The notes under the pieces are model-generated. The model did no database searches and was not told the DNA's origin. It saw nothing but the letters and a program-made list of their open reading frames with translations. A DNA stretch of 64,000 bases from Fimbriimonadaceae bacterium (lineage in GTDB: Bacteria; Armatimonadota; Fimbriimonadia; Fimbriimonadales; Fimbriimonadaceae), in contig JAHCHO010000007.1 of NCBI GenBank assembly GCA_026129685.1, forward strand, positions 124,001 through 188,000, given 5' to 3'. Positions 1 to 64,000 of this stretch are shown piece by piece. The translations under genes were made by a program, and so were the position numbers. Position 1 is the stretch's first letter; each line of letters opens with the position of its first letter.

Positions 1-686
1 GGGGCCGGCGGCGGGTCGGCGGTCAAGCGGTAGACCACCAACGCGAAAGTCGGAAAGGCCCGGGCGAGGCGTTGCGCCTCCGCCAACGGTCCGTCCAGCA
101 TCAGCACCGGCCGCAGCCCCGCTTGCTCGGCTTCGGCAACCAAGGCGCGCACCGCGCCGTCGGTCGGAACCGTCCGCTCCCGCAGGGCTGGGGCCATCCG
201 AGAGGCGGCGACGCTCACCCCGCCGACCAGAAACGGCCCGACGGCGCGATTCGACGGAAGTGGGTTCGTGGGGGACTCGCGCAACGACCCGGAGATCAAC
301 CGCCCACCGGAGAGCCGCGCGATCGAGGCGACCGCCCCCGGCCCGAGGCTCGCGTCCTCGTGCGCCAGGTTGATGGCTCCGGCCTTCAGATCCGCCAGAA
401 TCTCCGCCATTGTCTCCGCTTTCATCTCCGCCTGGCGGCCGAGCCCGTCCGAAAGAGGGCCATTCTCCAAGTATACGGTTCGGTTTGGGACGGTCAGCGA
501 GCGCACCGCCGTCGCCTTGCGGCGGATGCCCCCCGTCATCGGCAGGCTGCACCCGCAAGGCGCCAGATTCCCCCTCGTGTCCCCACCGACGATCACCGTC
601 CACGCCTCGTCCGGAGCGGGCGCGAAGGCCAGCGAAAGGCCAATCGCGACGAGACCGACCGACAGCCCGACCCAACCGACCCTCAT
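1..686 (-). CDS. Secreted metallophosphatase-like protein, C-terminus off the left edge
   Basis: The frame is open from an ATG at 686 to the window edge, so only the first about 228 residues are seen. It starts with a signal peptide-like segment (MRVGWVGLSVGLVAIGLSLA). Around residues 34-58 is a conserved-looking core with GGDTRGNLAPCGCS followed by GGIRRK. From family knowledge, a D-x-x-G-x-L-x-P-C-G-C...GGI/LARR core marks the UshA/5'-nucleotidase-like metallophosphatases common in Planctomycetes and Acidobacteria. The start overlaps the stop of the upstream DUF1573 gene (ATGA), so the two are probably co-translated. The substrate cannot be inferred, and the catalytic C-terminal half lies outside the window. 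Confidence 0.7.
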   Translation of the reverse strand, partial: MRVGWVGLSVGLVAIGLSLAFAPAPDEAWTVIVGGDTRGNLAPCGCSLPMTGGIRRKATAVRSLTVPNRTVYLENGPLSDGLGRQAEMKAETMAEILADLKAGAINLAHEDASLGPGAVASIARLSGGRLISGSLRESPTNPLPSNRAVGPFLVGGVSVAASRMAPALRERTVPTDGAVRALVAEAEQAGLRPVLMLDGPLAEAQRLARAFPTFALVVYRLTADPPPA

Positions 687-2335
687 CGCACGATCGCCTG
701 AACCGGGACGCGGATCGTCGGCTGGCGAGGATCGTCCGTCTTGATCACCACGATGGCCTCGAAGCGCCCGGTCAGAAGCCCACTTGCCACTTTGCCATCG
801 ATCCGATACTCGGAACCGTTGCGGTGGGGGGTCAGCCGAAGCGAAAGACTCTTATTCATACAAGTTAGGGACGTAATCTTGAACGGTTGTCCAGGACGGC
901 TGACCAGAAACCAGAAGTCGGTGGGGGCTTTGCCCACTTCGCCCAGGTAGACCGTCTCCGGCAAGGCGACGATGCCCTTCTGGACGGTGAACCCATACTG
1001 CATCCGCTTGAAGATCGGGTGGTCCGTGTCAAGCACGATCGCGGCCGTCGGCCGTCCGGGAGGAATCAGGGACCCGATCTTGACGTGCAACCGATAGCCG
1101 CGCCGGGGCTTGGCCGCCTCGTTGGACTCGGGGTCCGCCAAGGTACCCACCCACGGCGTCACCATAACCGACCCGGCGATCCCGTCGATGCGCGGGTTCG
1201 AGGGCTTCAAGCGAACGCTCTCTTCCATCACCAGGTAGGCGTCGAATTCGGTCGTTCCGTCGGGCTTGGCGACGAATCCCGGTCCGCTTGGCGCGATGAT
1301 CCGGTACAAAGGCTCCACGCGGAGGCGGAAGTCGAACGTTCGCGTCGGGAAGTCCACATCGTTCGTCAGTATCTCCATCCGCTTCTGAAGGTCGCCGAGG
1401 AAGTCGATCGTGTCCACCCTTACGGTGGACATCGCGGATTCACCGGGTGGCACCGGGTTGACCTGCTTGGGCGTCAGGCAAGAGCAGTCAGGAAGAATGA
1501 GTACGCTGAGCGGTGCGTTCCCCTGGTTGTCGATCTGGACACTGAAGCTCACGTCGTCCCCTTGGCGAACAGGTTTGCCCGTCCATCGGAGCGGGTCGAT
1601 TCGGGCGCGCGGACGGGCGGGTTCGACCGACGTCTTGGACTCAACCAAGCGACGGTGCTCTTCCGCGCACTCCAGGAGGCGGCGGGCGATCCCGCCCTCG
1701 ATCGGAAGCACCGTGGCCCTCCCCAGTCCGGCCAGGTCGGTGCGGCCCATCGAAGAGCCCTTGAGAGGAAGCCAGGCGACCCCGAAGTAAGCGCCAAGGG
1801 CGTACTGCATCTCCGCTTGAATCTCCACGGCCGAGGCGACCGCCTTGTTGGGCCCGCGCTTCAGGGCGATGACCGTTTCGAGGCGCGGGTCCTGCGGGGC
1901 CTCGGAGAAGAGGTGGGCCGCCCCGCCCGGGTCGCCGCCGGGCACGGCAGGTGGGAGCGTCTCCGCAAAGGAGAGCACGAGGTCGGCGCGGCCCGTCCGG
2001 GAAACCTCCAGCGAGCGCACGAAGGGTCGCCAAGCGTCGTTCGCACGCTCCAAAGCCTCACCGACCTCGCGTCTGCGCTCCGGCGGAACACCCGCCAAGT
2101 CCAAGCGAACGATCGGGCGAGCGCTTGGGAGGGCCCGCGCCCGCTCGGCCGCCCGCACGAAGTCTCCCGCCGCGAGGGACTCCTGAACGTTCAGGCACGC
2201 CCGCACGAACGAGGCGTTGGCACCGGGGGGCACTACGGGTCCGAGGGGTTTGGCCTGGACGAACGGGAAGACGGACGCGAGAAACAGGGAGAGAACGACC
2301 ATGCCAGGACCAGAGGCGAACCTACCCGAAGGCAA
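683..2335 (-). CDS. Exported DUF1573-domain protein with a degenerate protease-like N-terminal domain
   Basis: The 550-aa product has a signal peptide (a second Met at residue 12 starts GMVVLSLFLASVFPFVQA and may be the true start). Residues about 250-330 carry the DUF1573 signature: NQGNAPLSVLILPDCSCLTP, then PPGES, a beta-sandwich (ASPM/SPD-2/Hydin-like) with a CxC in place of the usual SCGCT. The region before it (about 95-190) resembles a matrixin-type metalloprotease fold. Its helix reads AEMQYALGAYFG, with ALG kept but no zinc-binding histidines, so if it is matrixin-derived it is inactive; this is inference. It overlaps the metallophosphatase-like gene by 4 nt. It is divergent from the gene at 2425 across a 90-bp spacer. 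Confidence 0.75.
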   Translation of the reverse strand: MPSGRFASGPGMVVLSLFLASVFPFVQAKPLGPVVPPGANASFVRACLNVQESLAAGDFVRAAERARALPSARPIVRLDLAGVPPERRREVGEALERANDAWRPFVRSLEVSRTGRADLVLSFAETLPPAVPGGDPGGAAHLFSEAPQDPRLETVIALKRGPNKAVASAVEIQAEMQYALGAYFGVAWLPLKGSSMGRTDLAGLGRATVLPIEGGIARRLLECAEEHRRLVESKTSVEPARPRARIDPLRWTGKPVRQGDDVSFSVQIDNQGNAPLSVLILPDCSCLTPKQVNPVPPGESAMSTVRVDTIDFLGDLQKRMEILTNDVDFPTRTFDFRLRVEPLYRIIAPSGPGFVAKPDGTTEFDAYLVMEESVRLKPSNPRIDGIAGSVMVTPWVGTLADPESNEAAKPRRGYRLHVKIGSLIPPGRPTAAIVLDTDHPIFKRMQYGFTVQKGIVALPETVYLGEVGKAPTDFWFLVSRPGQPFKITSLTCMNKSLSLRLTPHRNGSEYRIDGKVASGLLTGRFEAIVVIKTDDPRQPTIRVPVQAIVR

Positions 2336-2420
2336 GCCCTCAGAAATGGGACGTTTCTGGGGGCGGCACGGGTCACCCAGAGTTCGCCAACCCGGCCCTC
2401 GGCCTGGCGCGTCGGACGTG

Positions 2421-2426
2421 TAGAAT
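2421..2426 (+). promoter_or_regulatory. -10-like hexamer TAGAAT, leaderless start signal
   Basis: TAGAAT overlaps the first possible ATG (2425) and lies 7 nt before an in-frame GTG (2434). There is no purine-rich ribosome site. If this is the -10 box, transcription would start at about the GTG. Confidence 0.45.
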
Positions 2427-3126
2427 GCGAACCGTGCGCGGCGTCGGCCTAACCCTGTTCCTCGCTTGCTGGTCGCTGATGGGCGCCACCGAGCCGACCT
2501 ACGATCTCGCCCGCCGGGTCGAGACCGCCTTGTCGGCGACCTACCTCGTGACGACCACGATAGACCTGGGGGACGCGAAGTTGGAGTTTTCCGCCAAAAC
2601 GATCGAAAAGGTCGAGTCCGTCGAGCCCAACGGCACCTTCGTCGTGGTCGGTGAGACCCTCGAGGGCAAACTCAAGTACGGGACCGACGAGTACCCCGCC
2701 CCGCCGACCAAGCCCACCCGCGTTCGCCGAAGCACGTCGGGGGCGGTCCTGGAACTCCTCGGCATCGAGACCGATTCGGAGAAGTATCGCCTTGCGACCT
2801 TGGACGCTTTCTACTATCCCGGCAAGCCCGTCGCGGTCGGCGAATCGTGGCGACGCGAGGGGCAAGGCAACGTGAAGCAGGGCGCACCACCCTTTCGCGC
2901 CGAGTACACGGTGGACGGCGTCGAGAAACTGGGCGGTACCGAGACGCTCCGCATCAAGGCCAAGATCACCGAGATTCGAGCCGAAAAGCCGGCCAAATCC
3001 GAAGGCACCTACTGGATATCCCTGAAGGACGGCTGGGTTCAGAAGGCAGAACTTACTTGGTCCGACGTGCCCTTCGCCGGTTCGCCAGGTCCCATCAACG
3101 CGTTCCTCAAGTTGGAGCGGCTGTAA
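2425..3126 (+). CDS. Secreted protein of unknown function, paralog of the gene at 6222
   Basis: The 233-aa protein begins with a signal peptide (MRTVRGVGLTLFLACWSLMG). The start could be the ATG or the GTG three codons on, which sits 7 nt after a TAGAAT hexamer. I do not recognise a named family. The C-terminal half aligns by eye with the protein at 6222: FYYPGKPVAVGESWRRE against IYPEKPLKVGDTWTRE, then an EYTVDGVEKL/TFKFEGVDTV strand, then a GTYWISLKDGWVQKAEL/ATVWIGAEDGELVKGEY strand. Alternating beta-strands and no catalytic motif suggest a periplasmic binding or structural beta-rich domain. A transport or enzyme role is not supported. Confidence 0.75.
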   Translation: MRTVRGVGLTLFLACWSLMGATEPTYDLARRVETALSATYLVTTTIDLGDAKLEFSAKTIEKVESVEPNGTFVVVGETLEGKLKYGTDEYPAPPTKPTRVRRSTSGAVLELLGIETDSEKYRLATLDAFYYPGKPVAVGESWRREGQGNVKQGAPPFRAEYTVDGVEKLGGTETLRIKAKITEIRAEKPAKSEGTYWISLKDGWVQKAELTWSDVPFAGSPGPINAFLKLERL

Positions 3127-3370
3127 CGCCCGCCGGGCTGACCACAGGACTAGGCGCTCCTCGACGCGGACCGTACCCTCCTTGTTCGGCGCCGCGCGGC
3201 CGCGTTTGAACTCGCCGGAACGCAAGGGAATCGCCCCTTACGGGCGGTTGACCATCGTGAGTCTCCCCGCGAACGTGAATACGTGGTTGGAGGACTTTGG
3301 GAAGGGCCTTGAAGGAGCCGGTGGAGGCGCGTCGAACGTTGGTGGCAAGCCCGTTTCAGGACGCCCAACG

Positions 3371-4696
3371 ATGTCGCACGAATCCGAGTATTCCCGCCGT
3401 ACCGTTCTCCGCAACACGATGGCCGGGGTCGTCACCGCCACCCTTCCCGCCTGGTTCGCTCGGGAGTCCGCCGCCGCCGAGGCGGAGGCCGCCCTCCAGC
3501 AGCCGCGCAAGATCGGCCCGAACGACACCATCAACATGGCCGTCATCGGTCCGGGAGGGCCACACGGCGGCTTCCGCCAGGGCCTCGGCGACTCCCGGTG
3601 GCTCGCCAGCAAGAAGGGCGTCAAGTTCGTCGCGGTCTGCGACGTGGACGGGATGCACCGGGACGCCGCCGCCACGCAGTTCGGTCCGGACACCGCAAAG
3701 TACGTGGACTACCGTGAGTGCCTGCGTCACAAGGACCTCGACGCGGTGGTAATCGGCACGCCCGACCATTGGCACGCCGAGATTGCCATCGCGGCGATGA
3801 AGGCGGGCAAGGACGTGTACTGCGAGAAGCCTCTCACCCTTTTTGTCTCCGAGGGTCGCGACATCGCTAAGGCCGCCGCCAAGTACAAGCGCGTCTTCCA
3901 AACCGGAAGCCAGCAACGATCCGACGCCCGATTCCGGATGGCGTGTGAACTGGTACGCAACGGCCGCATTGGCAAGTTGAAGACGGTGACCGCCCACCTT
4001 CCGACCGGGCCGATCGGCGGACCCTTCGAGGTGAAACCGATCCCGAGCGACCTGGAATGGAACCTGTGGCTCGGGCCGGCCCCGATGGTCGACTACGTGT
4101 TCGAGCGCACCCACGGCAACTTCCGCTGGTGGCTGGATTACAGCGGCGGCATGCTGACCGACTGGGGCGCGCACCACCATGACATCGCGCAATGGGGGAT
4201 GGGGATGGACGAGAGCGGTCCCCTCTCCGTGACCGGAACGTGCAAGACCCCGCCCGTGCTCAGCCCACACCACTACAACACCTTCCCGGAGTACGACGTG
4301 ACCTTTGAGTACCCCAATGGCGTGACCCTGTACAGCACCAATCAGGGCGAAAACGGGGTGACGTTCGTGGGCGAGGACGGCGAGATTTTCGTCAGTAGGG
4401 GGACGATCCGCGCGAGCGACCCAAAACTCCTCGAAGCCCCCCTCCCCGCGAACGCGATTCGACTCGAGGTATCAAACGACCACGCCCAGAACTTCGTGGA
4501 CGCGATTCGCTCCCGCAAAAACCCGATCTGTCACGCCGAGGTCGGCCACCGCTCCGTCAGCGTCTGCCACCTCGCGAACATATCGCTTCGGCTGGCCGGA
4601 AGGAAGCTGAAGTGGGACGCGCAGAAGGAGCGCTTCGACGACGAGGAAGCCAACCTGATGCTGACCCGCCCCCGCCGCAAGTGGGACCGGGGGTAG
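3371..4696 (+). CDS. Gfo/Idh/MocA-family oxidoreductase, Tat-exported type
   Basis: The 441-aa NAD(P)-dependent oxidoreductase is of the MocA type common in sugar-degrading bacteria. A twin-arginine signal (SRRTVLRNTMAGVVTATLP) is followed by the Rossmann segment TINMAVIGPGGPHGG, the VCDVD strand, VVIGTPDHWHAEIA and the family's CEKPL motif (DVYCEKPLTL). The start is the ATG just before the Tat signal; about 60 codons upstream stay open but have no protein-like character. The 244 bp before it show no convincing promoter. It converges on asnS with a 10-bp gap. The substrate is probably a sugar or inositol derivative, which the sequence does not settle. Confidence 0.88.
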   Translation: MSHESEYSRRTVLRNTMAGVVTATLPAWFARESAAAEAEAALQQPRKIGPNDTINMAVIGPGGPHGGFRQGLGDSRWLASKKGVKFVAVCDVDGMHRDAAATQFGPDTAKYVDYRECLRHKDLDAVVIGTPDHWHAEIAIAAMKAGKDVYCEKPLTLFVSEGRDIAKAAAKYKRVFQTGSQQRSDARFRMACELVRNGRIGKLKTVTAHLPTGPIGGPFEVKPIPSDLEWNLWLGPAPMVDYVFERTHGNFRWWLDYSGGMLTDWGAHHHDIAQWGMGMDESGPLSVTGTCKTPPVLSPHHYNTFPEYDVTFEYPNGVTLYSTNQGENGVTFVGEDGEIFVSRGTIRASDPKLLEAPLPANAIRLEVSNDHAQNFVDAIRSRKNPICHAEVGHRSVSVCHLANISLRLAGRKLKWDAQKERFDDEEANLMLTRPRRKWDRG

Positions 4697-4706
4697 CCCG
4701 TCCAGC

Positions 4707-6098
4707 CTAGAAATCCGCCTGGCCCGGCGCGCGATGGTAGGGAATGACGTCGCGGATGTTCTTCATGCCGGTGACGTACATCAGCAACCGCTCGAAGCCC
4801 AGCCCAAACCCGGCGTGGGGCGCGGAACCGTAGCGACGCAGGTCGAGATACCACCAGTACGCCTCCCGGGGCAGCCCCATGTCGGCGATGCGTCGCTCCA
4901 GAACGTCGAGCCGCTCTTCGCGTTGCGACCCGCCGATGATCTCGCCGATCCGGGGCGCGAGCACATCCATCGCCCGCACCGTCTTGCCGTCCTCGTTCTG
5001 CCGCATGTAGAACGCCTTGATCGCCTTCGGGTAGTCCGTGACGATCACCGGCCGCCCGATCTTCGTGTCGGTAAGCCAGCGCTCGTGCTCGCTTTGTAGG
5101 TCGGCGCCCCAGAACACCGGGAACTCGAACGACTCGCCGCTGGCGAGCAGCATGTCCACCGCTTCGGTGTAGCTGATGCGCTCGAACGGCGATTCGGCCA
5201 CGTGGCTCAGCGTCGCAAGCAGTTCTGGCTCGATCCGCTTGTTGAAGAACTCAAGGTCGGCGGCGCAATGATCGAGCAGGTGCTGGAGGATCGCCTTGAG
5301 GAACTCCTCCGCCAGGTTCATGTTGCCCACGATGTCGCAGAAGGCCATCTCGGGCTCGACCATCCAGAACTCGGCCAAGTGCCGGCTCGAATGGCTGTTT
5401 TCGGCGCGAAACGTGGGGCCGAAGGTGTACACGTTGGTCATCGCCAGCGCGACCGTCTCCGCCTCCAACTGCCCGCTCACCGTCAGGAACGCGGGCTTTC
5501 CGAAGAAGTCCTCCTTCGGGTCGGTGGTGTCGAGCGCGTACCGATCGCCGTGCGTCTTCAGCGACGGGGTCACCGCGAACATCGCCCCCGCCCCCTCGCA
5601 GTCGCTGGCGGTGATGATGGGGGTGTGGAGGTGAAGGAAACCGCGCTCGTGGAAGAACTTGTGGATCGCCCAGGAAGCCTCGTTGCGAACACGCAACACC
5701 GCGCCGAAGGTGTTTCCCCGCGCGCGCAGGTGGGCGATCTCGCGCAGGAACTCGAAGGTGGCGCCCTTCTTCTGAAGGGGATAGGCGAGCGGATCCGCGG
5801 CGCCGAAGACCTCGACCCCCTTCGCGACCAACTCGACCGCCTGTCCCTGGGCGGGAGAAGCCACGATCTCGCCGTCGAACCGCACGCACGCCCCCGTCGT
5901 GATCAGTTTGAGGGTCGCCTCGTCCACCACGCCCGCGTTCACGACCACCTGAAGGTCCTGGAAACACGAGCCGTCGTTGAGCTGAACGAAGCTCAGGCCC
6001 TTGCTGTCGCGACGGGTTTTGACCCAGCCGTAGGCGCTCACCATCGTGCCTGGCGTGGCAGAGAACAACTCGCGGAGATACTCGCGGCGGTAATCCAT
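4707..6098 (-). CDS. asnS: Asparaginyl-tRNA synthetase
   Basis: The 463-aa class IIb aminoacyl-tRNA synthetase, about the length of E. coli AsnS (466), charges tRNA-Asn. An N-terminal OB-fold tRNA-binding domain ([20 protein letters not shown]) is followed by the catalytic domain. Motif 2 is [21 protein letters not shown] and motif 3 is [15 protein letters not shown]. The start at [11 protein letters not shown] fits the family. An upstream in-frame ATG at 6185 would add a 29-residue tail without family support. A TAAACT hexamer lies 11 nt before the chosen start and there is no Shine-Dalgarno sequence, so a near-leaderless transcript is likely. Confidence 0.95.
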
Positions 6099-6109
6099 CG
6101 TGAGCGCCG

Positions 6110-6115
6110 AGTTTA
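6110..6115 (-). promoter_or_regulatory. -10-like TAAACT upstream of asnS
   Basis: On the minus strand TAAACT ends 11 nt before the asnS ATG. No Shine-Dalgarno sequence lies between them. It matches the TANNNT-near-start pattern repeated across the window. Confidence 0.45.
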
Positions 6116-6180
6116 CCGGTCGCCCGGGTCCCGACCCGAGTCTGGGGAGTCCTAGGATCGGCATCGCCGCCGCAACGAAC

Positions 6181-6200
6181 GTCATACTCGCGCGTATGAC
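6181..6200. promoter_or_regulatory. Operator-like inverted repeat GTCATAC-N6-GTATGAC
   Basis: Two perfect 7-bp inverted arms flank TCGCGC in the divergent asnS/6222 spacer. The left arm overlaps a CATACT hexamer that could be the -10 box of the downstream gene, whose ATG is 22 nt beyond the repeat. This placement suits a dimeric repressor. The regulator is unknown. Confidence 0.4.
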
Positions 6201-6221
6201 TCACCGAGTCCTTGGAGGATC

Positions 6222-6953
6222 ATGATTTCGATGAAGCGATCGCTTGCCCTTATTCCGTTTCTCGCCCTCGCGGCGATCTCGATGGCCCAGGAACCCACCC
6301 AACTCGAGTGGAAGCCGCAAGTCGGCCGCGTCCTCAAGTACAAGCTGAACGTGAAGGCCAGCATGGATATGGGCGCCGGGGCGCAAGACCTTTTGGTCGG
6401 GATGCTCCTGACCTCGACCACCAAAGAGGTTCGTCCGAACGGTGAGGTCGTGGTCGAGACCAAGCAAGGCGGCATGAGCCTTTCGATCGGTGGTCAGGAC
6501 ATGTCGGCGATGGTCGGCGAGATGGTCACCACCGAGACCGCCACCATGAATAAGCGCGGCGAAACGCTGAGCCGCAAGTCGGACGCTCCCGAAGGCATGG
6601 ACAACCACCGCCTGACCGAGGCGATCACCTTCATCTACCCGGAGAAGCCCCTCAAGGTGGGCGACACGTGGACCCGCGAGGTCAAAGCGGACGCCGCCAA
6701 GGGCGTTCGCGCCGGGCTTGCGACCTTCAAGTTCGAAGGAGTGGACACGGTGGACGGCAAGTGGAAGGCGAACAAGATCACCTACACGTACAAGGAAACC
6801 GAAGGGAGCGATGCGATGAGTTGCGCGGCGACGGTATGGATCGGCGCCGAGGACGGCGAGCTTGTGAAAGGCGAGTATAAGATGAAGAACTTCACCTTTG
6901 CGCCCCAGGCCCCTCCCGGAGACGCGATCGCGACGGTGGTCCGCCAAGGCTGA
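6222..6953 (+). CDS. Secreted protein of unknown function, paralog of the gene at 2425
   Basis: The 243-aa protein has a clear signal peptide (MISMKRSLALIPFLALAAIS, then MAQEP) and a good ribosome site (GGAGG at 6214-6218, 3 nt before the ATG). It lacks transmembrane segments and recognisable catalytic motifs. Sequence and order of strands match the protein at 2425, most clearly at IYPEKPLKVGDTWTRE and the C-terminal VWIGAEDGELVKGEYKMK. Unlike its paralog it has a leadered, Shine-Dalgarno-driven start and an upstream inverted repeat, so its control probably differs. It ends before a strong hairpin shared with the convergent gene at 7005. Function unknown. Confidence 0.78.
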   Translation: MISMKRSLALIPFLALAAISMAQEPTQLEWKPQVGRVLKYKLNVKASMDMGAGAQDLLVGMLLTSTTKEVRPNGEVVVETKQGGMSLSIGGQDMSAMVGEMVTTETATMNKRGETLSRKSDAPEGMDNHRLTEAITFIYPEKPLKVGDTWTREVKADAAKGVRAGLATFKFEGVDTVDGKWKANKITYTYKETEGSDAMSCAATVWIGAEDGELVKGEYKMKNFTFAPQAPPGDAIATVVRQG

Positions 6954-6978
6954 TCCCTTCGGCTCCGATCTCGATGTC

Positions 6979-7003
6979 ACGGGCCGTCCTTTGGGCGGCC
7001 CGT
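6979..7003. terminator. Bidirectional terminator-like hairpin
   Basis: ACGGGCCGTCC and GGGCGGCCCGT pair over 11 bp (one G-U) around a TTT loop, between two convergent genes. There is no U-run on either side, so efficiency is uncertain. Confidence 0.5.
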
Positions 7004-7004
7004 C

Positions 7005-7763
7005 TCACTCTGTGGAAGTGAAGCGCTGAGGTAGCGGGGGCGGGTTGCGCTTGAGGTCGGGGAGGCGCAGGGTGGACATCGTGAACCAGCCCCATTCCTT
7101 ATTCACATACCGAAAGCGCCCGATCGCCACGTCGCCGTTGGTCTTGAACCGGTCCCAAACGGCGTCCGCCGACTTCCAGTAGTCCGCGCCGACCGACATG
7201 AGGAGACGGGCGGTCGCCCGGTCGTCGGGCAACTTCGGGTCGTCGAGCACGAGGCGCGCCTCGACCGCCGTGACCACTCCCGCCACGTCGTCCGGAGCGA
7301 TGGTGGCGCGGCCAGGGGTCCAGAAGTGGTAGTTGAAGCCGGGCGACAAGCGAATCGAGAGGCCTCCGCTCGGCTCGGGGCGGGTCTCGGCCGGCTTGTT
7401 CGCGTCGCCGGCGAAGTCCTCCCGGTAGGCGGCGCCTTCGACCTTCAACGCGGAGCGCACGAGTCGCCAGGTACCCGTGGCTTGGCTCAGGATCCAACCC
7501 TGAAGGTTGCGGATTTCGACGCGGACGTTGCGGGCGGGCGACCCCGTCTCCGGTAGGTAGACCTGACCCCAAGGGACGAGGGCGTTCCAGCCGTCCGGGG
7601 GTTGGTTGCCATAGCCGAGGCGGGGCTTGTCGCGCCAGTCCACCCCCGGCCCGACCCCGTGCGGGATCGCCTCGTGGGGAAGGCTCGCATCGGCGTCGAG
7701 GAGACGCAGATACTCGGCCTGGGGCATCGTTGCCAGGACGGCGCACAGGGTCGCGGACAGCAT
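7005..7763 (-). CDS. Exported protein of unknown function
   Basis: The 252-aa protein begins MLSATLCAVLATMPQA, a short signal peptide-like stretch. The rest is rich in aromatic residues and beta-strand pattern (WNALVPWGQVYLPETG, FNYHFWTPGRATI, YVNKEWGWFTMSTL), compatible with a secreted beta-sandwich or carbohydrate-binding domain, but I recognise no family. It lies 6 nt after the stop of the gene at 7770 and is probably the last gene of a minus-strand unit that includes the CHAT-like gene and GH116. A CACAAT hexamer precedes the start by 8 nt, inside the end of the upstream gene. Confidence 0.65.
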   Translation of the reverse strand: MLSATLCAVLATMPQAEYLRLLDADASLPHEAIPHGVGPGVDWRDKPRLGYGNQPPDGWNALVPWGQVYLPETGSPARNVRVEIRNLQGWILSQATGTWRLVRSALKVEGAAYREDFAGDANKPAETRPEPSGGLSIRLSPGFNYHFWTPGRATIAPDDVAGVVTAVEARLVLDDPKLPDDRATARLLMSVGADYWKSADAVWDRFKTNGDVAIGRFRYVNKEWGWFTMSTLRLPDLKRNPPPLPQRFTSTE

Positions 7764-7769
7764 GACGCC

Positions 7770-9053
7770 CTATTGTGGCGACGCCTGTCGGCGTTTGGGC
7801 GGGCCAGCCGGTGCCCTGCCCTTGTCCGTGCGGAGCATCTTCGCGACGGTTTCGCTCGGTCGGCCGTAGCGGTAGCCCTTGCCGACCTTGGTTCGGAGGA
7901 GTCCCTGTCGGGCGTCGTACTCCGCTCGAAGGCTGAGGCGGGCGACGGTCAGGCCGAGCTTCCGATCCGCTCGGAACGAAGGCGGGGGAGGGACGAGGTC
8001 CACCGAACCGCTGACCGTCCGCGACCACGCGCCGTCGCTGAGGAGGATCGGAGCGGGGCCGAGGTTCCATGCGAAGGGGCCGGGCGGGGCCGATCCACCC
8101 CCGCCGAACGGGACCATGTGCCGCAGGGCGAGCGGACGCCCGGAATCCGGGTCGATCCAGACCTCGTAGAGATGGTACGGCTTGCCGAGCGCCTCGCGGC
8201 TGGTGGCGTCTCCGTACAGACCCTCATAGACCAGGATTCCGCGATCGGCGGCCCCAAGAGCCAACTGACTCGGGTTGAGCCACTCCTCCAGCCCTCGCGT
8301 CTTCTGAACCGGTCGGACGATGCAGAGCTCGAGCGGCTCGACCTCCTCGACGTTGGTTACCCCGTGGAACCGCTCGAGTTCTTCGAGCGCCCGTGATCGA
8401 GCTTCGACCAGTACGATCCCGGGAGCGACCGAGGCGGGGGGCGAAACCGCCGGTGCGTACATGAAGACGAGCAGGCGCCCGTACAGCGGGTCAATCTGCA
8501 GACGCGCGATCGTGGACGACCCATATGGCACCCCTCGGAAAAAAGGGCTCACGGTAACGACCAACGTGCCGATCGGGTCGTACGGATCCACCTCGACGCC
8601 CCGGACGAGGCAGTCCTCCACGCGAGGGTCCGCTTCCCGAAGATACAGCTTCGAGAGCCGGTGCACATCCGAAGGCGAAAGCGTGGGTCGCGGTTGGCCC
8701 CGGCGCTCCTCGTCGTATTCGTGCGAGTAGCCGTCTTTTCCGAAGAAGAAACGAATGCATCCGGTCCGCCGGTCGAAGCCGACGGTTCGGCCCGCGAACT
8801 CGACCTCGGTTTGGTCCTCCCGCTCGACGATACGCGCATCGGGCCGGAGGGGACGCGGCAACGGGGGAACGATCGGCCTTTCCGCATGGCCCGCAAGGAG
8901 GGCCGTGCGGTCGAACGCCATGGCTCTTTCGACGAGCCCCGGTTGGCAGCCACCGACGAAGAGCGCACCTAGGACAAACGCATAAACCACGATCCCACCC
9001 CGTAACCAGCGTTGTAGACGGTCACGATGCGGGCGAACTTGTCGCCGCGCCAT
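7770..9053 (-). CDS. Putative lipoprotein of unknown function
   Basis: The 427-aa protein has a basic n-region (RLQRWLRGG) and hydrophobic core (IVVYAFVLGALFVGG) ending at a Cys, a plausible lipobox giving a lipid-anchored exported protein. The ATG used overlaps the preceding gene by 85 nt. A GTG at 8990 with GGGGTGG upstream would leave 22 nt of overlap but removes the basic region. The body is beta-rich with no cysteine clusters or catalytic motif I can name (PYHLYEVWIDPDSGRPLALRH near residue 295 looks like a paired strand motif). The C-terminus is basic and proline-rich. Function unknown. Confidence 0.65.
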   Translation of the reverse strand: MARRQVRPHRDRLQRWLRGGIVVYAFVLGALFVGGCQPGLVERAMAFDRTALLAGHAERPIVPPLPRPLRPDARIVEREDQTEVEFAGRTVGFDRRTGCIRFFFGKDGYSHEYDEERRGQPRPTLSPSDVHRLSKLYLREADPRVEDCLVRGVEVDPYDPIGTLVVTVSPFFRGVPYGSSTIARLQIDPLYGRLLVFMYAPAVSPPASVAPGIVLVEARSRALEELERFHGVTNVEEVEPLELCIVRPVQKTRGLEEWLNPSQLALGAADRGILVYEGLYGDATSREALGKPYHLYEVWIDPDSGRPLALRHMVPFGGGGSAPPGPFAWNLGPAPILLSDGAWSRTVSGSVDLVPPPPSFRADRKLGLTVARLSLRAEYDARQGLLRTKVGKGYRYGRPSETVAKMLRTDKGRAPAGPPKRRQASPQ

Positions 9054-10188
9054 ATCATGTTGAGCACACGGTTCCCGCTGGACCCTATCGCATAGTCGTT
9101 CGCCAGGTCAACTGCCTGCTTGATGGTCTTTCCCTCGGCGAGCCTCGCGTACAGGTAGGCGGCGTGCTCGTCCAGGGTGTGCAGTCCGTTCCACGAGCCG
9201 ACCATGACTCTTGCCGTATAGCCGGCGTAGGTTCTGTTCGGAATCTGGTCGTCGTAGTCTATCCGTGAACCCCAAACGCGTAGGGCGCGTGGTACAGGTT
9301 GACCATCGTCTTGCAGGCGTGCATCACAACGATGTTCGGCAAAGGCGCGGTGCGGTCCGTCGTCACATACCCGCGCACCTCGGTCGTCTGGTTGGGCGCG
9401 AAGGCGAAGTGGAGCTGGTCGTAGGCCGAACTGCGAACGTTCGTTGGCTCGCCGTGCGTCATGGCGAGCACGTAGGTCGCGGTCTTCAGCATCGTGGCCA
9501 ACTGCGACTCCGTGGTCTGCTGAAGGTTGGCGTTCGCGTTGAGGACGGAGTGGTTCGCCGCGGCGAAAGTCGCGTTCGCCGCCTCCGCGCCCCGTCGAGA
9601 GGTCAGAGCCGGACCCGGCGACGCCGGGTCCACCACCACGTAGTGGGGGTATGGCTTTTCCAGGTACTCCTCCGTCGTCGCCCAGGCGAGCCCCTTGTTG
9701 TGCACCGTCACGACGGCCGTCGTCTCGAGGTACTCGTAGGTCTCGACGGGGAGGCCGTTCTGGTATCCCTGCAGGCGGAAGAGCGCGGTGACGGTCAGGG
9801 GCAGACTCGTTCCGTCCGGAAAGTGGGTCGAGGCGAAGCGGACGAAGTCCACGTGCTCGTCCGTGCCCGGGTAGGGAATCTCGGTGCCGACCGATTCGCC
9901 GCCGATGGTGAACGAGAAGGCGACGACCAACACGTCCGTCCACTCCGCCTCCCACTGCCACGGTTCCAATCCGGACTCCACGACCGAGGCGCGCGCCGCC
10001 ACCGTCACGTTCGTTCCGGACACCGGCACCCCGGCGGCGGTCAGGGGAAAGGTCGGCAAGGCCGACGAGACGGCGACCTCCAACCGCTTGTTGCTCATGT
10101 CCCTCCGCGCGGTTCCGTAAGGGTCGGCGAACGCCGAAGCCACACCTACCGTGCCGAGGCAAAGACCGATCAGAAAGCGCCCCAACAC
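8969..10188 (-). pseudogene. Secreted CHAT/caspase-like protease, split by a frameshift
   Basis: The first frame (GTG 10188 to stop 9259, 309 aa) has a signal peptide (FLIGLCLGTVGVASAFA). It ends in a caspase-like core: VLAMTHGEP (His near 245) and VVMHACKT (Cys near 292), the His/Cys dyad pattern of CHAT proteases. It stops at YAFGVHG. The next frame continues in register with GSRIDYDDQIPNRTYAGY, then HAAYLYARLAEGKTIKQAVD, the usual CHAT C-terminal helix pattern, to a stop at 8969. One extra G in the run of four at 9270-9273 would restore a protein of about 405 aa. The site is not a classic slippery heptamer, so a mutation or sequencing error is likelier than programmed frameshifting. It lies between GH116 and the lipoprotein gene. 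Confidence 0.7.
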
Positions 10189-10238
10189 ATCGTCTCTACA
10201 CCCCCCCGACCACGTGTCAAGGGGTCGGGACCAAAGAC

Positions 10239-12506
10239 TCAGTCGCCCTCCGCGAGGCCCGAGGTCGTCGGGGCGGAATCCCAAGCGTCGAGCAACGCCC
10301 ACGCCGCCATCGCCCGCGCGTAGTAGCTGCCGCACTCGGGTTCGTTGAAGGGGTTCCGGTTGTGGCCGGCGTGCCGGTCGCGCACCGCTTTGGCCACCTT
10401 CACCCCCTCCTCCCGGAACCCGTAGTCGAGCAGCGTCACCGCCAACTGGTACTCGAACCCGGTCATGCACTCGCCCCAATAGGGGAAGGGCGTCTCCGGC
10501 CGCCCGCCGTCCGGGTAGGAACAGATCAGCGTGCCCTGCTCGTCCCCGTAAGCGTAAGTCCGCATATTGTTGTAGTGGTCCCGGAAGTGCTCGCGGTAAT
10601 TGCTGCGGAAGATCGAGCGCAACGCCTTCCGCACGTGGAATCCGTCCAGGAGGTCGCCAAGTCCGACCCGGTTCGCCTTGAACTGCCCTACCAACTGGTC
10701 GATGAGGCAACCCGGTCCGACCTGAAACGCCTCCGGCTTGTAGCCGGAGGTCGTCATCGGCGCGAGGTCGCCCTTCGGGGCCTGGACCTTCTGCACGTAG
10801 AACCGGCCGTTGAAGAGGTGCTCGTCAACCCATTCCGACCCGCGCCGGGCGAGCGCCTCGCACTCCGCGCCAAAGCCCGGGTCGTTGCAGAGCGCCGCCA
10901 TTTTCGCCCCCGCGCGAAGCGCCGCCAGGTACCAGACCGTGCACATCGGGTTCGGCCCGAAGAACTCGACGTCGTAGGTGTTGTGCTGGGAACCTTCCAT
11001 CACCCCGTCCCGGTCGGCGTCCCAACCGCCCGGTACCCAGGCGAACTCGATGAGCCGCTTCACCGACGGCCACACCGACCGCAACCACCCCAGGTCCTTC
11101 TCCGCCAGGTACTGCTCGTAGGTTCGCACCACGACCCCCATTTGTCCATCGGCGGCGGCGAGGTTGAAGTCTTGGCTGGCGATCGGGAGGGCGACCCGGA
11201 ACCGCATCGCCCCGCCGGGAGCGACCGCCTCCCGAAGGCAGGTCTCCAGCATGTTCCGGTGCAACTCCGGGAACAGCGCCACCGTCGCCTCTTCGTAGTT
11301 CCACACGTGGGCGCACGTGCCGTGGCAACATCCGGACTGCCCGTTGCACCCCTCGAACGCGAAGAACCGGCCGTCGTCCAAACGGAAGCAGGTCGGCCCC
11401 CGCAGGGCGGTCAGCGTGAAAAGAGCCGCCTCCTTGAGGGCGTCCGGCGCCTTCCGGGCGAGTACCGAGCGGACGAAAGCCTCGGTGCCCGCGCGCAACC
11501 GATCCAGCCGAGGCAACAAGTCGGAAGCCACGTCGAGCGCGTCCCGGAACCGCGTCGCATAGTGGTTGCGCACCACCGACTCGCCCTTCGTCCCCGACCA
11601 AGGCCATCCCAAGGCGGCCTCGCGCCAGACGAAGTGCCAGGCGACCAGCAAACGAACGGTCGTGCTCCGGCGCGCCGGTACCGTGACCCTCGCGCAGATC
11701 GAGGAGTCCCAGGTGTCGCTCGGGCTGGGTGGGCACGGTCCGTCCGGTTCCGCGTCGTGAATGAAGCCGTCGCGCAGGAGGGCGTCCATAATTCCCAGCC
11801 CCTCGCCGTTCCAACCCCGGTCCCGGAACGCCCACCGTCGGGCGACCTCCACCCTCGGCGCGTCGAAGAGGAACGCCATCGTCCCGAAGCGCGGGTCCCG
11901 GGCCTCGCGCGCCTTGGACCAGACCATCCCCTTCCAGCCCGCGACCTCCGCCCGTTCGTTCACGTTGTCCTTCAGGTCGAACCCCACGCCGTCGCACCCG
12001 ATCACGTTGGAACCGATGAATGCGACCGTCGCCTCGAGCTCCCGATCGGTGAGATTGTCGAGCCGAATGGTGAGCAGGCCGAACGGTAGGCTCGAATCGT
12101 CGACCGCCCCCGGGATCAGCGGGTTGAACCCCTCGAGGGTCGCCCGTACCGGGGTGTGGCGATCGTGCAAGACGACTCGCTCAAACGGGTACGCGGCTTC
12201 GAACGTGCCTTCTCCGAACCGGGGCAGCCCGGCGAAGGTCTCGCGCAGGCCGGAATCGCCTGCCGCCCCCTCGGTGAGGTCGCTCTCCAAGACCCTCAGC
12301 TTCACCTCGTCCCCTTGTCGCGTCCGAAGCAGCAGGTGGGCGTACATCGGCCGCCAACCTCGGTTGGGCCGGCTCATCAGTTGCCAGTCCGTCAACTGCC
12401 CGCGACCGCCCAGCGAGAAGGAACCGGTCCCGATTCCCCCGATCGGCATCGCGATCTCTCGCAGAGACGCACCGTGGTAACGGCGAAGGACGGGCATGTC
12501 GGCCAT
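10239..12506 (-). CDS. GH116 family beta-glycosidase (GBA2-like)
   Basis: The 755-aa protein matches bacterial homologs of non-lysosomal glucosylceramidase, which hydrolyse beta-glucosides or beta-xylosides. The N-terminal beta domain opens with MPIGGIGTGSFSLGGRG, the family hallmark. The (alpha/alpha)6 catalytic domain shows HVWNYEEATVALFPELHR, then DGVMEGSQHNTYDVEFFGPN, then PYWGECMTGFEYQLAV. The TYD aspartate is in the position expected for the acid/base. No signal peptide is seen, so it is probably cytoplasmic, acting on imported oligosaccharides or glycolipids. The ATG at MADMP was chosen because it immediately precedes the conserved domain; an ATG three codons later is possible. It ends 50 bp before the CHAT-like gene. 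Confidence 0.88.
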   Translation of the reverse strand: MADMPVLRRYHGASLREIAMPIGGIGTGSFSLGGRGQLTDWQLMSRPNRGWRPMYAHLLLRTRQGDEVKLRVLESDLTEGAAGDSGLRETFAGLPRFGEGTFEAAYPFERVVLHDRHTPVRATLEGFNPLIPGAVDDSSLPFGLLTIRLDNLTDRELEATVAFIGSNVIGCDGVGFDLKDNVNERAEVAGWKGMVWSKAREARDPRFGTMAFLFDAPRVEVARRWAFRDRGWNGEGLGIMDALLRDGFIHDAEPDGPCPPSPSDTWDSSICARVTVPARRSTTVRLLVAWHFVWREAALGWPWSGTKGESVVRNHYATRFRDALDVASDLLPRLDRLRAGTEAFVRSVLARKAPDALKEAALFTLTALRGPTCFRLDDGRFFAFEGCNGQSGCCHGTCAHVWNYEEATVALFPELHRNMLETCLREAVAPGGAMRFRVALPIASQDFNLAAADGQMGVVVRTYEQYLAEKDLGWLRSVWPSVKRLIEFAWVPGGWDADRDGVMEGSQHNTYDVEFFGPNPMCTVWYLAALRAGAKMAALCNDPGFGAECEALARRGSEWVDEHLFNGRFYVQKVQAPKGDLAPMTTSGYKPEAFQVGPGCLIDQLVGQFKANRVGLGDLLDGFHVRKALRSIFRSNYREHFRDHYNNMRTYAYGDEQGTLICSYPDGGRPETPFPYWGECMTGFEYQLAVTLLDYGFREEGVKVAKAVRDRHAGHNRNPFNEPECGSYYARAMAAWALLDAWDSAPTTSGLAEGD

Positions 12507-12596
12507 GCCACTCGGTTCGCCCGAACGAGGGCGGTTTCCTACGTGGACGGGCCCGGGGCATTCGGCGGTCCCATCGAACGCCCTCTCCCTGGGCAA

Positions 12597-12628
12597 GGCT
12601 TCGCCCGGGCCAGTCACCGGGCGAAGCC
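12597..12628 (-). terminator. Terminator-like hairpin after the 1254-aa gene
   Basis: GGCTTCGCCCGG and CCGGGCGAAGCC form a perfect 12-bp stem with an 8-nt loop just after the stop codon. There is no U-tract, so it may act as an RNA-stabilising 3' end or a Rho-assisted terminator. Confidence 0.5.
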
Positions 12629-12639
12629 GTCTTCCATCC

Positions 12640-15600
12640 TCACTCGCCGGAGGAACCGAGGTTCCGACGCAGGATCAGGAAGTCCGCAATGCCCACGGAT
12701 CCGTCCTCGTTCAGGTCCGCCATCGGGTTCCAGGTCGCCGAACCGCGCGAGCTGCCAAAGGCCATGCGCAGGCCCAGGAAGTCCGCGATGTTCACCGTGT
12801 TGTCGCCGTTGACGTCCCCGTTCACGAGCAAGAAGCTGAGTTCGCGCTCCGGCACCGAGGGGTCCCATCGCGCCGTCCGGCGCAACCAGTGGCTCGCTTT
12901 CACCGCGACGTCGAAGGCCGTCTCTCGAGGCGCGCGAAGGGCGAACCCACCGTCGGGACCGGGCGTGACCTCCAGGGTTTCGAACGTCGTCGTCGTCCCC
13001 GGCTCCCGGAACCGCACTTCGATCGGCCGCGTCGGGTCCCACATCAGCGGCACGTCCGAGTAGCTCACCGAGCCGCGCACGCTCAGCGGGATCACCTGGA
13101 TCGCCGCCGTCGCTTCCCCGCCCCCCATGCGCGCGGTGACGTTCGCCGTCACCGCCGAACTTACCGGACGCGCCAAGGCGGTAAACGGGATCGAGCTCTG
13201 CCCCGGTGTCACCGACAATCTGGCGGGAACGTCCAGCGCGGCGGAATCGGACGAGAGGTCGATCGAACGCTCGCCCGGCGAAGGCGCGGTCAGGTAGACC
13301 CGGCCCGTCGCCTCGCCGCCGCCGAACACGGAGGGACCGGTGAACTCGATGCTCGCGACCCTCAAGGCGACCACCGTCAGCGCGCAGGTTCGAGCCGTAC
13401 CGTCCTTGCGGGCGGTCAGCGTCACCGCGCGGTCTTCCAGAACGGAGGACGTGTTGACCGGGAAGGTCGCCTCGTCCTGCCCCGCCGGGATGTCCACGAA
13501 CTCCGGCACCGCCGCCGTGCTTCGGTCGGAAGACTCGAGGCTGACCCGCGTGAGGCTCGTCGCCGGACTTTCGAGAAACACGCGGCCCGTCGCCGATGTG
13601 CCGCCCACCGCGCGCGAGGGCTCCACGAGAACCGAGAAGTCCCCTTGGACTAGGTCCACCTGCGTCTGGAGCGTCTCGACCCCGAGCCGGGCCTGGAGCA
13701 AGATCGGCGTGTTCCCCCCGACCTCCGCCGCGTCTACCGGAATCTCCGTGGCGGTCTGCCCCTCGCCGAAACCGACCTCCGAAGGAAGCGACACCAGGTC
13801 GGTGGGCTCGAGCGAACCGTCCCGTCCGTACCCGAAGGCCGAAAGGGCGACCCTCACCCCGCCCGCCGGTGCCGGACCGTTCAGGTTCAGATTCAGGTGG
13901 AAACGCCGACCACCCCGCTGCGGCCGGCCGGGATTCGGCAGGTTGAACCAAATCAGCGAGGAAGGACCGATCCGAAGCCGGTAGATACCTCGGCCGAAGG
14001 TGGCGCAGTTCAGGAATCCGGTGGAGGGCACGAACTCCAGGTGCGACACCTCGACGTTCGGGAGGCCCAGCGGCCGGGTCGCGTTCTTCCAGGTGGCCCC
14101 CGCGTCCGTCGTCATCATGACGCCGACGTCGCTCCCGACGTACCACGTCGTCTGCGGACTGGCCGGGTCGCGCTCGATCGTGTTCGTCGGGATGTCGGGC
14201 AACTTCGCATAGGGAGCACCGTCCCGGCGTTCCCACCCCACCGACAGGGAGCCCACCGTTCCTCCCGTGATCGTGCCCCGGAACACGTGGCCTTGGTCGC
14301 CCACGCCGCTATAGGTGATCAGGATGGACTGCAGGTCGCTCGGATGGACGCTGATGTCGGTGATCGTGCGATCGGGCGTGGCGCTGTTTGTCAGCAACTG
14401 CGTTTGGTTGGTCGCGAGGTCGTACGCCCAGAGTTTGCCGTCGAACGTGCCCATGTAGACGCGGTTCGGCGCCCCGACCGGGATGTGGATCGTCCGGACG
14501 TTCTCGCCGGACGGCGTCTTCATCAGGTTCATCGTCCAGGTGCCCGCAACATTGTCCCATCGATGCAGACTCCGGCCACCCACGTAGTAGAGGTGCTTCG
14601 TCACATTGGGGTTCAGGGTCATCGGCGCGACGAAGATGCAAGAGGAGGGCGAAGGCTGAAGCGCCCGGATGTTCCACGGGGTGTGATCGTTCGGGTTGAA
14701 CCCGGTCCAGTTGTCGTTCGTGCGAAGCAGGGCGCCGTACTGCCACGAGAGGTACTGGGTGCTCGGGTTGGTGGGGTCGATGAAAGCCATGCCTCCGTCG
14801 CCCGCTCCCACGTTGTCCCAGTCGAACGTCCATCCCATCTTCGCTTGCGTCGAGGTGGAGGGCGTCGAGTTGTCCTGAGTTCCCCCGATCATCACGTTCG
14901 GGTTGGTCGGGTGGAAGCTCGCGTGGTAGAACTGAGTGATCGGAAGCGCCCGGTTCAGGTTCGCCAAGGTGAGCTTGCCGCCCGCTTCGATCGTTAGCGC
15001 GTAGACGCCGCCGTCGGACCCGACGAGGAAGCGGTGAGGGCTGCGCGGATTTCTTGCCAGAGCGTGAATGTCCGTGTGGAACAGCGCGGGCGATCCGGTA
15101 TACTTGCTTCCCGGCGGACCCTCCGTCCAAATCTGGGCGATGTCCGTCCACGCGTTTCCTTCGTTGTCGAGCGGATTGGCGCACATGTAAAGGCCCGTTT
15201 CACCGACCACGAGCGCCTCGCCCCCGGTGGGCCCGTTGTGGACGACCTCGATCGCATCGTTGTAGCCCGTTTGCGCCCACCAACTCGTGCTGAAGTCGCC
15301 CGTGATGTTGGTCCACGACCCGCCGCCGTCGTCGGTACGCCAAATCGATTTGCCGGCCACCATGCAGTACAGGCGATCGGCGTTGGTCGGTGAGGTCGCC
15401 AGCCGTACCTGCTCGGAGGAACCCGCTGGAGTCCCCACCAAGCGGGTGAACGTGGCGCCGTCGTCCTCGGACTTCCAGATCTGCAGCCCCTGTTGGTGGC
15501 CGACCAACGCCGCGTAGATCTCGTGCCGGTTGGAGGACCTGCCCGTCGTGAAGACGAGGTCCGACCAGTTGCCAAGCGGCAAAGGCTGCCCGTTGGCGGC

Positions 15601-16404
15601 GTTGGTTGGGATGGACCAGGTCATCCCGCCGTTCGCCGACCGGTACACCCGGCCCGCGAAGTTGTACTTCTTGCCCGAAGTCGCGATGACGACCTGGGGA
15701 TCCCAAGGAAGGACCTCCATATCCGTGATCGCCCCATCCCCCGCCTGCTCCGGCGTGGCGTTCCACCAGAAACCGGGCGTGTTCGTCGTCCGCATGATCC
15801 CGTAGGAGATCATGTTGTGGGAGTGGTAGTCGCCCGTCCCCGCGAACATCCGCGTCGGATTGGTCCAGTCTACCGCCAGAACCGAGCATTGCGAGGTCGG
15901 CCAACCGTCTCCGAGCGAGTTCCAGCTCGCGCCCCCGTCCTGGGTGACGAACGCACCCCCCGGCCCCGCCACGTAGATCGTATCGTCGTTCGCGCCCCAC
16001 TGAGCGTTGTTGATCCGCCCGGAGGCCGGTCCCACCCCGAACCAGAGGCGGAACGGCTCGTCGAGGTCGCGCGGGCCCACGAACTCCCAGTCCCCGATCG
16101 GTGTCGCGGTGCCGGTCCTGTCCCGGCTTCGGGCGGGCGGCAAGGCGTCGCGATCGTGCGTCGCCTGAACGTAGTCCAGCGCCGAGAGCGCGAAGTCCGG
16201 GTACATGCGCTCCGCCATTCGGTACTCCTCGGCGTCTCGCCAGCCAAGAGCCTTCGCCGTCTGATGGAGCTTCTCCTCAAACTGGGTTCGCTCGGTGCGG
16301 AACGGCAAATGCGGGCTCGGGGCGTTTGTGGCCCGAACCGCGAAGAAGAGCGCCGCCCCGCCGCATACCGCCGCGAGCATCGCGAAGCCGAATCGCCGAG
16401 TCAT
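12640..16404 (-). CDS. Large secreted sialidase-fold (BNR/WD40-like) protein with C-terminal dockerin-like repeats
   Basis: The 1254-aa exported protein starts MTRRFGFAMLAAVCGGAALF. Residues about 100-760 contain many BNR/Asp-box-like units (TQDGGASWNSLG, RSANGGMTWSIP, RTDDGGGSWTNI, TTDAGATWKNAT), the pattern of VPS10/xyloglucanase-type beta-propellers. Immunoglobulin-like strands follow (about 780-1190). The last about 60 residues form a dockerin type I-like pair, DVNGDNTVNIADFLGLR and DLNEDGSVGIADFLILR, with calcium-loop spacing. No scaffoldin is visible here; such pairs also occur as stand-alone Ca-binding tails. Its catalytic status is unclear. A TACCAT hexamer lies 8 nt before the ATG. 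Confidence 0.82.
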   Translation of the reverse strand: MTRRFGFAMLAAVCGGAALFFAVRATNAPSPHLPFRTERTQFEEKLHQTAKALGWRDAEEYRMAERMYPDFALSALDYVQATHDRDALPPARSRDRTGTATPIGDWEFVGPRDLDEPFRLWFGVGPASGRINNAQWGANDDTIYVAGPGGAFVTQDGGASWNSLGDGWPTSQCSVLAVDWTNPTRMFAGTGDYHSHNMISYGIMRTTNTPGFWWNATPEQAGDGAITDMEVLPWDPQVVIATSGKKYNFAGRVYRSANGGMTWSIPTNAANGQPLPLGNWSDLVFTTGRSSNRHEIYAALVGHQQGLQIWKSEDDGATFTRLVGTPAGSSEQVRLATSPTNADRLYCMVAGKSIWRTDDGGGSWTNITGDFSTSWWAQTGYNDAIEVVHNGPTGGEALVVGETGLYMCANPLDNEGNAWTDIAQIWTEGPPGSKYTGSPALFHTDIHALARNPRSPHRFLVGSDGGVYALTIEAGGKLTLANLNRALPITQFYHASFHPTNPNVMIGGTQDNSTPSTSTQAKMGWTFDWDNVGAGDGGMAFIDPTNPSTQYLSWQYGALLRTNDNWTGFNPNDHTPWNIRALQPSPSSCIFVAPMTLNPNVTKHLYYVGGRSLHRWDNVAGTWTMNLMKTPSGENVRTIHIPVGAPNRVYMGTFDGKLWAYDLATNQTQLLTNSATPDRTITDISVHPSDLQSILITYSGVGDQGHVFRGTITGGTVGSLSVGWERRDGAPYAKLPDIPTNTIERDPASPQTTWYVGSDVGVMMTTDAGATWKNATRPLGLPNVEVSHLEFVPSTGFLNCATFGRGIYRLRIGPSSLIWFNLPNPGRPQRGGRRFHLNLNLNGPAPAGGVRVALSAFGYGRDGSLEPTDLVSLPSEVGFGEGQTATEIPVDAAEVGGNTPILLQARLGVETLQTQVDLVQGDFSVLVEPSRAVGGTSATGRVFLESPATSLTRVSLESSDRSTAAVPEFVDIPAGQDEATFPVNTSSVLEDRAVTLTARKDGTARTCALTVVALRVASIEFTGPSVFGGGEATGRVYLTAPSPGERSIDLSSDSAALDVPARLSVTPGQSSIPFTALARPVSSAVTANVTARMGGGEATAAIQVIPLSVRGSVSYSDVPLMWDPTRPIEVRFREPGTTTTFETLEVTPGPDGGFALRAPRETAFDVAVKASHWLRRTARWDPSVPERELSFLLVNGDVNGDNTVNIADFLGLRMAFGSSRGSATWNPMADLNEDGSVGIADFLILRRNLGSSGE

Positions 16405-16412
16405 GACTCGCC

Positions 16413-16418
16413 ATGGTA
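16413..16418 (-). promoter_or_regulatory. -10-like TACCAT upstream of the 1254-aa gene
   Basis: On the minus strand TACCAT lies 8 nt before the start codon, with no Shine-Dalgarno sequence between. Confidence 0.35.
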
Positions 16419-16492
16419 CTAGCGTCCCGCGTCCAAACGCAATGAACGGGGAGCCCGCGTTTCCTGAACATTCTGCGGACTGGGGACGGGCG

Positions 16493-16498
16493 TAAACT
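16493..16498 (+). promoter_or_regulatory. -10-like TAAACT of the GH35 gene
   Basis: TAAACT is followed by seven bases and the ATG at 16506, which puts the predicted transcription start at or next to the start codon. No ribosome site is present. Confidence 0.5.
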
Positions 16499-16505
16499 GG
16501 TACCG

Positions 16506-18893
16506 ATGGTCGAACTGAGAGACCGCCGCCTCCTTATCGATGGCAAGCCGACCCTCGTCTTCGCGGGCGAAATCCACTACTTCCGCCTCAAACGGAGCGA
16601 GTGGGAGGACCGGGTCCGCAAACTGAAGTTGCTCGGCGCGAACGCGGTCGCGACCTACGTCCCCTGGCTCGTTCACGAGCCCCGCGAAGGCGAGTTCGAC
16701 GTGACCGGCCGCCTCCGCCCCGAAAACGACCTCGGCGCGTTCATCGACCTCTGTCACGAGCAAGGTCTCTGGTTCCTGCCGCGCCCCGGGCCGTTCATCA
16801 TGGCCGAGGTCAAGAACGAGGGCATCCCTTACTGGGTCTACCGCAACTACCCCGAGACCGTGCCGATCACCTGGGACGGCGAGAAGGCCCGCTCCAAAAC
16901 CCTCGACTACCTGGCACCATCCTTCCTCGCCGCCGCCGAACGTTGGTACCGCGCCGTCATGCCGCTGATCGCCGCTCGCCTGGAACCTAAGGGCGGCCCG
17001 GTGATCGGCGTCCAGCTCGACAACGAAATCGGGATGCTGTCCTGGGTCAACAACCAACCCGACCTGACAGAGACCTTTCTCTGCGACTTCTCCGCCTGGC
17101 TCGCCGGCCGATACGACACCGACGCCCTCAAGGGGCGCTACCCGTTCGACCTTTACGACCCGATTCCCCGCGCGAAGGCCGTCCGGTCGCCCCAGGAGTC
17201 CTACGCCGCCGCCCTTCACCGCGACCTGGGCGACTACCAGCGGGTCCGCTTCGCCCGTTACATCGCGGCTTTGCGCGGATTCGCCGAGGCCCAAGGCGTC
17301 ACCGGCGTCCCCTTCATCGTCAACATCCACGGCACAGGCGGCGGTCGCGGGCGGACCTACCCGATCGGCATCCAGCAACTCGCCGCGTCCTACACCCAGG
17401 ACGAGGGCTACCTCCCCGGCTCGGACCACTACCTCGGCGAACTCACCCGCGAAAACGCCCCCGACCTCTACCTCGAGGTCAACGCCTTCACCGCCGCTTC
17501 CGCCCGCACGGGGCAACCGATCTCGTCGATGGAGTTCGAGGTCGGTACCGGCGACTACGGCGAGACCGGGGCGGTGCGCCAGTCCGGCGCCTCCGCCGAC
17601 TTCAAAGTCCGCCTTAGCCTCATGCAGGGCAACCGTCTCCTCAACTACTACCTTCTCGCGGGCGGAACGAATCCCCCCCTCCTCGACCCGGTCGGCGACG
17701 GCAACGACCGCGTCGCCTTCACCGGCCAGCGCCACGGATTCGCCGCCCCGATTTCGCCGGAAGGATGGCTCGACCCTACCTACCACGGCCTCCAGGCTAC
17801 GACTCTGGCGATGGTCGCGATCGCCGACAAGTTGGCGGACATGGACGAGGAGCACGACCCCGTTGCGGTCGGCTATCTGCCCGACTACTACAAGACCGAC
17901 TACCACCGGCCCGGCGTCATGGAGTCGATCGTCCGAGGAGTGGAATGGGTGCGCGAGCCGATGATCACGACCGCGCGGGCGATGCTCTTCAACGGCTTCC
18001 GATTTCCGGCCGTCGACCTGCAGACGGGCGAACTCGACGCCAAAGCCCACCCCGCCCTCGTCGTCGCCGCCGCCCGCTACATGGACCGGTCCGCTCAGGA
18101 TCGCCTGGCTCGGTACGTCGCGGAGGGAGGCCGTCTGCTGCTCGTGGGCGAGTTTCCCTATGCGGACATGGAGGCCAGGCGGTGCGTGGTGCTGGCCGAT
18201 GCCCTCGGGGTTCGGCCAAAGGGGTTCGTCGCCGAGGCGCCCTACTCCTACCCGTCCTTGCGGGGGACGGCTTGGGCGGTGGGCCAGCCGGAAGTCCGCG
18301 TCTGGCGGTGCCAGACCTTTGAAGACCATCCCGGCGCCTTCATGCGCGTCGTCGGGACCGACGATCCCACCGGCATCGAGATCGCGCGCGGCAAGGGCAA
18401 GGCCATCGTGTTCGCCGGCAACTACCCGTGCCACCTGCGGTTCTTCCGCACCATGCTCCAGCGTCTCGACCTCGTCCCCGGGTTACGTTGCGACGCCTCC
18501 TACGGTGGCGTCGTCACGACCAGCGTTCGGAATCGGGCGGGCGAGCGGTTCGTGACCGTCCTCAATCTCGACCCGGTCGAGAAGGAACTGGCCCTCACCG
18601 AAGCGAGCAAGCCCCTGTTCGACGCCGAGCCGATCGTGATGGCCGCTCGTTCCGCGCGAACGATCCCGTTGAACGTGGCCTTCCCGAACGCGCGCGTCGT
18701 TTACGCGACCACCGACATCCTCGCCGTCGAGGTGAAGGAGCTACGGTTCAAGGGAACGGGCCAGGCGGAGCGCATCGTCCTCGAGACCGCCCACAAAGTC
18801 ACCGTCGAGAACGCTGAGGCGCGCAAAGACGGGGGCTTGATCCGCATTCGGACCAAGCCGCATGCCGGGACGGTCGTGGTTCGGTTCGGCTAG
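16506..18893 (+). CDS. GH35 beta-galactosidase
   Basis: The 795-aa glycoside hydrolase removes terminal beta-galactosyl residues. Its N-terminal TIM barrel carries GEIHYFRLKRSEWEDR, TYVPWLVHEPREGEFD and FLPRPGPFIMAEV, all characteristic of GH35. The acid/base glutamate fits QLDNEIG (about residue 178) and the nucleophile SSMEFEVG (about 343). C-terminal beta-sandwich domains follow. No signal peptide is seen, so it is cytoplasmic. It is a single gene, divergent from the BNR protein, and its stop codon shares a CTAG with the stop of the convergent PQQ dehydrogenase gene. Confidence 0.92.
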   Translation: MVELRDRRLLIDGKPTLVFAGEIHYFRLKRSEWEDRVRKLKLLGANAVATYVPWLVHEPREGEFDVTGRLRPENDLGAFIDLCHEQGLWFLPRPGPFIMAEVKNEGIPYWVYRNYPETVPITWDGEKARSKTLDYLAPSFLAAAERWYRAVMPLIAARLEPKGGPVIGVQLDNEIGMLSWVNNQPDLTETFLCDFSAWLAGRYDTDALKGRYPFDLYDPIPRAKAVRSPQESYAAALHRDLGDYQRVRFARYIAALRGFAEAQGVTGVPFIVNIHGTGGGRGRTYPIGIQQLAASYTQDEGYLPGSDHYLGELTRENAPDLYLEVNAFTAASARTGQPISSMEFEVGTGDYGETGAVRQSGASADFKVRLSLMQGNRLLNYYLLAGGTNPPLLDPVGDGNDRVAFTGQRHGFAAPISPEGWLDPTYHGLQATTLAMVAIADKLADMDEEHDPVAVGYLPDYYKTDYHRPGVMESIVRGVEWVREPMITTARAMLFNGFRFPAVDLQTGELDAKAHPALVVAAARYMDRSAQDRLARYVAEGGRLLLVGEFPYADMEARRCVVLADALGVRPKGFVAEAPYSYPSLRGTAWAVGQPEVRVWRCQTFEDHPGAFMRVVGTDDPTGIEIARGKGKAIVFAGNYPCHLRFFRTMLQRLDLVPGLRCDASYGGVVTTSVRNRAGERFVTVLNLDPVEKELALTEASKPLFDAEPIVMAARSARTIPLNVAFPNARVVYATTDILAVEVKELRFKGTGQAERIVLETAHKVTVENAEARKDGGLIRIRTKPHAGTVVVRFG

Positions 18894-20389
18894 TCGGCGG
18901 GCACGAGCCGGACGATCTTGTGCGGGTCGTTGAGCACGACGTAAACGGTGCCGTCGGGCGCCGTCGCCACGTCGCGCACCCGGCCCATGCCGTGAACGAG
19001 TTCTTCGTGCTCGACCATCTGGCCGTTCTTCATTCGAACCCTCTCGACGTTGGCGCCGGAAAGTCCCCCCGCGAGCAGGTCACCCTTCCACTTGGCGAAC
19101 GCCGGCCCCTTCGCAAGGTCCAGCCCACAGGCGCCGATCGAAGGGAGCCAACGGTAGGCGGGCATCCTGAAGTTCTGACCCGCCTTGGGCCAGGGCGTCG
19201 AGTAGGGCGAATCGTTGTAGTTGATGCCGAAGGAGACGATCGGCCAACCATAGTTCGCGCCCTTCTCGATCCGGTTGACCTCGTCGCCCCCGCGCGGGGC
19301 GTGCTCGGTGTCCCAAAGGTCGCCGTTCAGGTCGAACACGAGGCCCTGAGGGTTGCGGTGGCCGTACGACCAGATGGCGCCCAAGTGGCCCTTCTCCTTG
19401 TCCGCTGCCGAGGCGAATGGGTTGTCGGCGGGGATCGTGCCGTCTTCGTTCAGCCGGTAGATTTTGCCGTTTGGACGGGTCAAGTCCTGGGCGCGCTCGC
19501 CGCTTCCCCGTTCGCCGATCGAGAAGAACACGTGTCCCTTCCCGTCGAACACGATGCGGCTCCCAAAGTGGATGCCCGAACCGCTGTAGTTGTCCTGGCT
19601 GACCTCGAAGATCGTCTGCTGGTCCGACCAGGTCGTCTCCTCGCCGGCGGCCCGGAGTTTTCCCCGAACGATCTTCGTGAAACCGGCGCGCGGATTCGCG
19701 GTACCCGGCTCGGTGTAGGCGAGGTAGACCCAGCCGTTCTTGGCGTAGTTGGGGTGAACCGAGACCTCCATCAAGCCGCCCTGGCCGATCTCCGCGACGG
19801 CGGGGACGCCCTTGATGGCCGGGCCGACCTTCCCGTTCACGACGAGGTTCAGCGTGCCGCCACGGTTCGTCACGAGCATGCGGCCGTCGGGCAACCAGTC
19901 CACCGCCCAAGGAGTCACGAGACCTTGGTCGGTGTCCACCACCGTTTCGATCCGGTACCGGTGGTACTTGCTCGAATACACCCCGTTCGCGGCTTTGGGC
20001 GACCCGTTCTTCTCCCGCAGACCCCGCGCCTGCAGTTCGCGAATGTGTACCACGAGGGACCAGATCGCCTCGTCCGAGAGGGTTCCGCCGAACGCCTCCA
20101 TCCCCATGTCCGGCACGCCGTTCTTAATCGCGTCGAAGAACGGCTTGTCGTTCGCCTGCTCGAACGCGGCTTCCGTGATCAGCGACCGGGTTCCGCCGCC
20201 CCCGCCCTGCGCCGCATTGCCGTGGCACTTGGCGCAGGTGTCGTCGTACAGCTTGGTCACGTTGATCCGCTGGTTCTGTTCGACGTTCGGCGGACCGTCG
20301 GGAGCGGGCTCTGGGCGGGAAGCCATCGGGACGGCGCAGGCAACCGCCGCCCACGGGAGAACGAAAAGCGCTTTCGGCCACTTGGTCAT
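18890..20389 (-). CDS. PQQ-dependent sugar dehydrogenase with an N-terminal cytochrome c domain
   Basis: The 499-aa periplasmic oxidoreductase has a signal peptide (MTKWPKALFVLPWAAVACAV) and a class I cytochrome c domain with CAKCH and a likely axial Met near PDMGMEAFGG. From about residue 120 follows a six-bladed propeller of the soluble glucose/aldose dehydrogenase (Ylii/GSDH) type: GLVTPWAVDWLPDGRMLVTN, VSVHPNYAKNGWVYLAYTE, then ENHAPRGGDE-like WDTEHAPRGGDEVNRIEKG, and AYRWLPSIGACGL. It probably oxidises sugars and passes electrons to its own heme, then to the respiratory chain. The start follows a TAGGTT hexamer by 8 nt. The gene ends 20 bp from GH29 upstream. Confidence 0.88.
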   Translation of the reverse strand: MTKWPKALFVLPWAAVACAVPMASRPEPAPDGPPNVEQNQRINVTKLYDDTCAKCHGNAAQGGGGGTRSLITEAAFEQANDKPFFDAIKNGVPDMGMEAFGGTLSDEAIWSLVVHIRELQARGLREKNGSPKAANGVYSSKYHRYRIETVVDTDQGLVTPWAVDWLPDGRMLVTNRGGTLNLVVNGKVGPAIKGVPAVAEIGQGGLMEVSVHPNYAKNGWVYLAYTEPGTANPRAGFTKIVRGKLRAAGEETTWSDQQTIFEVSQDNYSGSGIHFGSRIVFDGKGHVFFSIGERGSGERAQDLTRPNGKIYRLNEDGTIPADNPFASAADKEKGHLGAIWSYGHRNPQGLVFDLNGDLWDTEHAPRGGDEVNRIEKGANYGWPIVSFGINYNDSPYSTPWPKAGQNFRMPAYRWLPSIGACGLDLAKGPAFAKWKGDLLAGGLSGANVERVRMKNGQMVEHEELVHGMGRVRDVATAPDGTVYVVLNDPHKIVRLVPAD

Positions 20390-20397
20390 GAGGGACA

Positions 20398-20403
20398 AAC
20401 CTA
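20398..20403 (-). promoter_or_regulatory. -10-like TAGGTT of the PQQ dehydrogenase gene
   Basis: On the minus strand TAGGTT lies 8 nt before the ATG, in the 20-bp gap after the GH29 stop. Independent transcription of the dehydrogenase is therefore possible. Confidence 0.35.
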
Positions 20404-20409
20404 CCCCAC

Positions 20410-21366
20410 CTACAACGCGGCCTGGGCGAGCAGAGTTGCGCAAAGCGCCTCGGGAATCCTCCCGGTCCGATCGGGCGGCACGTTGAGGAGCAAGTTCGCG
20501 CCCCGGGCGTTCGCCAACGTCCGCATCGCCGCGACCTCGGCGGATGCCCGCACCCGGTCTCGCTCGTCGTGGAACCAGTGGTAGCCGATGCAGTCGCACA
20601 CCTCGGTGGGGACGTAGTGACGCTCACCCTCGACCTCGTACCAGCGTTCGTGGCCGATCGTCGTGCCGGACACCCCTTGGCCCCACCGCTGGCACTCGGG
20701 GTACTGCCGTTCGCGCGTCGAAACGTCGGTCGGCCAAGCGTGTTCCAGATCGAGCGTGCTACTGCCCCGGCATCCCTGGTTCATCACCACCGGCATCGAG
20801 GGCTGACGCGAGGCCGCCAGGTCGCACACCGCTCTCCGCCCCTCCGGACCGAGTACCTGCGGAATGTCGATCCACAGTTCGAAAAGCGGCCCGTACCCGG
20901 TCAGAAGCTCGTCCAGTTGGGCCAACTGGAAGTCGAGGTAGGCCGGAGTCACCCGGCTCGCGAAGATGCCGACCTCCCCGGCCGTCACCGTGCCGAACCG
21001 GTGGTGATTGTCCCAGGAGCAGTAGTACAGCCCCATCCCAAGTCCATGGCGCGCGCAGGAATCGGCAAGGTCGGCGACGACATCGCCGCCCTCGACCCGG
21101 TAGTCGGTGAGCCTAGACGGCCAGAGGCAATGTCCGGCGACGTGTTTGGCGGTCAAGACCACGTAGCGCACGCCCGCGTCCCGGGCGATCCGTGCCCACC
21201 GGTCGGTGTCCACCGTGTCGGGCGCGTAATTCTCCCTCGGCGCCGAACCGTCCGGACACTCCTCGCCAAGAAACGTGCTCATGCCGAAGTGGACGAACAT
21301 CCCGAACCGTGCCTCCTCCCAGCGGCGGAGGACGTCGAGGGGAAGCCGTTGCGCGCCTTGGCTCAT
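20410..21366 (-). CDS. GH29-like alpha-L-fucosidase, short form
   Basis: The 318-aa protein matches the catalytic barrel of alpha-L-fucosidases: RWEEARFGMFVHFGMSTF near the N-terminus, VRYVVLTAKHVAGHCLWPS, GLGMGLYYCSWD, then the strand ELWIDIPQ, whose Asp is in the position of the GH29 nucleophile. The end is ANARGANLLLNVPPDRTGRI, also typical. It lacks a signal peptide and the C-terminal beta-sandwich of longer fucosidases, so it is a minimal one-domain form. The start was taken at MSQGAQRLPL, preceded by GGGAG. It is divergent from metG with 110 bp between. Confidence 0.85.
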   Translation of the reverse strand: MSQGAQRLPLDVLRRWEEARFGMFVHFGMSTFLGEECPDGSAPRENYAPDTVDTDRWARIARDAGVRYVVLTAKHVAGHCLWPSRLTDYRVEGGDVVADLADSCARHGLGMGLYYCSWDNHHRFGTVTAGEVGIFASRVTPAYLDFQLAQLDELLTGYGPLFELWIDIPQVLGPEGRRAVCDLAASRQPSMPVVMNQGCRGSSTLDLEHAWPTDVSTRERQYPECQRWGQGVSGTTIGHERWYEVEGERHYVPTEVCDCIGYHWFHDERDRVRASAEVAAMRTLANARGANLLLNVPPDRTGRIPEALCATLLAQAAL

Positions 21367-21459
21367 GAACTCCCAATGCCACGCGGGGCCGAGGGATTCC
21401 TCCCCGATCCCGAGGCTCCGCCCCCGCGAAGCGGCCAAGGGGCGTCGGAGGGTCGCCGG

Positions 21460-21465
21460 TACAAT
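21460..21465 (+). promoter_or_regulatory. -10-like TACAAT of metG
   Basis: TACAAT is followed by 11 bases and the metG ATG. There is no Shine-Dalgarno sequence and no good -35 box. Confidence 0.45.
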
Positions 21466-21476
21466 CCGGGTTCGCC

Positions 21477-23402
21477 ATGCGCAAGCGCTTCTACATCACT
21501 ACCCCGATCTACTACGTGAACAGCGTGCCCCACATCGGGACGGCGCTGACCACCCTCGCGAGCGACGTCACCGCCCGCTATCGCGCGATGCGCGGCGACG
21601 ACGTCACGTTCGTGACGGGCACCGACGAGAACGGCACGAAGGTGATGGAAGCGGCGCAACGCGCGGGCAAGGACACCCAGGCCTTCGTGGACGAGATCAG
21701 CGGTGCCTTCGCGGACGTGTTCACCGGCCTCAAAATCGGCTACAGCGACTTCATCCGCACGACCGAGCCGCGCCACCGGAGGGCGGTCCAAGAGGTCTTC
21801 ACCCGTCTTCGCGACGCGGGCTACGTCACCCTGGGCAAGTACGAGGGATGGTACGACGTGTCGTCCGAGACCTTCTTCCGCGAGTCCGACCTGGTGGACG
21901 GCAAGAGCCCGGACGGCAACGAGGTTCGCTGGGTGGAAGAGGAGAACTGGTTCTTCCGCCTGAGCGAGTTCGAGAAGCCCCTCCTCGACCACATCGAGGC
22001 GCACCCGGAGTTCATCCTGCCGGAGGCCCGGCGCAACGAGGTCGTGAGCTTCATCCGACGGGGCCTGCGGGACGCCAGCATCACGCGCACCAACCCCGGT
22101 TGGGGAATTCCGGTGCCGGGCGACGAGACGAAGGTGATCTACGTTTGGTTCGACGCCCTGATCAACTACCTGGCCGCCGCAGGCTGGCCGGACGAGGGCT
22201 GGCAAGCGCTCTGGCCGGCCGACGTCGAGTGGATGGGCAAGGACATCCTGACTCGCTTCCACGCGACTCTCTGGCCGGCGATGCTGATGGGGCTCGGCCT
22301 TCCGTTGCCGACGACGCTGGTCGGCCACGCCTGGATGCTGATGGGGGGCGAGAAGATCAGCAAGTCGAAGGGTAACGTCGTCGCGCCGCTCGACCTCGCG
22401 CGGGACTTGGCGGCCGCTTCCGGTTGTGCGGAGGATGCGGCGATCGACGCCGTCCGCTACTACATGGCGGCGACCCTCCCGCTCGAAAACGATGCCACCT
22501 TCACCCACGACGACTTCGAGAAGCACTATAACTCGGATCTGGCGAACGATTTGGGCAACGCCCTGAATCGGTCGCTCGCGATGTCCGCCAAGTTCGTCGG
22601 CGCGGTGGTGCCGGACGCGCCCGTCGAGCCGGAGGTGGCGGCGGCGATCCGGGCCGCGAAGGACGGATTCGAGGCCGCCATGGCCGTCTACGATGTGGCG
22701 GCGGCGACGAGCGCCGCCTTCGGGCTGGTCCGGTTCTTGAACAAGCACATCGACACCCGCGCCCCGTGGGCGCTGGCGAAGGCGGGCGATCCGGCCCTGG
22801 GTTCGGTGATGGGGTCCATCCTCCTCACCCTGCGTTCGGCGGAGGGGCTCGTGCGCCCGATCATGCCGGGCGTGGCCGACGCCATCGCCGCACAACTCGG
22901 CGTCGCGCCGCTCACCGAGTGGGACGCGATCGGCACGCCGGGGAGTCTGCCGGCCGGCACCGTGCTGTCGGAGCCGAAGCCGATCTTCCCGCGCCTTGAC
23001 CTCAAGGCCAAGGCGGCCGCCCAAGCCGCACCGCCCAAGCCGGAAAAGCCGAAGAAAGAACCCCCCATCCCCATGGAGCCGATCGGCATCGAGGACTTCG
23101 CCAAGGTCGAGCTCCGCATCGGTCGGGTGCTGGAAGCCGTCCCCCTCGAAGGGAGCGACAAACTTCTGAAGCTGGACGTGCTGGTGGGCGACGAAAAGCG
23201 CCAGATCGTAGCGGGCATCCGGAAGAACTACACGCCCGAGCAGATGATCGGTCGCCAAGTCGTGGTGGTGTTCAACTTGAAGCCGGCGATGCTGCGCGGC
23301 ACCGAAAGCCAGGGCATGTTGCTCGCGGCGGTGGACGAGCAGGGCGGCGCGATCTTGCTCCGGCCCGAGAAGGAAGCTCCCGAGGGCGCGAAGGTCCGCT
23401 GA
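21477..23402 (+). CDS. metG: Methionyl-tRNA synthetase with C-terminal tRNA-binding domain
   Basis: The 641-aa class I synthetase charges tRNA-Met for initiation and elongation. The HIGH-type motif is PHIGTALTTLASDV, and the KMSKS motif appears as EKISKSKGNV. The connective peptide lacks the CxxC zinc knuckles (GWYDVSSETFFRESDLVDGK), the zinc-free short form. After a Pro/Lys-rich linker (about 510-530), the last about 110 residues form a Trbp111/EMAPII OB-fold (VELRIGRVLEAVPLEGSDKL...GRQVVVVFNLKP), used for dimerisation and tRNA binding. It is followed by the redoxin gene after 40 bp. Confidence 0.96.
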   Translation: MRKRFYITTPIYYVNSVPHIGTALTTLASDVTARYRAMRGDDVTFVTGTDENGTKVMEAAQRAGKDTQAFVDEISGAFADVFTGLKIGYSDFIRTTEPRHRRAVQEVFTRLRDAGYVTLGKYEGWYDVSSETFFRESDLVDGKSPDGNEVRWVEEENWFFRLSEFEKPLLDHIEAHPEFILPEARRNEVVSFIRRGLRDASITRTNPGWGIPVPGDETKVIYVWFDALINYLAAAGWPDEGWQALWPADVEWMGKDILTRFHATLWPAMLMGLGLPLPTTLVGHAWMLMGGEKISKSKGNVVAPLDLARDLAAASGCAEDAAIDAVRYYMAATLPLENDATFTHDDFEKHYNSDLANDLGNALNRSLAMSAKFVGAVVPDAPVEPEVAAAIRAAKDGFEAAMAVYDVAAATSAAFGLVRFLNKHIDTRAPWALAKAGDPALGSVMGSILLTLRSAEGLVRPIMPGVADAIAAQLGVAPLTEWDAIGTPGSLPAGTVLSEPKPIFPRLDLKAKAAAQAAPPKPEKPKKEPPIPMEPIGIEDFAKVELRIGRVLEAVPLEGSDKLLKLDVLVGDEKRQIVAGIRKNYTPEQMIGRQVVVVFNLKPAMLRGTESQGMLLAAVDEQGGAILLRPEKEAPEGAKVR

Positions 23403-23430
23403 AGTCGGATCGATCGGCGCGGATCGGTCG

Positions 23431-23436
23431 TACACT
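23431..23436 (+). promoter_or_regulatory. -10-like TACACT of the redoxin gene
   Basis: TACACT is followed by six bases and the ATG at 23443. There is no Shine-Dalgarno sequence in the interval. Confidence 0.5.
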
Positions 23437-23442
23437 AGAGTG

Positions 23443-23997
23443 ATGATGAAGATCGGCTCGGTGATGGCGGCGCTCGTGGTGGCGGCGGTGGTGGGGTTCG
23501 CCCTCAGCCGGCAGGATTCGGCCAAGCCGGGCGACAAGGCGCCCGCCTTTTCGGCAATGGGCAGCGACGGCAAGAGCCACACCCTCGCGAGCCTGACCAA
23601 AGAGGGTCCGGCGGTGCTCTATTTCATCAAAGAGGACTGCCCGGTCAACGCCGAGGCGGTCAAGTACTACAACCGTATGGCCTCCGCCTACAAAGGCAAA
23701 GCCCGCCTGATCGGCGTGATCAACGTCGACAAGGTGGGTTACGCCGGCTGGGCCAAGCGGTTCAAGCCGACGTACCCGGTTCTTTTCGACCCGTCGCTCA
23801 AAACGATCCACGGTTTCAAGGCCAAAGCTTCGCCGTGGGCGGTCGAGGTCGGCAAGGACGGCAAGATCGCCAAGGTCTGGCCGGGTTACTCCGCCAACAC
23901 CTTGGCCCAGATCAACGCACGGCTGGCGAAAGCCGCCGGGACGACGGTGGCGAAGGTGGACCTCGGCGGCGCCCCCGGCGGCAACACCTTTGGGTGA
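23443..23997 (+). CDS. Exported thioredoxin-fold (redoxin/AhpC-TSA-like) protein
   Basis: The 184-aa protein has an N-terminal membrane anchor or signal (KIGSVMAALVVAAVVGFALS) and a redoxin fold: PGDKAPAFSAMGSDGKSHTL, then VLYFIKEDCPVNAEAVKYYN. The single Cys in EDCPVN sits at the peroxidatic position. No resolving Cys of a CxxC motif is present, so it is more like a 1-Cys peroxiredoxin or SCO/TlpA relative than a disulfide reductase. Conserved cis-Pro region: KAKASPWAVEVGKDGKI. Two terminator-like hairpins follow. Role inferred: thiol peroxide or copper-related redox chemistry outside the cytoplasm. Confidence 0.75.
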   Translation: MMKIGSVMAALVVAAVVGFALSRQDSAKPGDKAPAFSAMGSDGKSHTLASLTKEGPAVLYFIKEDCPVNAEAVKYYNRMASAYKGKARLIGVINVDKVGYAGWAKRFKPTYPVLFDPSLKTIHGFKAKASPWAVEVGKDGKIAKVWPGYSANTLAQINARLAKAAGTTVAKVDLGGAPGGNTFG

Positions 23998-24010
23998 GGC
24001 TTCTAGCCGT

Positions 24011-24060
24011 AGGGCTCCCGGTGGGAGCTCTTCTCTACGAACCCGCGGCCAAGCCGTGGG
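24011..24060 (+). terminator. Tandem terminator-like hairpins after the redoxin gene
   Basis: The first is AGGGCTCCC-GGT-GGGAGCTCT (24011-24031, 9 bp with one G-U) followed by TCTCT. The second is CCCGCGGC-CAA-GCCGTGGG (24042-24060). They separate the redoxin gene from the PRPP synthetase promoter. Confidence 0.5.
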
Positions 24061-24112
24061 CTTTGCCGTCGCTGGCCTCCGCGAACCGCGCGTTCTCGAC
24101 GACGCCGGACTG

Positions 24113-24118
24113 TACAAT
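24113..24118 (+). promoter_or_regulatory. -10-like TACAAT of the PRPP synthetase gene
   Basis: TACAAT is followed by six bases (CGGGGG) and the GTG start. This is the clearest leaderless-type spacing in the window. Confidence 0.5.
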
Positions 24119-24124
24119 CGGGGG

Positions 24125-25159
24125 GTGAACGTTCCCAACCCCCGAACCACCGTGAAGGTCTTCGCCACGACCGGCATGGACGACCTCGGGAAAGGGGTGG
24201 AGAACGAGATGCGGTGTCGCCTGGCCGACCACCCCGACTACGCGGTGGAGGCGGGCGAGTTGAGCGTCAGCAAGTTCTCGAACGAAAACATCGAGGTGCA
24301 GATCAGCAACGTCCGGGACCACCTGGTGCTGGTGCTCCACACCCAGGTCCCGCCCGTGAGCGACGGGCTGATTCAGCTGTTTGCGCTCCTCGACGCCATC
24401 AACAACGCCCACCCGCGCCAGGTGTTTCTGGTGTTCCCGTACATGCCGTACAGCCGTTCCGATCGGAAGAACCGGCCGCGCATCTCGGTCATGGGCCAGC
24501 GGCTTCCGGAGATTCTGAATCGGGTCCTGGGGGTGCACCGGGTGATGCTGCTCGCGCCCCACGATCCCCACATCAAGCAGTACTTCATCCCGACGGCGGA
24601 CGAGGTTCCGGTGCTGCCGATGCTGGTGGATTTCATCCGGCGCGAATACCTGAGTCGGTGGGCGCGGGAGGACTGCGCGATCGTGTTCGCCGACTCGGCG
24701 GCCGCCAAGCGGTTCGAGGAAGTGCCCTCGGTGCTTGGCCTCGACCCCGCCTACATCTATAAAAGCCGGATCGACCACAGCGAGTCCCCTACCGTCAAGG
24801 CCATCACCGGCCGGGTGGACGGGCGGCACTGCTTCATCGTGGACGACGAGATTCTGACCGGCAACACCGTCATGCGCGACGCGGCCATTCTCAAGGAGCA
24901 GGGCGCGGCGTCGGTCCACGTGTTGGGCGTCCACGGGGTCCTGGCGGATCAGCGCCTGAGTGTGGAGGAACTGATGGCCAAGTTGTCGGAATCCGACGTG
25001 GACGAGTTCGTCGTGACCGATTCGATCCCACTGGGCGACAAGGTGCGGCTCATGAACGGCAAGCTCACCGTTATCCCGATCGCGCCGCTGCTTGGCGAGA
25101 CCTGTAAACGCCTGATCCTGGGCGAGTCGCTGAGCGTGCTGCACCGGATGGGCGTTTGA
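24125..25159 (+). CDS. prs: Divergent ribose-phosphate pyrophosphokinase (PRPP synthetase)
   Basis: The 344-aa protein makes PRPP from ribose 5-phosphate and ATP for nucleotide, His and Trp synthesis. The ATP-binding flexible loop is PYSRSDRKNRPRISVMGQ. The PRPP-binding loop is FIVDDEILTGNTV where most class I enzymes read DDMIDTAGT, and the PDAGG region is replaced by FADSAAAKRF. The fold order and SNENIEVQI, DAINNAHPRQVFLVFPYMPY segments fit the family despite these changes. The GTG was chosen because it follows TACAAT by six bases and starts the domain. Symbol by family; a moonlighting or changed specificity cannot be excluded. Confidence 0.82.
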   Translation: MNVPNPRTTVKVFATTGMDDLGKGVENEMRCRLADHPDYAVEAGELSVSKFSNENIEVQISNVRDHLVLVLHTQVPPVSDGLIQLFALLDAINNAHPRQVFLVFPYMPYSRSDRKNRPRISVMGQRLPEILNRVLGVHRVMLLAPHDPHIKQYFIPTADEVPVLPMLVDFIRREYLSRWAREDCAIVFADSAAAKRFEEVPSVLGLDPAYIYKSRIDHSESPTVKAITGRVDGRHCFIVDDEILTGNTVMRDAAILKEQGAASVHVLGVHGVLADQRLSVEELMAKLSESDVDEFVVTDSIPLGDKVRLMNGKLTVIPIAPLLGETCKRLILGESLSVLHRMGV

Positions 25160-25198
25160 AGCGCGCCGGGTCCCGATCCGGCGGGGGAACGCGCCAGG

Positions 25199-25204
25199 TA
25201 TAGT
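25199..25204 (+). promoter_or_regulatory. -10-like TATAGT upstream of the Arg-rich mini-ORF and argDF
   Basis: TATAGT is followed by six bases (CGGGCC) and a GTG at 25211. The same spacing occurs at prs, which suggests the mini-ORF is translated from a leaderless transcript that continues into the argD-argF gene. Confidence 0.5.
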
Positions 25205-25210
25205 CGGGCC

Positions 25211-25291
25211 GTGCGGCAACACGTTTCCGTAGCCTCTGCGGCCGGAACCATCCTCTTCAAGCACCGCCGTCGCGCCTTGCGACGACGATAG
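25211..25291 (+). CDS. Arginine-rich leader peptide, putative attenuator mini-ORF
   Basis: This is a 26-codon ORF: GTG start, then an ordinary stretch (RQHVSVASAAGTILFKH), then Arg-Arg-Arg-Ala-Leu-Arg-Arg-Arg-stop. Seven of 26 codons are Arg, and the last three sense codons are consecutive CGA, usually a slowly read codon. It lies 97 bp before the arginine-biosynthesis fusion gene argD-argF and just before a 9-bp hairpin. By analogy with the his, trp and leu leader peptides, ribosome stalling on Arg codons could sense arginine supply. That it is translated is inference from codon content, the upstream TATAGT and position. Confidence 0.55.
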   Translation: MRQHVSVASAAGTILFKHRRRALRRR

Positions 25292-25324
25292 GTCCTGCCG
25301 ACGACCACTCGGTTCTCGGCAGGA
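25268..25324 (+). promoter_or_regulatory. Putative arginine attenuator hairpins
   Basis: Hairpin 1 lies within the Arg codons: CGTCGC (25268-25273) pairs with GCGACG (25279-25284). Hairpin 2 starts 2 nt after the mini-ORF stop: TCCTGCCGA (25293-25301) pairs with TCGGCAGGA (25316-25324), a perfect 9-bp stem with a 14-nt loop. A ribosome paused on the CGA triplets would cover the start of hairpin 2. There is no U-tract after hairpin 2, so it may pause RNA polymerase or block translation rather than be a classic terminator. Confidence 0.45.
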
Positions 25325-25388
25325 AGCCGCCCTTGCCGCCGTATCGGCGTTCATCGTCCCACGCTTTCGCTTCCCCACGGTTCTCCCC

Positions 25389-27491
25389 ATGCTCAAATAC
25401 GACACCATCAAAGCTCTCGACGACGAGTACGTCCTCCAGACGTACCACCGCTTCCCCGCGCTGATCGTCCAGGGGTCGGGCTGCTCGGTGTGGGACAACC
25501 GAGGGAACGAGTACCTCGACCTCCTCGCCGGAATCGCCGTGGATTCGCTCGGCCACTGCCACCCCGCCGTCGTCTCCGCCATCACCCGCCAAGCCCAGCA
25601 ACTGATGGTCGCGTCGGGCTACGTCCTGACCGCGCCGCAAGCGCAACTCGCGAAGCGGCTGTGCGAGATCAGCGGCATGGACCGCGTGTTCTTCGCCAAC
25701 TGTGGCACCACCGCGAACGAGACCGCGATCAAAATCGCCAAGAAGCACGGTCTCTCGAAGCGTCCGGACGGGGACTACGAGATCGTGTCGCTGCTCGGGA
25801 GCTTTCACGGCCGGACCCTCGGGTCGGTCAGCGCGGGGGGCCAGCGTAAGCACCAGCGGCCGTTCGAGCCGCTCGTGCCCGGCTTCCGGCACGTCCCGAT
25901 CAACGACCTGAAGGCCCTCCGGGAGGCGGTTTCGCACAAGACGGCGGCGATCATCGTCGAGCCGATCCAGGGCGAATCGGGCGTCCATCCCTGCACGACG
26001 ACGTACCTGCAACTCGCGCGCGAACTGGCGTCGGAACACGACGCGATGCTGATCTTCGACGAGGTCCAGACCGGAATCGGTCGAACCGGGGCTTGGTTCA
26101 ACTACCAGAAGCACAACGTCCTGCCCGATCTCGTGTGCCTGGCGAAAGGCCTCGGCGGGGGATTCCCGATCGGCTGCACCCTCGCGCGTGGCAAGGCGGC
26201 GACGCTCATCGTTCCCGGCGAGCACGGCTCGACGTTCGGCGGGAACCCGCTGGCGTGCGCGGTGGCCCTGGCGGTTCTCGACGCGATTGAGAACCACCGG
26301 CTCATGGACGAGGTGAACGAGGTCGGCCCGTACCTCCAGGCCCAGCTCAAGTCGCTCGGATCGTTCGACGACGTGCGCGGCGAGGGCCTGATGATCGGCG
26401 CCACACTCAAGCAGGACAACGCGAAGGACGTGGTGCGCCTCGCCTTCGAGAAGCGCCTGATCCTCAACGCGACCGACGAACGGACGCTGCGCTTCGTGCC
26501 GCCTCTTATCCTGACCAAGAAGCAGGTGGACCAAGCGATCGCGATCCTCGCCGAGGTCCTCGGCGTCGAGCGCACCGTTGCCGTGTCCGCCCCGGCGGCG
26601 CGTCCGGAACCGCTTCACGACCTGCTCACGATCGACGACCTCTCCGACGCGCGTCTCGAGGAGTTGCTCGCCCTGGCGTCTTACCTCAAGCAACGGCGCG
26701 CGGTGTCTCCGAGTCCGATCGTGCCCGTCGAAGGTCGCACGGTGGCGCTCCTGTTCGAAAAGCCCTCGCTTCGGACCCGCCTCACCTTCGAGGCGGCGGT
26801 CCAAGAACTGGGCGGCTATCCGGTGTACCTGGCGAAGTCGGACGTCGGCTTGGGTTCGCGCGAGGCGGTCCAGGACATTGGCAGCAATCTGGCCGAGTGG
26901 TGTTCGATCATCGTGGCGCGGCTCTATTGGCAACGGGACTTGGAAGCCCTCGCGCGGATCGCGGACGTGCCCGTGGTGAACGCCCTGACCGAGATGGAGC
27001 ACCCTCTCCAGGCCTTGGCGGACATGATGACGATCCGCGAGGAGTTCGGCGACGAGCGCGTGAAGATCGCCTACGTGGGTGACGGCAACAACGTGGCCCG
27101 TAGCCTCGCCAAGGTCGCCACGCGGATGGGCTACCCGTTCACGATCTGCGGTCCGGAGAACTTCCGCCTCGAACCGATGGCGGGGGTCGAGCAAACCGGC
27201 GACCTGGAGACGGGTCTGGCCGACGCGAAGGTGGTCTACACCGACGTCTGGATCAGCATGGGCGACGAGCACGAGCAGGAGCACCGCCTGAAAATCTTTG
27301 AAAGCTATCAGGTCAACCGCGATGTGATGCGGATGGCGGCGAAAGACGCGATCTTCATGCATTGCCTCCCGGCACGGCGCGGCTTCGAGGTCACCGACGA
27401 CGTGATGGACAGTCCCCAGAGCCGGGTGGTGCCGCAGGCGGGCAACCGGCTGCACACCGCCAAGGCCGTGCTGCAGACGATCATGGGGTAG
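25389..27491 (+). CDS. argD-argF: Fused N-acetylornithine aminotransferase - ornithine carbamoyltransferase
   Basis: One uninterrupted 700-aa frame carries two arginine-pathway enzymes. Residues 1 to about 395 are a class III PLP aminotransferase of the ArgD type: NCGTTANETAIKIAKKHG, IFDEVQTGIGRTGAWF, and the PLP lysine K253 in CLAKGLGGGFPIG. A Pro/Ala linker (about 395-412) leads into a complete ornithine carbamoyltransferase. It has SLRTR (460-464) for carbamoyl phosphate, HPLQ (538-541) and the ornithine-site HCLP (658-661). All key residues are present in both halves. The enzymes catalyse non-adjacent steps, separated by deacetylation of acetylornithine. There is no Shine-Dalgarno sequence before the ATG; the upstream Arg-rich mini-ORF and hairpin may control it. 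Confidence 0.95.
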   Translation: MLKYDTIKALDDEYVLQTYHRFPALIVQGSGCSVWDNRGNEYLDLLAGIAVDSLGHCHPAVVSAITRQAQQLMVASGYVLTAPQAQLAKRLCEISGMDRVFFANCGTTANETAIKIAKKHGLSKRPDGDYEIVSLLGSFHGRTLGSVSAGGQRKHQRPFEPLVPGFRHVPINDLKALREAVSHKTAAIIVEPIQGESGVHPCTTTYLQLARELASEHDAMLIFDEVQTGIGRTGAWFNYQKHNVLPDLVCLAKGLGGGFPIGCTLARGKAATLIVPGEHGSTFGGNPLACAVALAVLDAIENHRLMDEVNEVGPYLQAQLKSLGSFDDVRGEGLMIGATLKQDNAKDVVRLAFEKRLILNATDERTLRFVPPLILTKKQVDQAIAILAEVLGVERTVAVSAPAARPEPLHDLLTIDDLSDARLEELLALASYLKQRRAVSPSPIVPVEGRTVALLFEKPSLRTRLTFEAAVQELGGYPVYLAKSDVGLGSREAVQDIGSNLAEWCSIIVARLYWQRDLEALARIADVPVVNALTEMEHPLQALADMMTIREEFGDERVKIAYVGDGNNVARSLAKVATRMGYPFTICGPENFRLEPMAGVEQTGDLETGLADAKVVYTDVWISMGDEHEQEHRLKIFESYQVNRDVMRMAAKDAIFMHCLPARRGFEVTDDVMDSPQSRVVPQAGNRLHTAKAVLQTIMG

Positions 27492-27524
27492 CGATCCGAG
27501 GCGTTGGGAGGCGACTGTGACACA

Positions 27525-28271
27525 ATGCGGGGACCCGTGAGCCTCGCCAAGCCGTCCCGTCGCGTCTCCCCCGCCGAACCCGTGTCCGAGTTGCGTCACG
27601 TCCGGATCTTCGAGTGCGGCGAGCCGCTCGTGGATTTTCTCGAGTTCTGCCCTAAGGTGATTCAGGACACGCCGCGCTTCAGCTATCGCCGCGAAACCCT
27701 GTTGCGCCTCGGGGTCGCGGAGCGCTTGCGCGCGGCCTCCGAGGCGCTCCCCGGCGAATACCGGCTGGCCGTCCTGGAGGGATGGCGTCCGCTTCACATT
27801 CAGCGGCGCATGTACCTGCGGACCTGGAACATGTTCAAGGAGCGACACCCCGATTGGTCGGACGTCCAGTTGCGGCGCGTCGTCAACCGGTTCACCGCTC
27901 CCCTCGGTTCGAAGGTGCCGCCGCCGCACCTCACCGGAGGGGCGCTGGACGTGTTTCTGGCGTACCCGGACGGAACTCGGCTCGACCATTGTCGGCCCTT
28001 CGAACCCTACGATCCGCGCTGTTTCGCGTCCGACTGCCCGGAGATCGGCGAGAGGGCCAAGCGAACCCGGCGAATCCTCGCGGACGCCCTGACGGCGGGC
28101 GGCCTGACGAACTACCCGAGCGAGTACTGGCATTGGAGCTTTGGGGACCAAGGCTGGGCCTACCGCGGCGGCCACCCCCACGCCCTCTACGGACCGATCG
28201 AGCCCAACGGTTACACGCCGGAGCCGGGCGACGACCGCGACGAACCCTTGGTTCGGCTAGAGGGCGCGTGA
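27525..28271 (+). CDS. D-Ala-D-Ala dipeptidase-like protein (VanX/DdpX, peptidase M15D)
   Basis: The protein of about 248 aa has the M15D zinc-site pattern: LTGGALDVFLAY gives the G-x-A-x-D part (His upstream in PPHLTGGALD), and PSEYWHWSFGDQGWAY gives the E-x-W-H catalytic Glu/His. EGWRPLHIQRRMY matches the family's conserved Arg segment. It hydrolyses D-Ala-D-Ala or related peptidoglycan dipeptides and has no signal peptide, so it is probably cytoplasmic and used in cell-wall recycling. The start could be ATG 27525 or GTG 27537; a CACAAT hexamer overlaps the ATG. It follows argD-argF by only 33 bp. No vanA/vanH neighbours, so resistance is unlikely. Confidence 0.85.
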   Translation: MRGPVSLAKPSRRVSPAEPVSELRHVRIFECGEPLVDFLEFCPKVIQDTPRFSYRRETLLRLGVAERLRAASEALPGEYRLAVLEGWRPLHIQRRMYLRTWNMFKERHPDWSDVQLRRVVNRFTAPLGSKVPPPHLTGGALDVFLAYPDGTRLDHCRPFEPYDPRCFASDCPEIGERAKRTRRILADALTAGGLTNYPSEYWHWSFGDQGWAYRGGHPHALYGPIEPNGYTPEPGDDRDEPLVRLEGA

Positions 28272-28291
28272 CGTCGCTTCGGAACCTCCCC

Positions 28292-29020
28292 ATGCGCGGC
28301 ACCCTCCTGAACACCGGGACGGTGGCGGGTGGTTCGCTCATCGGCCTGGCGCTGGGTTCGCGACTCCCGTCCGAGTTGTTGACGATGGCCTTGACGGGCC
28401 TTGGCCTGGTAACGATCGGGATCGGCCTGAAGATGGTTCTCGGGGCGCGCAACCTGCTCGTGGTCGCCGCGTCGGTGGCGATCGGCGGCGTCCTCGGCCG
28501 GCTCATCGGCATCGAGGCGGGCTTGGCCGCGTTCGGGGACTGGTCGAAGGGTTCGCTCGGCGCGCTCGGCACCGGCCGCTTTACGGAGGCGATCGTGACG
28601 ACCTCCGTCCTCTTCTGCGTGGGGCCGATGACGATCCTCGGTTGCATCCAGGACGCGGTCGAGAAGAAGATCGAGTTGCTCGCGCTCAAGTCGGTGATGG
28701 ATGGGGTGGCCAGCGTGTTCCTGGCGGCGTTGCTGGGCCCGGGCGTTCTCGTGACGGCGGCGATCGTCCTCGTCGTTCAGGGCACGATCACCCTCCTCGC
28801 CCGGTACCTGCGTCCGATCGCCGAGAATCCGGCTCTCCTTTCCGATACGGTGGCCAGCGGGGGCGTGATGCTGACGGCGATCGGGTTCGGTCTCGCGGAC
28901 ATCAAGAAGATCCCTTCCGGCGACTACCTTCCCGCTCTCGCCTTGGCGGTCCTGTTCGGCTGGGTCGCCGTCCGGTTCGAGAAGGGCGCCGCCACCAATG
29001 TGGAGGACGCGCCCGTCTAG
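28292..29020 (+). CDS. DUF554 family membrane protein
   Basis: The 242-aa polytopic membrane protein has about seven hydrophobic segments. MRGTLLNTGTVAGGSLIGLALG at the N-terminus, FCVGPMTILGCIQDA in the middle and TASGGVMLTAIGFG-like VASGGVMLTAIGFGLADIKK are all hallmarks of DUF554, a widespread family whose function is unknown. The ATG was chosen for the family-like N-terminus. A GTG at 28268 overlapping the dipeptidase stop would allow translational coupling but adds eight unlikely residues. Its stop codon shares a CTAG with the stop of the convergent glycosyltransferase gene. Confidence 0.88.
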   Translation: MRGTLLNTGTVAGGSLIGLALGSRLPSELLTMALTGLGLVTIGIGLKMVLGARNLLVVAASVAIGGVLGRLIGIEAGLAAFGDWSKGSLGALGTGRFTEAIVTTSVLFCVGPMTILGCIQDAVEKKIELLALKSVMDGVASVFLAALLGPGVLVTAAIVLVVQGTITLLARYLRPIAENPALLSDTVASGGVMLTAIGFGLADIKKIPSGDYLPALALAVLFGWVAVRFEKGAATNVEDAPV

Positions 29021-30123
29021 TTCGAGGAGGGCCTTTGGCGACCGCCGTAGCGTCGACCCTTCCAGACGACCTGGCCCTGCCGTTTCAGCCATCGCGAGCG
29101 CAACACCGTGAACGCCGCCGCCGTGCAGGTGAGAGGCATCCACGGGGCCGTCCACCGGGGCGTTCGCACCACGCCGTCGGTCAGAAGCTTGGTGAGGCAC
29201 AGCGCACCGTAGAGGGCCGGCCCAAAGCGTCCGCCGAAGGCCCAACCCCACCCGGCCAAGAGCAGGAGTCCGGCGAACGCCAGCGAGCCGACGACCCCGC
29301 CTCCGACCTCCCCGGCGTTCTTCGACATGCCCTCCCACGCCTCGGGCAGGGTGTCGTACATGCGGACGCTCAGGACCGACGAAACGTCGAGGACGTCCAC
29401 CCGAACGCCCCTTCGGGCCAAGTAGCGCCCGATCGTCACGTCCTCCAGCACCGCCCCCCGGGCCGCCTCGAAGGGGCGCAGTTCCTGCAACGCGTCGGTC
29501 CGCCACGCGGAAAACTGGCCGTTGAGAAAGAAGTTGTGCCCCTTTCCGGTTGATGAGACCAGCCAGAACGGGTTGGACGCCAGCAGCGACCAAGGCACCC
29601 ATCCAAGGTATGCGGGCTCGACGCCTAGGCCGGGGATCATTCGGGGGAACCCGGTGACGACTTTGGCCGAACCTCTCTGCGCGAGATAGGCGGAAACCCG
29701 CGCGACGAACGTGGGTTCGGGCACGGTGTCGGCGTCGAGGAACACGGTCCAGTCCGCCGTCGCTCCCTCGGCCAGCGCGTGGCAGGCGCGGCATTTGCCC
29801 GTCCATCCGGGGGGAAGCGTTTCCGCCGGCCGAACGACCGTGGCTCCTGCCGCCTCGGCGAGGTCTCCCGTGCCGTCCTCCGACTCATCGTCGAAGACGG
29901 TGACGCCGACCCCTTGGGCGCGCAGACTCTCGACGAGGGGCCCGATGCGCGCCGCCTCGTTCCGGGCCGGAACGCACACCTCGAAACAAGGACTCGCCAT
30001 ACCCCGGGGTCGCCTCATGAAGAGGCGGTTCCCGGTCGCCACGGCGAGCAACCAGCCGTAGAGGAGCCAGACGGACACGATAAGGGCGGTGGTCACGGGT
30101 AGATTCGGCTCGGACTTGGACAC
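29017..30123 (-). CDS. GT2 glycosyltransferase of the carotenoid cluster (CruC/CrtQ-like)
   Basis: The 368-aa membrane glycosyltransferase has an N-terminal membrane helix (LIVSVWLLYGWLLAV), then a GT-A domain: VCVPARNEAARIGPLVESLR, FDDESEDGTGDLAE, the DxD motif in VFLDADTVPEP, and FLNGQFSAWRTDAL with VLEDVTIGRYL as acceptor-side motifs. C-terminal helices anchor it. Similar enzymes add sugars to carotenoid end groups (CruC, CrtQ). It is divergent from the CruF-like gene with overlapping 5' ends. The start is GTG 30123 or, with less overlap, GTG 30096. Substrate inferred from context. Confidence 0.82.
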   Translation of the reverse strand: MSKSEPNLPVTTALIVSVWLLYGWLLAVATGNRLFMRRPRGMASPCFEVCVPARNEAARIGPLVESLRAQGVGVTVFDDESEDGTGDLAEAAGATVVRPAETLPPGWTGKCRACHALAEGATADWTVFLDADTVPEPTFVARVSAYLAQRGSAKVVTGFPRMIPGLGVEPAYLGWVPWSLLASNPFWLVSSTGKGHNFFLNGQFSAWRTDALQELRPFEAARGAVLEDVTIGRYLARRGVRVDVLDVSSVLSVRMYDTLPEAWEGMSKNAGEVGGGVVGSLAFAGLLLLAGWGWAFGGRFGPALYGALCLTKLLTDGVVRTPRWTAPWMPLTCTAAAFTVLRSRWLKRQGQVVWKGRRYGGRQRPSSN

Positions 30124-30871
30124 CGCCCGACGCTTGCTCTATCTGTATACGGCGCTTGTCGCCTTCTCGGTTCTCGGGTCGATCGCGTCGGCGCGCTTCG
30201 CGATCGATCCCGGATTCGTGGGGCCGGTCGCGGGCGCGTTGCTGATCCTGTCCGGGGCGGGCTGCGTCGCGATCGCGCTACGATCGCGACGAGCGGTGTT
30301 AAGCGTGCTCTTCCTCGGAGCGGCGGTCGAGGTGGTGGGCCTCTACACCGGGTTCCCGTTCGGGCGGTACACCTACACCGACCGTTGGTGGCCGACGGTG
30401 CCCCTTCCCGAGGGACATCGATTTCCGCTGCTCCTGCCCTTTGCCTGGCTGCTTATCGTCGGCGGGAGTTTTGGGGCCGTTCGCCGCCGGCTTCGATCCG
30501 CCTGGGCCGTTCCGGCCACGGCTTTGCTCGCCACGCTCATCGACTGGCCGATGGAGCAGGCGATGACCGGAACCCTCGGCTACTGGACGTGGGCCGAGCC
30601 GGCCGCCCCGTTCACCGCGCCCGTCTCGAACGCGTTGGGCTGGTTCGTCACCGCGTCCCTCGGGTCCTGGGCGATGTACGTCGATGCGGAACGGTCGGAC
30701 TCGCGCCGAACGGCCATCGTTCCGGCTCTCTTCTGCCTATTTGTCGCCGCGATCGGGTCGCTCGAAGGATTCCACCGCGCTTGGGTTCTGCTCGCCGCCA
30801 TCGGAACCGTCCTCCTCGTCGTCGAGTGGACGGCGGTGCGAGGAATTGGGGCGACCCCGCGTAGTACGTGA
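30089..30871 (+). CDS. CruF-like carotenoid biosynthesis protein (bisanhydrobacterioruberin/1',2'-hydratase type)
   Basis: The 260-aa integral membrane protein has about seven transmembrane segments and the family core VEVVGLYTGFPFGRYTYTDR, then WPTVPLPEGHRFPLLLPFAW, and ATLIDWPMEQAM. Members (CruF, DUF422) hydrate the C-1' of carotenoid psi end groups before glycosylation. It heads a tightly packed operon: the next gene begins 2 nt after its stop. GTG 30089 gives full length; TTG 30116 would reduce the overlap with the divergent glycosyltransferase. Confidence 0.84.
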   Translation: MVTGRFGSDLDTARRLLYLYTALVAFSVLGSIASARFAIDPGFVGPVAGALLILSGAGCVAIALRSRRAVLSVLFLGAAVEVVGLYTGFPFGRYTYTDRWWPTVPLPEGHRFPLLLPFAWLLIVGGSFGAVRRRLRSAWAVPATALLATLIDWPMEQAMTGTLGYWTWAEPAAPFTAPVSNALGWFVTASLGSWAMYVDAERSDSRRTAIVPALFCLFVAAIGSLEGFHRAWVLLAAIGTVLLVVEWTAVRGIGATPRST

Positions 30872-30872
30872 C

Positions 30873-32327
30873 TTGAGCCAAAAGAGCATCGTCGTCGTTG
30901 GCGCCGGACTCGGTGGTCTCGCCCTCGCGTTGCGGCTTGCCCATCGCGGCCACCGCGTGACCGTCCTCGAGAAGAACGACGAGGTCGGAGGACGCGCCCG
31001 GCCCGTCCAGGTAGGGGATTGCCGCTTCGACGGCGGACCGACCCTCCTGATGATGTTGGACCCGTTCCGAAAGCTGTTCGCCGATGTCGGGGAACGTTTC
31101 GAGGACCATGTGCCGATTCGCCGCTGCGACCCAACGTATCGCGTCTTCTATGCGGACGGCAATCGGATCGACGCGACGACCGACGCGTCCGCCATGCGTG
31201 AACGGCTTCGGGCGCTCGCCGGAGACCGGGACGCGGACGCCTATCCGGGCTTCCTCGACGAGATCGGTCGACTCTATCACGAAGCCGTGCCCCACTTTGT
31301 TCGGAAGAACTACCGCACGCTGGGGGACTTCGCCTCCATCCCCCAACTGCGCCGAGTCCTCGGCCACCGGATGCTTGGCAAACTCGGTCGGCGGGTCCAC
31401 GCGAGGTTCATGAGCGAGCACGCTCGGATGCTCTTCAGCTTCCAGACGATGTACCTCGGCCTTTCCCCGTTCCAGGCCCCCTGGGTCTACGCGACGCTCG
31501 CCTACATGGAATATGGCGAGGGCGTGTACTACCCCCAGGGCGGCATCGCGGGCATCGTGGAGGCGGTGACCAGGCTGGCGATCGCGCGAGGGGTCGTCGT
31601 TCGGACCGGGTGCCCGGTACGGTCGATCGTTGGCGACTCGGTCGAACTGGAGTCCGGCGAACGGCTCCAGGCGGACGCGATCGTCGCGAACGCGGACATG
31701 CCCTACGCCCAACGAGAGCTGGCGGGAACCCCCACGAAAAGAAAGCTCAGGTACTCGTGCTCCGCGCAACTGCTCTACATCGATTACGAGGGCGAACTCG
31801 AGGAGCTTCAGCACCACAACGTCTTTTTCGGAGCCGACTTTCGGGCGAACCTGGATGCGCTGTTCGGTCGGCTCCGGGTGCCGAAGGACCCCGCGTTCTA
31901 CGCGTGCGTGTCGAAGCGCTCGGACTCGACGGTCGCCCCCGACGGCCGCCTCAACCTGCTTCTCCTCGTGCCCGTCCCGAACCTGGACCGTCCGATGACG
32001 TCGGCGGAGGAGTCGGAATTGGAGCGGGAGGTTCTCGGTCGGCTTCGGCGCGAGGTCGGGTTGGATCCGGCGGGAGTTCGGGAGATCGCCCGACGAGGAC
32101 CGAGGGAATGGCAGGGAGAGCTCAATCTCGACCGGGGGGCGGCCTTCGGAATCGGTCACGACCTGTTCCAGAGCGCGTTCATGAGGCCCCAGAACCGGTC
32201 TCGCGAAAACCCCAGCCTGTTCTTCGTCGGGGCGAGCACCGTCCCGGGCAACGGGATGCCCATGGTGCTCATCTCCGCCGAACTGGCGGAGCGCCGCATG
32301 CTGGAAGAGGGGGTCCTCGCTTCGTGA
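30873..32327 (+). CDS. Phytoene/carotenoid desaturase-like FAD oxidoreductase (CrtI family)
   Basis: The 484-aa flavoprotein starts at a TTG right after the preceding stop. The dinucleotide-binding motif IVVVGAGLGGLALALRLAHR is followed by the E-x-x-x-x-x-GGRA segment (LEKNDEVGGRARPVQ), FDGGPTLLMM and a C-terminal LFFVGASTVPGNGMPMVLI, which matches the CrtI family. It probably introduces the double bonds converting phytoene to lycopene or to a neurosporene-like product, though oxygenase-type members (CrtP/CrtO) look similar. It overlaps the acyltransferase gene by 4 nt (GTGA). Confidence 0.9.
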   Translation: MSQKSIVVVGAGLGGLALALRLAHRGHRVTVLEKNDEVGGRARPVQVGDCRFDGGPTLLMMLDPFRKLFADVGERFEDHVPIRRCDPTYRVFYADGNRIDATTDASAMRERLRALAGDRDADAYPGFLDEIGRLYHEAVPHFVRKNYRTLGDFASIPQLRRVLGHRMLGKLGRRVHARFMSEHARMLFSFQTMYLGLSPFQAPWVYATLAYMEYGEGVYYPQGGIAGIVEAVTRLAIARGVVVRTGCPVRSIVGDSVELESGERLQADAIVANADMPYAQRELAGTPTKRKLRYSCSAQLLYIDYEGELEELQHHNVFFGADFRANLDALFGRLRVPKDPAFYACVSKRSDSTVAPDGRLNLLLLVPVPNLDRPMTSAEESELEREVLGRLRREVGLDPAGVREIARRGPREWQGELNLDRGAAFGIGHDLFQSAFMRPQNRSRENPSLFFVGASTVPGNGMPMVLISAELAERRMLEEGVLAS

Positions 32328-32971
32328 GTTCGCTCTCCCCGGTGGGTCGTCTCGTGGACGCGATGATCCGACGTTCGGTGCGAGCCAGGTTTCGGAACGT
32401 GTATTGGCGTCGCGGAACGGACCTGGAAAGCCCGGTCGTCTTCTACGCGAACCACCACGGTTGGATGGACGGCTACCTGGCTTACCTGGCCCTGAGTCGC
32501 CTTGGTCTGCGGGGGATCGCCTGGGCGGAGCGCTTCGACGATTTCCCGTTGTTTCGCACCGTGGGGGCGCTCCCCTTTCCGGCGAACGATCCGGCGATGA
32601 GAGCGGGCGCCTTCCGCCAAACCGTCCGCCGCTTGCGTGCCGGAACCCACTCCCTGTTTCTGTTTCCGGAGGGCGTCCTTCACCGGCCCCCGGAAGTCCT
32701 GCCCTTTCGGCCCGGGATCGAAAGCCTGGCTCGTCTGCTTCCCCAGGTTCCCTGCGTCCCGGTTGGCATTCGCTACGAGATGTCCGTGCACGAACGCCCC
32801 GAAGCGTGGCTGACGATCGGGCGCGGGCACGCGTTTGAATCACTCATGGATTGCCAGGCCCGCGTCGTCGAGCTTCTGCAGACTCCGATCGATGGACCGC
32901 CGTACAGCGTGCTTCACCCGGGCACGCCGAACGTGAACGAGCGCTGGGGCCGATCGAGGCACCGACCTTGA
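32324..32971 (+). CDS. 1-acyl-glycerol-phosphate acyltransferase-like protein of the crt operon
   Basis: The 215-aa protein contains the PlsC-type catalytic motif YANHHGWMDGY (NHxxxxD) and FLFPEGVLHRP (FPEG), spaced as in lysophospholipid acyltransferases. In carotenoid operons such enzymes esterify a fatty acid to a carotenoid or carotenoid glycoside, as CrtO does in staphyloxanthin synthesis. The start is a GTG embedded in the preceding stop, and its own TGA overlaps the crtB TTG, so it is translationally coupled on both sides. Confidence 0.85.
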   Translation: MSSLSPVGRLVDAMIRRSVRARFRNVYWRRGTDLESPVVFYANHHGWMDGYLAYLALSRLGLRGIAWAERFDDFPLFRTVGALPFPANDPAMRAGAFRQTVRRLRAGTHSLFLFPEGVLHRPPEVLPFRPGIESLARLLPQVPCVPVGIRYEMSVHERPEAWLTIGRGHAFESLMDCQARVVELLQTPIDGPPYSVLHPGTPNVNERWGRSRHRP

Positions 32972-33870
32972 ACACGTTCGCGTGCCCCAACGACTTCGCG
33001 ATCTGCCGACGGATCCACCGTCGGTACGGCACCACCTACTATTTCGCCACGCGGCGCTTTCCCCGCTCGGTTCGACAACGGACCCACGCGGTGTACGCGT
33101 TTGTTCGGGTCCCGGACGAGTGGGTCGACAATCCCGGTGGCCGATCATCGGACGAGTCTCGCGCGAAACTCAGCGAGTGGCGCGACTCGTTGGTCCGAGG
33201 TCTGCGAGGAATCCGTCCGGATCGCCCCGAGATGCGCGCCTTCGTCGACACCGTCCGTGAATGCCAAATCCCGGTCGAGGAAGCGCACGCCTTCATGGAC
33301 GCGATGGAGGCCGACCTGAGCGTTCGGCGGTACGCGACGTACGAGGACCTGCGCGGCTATATGCGGGGAAGCGCCGGCGCCGTCGGCGTCATGATGTGTC
33401 ACACGATGGGAGTAACGTTGGACGGCGACACCAAGCGTCGGGCGCTCGCCCTGGGAGAGGCGATGCAACTGACCAACTTCCTGAGGGACGTTCGCGAGGA
33501 CCTCGGGCGCGGAAGGGTGTACCTACCCCTTGAAGATTTGGACCGGTTTGGCGTCGGGGTCCGGGATCTTGCGGAGCATCGCGTCGACGAGCGGTTTCGG
33601 CGGCTGATGCGTTTCGAGATCGATCGAGCGCGCACCCTTTTCGCCGAGTCCGACGAGGGCATCCGACGCCTTCCCGGCACCGTCCGCCGGCCGGTGCTTC
33701 TGGCCCGATTGCTCTATGCGGGGATTCTGGACCGCATCGAGGCGGCCGGCTACGACGTGTTTGCCGGACGTGTCCGCACCGGCTATTGCCGGAAGCTCCT
33801 CTGCGCCGCTCGGGTCGCGATACGCCAAGGAATCCTGACGTCCCAGGCGGCGAGGAACCCGGCCCAGTGA
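32968..33870 (+). CDS. crtB: Phytoene synthase
   Basis: The 300-aa trans-isoprenyl diphosphate synthase (squalene/phytoene synthase family) condenses two GGPP. The two Mg-binding motifs are PDEWVDNPGG (D50, D54) and NFLRDVREDLGRGRVYLP (D174, D178); RRYGTTYYFATRRFP opens the domain. The preceding DELVD-type position reads DEWVD. The start is a TTG overlapping the previous stop, and its stop overlaps the idi start. No squalene-type second gene is present, and the crt context supports phytoene over squalene. Confidence 0.93.
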   Translation: MNTFACPNDFAICRRIHRRYGTTYYFATRRFPRSVRQRTHAVYAFVRVPDEWVDNPGGRSSDESRAKLSEWRDSLVRGLRGIRPDRPEMRAFVDTVRECQIPVEEAHAFMDAMEADLSVRRYATYEDLRGYMRGSAGAVGVMMCHTMGVTLDGDTKRRALALGEAMQLTNFLRDVREDLGRGRVYLPLEDLDRFGVGVRDLAEHRVDERFRRLMRFEIDRARTLFAESDEGIRRLPGTVRRPVLLARLLYAGILDRIEAAGYDVFAGRVRTGYCRKLLCAARVAIRQGILTSQAARNPAQ

Positions 33871-34388
33871 GCGACGGGCTCGTTCAGTTGGTCGATCTGG
33901 CCGGGCGCACCATTGGGCGCGTTCCGAAGCTGGAGGCGCATCAGGGCGAAGGGCGGCTCCATCGGGCGATCTCGGTCTTGCTGTTCCGGCGCGACGGACG
34001 CGTGTTGCTCCAGCGCCGCTCACCGCGCAAGTACCACTTTCGAGGCGTATGGGCGAACTCGTGCTGCACTCATCCGTACGGCGCGGAGTCTCCTCGGCAG
34101 GCAGCCGAACGCGCGTTGCGGCACGAATTGGGAATTCGGTGTCCGATCCACCAAGTCGGAACGTTCCGGTACCGCGCGCTCGACTCTCGAACGGGTCTGG
34201 TCGAACACGAATACGACCACGTGTTCCGTGGAGACTGGGATCGCGAGGTGCGCCCGCGCGAGGACGAGATCGAGGTCGTGGAGTGGATGACGTCAAACGA
34301 AGTCATCGAACTCCTGAAAGAGCCTCGGTCGGTGGCGCCGTGGCTGGCTCCGGTCTACCGCGTGGCGAACGCTCTCGGCTCTTCGTGA
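33867..34388 (+). CDS. idi: Isopentenyl-diphosphate isomerase, type I
   Basis: The 173-aa Nudix-fold enzyme interconverts IPP and DMAPP. The catalytic Cys is in VWANSCCTHPYG and the catalytic Glu in LVEHEYDHVF. LHRAISVLLFRRDGRVLLQ and the Nudix-like helix SPRQAAERALRHELG match the family. It is the last gene of the crt operon, coupled to crtB by a GTGA overlap, so precursor supply is tied to pigment synthesis. Confidence 0.94.
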   Translation: MSDGLVQLVDLAGRTIGRVPKLEAHQGEGRLHRAISVLLFRRDGRVLLQRRSPRKYHFRGVWANSCCTHPYGAESPRQAAERALRHELGIRCPIHQVGTFRYRALDSRTGLVEHEYDHVFRGDWDREVRPREDEIEVVEWMTSNEVIELLKEPRSVAPWLAPVYRVANALGSS

Positions 34389-34443
34389 TCCCGTGCGAAC
34401 CCGAATGCCGCGGTGCCAAAATCAGGGCGCGAGGAAGCGACAC

Positions 34444-35598
34444 ATGGCGAAACGCAGGCTCAACGTCGGTCTCATCGGCTACCAATTCATGGGCAAGGCC
34501 CACAGCAACGCCTACCGGCAAGTGGGGCGGTTCTTTGACCTCCCGGTCGAAGTCGGCATGAAAACCCTCTGCGGTCGAAACGAGGCGGCGGTCGCCAAAG
34601 CGGCGGAGACCTTCGGATGGGAGGGGATCGCGACCGATTGGCGTACGGTGGTGGCGGACCCGAACATCGACATCGTGGACGTGGCGACGCCGGGCGACAG
34701 CCACGCCGAGATCGCGATCGCCGCCGCCGAGGCGGGCAAGATCGTGTTTTGCGAGAAGCCGATCGGCAACACGCTCGAGGAGGCGGAGCGCATGCTGGCG
34801 GCGGTGGAGAAGGCGGGTGTGCCGAACGCCGTCTTCCATAACTACCGAAAGGCCCCCGCCGTCGCCCTCGCCAAACGCATGATCGAGGAGGGCCGGATCG
34901 GACGCGTGTTCCACTTCCGCGCCACCTACCTGCAGGACTGGATCGTGGACCCCGAGTTCCCCCTCGTCTGGCGGCTCCAGAAGGACCGAGCGGGAAGCGG
35001 CTCCCACGGCGATCTCAATGCGCACCTGATCGACACCGCGCGCTACTTGGTCGGCGAGTTCGGCGAGGTCTGCGCCCACATGGAGACGTTCGTCAAGGAG
35101 CGGCCCCTCGTCGGCGAAATCGACGACAAACTCGGCGCGACCGCCTCGACCGAGAAGGGCGAGGTGACGGTGGACGATGCCGTGATCGTGCTCGCCAAGT
35201 TCCAGAGCGGGGCGCTCGGTACCTTCGAGGCCACCCGGTTCGCGCTCGGGCGCAAGAACTACAACCGCTGGGAGATCAACGGTTCGAAGGGCTCGATCGT
35301 GTTCAACGTCGAGCGCATGAACGAGTTGGAGTACTACGACAACGCCGACCCGTCCGGGCTTCAGGGTTTCCGGCTGATCCAAGCGACCGACGGCGGCCAC
35401 CCGTACGCGGGACGCTACTGGCCCGTCGCGCACATCATCGGCTACGAGCACACGTTCGTCAACCTGGTGGCGGACGCCCTGACCGCGATCCACGAGGAAC
35501 GGCCGATCTCGCCGGACTTCAGGGACGGACTCCGGAACCAGCGGGTGCTGGACGCCTGCGACCGCTCGCACCGCTCGCGCGGCTGGATCGCCCTCTAG
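34444..35598 (+). CDS. Gfo/Idh/MocA-family oxidoreductase
   Basis: The 384-aa NAD(P)-dependent oxidoreductase, unlike the one at 3371, lacks a Tat signal. Motifs: LNVGLIGYQFMGKAHSNAYR (Rossmann), VDVATPGDSHAEIAIAAAEA and the CEKPIGN signature, then LIDTARYLVGEFGEV with the second-domain lysine/histidine region. GAGGAAG stands 5-12 nt before the ATG, so this gene has a conventional ribosome site. It is separated from the crt operon by 55 bp and precedes the PEP-CTERM gene. Probable role is sugar or cyclitol dehydrogenation; substrate unknown. Confidence 0.9.
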   Translation: MAKRRLNVGLIGYQFMGKAHSNAYRQVGRFFDLPVEVGMKTLCGRNEAAVAKAAETFGWEGIATDWRTVVADPNIDIVDVATPGDSHAEIAIAAAEAGKIVFCEKPIGNTLEEAERMLAAVEKAGVPNAVFHNYRKAPAVALAKRMIEEGRIGRVFHFRATYLQDWIVDPEFPLVWRLQKDRAGSGSHGDLNAHLIDTARYLVGEFGEVCAHMETFVKERPLVGEIDDKLGATASTEKGEVTVDDAVIVLAKFQSGALGTFEATRFALGRKNYNRWEINGSKGSIVFNVERMNELEYYDNADPSGLQGFRLIQATDGGHPYAGRYWPVAHIIGYEHTFVNLVADALTAIHEERPISPDFRDGLRNQRVLDACDRSHRSRGWIAL

Positions 35599-35672
35599 TG
35601 CGGGCGGTCCCGGCGAACCGGCCGGGATTCGGACGTCTCCGGACGAAAACCAGAAAAAAAGAGACGAAACTC

Positions 35673-35701
35673 TGGACAGCGGGAGAGTCCGATGCTACAA
35701 T
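35673..35701 (+). promoter_or_regulatory. Strong sigma70-type promoter of the PEP-CTERM gene
   Basis: TGGACA (35673-35678), a 17-bp spacer and TACAAT (35696-35701) form the best -35/-10 pair seen in the window. It lies in a locally A-rich stretch and gives a 5' UTR of about 50 nt with GGAGG at 35745-35749 before the ATG. Confidence 0.6.
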
Positions 35702-35759
35702 GAGCAGGCGCTACCTCTTGGAGGAGGGGCGCTATGGTTGTGTTGGAGGTTAATAGCAT

Positions 35760-36452
35760 ATGCGCACACGCACATTTCGCTTGAGAGAAGCGACTTTGAT
35801 GCTCGCGCTCGCTGCCGTCACCGGCGCGCAAGCGCAAAGCATCGATTTCTGGATGAACCAGACGGGCGACCCCGTCGGGAACATGCCGACTTCGATCACG
35901 GTGGCTCCCGGCGGAGCGAACGTCGACATTACGGCTTACTATCGCACGAACGGCATCACCGCCGACGTGATCGCGGTTCAGCCCTTCTTCGGTTTCAGCA
36001 CCACGGACACGATGGGTTCCGGGGCGACGAACCAGGAATCGAAGATCACCCTGCGCGGCGCGACGATCGCCCAGCAGTTCACGGGCGCGAACGGTTTCAC
36101 CCTGCAGGCGGGCGACTTCGGTGGCGCGGCCGGCACGGGTACCCGTCCCTACGGATTCCAGTCCCCGAACCTTAGCTTTGCGGGCCTGCCCAAGGATGCG
36201 GACACCAAGATGTTCGACGTTCGCCTCACCGCGAACCTGAACGTCGGCGAATCCCGCAGCATTCACATCTGGCGCTGGCCCGTTGAGGGCGCCGAGACCA
36301 ACTGGCGCTCCGTGGCGACCGACATCAACGGCACGAACTTCGTTCCGGCGGCCAGCTACACGATCCAGATCAACGCCGTCCCCGAGCCCGCCAGCATGGC
36401 GGTCCTCGCCCTCGGCGCGACCGGCCTCCTTCTTCGCCGACGGAAGAAGTAA
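35760..36452 (+). CDS. PEP-CTERM sorting-signal exported protein
   Basis: The 230-aa protein has an N-terminal signal (LREATLMLALAAVTGAQAQS) and a C-terminal VPEP motif, a hydrophobic helix (MAVLALGATGLLL) and RRRKK, the PEP-CTERM tripartite signal cut by exosortase. The middle is Gly/Thr-rich beta structure (TSITVAPGGANVDITAYY) without enzyme motifs, so it is probably an extracellular matrix or surface protein. It is monocistronic: strong promoter, about 50-nt leader, Shine-Dalgarno start and strong terminator. No exosortase or EPS cluster lies in this window. Confidence 0.88.
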   Translation: MRTRTFRLREATLMLALAAVTGAQAQSIDFWMNQTGDPVGNMPTSITVAPGGANVDITAYYRTNGITADVIAVQPFFGFSTTDTMGSGATNQESKITLRGATIAQQFTGANGFTLQAGDFGGAAGTGTRPYGFQSPNLSFAGLPKDADTKMFDVRLTANLNVGESRSIHIWRWPVEGAETNWRSVATDINGTNFVPAASYTIQINAVPEPASMAVLALGATGLLLRRRKK

Positions 36453-36476
36453 GCCCCCAGCACAACGCGAACCAAT

Positions 36477-36515
36477 GAGCCCTCTCGGGAATCCCGAGGG
36501 GGCTCTCGCGCTTTT
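36477..36515 (+). terminator. Rho-independent terminator of the PEP-CTERM gene
   Basis: GAGCCCTCTCGGG and CCCGAGGGGGCTC form a 13-bp stem (one G-U) with an AAT loop, followed by TCGCGCTTTT. Confidence 0.8.
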
Positions 36516-36538
36516 GGCGGACGCCCCTTTCCTGGCGT

Positions 36539-36544
36539 CATACT
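36539..36544 (+). promoter_or_regulatory. -10-like CATACT of glyA
   Basis: CATACT is followed by five bases and the GTG at 36550, right after the PEP-CTERM terminator. There is no room for a ribosome site except AAGG directly before the start. Confidence 0.4.
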
Positions 36545-36549
36545 AAGGC

Positions 36550-37818
36550 GTGTCCATCGCCGATCTGATCCACCCCCACCGCCACGCCCTGGCCGACGTC
36601 GATCCGGAGATCGCCGCCCTCGTGAAGAGCGAGGAGGGGCGCCAGGAGCACAACCTCGAGCTGATCGCCAGTGAGAACATCGCCAGCCGCGCCGTGCGCG
36701 AGGCGATGATGAGCGTTCTGACCGACAAGTACGCCGAGGGTTATCCCGGCAAGCGCTATTACGGCGGTTGCGAGGTCGTGGACCAGGTCGAGTCCCTCGC
36801 CATCGAACGGGTCAAGAGCCTGTACGGCGCCGAGCACGCCAACGTCCAGCCCCACAGCGGCGCCCAGGCCAACATGGCGGTCTACTTTGCGCTGCTCAAA
36901 CCCGGCGACACGATGATGGCGATGAACCTGGCGCACGGGGGGCACCTAACCCACGGAAGCCCGGTGAACTTCACCGGCATGATGTACAACATCGTGCCCT
37001 ACGGAGTGCGCGAGGACACCGAACGCATCGACTACGACGAGATTCGGCGCCTCGCCCTCGAACATCGGCCCAAGATCATCGTGAGCGGCGCGACCGCCTA
37101 TTCGCGCGCCATCGACTTCAAAGCGTTCCGCGAGGTCGCGGACGAAGTCGGCGCCGTCCACATGTGCGACATGTCCCACTACTCGGGACTGGTCGCGGCG
37201 GGCGAGTACCCGAGTCCCGTGGGCCACGCCCAAATCGTCACGAGCACGACCCACAAATCCATCCGAGGGCCGCGCGGAGGCATGATCCTTTGCGACGAAA
37301 CCTACGCCAAGGCGATCGACAAGTCGGTGTTCCCCGGCATCCAGGGCGGGCCGCTCATGCACGTGATCGCCGCGAAGGCCGTATGCTTTAAGGAGGCCCT
37401 CCAGCCCGAGTTCAAGGCGTACCAGCGCCAAATTCGGCTGAACGCGGTCGCCCTCGCCGAAGCGCTCCAGGCCGAGGAATTCCGCATCGTGAGCGGCGGA
37501 ACCGATTCCCACGTGATGCTCGTAGACCTTCGCAGCTACGGGGTCACCGGGAAGGAAGCCCAGATCGTGCTGGACGAGGTCCAGATCACGACGAACCGAA
37601 ACTCGATTCCCTTCGACCCGGAGAAGCCGTTCGTCACGAGCGGCGTTCGGCTCGGCACCCCCGCCCTCACCACGCGCGGAATGAAGGAGGAGGAGATGAA
37701 GATCGTCGCCTCCCTGATCGCCCGCACCCTGAAGCATCGCGCCGAGCCGGACGAGTTGGCGCGCGTTCGCAAGTGGGTCGTCGAACTCTGTGCCAACTTC
37801 CCGATTCACCGGGCATAG
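36550..37818 (+). CDS. glyA: Serine hydroxymethyltransferase
   Basis: The 422-aa PLP enzyme interconverts serine and glycine with tetrahydrofolate. [18 protein letters not shown], then [18 protein letters not shown] and the PLP-lysine motif [16 protein letters not shown] are diagnostic. The usual THKTLRGPR reads THKSIRGPR, and VDMAHIAGLVAAG reads [13 protein letters not shown]. Length matches the family (about 415-430). The start is a GTG five bases after CATACT, directly behind a terminator, so it has its own promoter. Confidence 0.95.
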
Positions 37819-37866
37819 ACCGTCGCAAGAAAGGACCCGTCCGCCTCGGCGGCCAATCCTCTTCGC

Positions 37867-39786
37867 ATGACCGACGACGCGCGCGGACCGATGATCCCGG
37901 CTCCCGCCGACCCGGACGCCTGGCCCGCTTGGCGCGCCGACCTGGAGTCGTGGCGGACGAAGGCCCGCGCCGACTTGGGCTACGACGGTTCCCGGTACGA
38001 CGCGCCGGAGTTCGCCTGGGCGAGACGGGCCTACGTTTGTGGGCTTGTGATGCTCTTCGACGAGGAGTTCGTCGAAGCGCGCACGGGTGAGTTCAAGGTC
38101 GAATCCTACGTCGAACGATATCGCCGGGAGTTCGGAGGTCTTGACGCCCTCTGCCTCTGGCAGGCTTACCCGCGCATCGGCTTCGACGACCGCAACCAGT
38201 TCGATCACTACCGGGAGGCGCCCGGCGGGTTGCCCGCGCTGAGGGACGTCTGCGAGCGTCTGCGCGGAGTCGGAGTTCGACCGATGCTCGCGTACAACCC
38301 CTGGGATACCGGAACCCGCCGCGCACCCGGGTCTGACGCGGAGACGATCGCTCAGACGGTCGCGGAGGTTGGGTTCGACGGCGTGTTTCTCGACACTCTT
38401 GGGTCGGCCGGCCCCGACCTGCGCCAACGCCTGGATCGCGCCCGCCCTGGGGTCGTCCTCGAATCGGAGTTGGCCCTGCCGCTCGCCTCGATCGCCGATC
38501 ACCACGCCTCGTGGGCCCAGTGGTTCGACGACGACGAAACCCCCGGCGTCATGCGGAACCGCTGGTTCGAGCGGCGCCACATGCAACACGTCGTTCGTCG
38601 ATGGGACCGAGATCATTCCGGTGAACTGCACATGGCTTGGATGAACGGATCGGGCGCCCTCGTTTGGGAAAACGTCTTCGGATCGTGGAACGGGTGGTCG
38701 AATCGGGACAAGGCGACGCTGAGGACGATGGCCCCCATCCAACGGCGCTTCGCCGATCACTTCGCGTTCGGCGCGTGGACGCCCCTGGTCCCTACGGGGG
38801 TGGAGGGGGTGTACGCCTCCGAATGGAGGCACGGCGAAGCGACCCTCTGGACGCTCGTCAACCGGAGTGATCGTCCGGTCCGAGGCTCGGTCTTGCCGCT
38901 TTCGGCGGACGGCGCGACCCGGCTCTTCGACCTCGCCCGCGGAATCGAACTGGACCATGCGGAGCTTTCGTTCGGACCGCGCGGCATCGGGGCGCTCGTC
39001 GCGATGCCCTCTCGATCGGTGACGCCGACGTTCACGGCCTTTCTGAGCGACCAGGCCGGATCGTGGACGGAGACGGCGGGCATCGATCGCCTCGACCCCA
39101 TGCCCGTTCGGTTCTGCGCAACGACCGCGATCGCGAGCACCGACTTCGCCGCGATGGAAACGTTCGGCCCCATCGAGCGGTCCCTCGTCGCTCGCTTTCG
39201 GACCCGCGAGTGCGGGGAGTACGCCCATGCCGCGTTCGGCAACAGCGGCTTTCCGGGATTGCACCAGGAGCGTAGCTTTTCCCGCCCCTTCCGGTCGGCC
39301 GGGTTTGCGGTCGATCGCCGCGAAGTCTCCAACCGGGAGTACGAGACCTTCCTCCAAGCAACCTCCTACCGGCCGAGACGTCCTCAGAACTTCCTTCGCC
39401 ACTGGCCCCATGGCCGACCTCTCCCCGAAGACCTCGATCGCCCCGTAGTGTTCGTGGACCTCGACGATGCGCGCGCCTACGCCCGCTGGGCGGGCAAGCG
39501 GCTTCCGACCGAGGACGAATGGCAGATCGCGGGCGAAGCCGGTCGGCTCGAAACGGGGACGGTCTGGAATTGGACGGAGAGCGAGCACGACGACGGCCAC
39601 ACGCGATTCAGTCTGCTCAGAGGCGGCTGCGCCTGGAAGGCAAGCGGCTCGGACTGGTACGCCGACGGGGGCCCTCGACCCGCCGACTGGTGCGCCAAGT
39701 TCCTTCACTTCTGGCCCGAACTCGATCGGACGGCGACGATCGGCTTCCGGTGTGCGGTTGATCGAGAGAATTCCGACGATTTCTAG
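37867..39786 (+). CDS. Fusion of a glycosidase-like barrel and a SUMF1/formylglycine-enzyme-like domain
   Basis: The 639-aa protein has no signal peptide. Residues about 35-440 look like an alpha-galactosidase-type TIM barrel: LDALCLWQAYPRIGFDDRNQ, GVRPMLAYNPWDTGTRR, TVAEVGFDGVFLDTLGS, LESELALPLASIADHH, then a C-terminal beta domain. Residues about 470-635 match the SUMF1/FGE-sulfatase fold: FAVDRREVSNREYETFL, RPVVFVDLDDARAYARWAGK, RLPTEDEWQIAGEA, LLRGGCAWKA and GFRCAVD. The C-terminal Cys pair of true FGE is not convincingly placed, so it may be a binding or other modifying domain. I know of no characterised protein with this order. Confidence 0.7.
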   Translation: MTDDARGPMIPAPADPDAWPAWRADLESWRTKARADLGYDGSRYDAPEFAWARRAYVCGLVMLFDEEFVEARTGEFKVESYVERYRREFGGLDALCLWQAYPRIGFDDRNQFDHYREAPGGLPALRDVCERLRGVGVRPMLAYNPWDTGTRRAPGSDAETIAQTVAEVGFDGVFLDTLGSAGPDLRQRLDRARPGVVLESELALPLASIADHHASWAQWFDDDETPGVMRNRWFERRHMQHVVRRWDRDHSGELHMAWMNGSGALVWENVFGSWNGWSNRDKATLRTMAPIQRRFADHFAFGAWTPLVPTGVEGVYASEWRHGEATLWTLVNRSDRPVRGSVLPLSADGATRLFDLARGIELDHAELSFGPRGIGALVAMPSRSVTPTFTAFLSDQAGSWTETAGIDRLDPMPVRFCATTAIASTDFAAMETFGPIERSLVARFRTRECGEYAHAAFGNSGFPGLHQERSFSRPFRSAGFAVDRREVSNREYETFLQATSYRPRRPQNFLRHWPHGRPLPEDLDRPVVFVDLDDARAYARWAGKRLPTEDEWQIAGEAGRLETGTVWNWTESEHDDGHTRFSLLRGGCAWKASGSDWYADGGPRPADWCAKFLHFWPELDRTATIGFRCAVDRENSDDF

Positions 39787-39977
39787 ACATTTCAGTAATG
39801 ATTGAAAGTTCGAGCGGGTAACTTGACACGGACCGCATGTATGGGTCACTCTTGGCACTCGTTCGTGAACCGCACGTCCCGGCACTTATCGCTCATCGGA
39901 TTTGACCTCGGCCCCGTACCCAGTACGCCCATCGCGCGCCGATCGTTGAGCGGTCCCCGAACCTCCCGGAGGACGGC

Positions 39978-41795
<1,818 letters not shown>

Positions 41796-41820
41796 CCCTC
41801 TCCCCAACTCGGCGGACGAA

Positions 41821-41843
41821 CCTCCACACGCCCCGTGTGGAGG
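41821..41843 (+). terminator. Terminator-like hairpin between ctaAB and actA
   Basis: CCTCCACACG and CGTGTGGAGG form a perfect 10-bp stem with a CCC loop, 25 bp after the ctaAB stop, followed by CTTCGGTTAT. It probably separates heme synthesis from the ACIII operon. Confidence 0.55.
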
Positions 41844-42027
41844 CTTCGGTTATGGGGTCCGCCCGGACGGGTGAAACGACATTTTTGGCAAACGTTCGTC
41901 ATTTTGCGAGGTCCCGTGACCGGATCGGACATAATCCGGGATCGGGTCGATCGGAGCGTCCGCTCCGTCGCGTCTCATCGCCGAGTCCGGACCCGCTTTT
42001 CGCGCGCACCCATCCAGGAACGCTCTG

Positions 42028-42774
42028 ATGCCTCAGCTTTTCAGTCGTAAGGTCAACACCTACTCGCGAGTGACGCTGTTCTGCGCCCTCGCGTTGCCCG
42101 CGGGACTGATCTTCGCGGGTTCCGCGATCACCCGGAGCGCCGCGAACACCAACGTCAACGTCCCGCTCGATCAGCCCGTGCCGTTCAGCCACAAGCACCA
42201 CACCGAGGAACTGGGAATCGACTGCCGGTTCTGTCACCCCTCGGTCGAGACGAGCGCGAAGGCCGGGGTGCCGAGCACCGAAACGTGCATGGCGTGCCAC
42301 AGCCAAATCTGGACGAACGCCCCCGCGCTCAAGCCCGTCCGCGAAAGCTACGAGAAGGGCACTCCGATCCGGTGGCAACGGGTGAACAAGGTGCCCGAGT
42401 TCGTGTACTTCGATCACTCGATCCACATCGCGCGAGGCCTGAACTGCAACACGTGCCACGGCCCCGTCCAGAAGATGCACATCACCTGGAAAGGCAACTA
42501 CTTCTTCATGCGCTGGTGCCTCGAGTGCCACAACGAGCCGGAGAAGTACCTTTACGCCGACCCCGCCCACCCCGACATGGAGCCGCGCCAGAAAGCCTTC
42601 GAACTCTACAAGAAGAACAAGTACGGTCAAGATTTGACCCCCGTCGAGTGGCGGAATCTCGAAGGACAGCCCCTCAAGTTCGACGCGAAGCAGGTCGAGG
42701 CGGGCAAGAAACTCGTCGAGAAGTACGGCGTGAAGACCAAGCAGCTCACGGACTGCTGGACGTGCCACCGCTAG
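42028..42774 (+). CDS. actA: ACIII subunit ActA, pentaheme cytochrome c
   Basis: The 248-aa membrane-anchored cytochrome has five CxxCH motifs (CRFCH, CMACH, CNTCH, CLECH, CWTCH), matching ActA of alternative complex III, which relays electrons from ActB to the acceptor. One N-terminal helix (VTLFCALALPAGLIFAG) anchors it. Histidine-rich axial segments follow: PFSHKHHTEELG and YFDHSIHIARG. It is the first gene of the ACIII-caa3 operon. The 230 bp upstream hold a hairpin and a CATAAT hexamer (41930 region) that could be the promoter. AGGA lies 8 nt before the ATG. Confidence 0.93.
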   Translation: MPQLFSRKVNTYSRVTLFCALALPAGLIFAGSAITRSAANTNVNVPLDQPVPFSHKHHTEELGIDCRFCHPSVETSAKAGVPSTETCMACHSQIWTNAPALKPVRESYEKGTPIRWQRVNKVPEFVYFDHSIHIARGLNCNTCHGPVQKMHITWKGNYFFMRWCLECHNEPEKYLYADPAHPDMEPRQKAFELYKKNKYGQDLTPVEWRNLEGQPLKFDAKQVEAGKKLVEKYGVKTKQLTDCWTCHR

Positions 42775-42789
42775 AGGCGGAAGGATTCG

Positions 42790-45700
42790 ATGGGAATGGA
42801 TAGCGACAGCAAGCGCAACGATCTGGCCGCCCTTCAGGCAAAGCTGGCCCGGGCCAAGGGGCGCGACCTTTGGCGCGGTCTCGAGGAGATTTCGGACACG
42901 CCCGAGTTCCAGCGTTGGGTCGACGACGAGTTCCCTTACCGGGCCACGATTCCGCAGGTCGACCGCCGAGGCTTCCTCAAGTTCATGGGCGCCTCGATGC
43001 TCTTGGCGGGTTTGAGCGGTTGCCGCTACCTTCCGAAGGAGTACATCGTCCCGCACGTGACGAACCCGGAGGATCGGGTGACCGGCCAATCGGTCTACTA
43101 CGCCTCCACCGTCGTGCTTGGCGGTTACGGGACGGGCGTGCTGGTTCGAAGCTACGAGGGACGGCCTCTGAAGATCGAGGGCAACCCCGGTCACCCGTCC
43201 AGCCTTGGATCGACCGACGCGACGATCCAGGCCCTCATGCACACGATGTACGACCCGGACCGGTCGAAGAACGTGACCCATGGCGGGGAGATCGCGACCT
43301 GGGACGCCGCCCTGACGATGCTCCGCGATCGGGTCGCCAAACACAAATCCGGCGAACTGAAGGGCGATCTTCGCCTGCTCACCGAAACCGTCACGTCGCC
43401 GACGCTGGCCTTCCACATTCGCAAGCTGCTGGCGCACTGCCCGGGCGCCGTGTGGCACCAATACGACGCCGTTTCGCGCGACGCCGCGTTCCGAGCCTCG
43501 GCGACCGCCTTTCATTCGCCGGCCGAGACGGTCTACGACTTCACCAAGGCCGACATCGTGTTCTCGCTCGACGCGGACTTCTTCAGCGAGGGACCGGGGC
43601 ACGTCCGCTACACCCGCGACTTCATGGCGCGCCGCAAAGTCGAGGGCGACGCGGCCAACGTCAACCGGCTTTACGCGGTCGAAAGCACGCCGAACCTGGT
43701 CGGAGCGTTCGCCGATGTCAAAGTTCGTTGCAAGGCGAGCGAGGTGGTCTCGGTCGCACTGGCGGTCGCTTCGCGCCTCGGGCTGAACCTCGGCTCGGCG
43801 AACCTCCCCGCGACCGTCTCCCCCAAGTTCGTCGACGCGGTCGTCGCCGACCTGCAGAAGAACCGTGGGCGCGCCATCGTCATTCCCGGCGAGCATCAGT
43901 CGGAGGACGTCCACGCGATCGCTCACGCCATCAACGCCGCGCTGGGGAACATCGCCGTTTCCTACCTGGCTCCCGTCGCGGCGGAGTGGACGGACACGGA
44001 GACGTCTGTCAAGAGCCTGGCGATGGACATGGCGTCCGGCCGGGTCGAGACCCTTCTGATTCTGGGCGGCAACCCCGTCTACAACGCCCCCGCCGACCTG
44101 GCGTTCGGCGAGGCGCTCGCCAAGGTCCCGGTCAAGGTGAGAATGGGCCTTTACGAGGACGAAACCTCCGCCCTCTGCGACTGGCACCTGCCGGAGGCCT
44201 ACTGGCTCGAAGCGTGGGGTGACGCCCGTGCTCACGACGGCACCGCGTCCATCGTTCAGCCCCTGATCGAGCCGCTCTACGAGGGCAAGTCGCACCTCGA
44301 GGTCGTCGCCGGCCTGACCGACAAGCCGCACACCGGCCTCGAACTCCTCAAGGAGTACTGGAAGGGCAACGGCCTCGGCTCCGACGCGGCGTGGAACAAG
44401 GCGTTGCACGACGGAGTGATCCCGAACTCCACCTCTCCCGAGGTCGCCGCGACGATCGTGCCGTTCTCGGTCGCCGCACCCCAGGCGCCCGCGAGCATCG
44501 AAGTGATCTTCCGGCCCGACCCGACGATCGGCGACGGGTCGCTGGCGAACAACGGCTGGCTTCAGGAGTTGCCCAAGCCGCTCACCAAGACCACCTGGGA
44601 GAACTGCGCTTACCTGAGTCCGAAGACGGCGGAGGCCCTCAACCTCAACGTTTGGCGCGACGCCGACAACCCGAAGCACGACGTCGTCGAGGTCAAACTG
44701 CACGGAGCGAGCGTGAAGGTCGCGGCGATGATCCAACCGGGCCATCCCGACGATAGCGTCACCCTGCACCTCGGCTACGGCCGGACCAAGGCGGGCAAGA
44801 TCGGAAACGGTCTCGGCGGCGACGCGTACGCGCTGCGAAAGGTGGGCGGGGCGAACTGGTCCGGCGGCGCCACCATCGAGCGCGTCGGATCCACCACGCT
44901 CGGCAACACCCAGTACCACCACTCGATGGAAGGTCGCGACCTGATCCGGTACGGGACGGTCGCCCAGTTCGCCGAGAATCCCACCCTCTCGCCCGAACCC
45001 GAGCAGCACGCCGAGGAGGGCGAAGGCAAGGAGCCCAACCTCAACCTCTACAAGAACGCGGCCAAGGAGCACGAGTGGGACGGGCACCAGTGGGCGATGG
45101 CGATCGACCTGAACCTGTGCATCGGGTGCAACGCCTGCACCGCCGCCTGCAACGCCGAGAACAACATTCCGGTCGTCGGCAAAGACCAAGTGTCGAACGG
45201 TCGCGAAATGCACTGGATCCGCGTCGACCGGTACTACGGGCCGCGCGAGGGAGACCAGAACCTGGAGGATCCGGTGACCCACTTCCAGCCGGTGACCTGC
45301 ATGCATTGCGAGTACGCGCCGTGCGAGCCGGTTTGCCCGGTGGCGGCGACGGTCCACAGCCGGGAAGGCCTCAATCAGATGGTCTACAACCGGTGCGTCG
45401 GAACGCGGTACTGCTCGAACAACTGCCCCTACAAGGTGCGCCGCTTCAACTGGTTCAACTTCGCGAACCACCACGATGTGCCCGTCATCAAGCTTCGCAA
45501 CAATCCCGACGTCACCGTCCGTGGTCGAGGCGTGATGGAAAAGTGCACGTACTGCGTGCAACGGATCAATGTCGCGCGCATCGCGGAGAAGAAATCCGGG
45601 GTGCCGATGAAGGACGGCGCCATCGTGACCGCCTGCCAACAGGCGTGCCCCGCCCAGGCGATCGTGTTCGGCGACAAGAACGATCCCGGGTCGGCGATCA

Positions 45701-45815
45701 GCCGTCTCCGCGCCGAAAAGCGCAACTACAGCCTCCTTGGGGAGCTCAACACGGCTCCCCGGACCACGTACTTGGCCAAGGTCAAGAATCCTAATCCGGA
45801 GTTGGAAAAAGCCTG

Positions 45816-45816
<1 letters not shown>
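42790..45816 (+). CDS. actB: ACIII subunit ActB, molybdopterin-oxidoreductase-like/ferredoxin fusion
   Basis: The 1008-aa protein is an iron-sulfur subunit facing the periplasm. A Tat-like segment RRGFLKFMGASMLLAGLSGC (about 58-77) ends in a lipobox-type Cys. The molybdopterin-oxidoreductase-like domain carries no obvious cofactor cysteine set, as is usual in ActB. The C-terminal ferredoxin part has four cluster sites: CIGCNACTAAC (777-787), CMHCEYAPCEPVCP (837-849), CVGTRYCSNNC (869-879, with Thr replacing one Cys, as in a 3Fe-4S site) and CTYC (919-922). Its TGA shares the A of the actC ATG. Confidence 0.93.
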
Positions 45817-47223
<1,407 letters not shown>

Positions 47224-47231
<8 letters not shown>

Positions 47232-47790
47232 GGCGACGATGACCCACGATTCCAAGGTGTACGGCTATTTGGCCGAGTTCGAGAGCGCCGACGGCCTTCT
47301 CGCCGCCGCCAAGGCCACCCATGCCGAGGGCTACGCGAAGGTCGAGGCCTACTCGCCGTTTCCGGTTCACGGGGTCTCCGAAGCGCTCGGGTTCCACGAG
47401 GCAAAGGTGCCCTGGCTCATCTTCGTTTCGGGCGTCGCCGGAGCGATGGCCGGGATCGGTCTGCAATGGTGGACTGGTTCGGTGGACTACCCGATGAACG
47501 TCGGCGGCCGACCCAATTTCGCTTGGCCGCAGTTCATCCCCGTCACCTTCGAGTGTACGGTGCTGTTCGCCGCCTTTGGCGCCGTCCTCGGGATGCTGGC
47601 GCTGAACGGGCTCCCACGCCCGAACCATCCGATCTTCAACGGGAAGCGGTTCGAACTCGCCAGCCAAGACCGGTTCTTCCTGTGCATCGAAAGCGAGGAC
47701 CCCAAGTTCGAGCCGACGGCGACCCGCCGATTCCTGGAAACGCTGAACGCCCACGCCGTTTCGGAGGTGCGACACGATGACGAAGACTGA
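47224..47790 (+). CDS. actD: ACIII subunit ActD (DUF3341)
   Basis: The 188-aa protein has an N-terminal soluble part (KVYGYLAEFESADGLLAAAK, EAYSPFPVHGVSEALGF) and two membrane helices (LIFVSGVAGAMAGIGLQWW and FECTVLFAAFGAVLGMLA), the ActD/DUF3341 pattern. GGRPNFAWPQFIPVTFE is the conserved link between the helices. It stabilises the complex; no cofactor site is visible. It overlaps the genes on both sides. Confidence 0.92.
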
Positions 47791-48439
47791 TTGGACGCGT
47801 TGCTTCGCCATCGTGGCGGCGGCGATCTCGCTCGCCGGGTGCCACAACGACATGTGGACCCAGCCCAAACTCCGGGCGCAACAGGAGAGCGACTTCTTCG
47901 CCGATGGCCAAGCCGACCGGATGCCCGTCCCCGGTACGATCGCTCGCGGCGGCCTCAAGGAAGACGAGGCCTACTTCACCGGGCGGCGCAACGGCAAGCT
48001 GGTTGCCGACCTCCCCTCCCGCGTGGTCCTGAGCAAGGAACTGCTCGCCCGCGGCAAGGAGCGGTTCGAAGTGTTCTGCACCCATTGCCACGGCTACGCC
48101 GGAGACGGCAAGGGGATGATCGCCCAGCGGGGCCTCTCCTTGCGACGCCCGCCCGCCAGCTACCACACCCAACGCCTTCGCGAGATGCCGATCGGCCACT
48201 TCTTCGAGGTGATGAGCCGGGGATTCGGCGTTATGTTCTCGCAGGCCACCCGAGTTCCGGTCGAGGACCGATGGGCGATCGCGGCCTACATCCGCGCGCT
48301 CCAACTGAGCCACGACTTCGACGCGTCGAGCCTCGCGCCCGACGAGACGCAGAAACTGAACGTGCCCGCCGACGAGCAGCTCGGTCTGCCCGGCGCGCAC
48401 AAGAAAGGCGAAGCGGAAGGAGCGCCCAGCAAGGAATGA
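47777..48439 (+). CDS. actE: ACIII subunit ActE, monoheme cytochrome c lipoprotein
   Basis: The 220-aa cytochrome has a lipobox (AISLAGCHN) and one heme c site (CTHCH) with a likely Met ligand near REMPIGHFF. YPYEDGKGMIAQRG-like sequence (CHGYAGDGKGMIAQRG) is typical of ActE. It is lipid-anchored on the periplasmic face and takes electrons from ActA or passes them to the oxidase. Its TGA overlaps the actF ATG (ATGA). Confidence 0.92.
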   Translation: MTKTDWTRCFAIVAAAISLAGCHNDMWTQPKLRAQQESDFFADGQADRMPVPGTIARGGLKEDEAYFTGRRNGKLVADLPSRVVLSKELLARGKERFEVFCTHCHGYAGDGKGMIAQRGLSLRRPPASYHTQRLREMPIGHFFEVMSRGFGVMFSQATRVPVEDRWAIAAYIRALQLSHDFDASSLAPDETQKLNVPADEQLGLPGAHKKGEAEGAPSKE

Positions 48440-49650
48440 GTCACGATCACCACGAGCCCTTGCCCGCCCAGGGCAAGGCGGATTTCGGCAAGCTGATCCC
48501 CGTCGGGGGCATCATGCTCCTGGTCGGCGGCGGCCTGTCGGCGGTCGCCTACGGCCAAGGTCAGGCGCAGTTCTTCCAGTCCTACCTGTTCGGGTTCGTC
48601 TTCTGGATGCTCCTGACCCTCGGGTGCTACGGCCTGGTGCTTCTGCACCACACCGTGCGCGGTCAGTGGAGCGTGCCCCTCCTCCGCATTTGGGAAGCGG
48701 GCGGCGGCGCGACGATGCTGATCACGATGGCCGTCCTCTTCGCGCCCGTCGTGCTCGGCCTGAGCGAGATTTACCACTGGACCGACAAGCACGCCCCCTT
48801 CGACAAGCTCCTCGAGGCCAAGCGCTGGTGGCTGAACGACGGCTTCTTTATCCTGAGGCAGGGGATCTACTGGTTTGTCTGGATCGTGACCGCGTGGATT
48901 CTCAAGCGCTCCTCCCTTCGGGAGGACAAGACGCGAGACACGAACGAGGCGATCCGCCGGACGAATATCTCCGCTCCTTCCATCCTGCTGTTCCTGTTGA
49001 TGGTCACCGTGTGCTGGACGGACTGGGTGATGTCCATCGAGGCGCACTGGTATTCGACTTTGTGGGGCGCGCTTTTCATGGTCTACCAGGGCCTTATGGG
49101 GCTCGCCTTCGGCACGGTCGTGTTCCTGACGAACGCCCGCAAGGAACCCTACAACCTGGTCGTCAACCCGAAGATCACCAAGGATCTGGGCAACATGATG
49201 TTCGCCTTCACGATGCTCTGGGGTTACCTGACGATCAGCCAGTACCTGATCATCTACTCGGCGAACCTGCCGGAAGAGACGACCTACTACGTGTTCCGAA
49301 CCGACAACAGCTGGAACCTGCTTGGCGCGTTCGTCGTGCTGTTCTCGTTCTTCGTGCCGTTCCTGCTGCTGCTCGCGCCCCGCATCAAGGCCGCCGCGAA
49401 CACCCTGCTTCTTACGGCGGCCCTGATCTTCGTGGTCCGCATCTTCGATGTGTTCTGGCTCGTCGCCCCCGCGTTCCACCACGGAGAGGCCGCCCGAACG
49501 ACGTTCGGAGTGCGGATTGGCGACGTGGGATCCCTGCTCTTGGTCGGCGGCGTCTGGATCGCCGTCTTCGCCACCCAGTTGAGGAAGGCAAACCTCTTGC
49601 CGCTACACGATCCGCGACTTCCCGAGGGGGTGCCGCAACATGTCGCATGA
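48436..49650 (+). CDS. actF: ACIII subunit ActF, NrfD-like membrane protein
   Basis: The 404-aa polytopic protein, the second NrfD-like subunit and shorter paralog of ActC, starts at the ATG overlapping the actE stop. Helical signatures: LLTLGCYGLVLLHHTVRGQW, RRTNISAPSILLFLLMVTVC, DWVMSIEAHWYSTLWGALF and LGNMMFAFTMLWGYLTISQY. It contributes to quinone/proton handling in ACIII. It overlaps the next gene by 11 nt. The N-terminal His-rich tail (SHDHHEPLP) is short and probably cytoplasmic. Confidence 0.92.
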   Translation: MSHDHHEPLPAQGKADFGKLIPVGGIMLLVGGGLSAVAYGQGQAQFFQSYLFGFVFWMLLTLGCYGLVLLHHTVRGQWSVPLLRIWEAGGGATMLITMAVLFAPVVLGLSEIYHWTDKHAPFDKLLEAKRWWLNDGFFILRQGIYWFVWIVTAWILKRSSLREDKTRDTNEAIRRTNISAPSILLFLLMVTVCWTDWVMSIEAHWYSTLWGALFMVYQGLMGLAFGTVVFLTNARKEPYNLVVNPKITKDLGNMMFAFTMLWGYLTISQYLIIYSANLPEETTYYVFRTDNSWNLLGAFVVLFSFFVPFLLLLAPRIKAAANTLLLTAALIFVVRIFDVFWLVAPAFHHGEAARTTFGVRIGDVGSLLLVGGVWIAVFATQLRKANLLPLHDPRLPEGVPQHVA

Positions 49651-50116
49651 ACACGAACCCGTAGAGATTCCCGAAGGCGCCCTGTACGAAACGCACGACG
49701 TCAAGGCGAGCGTCATCTGGAAGTCGTTGTTCTGGTTCTTCGCCATCTCGATGGTCTGCGCGCTCGTGTGCATCCCGATCCTGAACGGTCTGGGCTCGCT
49801 CAACACCGCCGTGACCGGCGACCCCGACTTCAAGGACACCCGCATCGTGCGGGAACTGCCCGCCGGCCAACCTCCCCTGCAGACCAACGTCACGACCCGA
49901 ACCGACATGTTCGCCATCGGCAAGAAGGCGCGCGTGGAACTGGAAACCTACGGTTGGGTCGACGAGGCCAAGGGCAAAGTCCGCGTTCCGGTGGCCAAAG
50001 CCATGGACGACGTCGCGCGAGACGGCCTCCCGGTTTGGAAGGCGGCCCCGGCGACCCCGCCCGCCGAGACCGTGCCCACCGAGGAACCCGCGCCGGGAGG
50101 TGCGACCACCCCGTGA
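49640..50116 (+). CDS. Conserved membrane protein of the ACIII-caa3 operon
   Basis: The 158-aa protein has one membrane helix (KSLFWFFAISMVCALVCIPI) followed by a periplasmic part containing YGWVDEAKGKVRVPVAKAMD, a recognisable pattern of small proteins encoded between ACIII or cytochrome oxidase genes and SCO. The Pro/Glu-rich tail is low-complexity. No heme or metal site is visible. Position suggests an assembly factor or accessory subunit; I cannot assign it the ActG name. It is coupled to actF and to the SCO gene by overlaps. Confidence 0.75.
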   Translation: MSHEHEPVEIPEGALYETHDVKASVIWKSLFWFFAISMVCALVCIPILNGLGSLNTAVTGDPDFKDTRIVRELPAGQPPLQTNVTTRTDMFAIGKKARVELETYGWVDEAKGKVRVPVAKAMDDVARDGLPVWKAAPATPPAETVPTEEPAPGGATTP

Positions 50117-50931
50117 TCCGTCGCCTCGCCTTCCTCTTGCCCCTCTTCGCGCTCGGCCTGTCGTTGTCCCAACCCGGGCGGGCCCAGCGCATGTACGACG
50201 TTCGCGAGAAACTCGGTTTCGACCAGAACCTCGATACGCCGTTGCCGCTCGACGCCGAATTCACCGACGAGAACGGCAAGCGCGTCAAACTCGGCGACTA
50301 CTTCGAGGACGGCAAACCGGTCATCCTGCTGTTCGCGTTCTACAAGTGCCAGGGCGTCTGCGCGATGGAGTTCCAGGGTCTCCTCGAGGCGCTGAACGGC
50401 ATGACGACCTACCACGCCGGGATCGACTACACCTTCGTCAACGTCGGCATCCATCCCAAGGAAACCTTCGAACTCGCCCGCGCCAAAAAGGCGGAGCTTC
50501 TCGAATCCTACCGACGGCCCCGCGCGGACGAGGGAATCCACACTCTCGTTGGTACCGAAGAGAACATCAACAAGGTCACCAAGGCGGCCGGCTTCCGCTA
50601 CTACTACAACGAGGCCCAGAACACGATCGACCATCCATCCGGACTCGTGGTCGTCACGCCGGAGGGAAGAATCTCCCGCTACATGTTCGGCGTTTCCTAT
50701 CCGTCTAAGATGCTGCGGGACGCCATGATCACCGCGTCCGCCAACAAGATCGGGGGCAAAGAGGCGAACACCGGCTTCCTCGTGTGCTGGCAGTACGACC
50801 CAACGACCGGCAAGTACCGGGTGGTGGTCGAGAACGTGCTCAAAGTGAGCGGCATTCTGACGGTGATCCTCTTGGGCGCCTCGATGGCCGTCATGTCGAT
50901 CAAGAACCGAAAGCGGGGGGCGTCCGCTTAG
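50113..50931 (+). CDS. SCO1/SenC copper chaperone
   Basis: The 272-aa thioredoxin-fold protein carries the copper-binding CxxxC in FYKCQGVCAMEFQ and a downstream histidine in DHPSGLVVVTPEG. A signal peptide (LAFLLPLFALGLSLSQPGRA) and, unusually placed at the C-terminus, a membrane helix (VSGILTVILLGASMAVMSI) tether it. It delivers copper to the CuA centre of subunit II, encoded 9 bp downstream. The start is a GTG in the preceding stop (GTGA). Confidence 0.9.
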   Translation: MIRRLAFLLPLFALGLSLSQPGRAQRMYDVREKLGFDQNLDTPLPLDAEFTDENGKRVKLGDYFEDGKPVILLFAFYKCQGVCAMEFQGLLEALNGMTTYHAGIDYTFVNVGIHPKETFELARAKKAELLESYRRPRADEGIHTLVGTEENINKVTKAAGFRYYYNEAQNTIDHPSGLVVVTPEGRISRYMFGVSYPSKMLRDAMITASANKIGGKEANTGFLVCWQYDPTTGKYRVVVENVLKVSGILTVILLGASMAVMSIKNRKRGASA

Positions 50932-50940
50932 GACCAGGCT

Positions 50941-51990
50941 ATGTTTTTCAGGCTACGATTCGCTCCCGACACCGCTTCGACCTTCGCCGAGCAGTACGAC
51001 TGGCTGTTCTACACCACGACGGCTCTAACGATCTTCTTCACGATCCTCGTCTGCGTGCTGGTCCTGGTGTTCGCGATCAAGTACCGTCGGGGGCAGAAGA
51101 TCAACCGGGCGAACGCCCCGAGCCACAATCTGTACCTCGAGCTGTCCTGGTCGATCATCCCCCTCATCATGGGGTTGGGGATTTTCGCCTGGGCGTCCTA
51201 CCTGTTCGTGCAGACCCGCCAACCGCCGAAGGACGCGATGGACGTGTACGTCGTCGGCAAGCAGTGGATGTGGCACGCGCAACACTCGAACGGGGTGCGC
51301 GAGCAGAACATGCTCCACGTCCCGGCGGGTCGTCCCGTTCGCCTGACGATGATCTCGCAGGACGTCATCCACAGTTTCTTCGTCCCCGCCTTCCGAATGA
51401 AGCAGGACGTGCTGCCCGGGCGCTACACCCAAATGTGGTTCACGCCCTCCAAACCCGGCGTCTACAACCTGTTCTGTGCCGAGTACTGCGGTACCCAACA
51501 CTCTGAAATGGGCGGATTCGTCGTGGTGATGGACCAGGCCGACTTCCAGCAGTGGCTCGCCAACGGCGGCGACGACCTGCCGGCCGCCCCCCTCACCATG
51601 GTGCAACGCGGTGCCAAGATCTTCAAGGACAAGGCCTGCTTCACCTGCCACGGCGAGCAGGACATCCTTCAGGGACCGTCGCTCGTCGGCATCTACGGCC
51701 AGAAGCGGGTACTGAAGAACGGGGAGACCGTCCTCGCCGACGACGCCTACCTGCGCGACGCGATCTACGATCCGGGCAAGCATTTGCTGAAGGGCTACGA
51801 GAACACGATGCCCTCCTACAAATCCAAAGCGGAGGACAACAATCTCGGCGGCCTGACCGAGGAGCAGGTCCTCGACGTGGTCGAGTACATCCGGTCCCTC
51901 CGGCTGTCCACCCCGCCCGCAACCCCGGGGTCGTCTCCGGCCGTCGCCTCGTTGACGCCCGCCGCCACCGTTTCGGGAACGACGAACTAA
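50941..51990 (+). CDS. coxB: Cytochrome c oxidase subunit II with C-terminal cytochrome c (caa3 type)
   Basis: The 349-aa protein has two N-terminal helices, a cupredoxin domain with the CuA site [12 protein letters not shown] (C179, C183, H187, M190), and a fused class I cytochrome c domain with CFTCH (C233-H237) and a likely Met ligand in [10 protein letters not shown]. The fusion marks a caa3 oxidase that accepts electrons without a separate soluble cytochrome. A Ser/Thr/Pro-rich tail ends the protein. It is followed by coxA after one base. Confidence 0.95.
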
Positions 51991-51991
51991 C

Positions 51992-53689
51992 ATGAGCGCT
52001 GCCTCCGATACCATCCAAGACGCCCAGACCAAGCGGCCCAAGAGCTACTTGGATAACGGGCACACCGTCGCTTCGTGGTTGCTGACGGGCGACCACAAGC
52101 GGATCGCGATGCTCTACCTGATCTCCGTGTCGATCTTCTTCTTGGTCGGGGGGATCGCGGCCGGGATGATTCGCGCCGAGTTGGTGATGCCGCGCGGCGT
52201 CTTCCTCGAGAACGACTCCTACAACAAGGTCTTCACGATCCACGGGGTCGTCATGATCTTCTTCTTCCTCATCCCCGCGATTCCCGCGGTGCTGGGGAAC
52301 TTCCTGATCCCGTTGATGATCGGGGCCCGCGACTTGGCCTTCCCGAGGCTGAACCTCCTTAGCTGGTACGTCTACATGCTGGGCGGCACCTTCGGCATTC
52401 TCGCGATGCTGTTCGGAGGCGTGGACACCGGCTGGACCTTCTACACCCCCTACAGCTCGCTCTACTCGAACTCGCAGGTTGGGCTGACGATCACGGGCGG
52501 CTTCATGGCCGGCCTGTCCTCCATCTTCACCGGCATCAACTTTATCGCGACCATCCACAAGATGCGTGCCCCCGGGATGACGTGGTTCCGGTTGCCGCTC
52601 TACGTTTGGTCCCACTACGCGACGAGCATCATCATGATCCTCGGAACCCCGGTCATCGCGATCACGATCGCCCTGGTGGCGGTCGAGCGGGTGTTCCGAA
52701 TCGGCATCTTCTCCCCGGAACTGGGCGGCGACCCGGTGCTCTTCCAGCACCTGTTCTGGTTCTACAGCCACCCGGCGGTCTACATCATGATCCTGCCCGC
52801 CATGGGCGTGATCAGCGAACTGATCGCGGCGTTCTCCCGGCGCGCCGTGTTCGGCTACCACTTCGTCGCCTTCTCGAGCCTCGCGATCGCCGGCCTAGGG
52901 TTCTTGGTCTGGGGACACCATATGTTCGTGTCCGGCCAGTCCATGTACCAGGGCGTGGTCTTCTCGCTCCTGAGCTTCCTCGTCGCCATCCCCTCCGCGA
53001 TCAAGGTGTTCAACTGGACGGCGACCATCTACAAAGGATCCGTTCGGCTCCAAACGCCGATGATCTACGCCCTCGGCTTCATGGGTCTGTTCGTCATCGG
53101 TGGCCTGACCGGGCTCTACCTGTCTTCGATGGGAACGGACATCCACCTGCACGACACCTACTTCGTCGTGGCGCACTTCCACTACGTGATGGTCGGCGGC
53201 ACGATCATGGGGTACCTCGGCGGAATCCACTACTGGTGGCCGAAGATGACGGGCCGGATGTACCCGGACCGCTGGGGCAAGCTGTCGGCGACGCTCGTGT
53301 TCATCGGGTTCAACCTGACGTTCATGCCGCAGTTCGTGGTCGGCTACATGGGTATGCCCCGCCGGTATCACCTCTACTACCTGCAGCCCGAGTTCCAGAT
53401 CTATCACATCATGTCCACGCTCGGAAGCTCGGTTCTCGGGCTCGGCTACCTGATGCCGGTGATCTACCTGGTCTGGTCCCTCAAGTACGGGAAGGTCGCG
53501 CCCGCGAACCCGTGGGGCGCCAAGGGGCTGGAGTGGGAGACGAGTTCGCCGCCGCCGACCGAAAACTTCCTCGAAAAGCCCATCGTGACCCGGCCGGCGT
53601 ACGACTACGACGCCGAAGCCGACGAGGCCGAGTTCGAGAAACTCGTCGCCGAGGGCGACCCCCGCGCCTACGCCGAGGTGGGAGACTAA
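51992..53689 (+). CDS. coxA: Cytochrome c oxidase subunit I (A2-type heme-copper oxidase)
   Basis: The 565-aa protein with 12 or more helices holds heme a, heme a3 and CuB. Helix [14 protein letters not shown]; CuB/heme region: [18 protein letters not shown] (Y258, S259, H260), WGHHMFVSG, then [17 protein letters not shown] in helix X. The YSHPAVYI form, lacking the Glu of GHPEVY, is the YS motif of A2-subfamily oxidases such as those of Rhodothermus and Thermus. It is the proton-pumping terminal oxidase that takes electrons from ACIII. Confidence 0.97.
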
Positions 53690-53690
53690 C

Positions 53691-54362
53691 ATGGCCGCCA
53701 TCACCGCCCCCGCTCACGATCATCACGGTCCCCTGCATCACCAGTTCGACGATCTCGAGCAACAGAACGAGACCTACATCCTTGGGATGTGGGCGTTCTT
53801 GGTGCAAGAGATCATGTTCTTCGGGGCGCTGTTCGTCAGCTACGCCATCATGCGCTACAAGCATCCGATGGACTGGTGGGCGGCGCACACCGAGTTGGAC
53901 TGGAAACTCGCCGGCGTCAACACGTTCAACCTCCTCGTGTCGAGTTTCTTCGTCGCGATGGCGGTGCGCAACGCGCAGCTCAAGCAACCGGGAAAGGTCG
54001 TCGGCTGGCTGTTCGGGGTCATCCTCTGCTCGCTGATCTTCCTCGTTATCAAGTACTTCGAGTACTCCCTTAAGTGGCAGCACCACCTCGTACCGGGTCC
54101 CTCCTTCTACTACACAGGAGAGGCGAACGCCGGAGTCGCCCAGACGTTCTTCGGCCTGTACTTCGCGATGACCGGGCTCCACGGAATCCACGTCTTGGTC
54201 GGGCTGATCATCTTCGTGGTGCTGACCGGGCTTTGGATCGCGCGCAAACCCATCGTGACGGAGGACTACATCCCCACCGAGATGTGCGGCCTCTACTGGC
54301 ACTTCGTCGACCTGGTCTGGATCTTCCTCTACCCGCTTTTCTATCTCATTCCCAAGCCATGA
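53691..54362 (+). CDS. coxC: Cytochrome c oxidase subunit III
   Basis: The 223-aa protein has five transmembrane segments: [79 protein letters not shown] and [29 protein letters not shown] and YWHFVDLVW are family signatures. It is short because the two first helices of the 7-helix form are missing, as in many caa3 enzymes. Its stop overlaps the next ATG. Confidence 0.95.
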
Positions 54363-54778
54363 GCGAACACACCGAACACACGCACGGTCACCACGTGGAC
54401 AGCCCCAAGCTGTACTACGGGACCTTTGCCCTGCTCACCGTTCTGATGCTCTTGACCATCGGCGCGTCCCAGGTTCACTTCCCGGGCGGGTCGCTCGTGA
54501 ACAACCTGATCGCCATGACGATCGCCGTCCTCAAGGCGGCCCTCGTCGTCGCCATCTTTATGGGCGTCCGCAAGGGGTCGGGCCTGATCAAGCTCTACGC
54601 TCTGGGGGGATTCGTCTGGTTCCTCCTGTTCTTTATCATGTTCTGCGATTACATGACGCGGTCGTGGGAGCCGGTGCGAGGATGGGTCCCGAAAGACGCG
54701 CCCGTGGCGGTCGACTACCCGTACGTGACGGACACGCCCGGCGAACGCCCGGCGCACGAAGCCAAGGCCGAGCACTAG
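54359..54778 (+). CDS. Cytochrome c oxidase subunit IV (CtaF/CoxD-like)
   Basis: The 139-aa protein has three helices ([60 protein letters not shown]), the pattern of prokaryotic subunit IV (Cox4_pro/CyoD-like); [12 protein letters not shown] is a typical piece. Its N-terminus is His-rich ([12 protein letters not shown]), a possible metal-binding tail. It is the last gene of the operon. Its TAG and the stop of the convergent gene share CTAG. Confidence 0.9.
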
Positions 54779-55620
54779 TCCTGAACCGGGTTCGCCGGGA
54801 TGCCGTACAACTCGTAGCGTCGGACGTACGGGGCGGACACGGCGAGACGGTCGATGTTCCGGAGGGCTACGGCGACGTACCCCGGACGCATCCCAAGCGT
54901 GTTGATGCCCCGCGCGAGTGCGGCGCGCAAAGGCTTCGCCCCGGGGGGCAGTGGGTTGCCCTCGAGGTCGGTCGATCCGATTTGCTTGCCCTTGGAGTCG
55001 AGGGCCAAGAACATCAGGCTCTTGTAGACCTCGCACTGGGTAGAGGCCCGAATTTCGGTGATCCCGTTTTCGCGTTCACGAATCTCCTCGATACGAACGG
55101 TGCCTCGACCGACCGACACCACTTCTCCTGCCATCGGGCGCACGTTTAGGTTGGGCACGTGCCAGATTACGTCCACCAAGAGCGACAGGGCTTTGGCGCG
55201 CGAGGCGAAGGGCAGGAGCCGCGTGGACAGGTCCTCGCCAAGATTCACGAAGCCGGCGCTCTGGTGGATGCCCCATTGGCGGCCGCGCGTTCCGGGGGCC
55301 GGGATGTCTCGGTAACGGTATACGAGGAACCGATGACCCGACCCCTTTGGCATGCGCCGATCGATGCTCTTGTCCGCGCGATAGCTCGCTCCCACGCGAT
55401 CGGAAAGCGCGGAGTCGATCCGCCCCTTCGCGTCCCAGCAGACGACCTTTCCGCCCGCCTCCACCTTTCCGCCCGCGACGAGTTCGACCGACGCGCCGTC
55501 CGGCAACGGCAGCCGAAGGGCATGGCGTGACTCGACCGGAGGCGTGGGGTAGACATCGCGGCGGACGTCCGTCGAACCCTGAGACGTGCCGATCAGCAAC
55601 AAAGTGAGGATTGCGTTCAT
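54775..55620 (-). CDS. Secreted protein of unknown function behind a poly-C tract
   Basis: The 281-aa protein begins with a signal peptide (MNAILTLLLIGTSQGSTDV). I recognise no family. Segments RQWGIHQSAGFVNLGEDLS, LVDVIWHVPNLNVRPMAG and RPGYVAVALRNIDRLAVSAP suggest a beta-rich extracytoplasmic domain; one Cys, no catalytic motif. A CATAGT hexamer lies 9 nt before the ATG. Sixteen bases further up is a run of 12 C (minus strand), where the -35 region would be, so expression may vary with tract length. Confidence 0.7.
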   Translation of the reverse strand: MNAILTLLLIGTSQGSTDVRRDVYPTPPVESRHALRLPLPDGASVELVAGGKVEAGGKVVCWDAKGRIDSALSDRVGASYRADKSIDRRMPKGSGHRFLVYRYRDIPAPGTRGRQWGIHQSAGFVNLGEDLSTRLLPFASRAKALSLLVDVIWHVPNLNVRPMAGEVVSVGRGTVRIEEIRERENGITEIRASTQCEVYKSLMFLALDSKGKQIGSTDLEGNPLPPGAKPLRAALARGINTLGMRPGYVAVALRNIDRLAVSAPYVRRYELYGIPANPVQD

Positions 55621-55629
55621 GGCCCATCC

Positions 55630-55635
55630 ACTATG
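55630..55635 (-). promoter_or_regulatory. -10-like CATAGT of the secreted-protein gene
   Basis: On the minus strand CATAGT lies 9 nt before the ATG at 55620, with the 12-base homopolymer just upstream at the -35 position. Confidence 0.4.
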
Positions 55636-55650
55636 GGGGCCGGCGCGCTC

Positions 55651-55662
55651 GGGGGGGGGGGG
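55651..55662. repeat. Twelve-base G/C homopolymer in a divergent promoter region
   Basis: Twelve consecutive G on the plus strand sit between the divergent genes at 55620 and 55689. Tracts of this length are prone to slipped-strand length change. A sequencing length error is also possible. Confidence 0.9.
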
Positions 55663-55684
55663 CCGCCGACCCACGCCGGTCGGG

Positions 55685-55690
55685 TTCAAT
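55685..55690 (+). promoter_or_regulatory. -10-like TTCAAT of the GNAT gene
   Basis: TTCAAT overlaps an ATG (55689) and lies 7 nt before a GTG (55698), the same arrangement as at 2421. Confidence 0.35.
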
Positions 55691-56348
55691 GCGTCCTGTG
55701 ATCCGAGCCGTCACCGCGAACGAGGACCCGGCGATTCCGTGGATCGAAGCGCTGTACGAAGCCGCCTTCGAGGAGGTCCTACGTCTGCCAACCGGTTTCC
55801 TTCGCGCCTCCGTCGCCCGACCGCACGAAGGACCTCGAACGCGCTTCCTCACGTCGGCGGAGGACGAGGAGGGTCCCCTTGGCTTCGCCTATTTCGAGCT
55901 TCTGAGGGAGGCCCGGATGGGTTACGCGATCTACCTCGCCGTGAGTCCGGAGCGCCGTGGCCGGTCCGTCGGGTCGGCTCTGCTGAAGGACGTCGTCCGG
56001 AGGCTCGCCGAGGAAGCCGAGAAGCAGGGTTGCCCGTGCGGCGGGGTGATGCTCGAGGTCGAAAGGGTCGAAGAGGCCCACGACGAGGCCGACCGAATCG
56101 AGCGCGAACGGCGTTTGCGCTTCTTCGCCAAACACGGAGCTCGCCCGTTGACGTCGGGCTACCGCCAACCGCCCGCTCAACCCGGTTTTCCGAGCGTGCC
56201 GCTCAATCTCCTTTGGTTGCCGATGTCGGAGGCGCGTCCGGAGCCCTTGGCCGAGCGAATCCGCGCGTACTACCGAAACGGGCACGGACTGGGCGATGAC
56301 GCGCCCGAGGTCGTCGCCACCCTGGGGTCGCTGACTACTTGGCTCTGA
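55689..56348 (+). CDS. GNAT-family N-acetyltransferase
   Basis: The protein of 219 aa (216 if the GTG at 55698 is used) has the GNAT acetyl-CoA site YLAVSPERRGRSVGSALLKD (the R/Q-x-x-G-x-G/A loop read as RRGRSVG), with IRAVTANEDPAIPWIEALYE before it and FFAKHGARPLTSGYRQPP after it. The substrate cannot be predicted. It converges with the DUF1501 gene, overlapping by 14 nt. Confidence 0.85.
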   Translation: MRPVIRAVTANEDPAIPWIEALYEAAFEEVLRLPTGFLRASVARPHEGPRTRFLTSAEDEEGPLGFAYFELLREARMGYAIYLAVSPERRGRSVGSALLKDVVRRLAEEAEKQGCPCGGVMLEVERVEEAHDEADRIERERRLRFFAKHGARPLTSGYRQPPAQPGFPSVPLNLLWLPMSEARPEPLAERIRAYYRNGHGLGDDAPEVVATLGSLTTWL

Positions 56349-57606
56349 ACACGCCGAGCGCAGGCTCCGGGACGTAGCTCGGGAAGAGCCGGTCGGGGTT
56401 TCGCAATCCCAATCTGACGCTTCCGAGTTCGGAGAGAACCCGCCGGTAATCGGTCGTGATGGCAAGATCGGCGCCCTGGTCCAGTTGCTCCGTCGCCAGC
56501 CCCGGCCACTTGCCGAACACCCTGCCACCGTTCACCCCGCCGCCAAGGACCATCATCAGGTTTCCGTGGCCGTGGTCGGTGCCCTGGCTTTGGTTGGCGC
56601 GAAGCCGTCGCCCAAACTCGCTCATGACGATGACGTTGAGGCGCCCGTGGTACTCGTGGAGGTCGTTGTAGAACGCGCCGATCGAGCGTGAAAGGTGCTC
56701 GACCATCGGCCCGTACCGGTAGGTTTGGTACTCGTGGGTGTCCCAACCGCCCAGATCCACCGCCGCAACCTGCAACCCGAGATCGGCCCGAACGACGCGG
56801 GCGACCGTCTTGAGGCTGTTGCCGAGCTCGCCCTCTGGGTACTGCGCCCCGCCCGAGGGCACGTAGGGGCGCCACGCGCCCTTCTCGTCCTTGAGCTTCC
56901 GATGGACGGTCTCGATCGCCTGCAAGGTGGACGCGCCCGCCCGATGCACCGCCGTACCGCCCGCGTAGAGGCGACGAAGGTACTGGCCCACCGGTTCGCC
57001 GACCGGGATGCTGAATGCCTCCGGGTTGGACATCGCCACCGCGCCGGCCATGCCGAGCATCGAATCGGGCGTACGATCGGTGGCGCTGAGGGCCCGGATC
57101 GGACCGGAGCCGGTGAGCTCCTCCGTCATCCGGGCGATCCATCCGTTGTGTACGTTCCGGGCGGTCTGGGCGCCTAGGCCCCGTTCCACGTAGTCCATCG
57201 CCTCGAAGTGGCTGCGCGTCCCGTGGGTGAGGCCGCACGCATGGACGAAGGCGAGGCTCCCGCCGTCGTACAGCTCCTTGAGGGGGGCCGCCGCCTTGTG
57301 CAATCGAAAATCGAGGTCCGACGGGCCATTCTTGATCGGGATGCCGACCGTTTCGCCGCTCTCCGTCACCCGCAGCGCGGGCGGACGGGCGGCGATGTAG
57401 TCCTTGTCGTCCGCCGGGGCGAGCAGATTCAGGCCGTCGATCCCGCCGCGCAAAAAAACGACGACGAGGATCGGGTCGTTCGGCCCGACGCCGCGTCCCA
57501 GGACGTCGAACGCCAGGTTCAGGACGCGGCTGCCCGACAGCGAGGCGATGCCGGCGCTGCATCCGACCATGAAATCGCGGCGGGAAATGTCGAACGGGGT
57601 CTTCAT
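56335..57606 (-). CDS. DUF1501 family protein, Tat-exported
   Basis: The 423-aa protein starts with a Tat signal (DISRRDFMVGCSAGIASLSG). The conserved core has DPILVVVFLRGGIDGLNLLA, FVHACGLTHGTRSHFEAMDY, AAVDLGGWDTHEYQTY, NVIVMSEFGRRLRANQSQGT and DHGHGNLMMVLGG, an alkaline phosphatase-like metal-site pattern typical of DUF1501. Its partner, the DUF1800 gene, is upstream with an ATGA overlap; the two nearly always occur together. Their role is unknown. The start is the ATG inside that overlap. Confidence 0.9.
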   Translation of the reverse strand: MKTPFDISRRDFMVGCSAGIASLSGSRVLNLAFDVLGRGVGPNDPILVVVFLRGGIDGLNLLAPADDKDYIAARPPALRVTESGETVGIPIKNGPSDLDFRLHKAAAPLKELYDGGSLAFVHACGLTHGTRSHFEAMDYVERGLGAQTARNVHNGWIARMTEELTGSGPIRALSATDRTPDSMLGMAGAVAMSNPEAFSIPVGEPVGQYLRRLYAGGTAVHRAGASTLQAIETVHRKLKDEKGAWRPYVPSGGAQYPEGELGNSLKTVARVVRADLGLQVAAVDLGGWDTHEYQTYRYGPMVEHLSRSIGAFYNDLHEYHGRLNVIVMSEFGRRLRANQSQGTDHGHGNLMMVLGGGVNGGRVFGKWPGLATEQLDQGADLAITTDYRRVLSELGSVRLGLRNPDRLFPSYVPEPALGVFRAK

Positions 57607-59177
57607 TTCAGGTTGAACTCCGGAGAAAGGGCGGCGAGGGCGACGATGCCGGAGAGCGCCTCGTGGCTCTGCGGCGGGACAAGGGGCGACTCGATCGGCG
57701 CCCAGGTCGTCAGGGTTTCCTTGAGGGCGGCGATGGTCGCCTCTTTGCCCTCGCCCGGCAGGATGCGATCGGCCCAGTACTCCGCCGCTTGGCCAAGGGT
57801 CTTCACCGTATCGGGGGTCCGGACGGCGAAGTCCGGGGCGGTTGAGGGGTTGCCCTTGCTCATCAGCCAGAACGCGGCGTTCCACCGGCCCATCATGCTG
57901 TTCGCGCTGAGCCATGACTCGGCGGAATCGGGCGGTCCGTCCGGCGTCGGCCAGCCGAACGGTCGCTCCCCCATCGTCAAGGCGAGCCACGGCAGTGCCG
58001 GTTCCGGCCGATAGTCCGTCCCGGTAGCGCGCAGAAGCGAAACCATGTACTCGAAGGGACGCTTGGCCTTTTGTCCCCAGGTTTTCGCAAACTCGTCGCT
58101 GAGGGCGATCGCTTCGACTACCCGGGCAATCTGGTCCGGCGACTTCAAGTGGTCGCGCCAGACCGCCGCCGCGCGCTCCACCAGCCGCTTCGGCGGGTCG
58201 TCGGCGACGAGTTTGCGGACCAACTTCGTGCAGACGTGGCGGCCGGTTGCCGGATGCTCGTGAACAAGGTCCAGCACCCGCCTTCCGTCGGAGAGCGGCG
58301 GCGCGTTGGCGTCCAATTCGACCCCGAGCACCCGCTTCTGGTAGGGATCGTGCCACGATGCGTGGTACGCGAACTCGCCCGTGTTCGGCAGAACGCCCTC
58401 GGACGACCACGATCCATCGGCGATCGTCCAGCCCGTGAACGCCCGGGCCGCCTCGTAGACGTCTTGGTCGATGTAGCCGGCGGGCTTGCCCTTGGCCGCC
58501 CCGGGCACCTCGCGCCACCGGTTGTAGAGGTGGTTCAGATAGGCGTCCGCGCCGAGGGTGTGCAGTTCGAACAGCTCGCGCGCGTAGTTTTCGTTCGCGG
58601 GGCTGGCCTTGCTGGTTCGGTTGTTGAGATAGACCAGCATCGGGATACTGGTCGCCACGTCCTCGAGGAACTCCCGGAAGTTGCCTAGGGCGTGCCGGCG
58701 GATCGTCCGATCGTACAGCGGCCAGGTGACGGCGATCGTGATGTCGTCGTGCAGCGCGTTGACGTGAAAGTGGTCGTGCCAGAACCCGACCAGCACCTCG
58801 CGCAACTGGAAATGGGCATAGCGGGCGCGGAGCCACGTCGCCGCCACCACCTCGTCGCGCGGTCGCACCCGCTCCTGCCACGGGATGTTGTTCTTGGAGT
58901 AGTCGCGAAGGGGCCAAAGGTCCGCGATCGAGGCGTCCAAGGCGCGGAACGGACGGTCTTCCTTGAGGGCGGCGAACTTGTCTTTCTCCTCGCCGTACTC
59001 GATGTGCAGGGTGGCCCTCGCGAGGCGCTCCTTCATCGCCGGGTCGTCCCCTTCCGGAGCGAGCAACTGCTCCTTGACCCAAGCGGCGCGCCCCATCGCG
59101 CGTACACGCTCGAGTTCTTCGGCGGTGTGCCCGTGGGCAAGTCGCCCGAGGACAATGGCTTCCAGCGGCGGTTTCAT
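57603..59177 (-). CDS. DUF1800 family protein
   Basis: The 524-aa protein has family hallmarks LVGFWHDHFHVNALHDD and SPANENYARELFELHTLG, then GYIDQDVYEAARAFTGWTI and HEHPATGRHVCTKLVRKLV-type sequence (LVHEHPATGRHVCTKL). No signal peptide is obvious, although many relatives are exported. It is co-translated with the DUF1501 protein. A TAAGAT hexamer lies 11 nt before the ATG. Function unknown; phylogenetic profiles link the pair to Planctomycetes-like and polymer-degrading bacteria. Confidence 0.9.
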   Translation of the reverse strand: MKPPLEAIVLGRLAHGHTAEELERVRAMGRAAWVKEQLLAPEGDDPAMKERLARATLHIEYGEEKDKFAALKEDRPFRALDASIADLWPLRDYSKNNIPWQERVRPRDEVVAATWLRARYAHFQLREVLVGFWHDHFHVNALHDDITIAVTWPLYDRTIRRHALGNFREFLEDVATSIPMLVYLNNRTSKASPANENYARELFELHTLGADAYLNHLYNRWREVPGAAKGKPAGYIDQDVYEAARAFTGWTIADGSWSSEGVLPNTGEFAYHASWHDPYQKRVLGVELDANAPPLSDGRRVLDLVHEHPATGRHVCTKLVRKLVADDPPKRLVERAAAVWRDHLKSPDQIARVVEAIALSDEFAKTWGQKAKRPFEYMVSLLRATGTDYRPEPALPWLALTMGERPFGWPTPDGPPDSAESWLSANSMMGRWNAAFWLMSKGNPSTAPDFAVRTPDTVKTLGQAAEYWADRILPGEGKEATIAALKETLTTWAPIESPLVPPQSHEALSGIVALAALSPEFNLK

Positions 59178-59188
59178 CGCGTGGCTCT

Positions 59189-59194
59189 ATCTTA
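59189..59194 (-). promoter_or_regulatory. -10-like TAAGAT of the DUF1800-DUF1501 operon
   Basis: On the minus strand TAAGAT lies 11 nt before the ATG. No Shine-Dalgarno sequence lies between. Confidence 0.4.
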
Positions 59195-59261
59195 CGACGA
59201 GTCGGGCCGATCCGTGAGGTCCCGCGACGAATTCGGGCCGATCCCGTGGGAGTTCACCGGG

Positions 59262-59267
59262 TAGCCT
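59262..59267 (+). promoter_or_regulatory. -10-like TAGCCT of the M20 amidohydrolase gene
   Basis: TAGCCT is followed by six bases (CCCGGC) and the ATG. It fits the TANNNT leaderless pattern. Confidence 0.35.
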
Positions 59268-59273
59268 CCCGGC

Positions 59274-60455
59274 ATGACCGCCGTCGAGGCCCTCCTGCCC
59301 GAAGTCGTCGCGATCCGCCACGACCTCCACGCTCACCCGGAACTCATGTACGCCGAGCATCGGACGAGCAGTGTCGTGCGACGCGAACTCGAACAAGCGG
59401 GCGTCGCCTACCGCGCCGGACTTGCGAAAGGCACGGGTGTCCTCGGCTTCCTGCCCGCGACCACCCGCGAACCGGAGACGGCGCCGACGATCGCCCTACG
59501 CGCCGACATGGACGCCCTCCCGATCCGAGAGGCTACCGGGCGCCCCTACGCCTCCCAATCCGACGGCAAGATGCACGCCTGCGGACACGACGGCCATACC
59601 GCGATCCTCCTCGGGACGGCCAAGGCGCTCGCCAGACAGGAACGTCCGAACAACGTCCTCCTCCTGTTCCAGCCCGCCGAGGAAGGAGGAGCGGGCGGAC
59701 GCGAGATGGTCCGTGACGGGGCGCTCAACGGCGCGGTCTTCCCTCATCCCGCCAAGATGATCTTCGGCCTTCACGGCTGGACGAGCGTGCGCCTCGGCAC
59801 GGTCGCCACCCGCGTCGGCGCGATGATGGCGGCGACCGACAGCTTCTCGATCACGATCCGCGGAACCGGCGGCCACGCCGCGATGCCCCACACGACCGTC
59901 GATCCCGTCCTGATCGCCGCGCACATCGTCCTTGCCCTCCAGAGCGTCGCCTCCCGCAACGTCGATCCCTTCGATCCGATCGTGCTCAGCGTCACCCAGC
60001 TGCGCGCCGGAACCGCCGACAACATCATCGCGGAAACCGCCACCCTCGGCGGAACGATGCGGACGATGAGCCCCGAGACGCGGGTCTACGGCGAGCGCCG
60101 CATCCGCGAAATCGCGGAAGGCGTGGCCGCCTCCTTGGGCGGCAGTGCGGCGTTGGCGTGGCACGAGGGGTACCCCGTCACCATCAACCACCCGGGCGCC
60201 ACCGCAAAGTTTCTCGAGATCGCGCGCGCGGCGATCGGGCCGGACCGAGTGGACGAGAACGGCGCGGCGGTGATGGGAGGCGAGGACTTCAGCTTCTACG
60301 GCTACGAGATTCCCGCTTGCTTCTTCCAACTAGGCCTTGTCCCCGAGGGCCAGGACTCCGTCCCCAGTGTCCACACCCCGTACTTCGACTTCAACGACGA
60401 AGCGATCGCCACGGGGATGACGCTTTTCGTCGCCCTCGCCACCGCCGACTACTGA
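59274..60455 (+). CDS. M20D-family amidohydrolase (IAA-amino acid hydrolase/hippurate hydrolase-like)
   Basis: The 393-aa zinc-dependent peptidase/amidase removes acyl groups from amino acids. Metal sites: DMDALPI, MHACGHDGHTAILLG, LFQPAEEGGAGGREM with the catalytic Glu pair, then HGWTSVRLG and GGEDFSFYGYEIP. RGTGGHAAMPHTTVDPV is the dimerisation-domain signature of the M20D group. It lacks a signal peptide. Substrate cannot be decided. It converges with queG, overlapping by 7 nt. Confidence 0.92.
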   Translation: MTAVEALLPEVVAIRHDLHAHPELMYAEHRTSSVVRRELEQAGVAYRAGLAKGTGVLGFLPATTREPETAPTIALRADMDALPIREATGRPYASQSDGKMHACGHDGHTAILLGTAKALARQERPNNVLLLFQPAEEGGAGGREMVRDGALNGAVFPHPAKMIFGLHGWTSVRLGTVATRVGAMMAATDSFSITIRGTGGHAAMPHTTVDPVLIAAHIVLALQSVASRNVDPFDPIVLSVTQLRAGTADNIIAETATLGGTMRTMSPETRVYGERRIREIAEGVAASLGGSAALAWHEGYPVTINHPGATAKFLEIARAAIGPDRVDENGAAVMGGEDFSFYGYEIPACFFQLGLVPEGQDSVPSVHTPYFDFNDEAIATGMTLFVALATADY

Positions 60456-61405
60456 CCGCGCTTGGCGTTTCGTAGGTTCACGCGCGCGTTTCGGCGCAGG
60501 CCGTCGAGTCCGGCGCGTCGGATCGGACTTCCGCGCGTCGCGGCGTCCCACGCGGGCTCGTCGAGGAGCGCCAGTTCCTTCAGGTCGGGGAGGTCCGTGG
60601 TTCTAAGGAAGTCCGGCTCCGTCGTTTCCGCCGCCCGAAGCGGTTGGGTGGCGCGCGGCTCGTTGAAGGGACAGACCTCTTGGCAGACGTCGCAGCCGAA
60701 CGTCCAGTCCCCGACGCCCGCCTCCAGACCCGGCTCGATCTCGCCCCGATGCTCGATCGTCAGGTAGCTCACGCACCGGCGCGCGTCGAGTTGCCAGCGA
60801 TGCTCCTCGAACACGATCGCCCCCGTCGGGCAGGCGTCCACGCATCGCCGACAGCTGCCGCATCCACCGAGGGCGGGCCGGTCTGGGCGGAAATGGACGT
60901 CCGTCAGAAGGATTCCGATCACGAACCAACTCCCCCGTCGCGAGTCGATAAGCATCGTGTTCTTGCCGAACCAGCCGAGCCCGGCCCGGTGCGCGTACTC
61001 TCGCTCGAAGATCGGAGCGGAGTCCACGCAGACTCGGGTCGTCGCTCCGGGGAACTCCTCCTCGACCCAGGTCGCCAGGCGTCTCAGCTTTCCCCGCAGG
61101 ACCCGATGGTAGTCCCTTCCGAGGGCGTATCGCGCGACCCTCGGCCGACCAGCGATCACCGGGTTCGGGCGGTGGTAGTTCATCCCCACCGCGACGACCG
61201 ACCGGACTCCCGTCAACAGCATCGCCGGGTGCGCGCGCAACGCCACCGACCGGGCCAGATAGCCCATCGTTCCGTGGTAGCCCTTTGCCAGCCAGGTCTC
61301 GTAGGCGTCCTGGTGCGGCGCGGGAACGGCGTCGCACACGCCCACCGGTTCGAATCCGAGTGCGCGCGCTTGCTCCTTGAGATCTTCCGTCGGCGAAGGG
61401 TTCAA
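60449..61405 (-). CDS. queG: Epoxyqueuosine reductase
   Basis: The 318-aa cobalamin- and 4Fe-4S-dependent enzyme performs the last step of queuosine tRNA modification. GWFGKNTMLIDSRRGSWFVI, then GSCRRCVDACPTGAIV and GCDVCQEVCPFN supply the two ferredoxin-like clusters; AVGMNYHRP and YALGRDYHRVL fit the family. The start is TTG (MNPSPTEDLKEQAR), 17 nt after the DUF4038 stop, with a CACAAT hexamer 9 nt before it. Longer starts would run into that gene. No other que genes are in the window. Confidence 0.92.
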   Translation of the reverse strand: MNPSPTEDLKEQARALGFEPVGVCDAVPAPHQDAYETWLAKGYHGTMGYLARSVALRAHPAMLLTGVRSVVAVGMNYHRPNPVIAGRPRVARYALGRDYHRVLRGKLRRLATWVEEEFPGATTRVCVDSAPIFEREYAHRAGLGWFGKNTMLIDSRRGSWFVIGILLTDVHFRPDRPALGGCGSCRRCVDACPTGAIVFEEHRWQLDARRCVSYLTIEHRGEIEPGLEAGVGDWTFGCDVCQEVCPFNEPRATQPLRAAETTEPDFLRTTDLPDLKELALLDEPAWDAATRGSPIRRAGLDGLRRNARVNLRNAKRGQ

Positions 61406-61422
61406 CGCGAACCCATTGTGCG

Positions 61423-62718
61423 CTAGACGTGCCCAGGGGCGGGATAGTTCGCGTCCACCGCGTCGAGCACGAGCACCCAATCGCCCTCGCCCGGCGGTTC
61501 CAGGTGCATCGATCCCGAGTTGCATTGGGTTCGCCCATCGTGAACGCGACCGTGGCTGGGTTCGAACCAGGACGCTCGCAGGGTGGGCGGCAGGGTTTCG
61601 GTTTGGACGGTCAACGGTTGGGCGATCGGGGTGTACGCCATCAGGTACGTCTTGCCATCGCCCGTGGCAAGACACCGCTTGGCCAGGTCGGGGTGGCTCT
61701 CGATCGCGCCCGGCAGGGGCCTCCGTGCGAAGAAGGGTCGAGACAGCATCAGCCGCTTCGCGAACTGGACCTGCCGCGCGACGGGAAGTTCGAGCGCCTC
61801 TTGCCAAGGGGTGCGCGCGCCGTTCACGGCCTCCCGCTTGGTGGGGTCGAAGAACTGCCATACGTCGTGGCAACCGTAGGTGTGCCCGTGGCCCCCGGCG
61901 AACAGCGCCCGATAGATCGTTGGCCGAATCTCCGTCTCCAGGAAGGTCCCCCCCGCCGCCGTCCAGTCCGGCTTCATGCGGGGATGATCCTCGTAGGCCG
62001 GCTCCCCGTCCATGCAGGGCTTGGTGGGAGTGCGCGCGTAGTCCTTCGCCACCATTTCGTCGTTGGGAGCCAGTGGGACGCAGTGGCCGCTCTGAAGCAT
62101 GTGGAAGTCGAGCCAACGCTCGTTCGGCCAGTAGTCCCCCGAACTGCTGCCGCCCCGGGGGTGGAACGAGATCGGCGACTTCCCGCTCTTGCCTGCCCGA
62201 AGTCCCTTCGCCATCGCGCGCAGGACCGCCCGGTGTTCCACCGTGCGTACCGCCCGATCGCCGCCCAGAATCCAGACGATCGGCTTGCCCGCGTAGCGGT
62301 CGGACAGGAACCGGCCGTAGACCTCCGCGTTCTGCTGGCTGAACACCACCGGCCCACCGCCCGCCTCGTCGGTCCACTTGTCGCCCCAGGTCGGGAGCAT
62401 TCCGACGGTCAGGCCGAGCAGCGCCGCGCGGGCCACCGCGTGGTCCACCAGTTGGAAGTAGGCGTCGTTCGGTCGGGTCGGGTCCATGTCGTGGAGGGGA
62501 AGATGGCCCTCGGCGTTGGGTGTGCGGAGACCGTCGAACTCGGCGAGGCAGACCGCCTGAATCACGGTGAACCCCTGCGCGGCCCGGGTCGCAACGTAAT
62601 GCTCGATCTCGTCGCGGGTCAAGCGATGAAACAACTCCCAAGCAGTGTCGCCCAGGTAGAAGAAGGGCTTGCCGTCCGCTCGCGCAAGGTAGCGACGGTT
62701 GTCGGAAACGCGAATCAT
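61423..62718 (-). CDS. DUF4038-type glycosidase (apiosidase-like, GH140-related)
   Basis: The 431-aa protein has the DUF4038 start DGKPFFYLGDTAWELFHRLT and barrel strands AQGFTVIQAVCLAEFDGL, GLTVGMLPTWGDKW, KPIVWILGGDRAV, FHPRGGSSSGDYW and MDGEPAYEDHPRM, whose Asp/Glu are likely catalytic residues. It ends with a small beta domain typical of DUF5060/DUF4038 proteins. It probably hydrolyses side chains of plant cell-wall polysaccharides. No signal peptide, no clear promoter. It lies upstream of queG but is functionally unrelated. Confidence 0.88.
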   Translation of the reverse strand: MIRVSDNRRYLARADGKPFFYLGDTAWELFHRLTRDEIEHYVATRAAQGFTVIQAVCLAEFDGLRTPNAEGHLPLHDMDPTRPNDAYFQLVDHAVARAALLGLTVGMLPTWGDKWTDEAGGGPVVFSQQNAEVYGRFLSDRYAGKPIVWILGGDRAVRTVEHRAVLRAMAKGLRAGKSGKSPISFHPRGGSSSGDYWPNERWLDFHMLQSGHCVPLAPNDEMVAKDYARTPTKPCMDGEPAYEDHPRMKPDWTAAGGTFLETEIRPTIYRALFAGGHGHTYGCHDVWQFFDPTKREAVNGARTPWQEALELPVARQVQFAKRLMLSRPFFARRPLPGAIESHPDLAKRCLATGDGKTYLMAYTPIAQPLTVQTETLPPTLRASWFEPSHGRVHDGRTQCNSGSMHLEPPGEGDWVLVLDAVDANYPAPGHV

Positions 62719-62811
62719 GGGGTCGGGTTCTGGTGGCGGCGGGTCGTTCCTTCCCCGGTGGGCCGGAAGGCAGGGTCTCCGGCCGTCGCTCTCAAACGCG
62801 AGGAACGCGCG

Positions 62812-62843
62812 TCATGAGGGATCATGATTTGTCATGCTACAAT
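62812..62843 (+). promoter_or_regulatory. Promoter and phased operator repeats of the toxin-antitoxin operon
   Basis: TCATG occurs three times at 62812, 62822 and 62832, exactly 10 bp apart, with the middle copy in a palindrome ATCATGAT. A TACAAT -10 box follows at 62838-62843. Ten-bp phasing puts the sites on one face of DNA, as ribbon-helix-helix repressors prefer. The array overlaps the -35 and spacer, so binding would block transcription. Confidence 0.6.
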
Positions 62844-62862
62844 CGCCAAGAGGATTCCCACC

Positions 62863-63087
62863 GTGGCCACCAAGCAGAAGTTCGCGACCCAAGTTGACGC
62901 CGACCTCCTCGCGATGACGCGCCAGATCGCCGAGTCCGAGGGGCGGCAGCTCCAGTCCATCGTCGAAGAGGCGCTGTTGGACTTGGTCGAAAAGCGCAAA
63001 CGAGACAGGCCTCGCGCCAACGTGCTCGCGCACTACGAAGCGAGCTTGGCCCAGTTTGGGTCCCTCTACGAGCGTCTGGCCCGGTGA
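62863..63087 (+). CDS. Ribbon-helix-helix antitoxin
   Basis: The 74-aa protein matches the RHH fold: a basic strand (KQKFATQVDADLLAMT) then two helices (RQIAESEGRQLQSIVEEALL), with a basic tail after it that likely wraps the toxin. The GTG was chosen because AGAGGA lies 7 nt before it; an ATG at 62824 would precede the TACAAT box and is unlikely. It is paired with the Doc toxin through a GTGA overlap. The predicted role is DNA binding at the three phased TCATG sites and neutralising the toxin. Confidence 0.75.
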   Translation: MATKQKFATQVDADLLAMTRQIAESEGRQLQSIVEEALLDLVEKRKRDRPRANVLAHYEASLAQFGSLYERLAR

Positions 63088-63461
63088 CCGAACACCTGAC
63101 GCTCGTCGAAGTCCTGGCGATCCACGCCGATCAGATCGAGCGGTTTGGCGGGGCTCCGAGTGTCCGCGACCTGGGACTCGTCGAAGCGGCGCTGTTCCGA
63201 CCTCAGTCCGGCTACTACTCGGACGTGATTCAGCAGGCGGCCGCCCTGTGGGAGAGCCTCGCGCAGAACCACGCATTCGTGGACGGCAACAAGCGCGTCG
63301 CGTTCGCCTCCACCGATGTGTTCCTTCGGCTCAACGGGGTCTCGGTTACGGCGACCCCCGAGCAAGCGTACGCCTTCATCTCGATCTTGTACCGCGACGG
63401 CCGTTTCGTGTTCGAGGAACTCGAACGTTGGCTTCGCGACAACACCCGCTCGGTGCGGTAG
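63084..63461 (+). CDS. doc: Doc-type toxin (Fic family)
   Basis: The 125-aa protein matches death-on-curing toxins. The Fic motif is HAFVDGNKRVAF (canonical HxFx[D/G][G/A]NKRxxx); the Asn-Lys-Arg form rather than GNGR is the Doc type, which phosphorylates EF-Tu. VLAIHADQIERFGGAPSVRD and ESLAQNH complete the core. The partner is a ribbon-helix-helix antitoxin rather than the classical Phd, a less usual pairing. It starts with a GTG overlapping the antitoxin stop. Confidence 0.88.
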   Translation: MTEHLTLVEVLAIHADQIERFGGAPSVRDLGLVEAALFRPQSGYYSDVIQQAAALWESLAQNHAFVDGNKRVAFASTDVFLRLNGVSVTATPEQAYAFISILYRDGRFVFEELERWLRDNTRSVR

Positions 63462-63531
63462 GGAGCGGCCACAAAAATTCGGGCGTTGCCGACCAGGTTG
63501 CGATTGCGGTTGCCGGGGGGACGATGGAATC

Positions 63532-63606
63532 TGGAGCGGGTGACGGGACTCGAACCCGCAACATTCAGCTTGGGAAGCTGACGCTCTACCGTTGAACTAC
63601 ACCCGC
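63532..63606 (-). tRNA. tRNA-Gly (anticodon CCC)
   Basis: The minus strand folds as a full cloverleaf: acceptor GCGGGTG pairs with CACCCGC, D arm AGTTCAACGGTAGAGC, anticodon stem TCAGC/GCTGA with loop TTCCCAA (anticodon CCC), T arm GCGGGTTCGAGTCCCGT, discriminator T and an encoded CCA end. It reads GGG codons. Confidence 0.96.
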
Positions 63607-63639
63607 TCGACGGCTACCGGAACCATACCCCAAGCGCCG

Positions 63640-64000
63640 TCACCCCGGAAAGTCCGCCCCGCCGTCCTGTCCGTGGTCGCACTCCGCCAACATCGTGCGT
63701 CCCTTCTTGCCGGGGGTCGCCGAGAACTGGGCGGCCATCACGCGAAGGACCCGTCCCTCCACCGGCGGCACGCTCCCCAGTTCGCCCTCGACGGATAGGA
63801 GGGTCCCCGAAGTCCGATCGACGACCGCGGTGTAGCGCGCCAGCGTGGGAAGCCTGCCGCCGAAGTCAAGGTCGAAGGAACCGGACAATCGGACGCGATC
63901 CGGGTCGAGAGAGAGGACCCTCACGATTCCCGTGAGCCCCGGTCCGGTGACGAAGCCCGACTCGCCCGCTCCCAGCGGCCCGTCCGGGTAGAGCGAGAGT
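63640..64000 (-). CDS. Protein of unknown function, N-terminus off the right edge
   Basis: The frame is open to the window edge on the minus strand, giving about 119 C-terminal residues. The visible part has alternating strands (VRLSGSFDLDFGGRLPTLAR, YTAVVDRTSGTLLSVEGELG) and ends after a run with KKGRTMLAECDHGQDGG. I recognise no family. A GTG at 63924 is in frame but the open frame continues upstream, so the true start is outside. Confidence 0.55.
   Translation of the reverse strand, partial: LSLYPDGPLGAGESGFVTGPGLTGIVRVLSLDPDRVRLSGSFDLDFGGRLPTLARYTAVVDRTSGTLLSVEGELGSVPPVEGRVLRVMAAQFSATPGKKGRTMLAECDHGQDGGADFPG

Follow-up and report, generated by a model that had tools for sequence, protein, structure and literature searches.

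How do bacteria that lack the arginine repressor ArgR control their arginine genes? This question is raised by a locus of a Fimbriimonadaceae bacterium (phylum Armatimonadota; genome size 3.94 Mb) that lies in the window analyzed here, a 64-kb stretch of DNA corresponding to positions 124001-188000 of its contig. Elsewhere, arginine genes are under end-product control by ArgR or by a T-box, and to our knowledge bacterial arginine synthesis is generally described as controlled in these two ways rather than by leader-peptide attenuation. The initial annotation of the window had pointed to a candidate arginine attenuator, and this reading is now supported by a conserved leader, a covarying stem and the absence of ArgR. 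Specifically, comparison of sequences suggests, with a probability of roughly 0.7, that a ribosome-mediated arginine attenuator controls the gene argDF in bacteria devoid of ArgR.

The putative regulated gene lies on the plus strand at 25389-27491 and joins acetylornithine aminotransferase to ornithine carbamoyltransferase. The initial annotation had rightly assigned the downstream gene, written argD-argF, to arginine synthesis; as a correction, argD and argF form one fused open reading frame of 700 amino acids, in which ArgD occupies residues 14-391 and ornithine carbamoyltransferase residues 411-699. Full-length matches to the fusion are present in 31 of the 85 genomes of the family Fimbriimonadaceae, distributed over 8 genera, and none was found elsewhere in the order, of which 113 genomes were searched. 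The genes that follow, encoding an M15-type D-Ala-D-Ala dipeptidase-like protein (27504-28271) and a DUF554 protein (28355-29017), have no obvious link to arginine.

A search for ArgR (PF01316) found none in the source genome (G000), and the identical search was positive in 9 of 14 control genomes. Across the family, ArgR is encoded in 0 of the 31 fusion genomes versus 28 of the 54 others, a difference for which the Fisher p of 1e-7 is too small owing to the shared ancestry of the species. Genus g6 contains three ArgR-bearing genomes (G013, G014 and G027), all of which are without the fusion. With no ArgR encoded, the argDF leader stands outside any ArgR regulon. The proposed attenuator would have arginine end-product control in common with ArgR and T-box systems; it differs from them in that the fusion genomes have no ArgR and that no T-box match was obtained.

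The putative leader begins directly behind a -10 promoter box, TATAGT, at 25199-25204 on the plus strand. Six bases past this box, a GTG at 25211 opens an ORF of 26 codons, VRQHVSVASAAGTILFKHRRRALRRR, which spans 25211-25291 including its TAG (25289-25291) and ends in CGA CGA CGA TAG; all of these elements, already described in the initial annotation, were recovered at the same coordinates. The final eight codons, CGC CGT CGC GCC TTG CGA CGA CGA (25265-25288, plus strand), are the predicted arginine sensor, and folding also predicts the second small hairpin that had been described within the arginine codons. The position of TATAGT predicts a leaderless transcript that starts at the leader start codon. 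A -10 box also lies approximately 5-8 nt before the start codons at 16506, 23440, 24125 and 36550, and since several genes of the window carry such a box directly before their start, leaderless translation looks ordinary here. A further arginine-rich, leaderless-looking ORF on the minus strand (422-463) was set aside, as it appears to be nested in a longer reading frame.

Is the leader kept in relatives? The DNA upstream of argDF was inspected in all 31 fusion genomes, and the comparison of orthologs bore out the expectation of a conserved arginine-rich leader, which was found in 26 of them (22 full ORFs, two longer ones, L020 and L029, and two cut by a contig end, L022 and L025). Their start codon is ATG or GTG and is mostly located 6-11 nt past a TAnnnT box, the layout of the source locus, so that the predicted 5' untranslated region amounts to about 0-5 nt; nearly all leaders fall within this spacing, and in L035 and L038 the box-to-start scan chose another box. 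Across the 22 full leaders, arginine makes up 38% of the final 12 codons (4.6 Arg) versus 8% of the earlier ones, with arginine at codon -2 in 21 leaders and at codons -7 and -6 in 15 each, encoded by CGT, CGC, CGA, CGG or AGG. This enrichment is specific to the reading frame: that of the leaders contains 101 arginine codons, the two alternative frames 35 and 22. Apart from arginine, the leader peptide is unconserved between genera, as expected if the identity of the codons alone matters, and close leader pairs display no clear purifying pattern in synonymous versus non-synonymous changes. A mechanical scan of the argDF upstream regions for ORFs of 15-32 codons that start 4-11 nt after TAnnnT and contain at least 4 arginines in the last 12 codons was positive in 18 of 28 genomes, versus 0.04 expected from shuffles, although the thresholds were chosen with the leader already known and the species are related, so that a binomial p overstates the significance. 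On this comparative evidence the leader ORF is not a product of chance, and it very likely senses arginine.

Lack of the leader is confined to five fusion genomes, all from genera g26 and g30; on a tree of 30 ArgDF proteins two changes of state suffice to explain its distribution. In one of these loci (L037, g26) argDF has a strong Shine-Dalgarno site; in two others (L016 and L019, g30) a -10 box lies directly before argDF, and the gene itself appears leaderless. Among other biosynthetic genes, neither a consistent tryptophan leader before trpE (10 genomes) nor a consistent kind of arginine leader on the argC-argJ operon (7 genomes) was found, and no comparable leader was seen at the unfused argD or argF genes of G031, G051 and G059. 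Several trpE genes of relatives themselves look leaderless, and one locus of the argC-argJ set (L154) has two arginine-rich TTG ORFs. In G009, the ArgJ match falls into two pieces (L156 and L157), both reporting a 487-aa open frame, which suggests an insertion in ArgJ.

Just past the leader stop lies a stem, P1, at 25293-25324 on the plus strand, whose arms UCCUGCCGA (25293-25301) and UCGGCAGGA (25316-25324) form 9 perfect pairs. The initial annotation had noted this hairpin from the second base past the stop, and folding of 25289-25330 confirms it (z = -4.95; 0 of 200 shuffles as stable). In most relatives, P1 starts at the final base of the stop codon (UAGGGGAG...CUCCCC). Four leaders (L020, L025, L029 and L033) lack the usual stop, and their ORF continues to an end inside P1 or its loop. 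As P1 in each of the 26 loci thus lies at, just past or within the end of the leader, a ribosome completing the leader must reach and open it.

The stem covaries, as had been anticipated for a genuine attenuator. An alignment of 21 species contains 17 double-change cells versus 4.9 in shuffles, a count that 0 of 500 shuffles reach, even if the relatedness of the species means that such counts overstate independence; every slid control scored lower. In all 20,000 permutations, matched arms gave stronger pairing than exchanged ones, and the source P1 behaves likewise (residual -13.6). Loop length and sequence vary freely, and the span ranges from 36 to 58 nt. A covariance model of the element, R1, scores strongly at argDF sites only; its other matches are weak (E 0.004-0.08), and G026:C32 probably represents the duplicated end of a contig. 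R1 does not detect the element in the source genome's own genus, where the stem has a different sequence to which the model is blind, so that the layout is shared and not the sequence. A scan of further genome contigs gave no recognizable family member among the matches listed. An Rfam search gave no match up to E = 1, neither a T-box nor a known riboswitch.

The locus thereby combines two hallmarks of leader-peptide attenuation, a short ORF rich in codons for the end product and an RNA structure at a position sensitive to the ribosome. In the model that we favor, scarcity of charged tRNA-Arg would stall the ribosome where the arginine codons begin, usually 7-12 codons ahead of the stop; P1 would then remain closed and argDF would be on. 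When arginine is plentiful, the ribosome would complete the leader, run into P1 and open the stem. Unstructured, C-rich RNA would then be exposed and expression switched off by early termination, most likely via Rho, or else by a block of argDF initiation. The sign of this response, with stalling as on and completion as off, fits the need of a biosynthetic gene. That P1 acts as the switch is probable, if less so than that the leader senses arginine.

The candidate Rho-binding region is the segment at 25302-25388 (plus strand), which would be exposed with a ribosome sitting on the leader stop and which is C-rich, G-poor and without a Shine-Dalgarno site. Among 26 species, the exposed segment measures 74-139 nt up to argDF and contains more C than G in every case (26/26), with a C/G ratio of 2.19 versus 1.09 in the region upstream of the promoter. 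Once the 5' arm of P1 is occluded, the remaining RNA folds less stably than its shuffled versions (mean z +0.56), while it reaches a mean z of -1.22 where P1 is allowed to form. The segment thereby bears the sequence hallmark of a Rho-dependent attenuator, namely at least about 70 nt of unstructured RNA, ahead of or at the gene start, in which C is abundant and G scarce. Rho is encoded in 11 of the 12 genomes tested; it was not found in the leader-bearing G075, a genome that is 96% complete. These features make Rho a plausible output step, at odds just short of even. Slightly more tentative is the model in its full form, namely a leaderless attenuator that would replace ArgR without a terminator hairpin, with the opened stop-stem lengthening the Rho-binding region and stalling at arginine codons keeping the stem closed.

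An alternative is that the output is translational, with the arginine-codon region pairing with RNA just before the argDF start. A ribosome that has left the leader would then allow initiation to be blocked and a stalled one would free it, while termination would merely follow from the lack of translation, in the manner of the LEU element or toiL (see below). Long leader-to-tail helices in L028, L031, L032, L035 and L017 are compatible with this, and matched leader and tail sequences pair more strongly than exchanged ones (p 0.014 by permutation), yet the signal is weak (mean z -0.53) and confounded by composition and relatedness. Moreover, the helix is absent in the source locus (z +0.83), and there are hardly any Shine-Dalgarno sites to hide, as such a site is nearly always missing before argDF (L032 has a weak one). 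We therefore regard a purely translational output as rather unlikely, though the most credible of the alternatives.

The initial annotation had likened the locus to the his, trp and leu systems. In these attenuators of proteobacteria, the leader peptide is rich in the end-product amino acid, and the position of the ribosome decides how the RNA folds. Both features recur in the proposed argDF leader, which differs in its amino acid, arginine, in its predicted leaderless start, and in having neither a terminator/antiterminator pair nor a U-tract. The arrangement of leader peptide and stem, together with U-runs in a few tails (L013, L034 and L038), could suggest a classical attenuator of this type, in which an antiterminator and an intrinsic terminator exclude each other. 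Against it, a search of the window yielded no intrinsic terminator on the sense strand, the lack of a U-tract after the stem, noted before, was confirmed, and no conserved tail hairpin follows P1 in relatives (mean z -0.07). Blocking P1, furthermore, leaves unstructured RNA in place of a competing fold. As such, the comparison with his and trp does not hold at the level of the terminator, and a classical attenuator is improbable.

Less probable still is that P1 and its loops form a metabolite riboswitch or a protein-binding site, to which the ORF would be incidental. The sequence CGUAUYUAGGGGAG around the leader stop, conserved at the nucleotide level in many species (within L013-L036), would be compatible with such a site, but the free variation of the loops, the lack of an Rfam match and the frame specificity of the arginine enrichment argue against it. 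The conserved stretch includes an Ile codon directly ahead of the stop (11 of 22 leaders) and may reflect termination context or a nascent-peptide effect. That the hairpin is simply the 3' end of prs, which ends upstream of the leader at 25159, or that ORF and hairpin coincide by chance, as arginine-rich short ORFs behind TA-rich boxes can (three others occur in the window), is barely credible given that G001 and G002 keep leader and stem although the sequence further upstream differs and that six genera with argDF share the layout.

Among known systems, the leaderless polycysteine attenuators of mycobacteria appear closest in mechanism (Canestrari 2020, as reviewed in PMC9031893 and cited in PMC13236596). 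As described there, they share with the argDF leader a leaderless short ORF with contiguous codons for the regulated amino acid upstream of the operon; they concern cysteine rather than arginine and another phylum, and the covarying stop-stem and the near-absence of Shine-Dalgarno sites at the regulated gene set the argDF leader apart. A 2005 survey of Actinobacteria reported cysteine leaders, those of mycobacteria included, without terminators and possibly using Rho, and T-box control of arginine genes in other species, and named no arginine attenuator (PMC1262725). The LEU element upstream of actinobacterial leuA likewise has consecutive regulatory codons ahead of a biosynthetic gene, with possible pairing of these codons with RNA near the gene start, and mutation of its leucine codons reportedly leaves leuA regulation unchanged; unlike in this element, no pseudoknot or Shine-Dalgarno pairing was found for the argDF leader (PMC1262725). 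Finally, the toiL uORF of E. coli topAI couples leader translation to Rho-dependent termination via RNA structure, as in our proposal, in that the position of the uORF ribosome alters RNA structure and hence termination, but toiL senses antibiotics rather than an amino acid and acts on a ribosome-binding site (PMC12121999). Searches of open-access papers turned up no previous case of a biosynthetic gene in bacteria under ribosome-mediated attenuation by arginine.

If the proposed attenuator is real, it would broaden the range of leader-peptide attenuation to include arginine and the little-studied phylum Armatimonadota, and it would indicate that attenuation can rest on leaderless translation without a terminator. 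Furthermore, the family would offer a setting in which the replacement of one regulatory principle by another can be tested, with genus g6 and its ArgR genomes that lack the fusion as a point of comparison.
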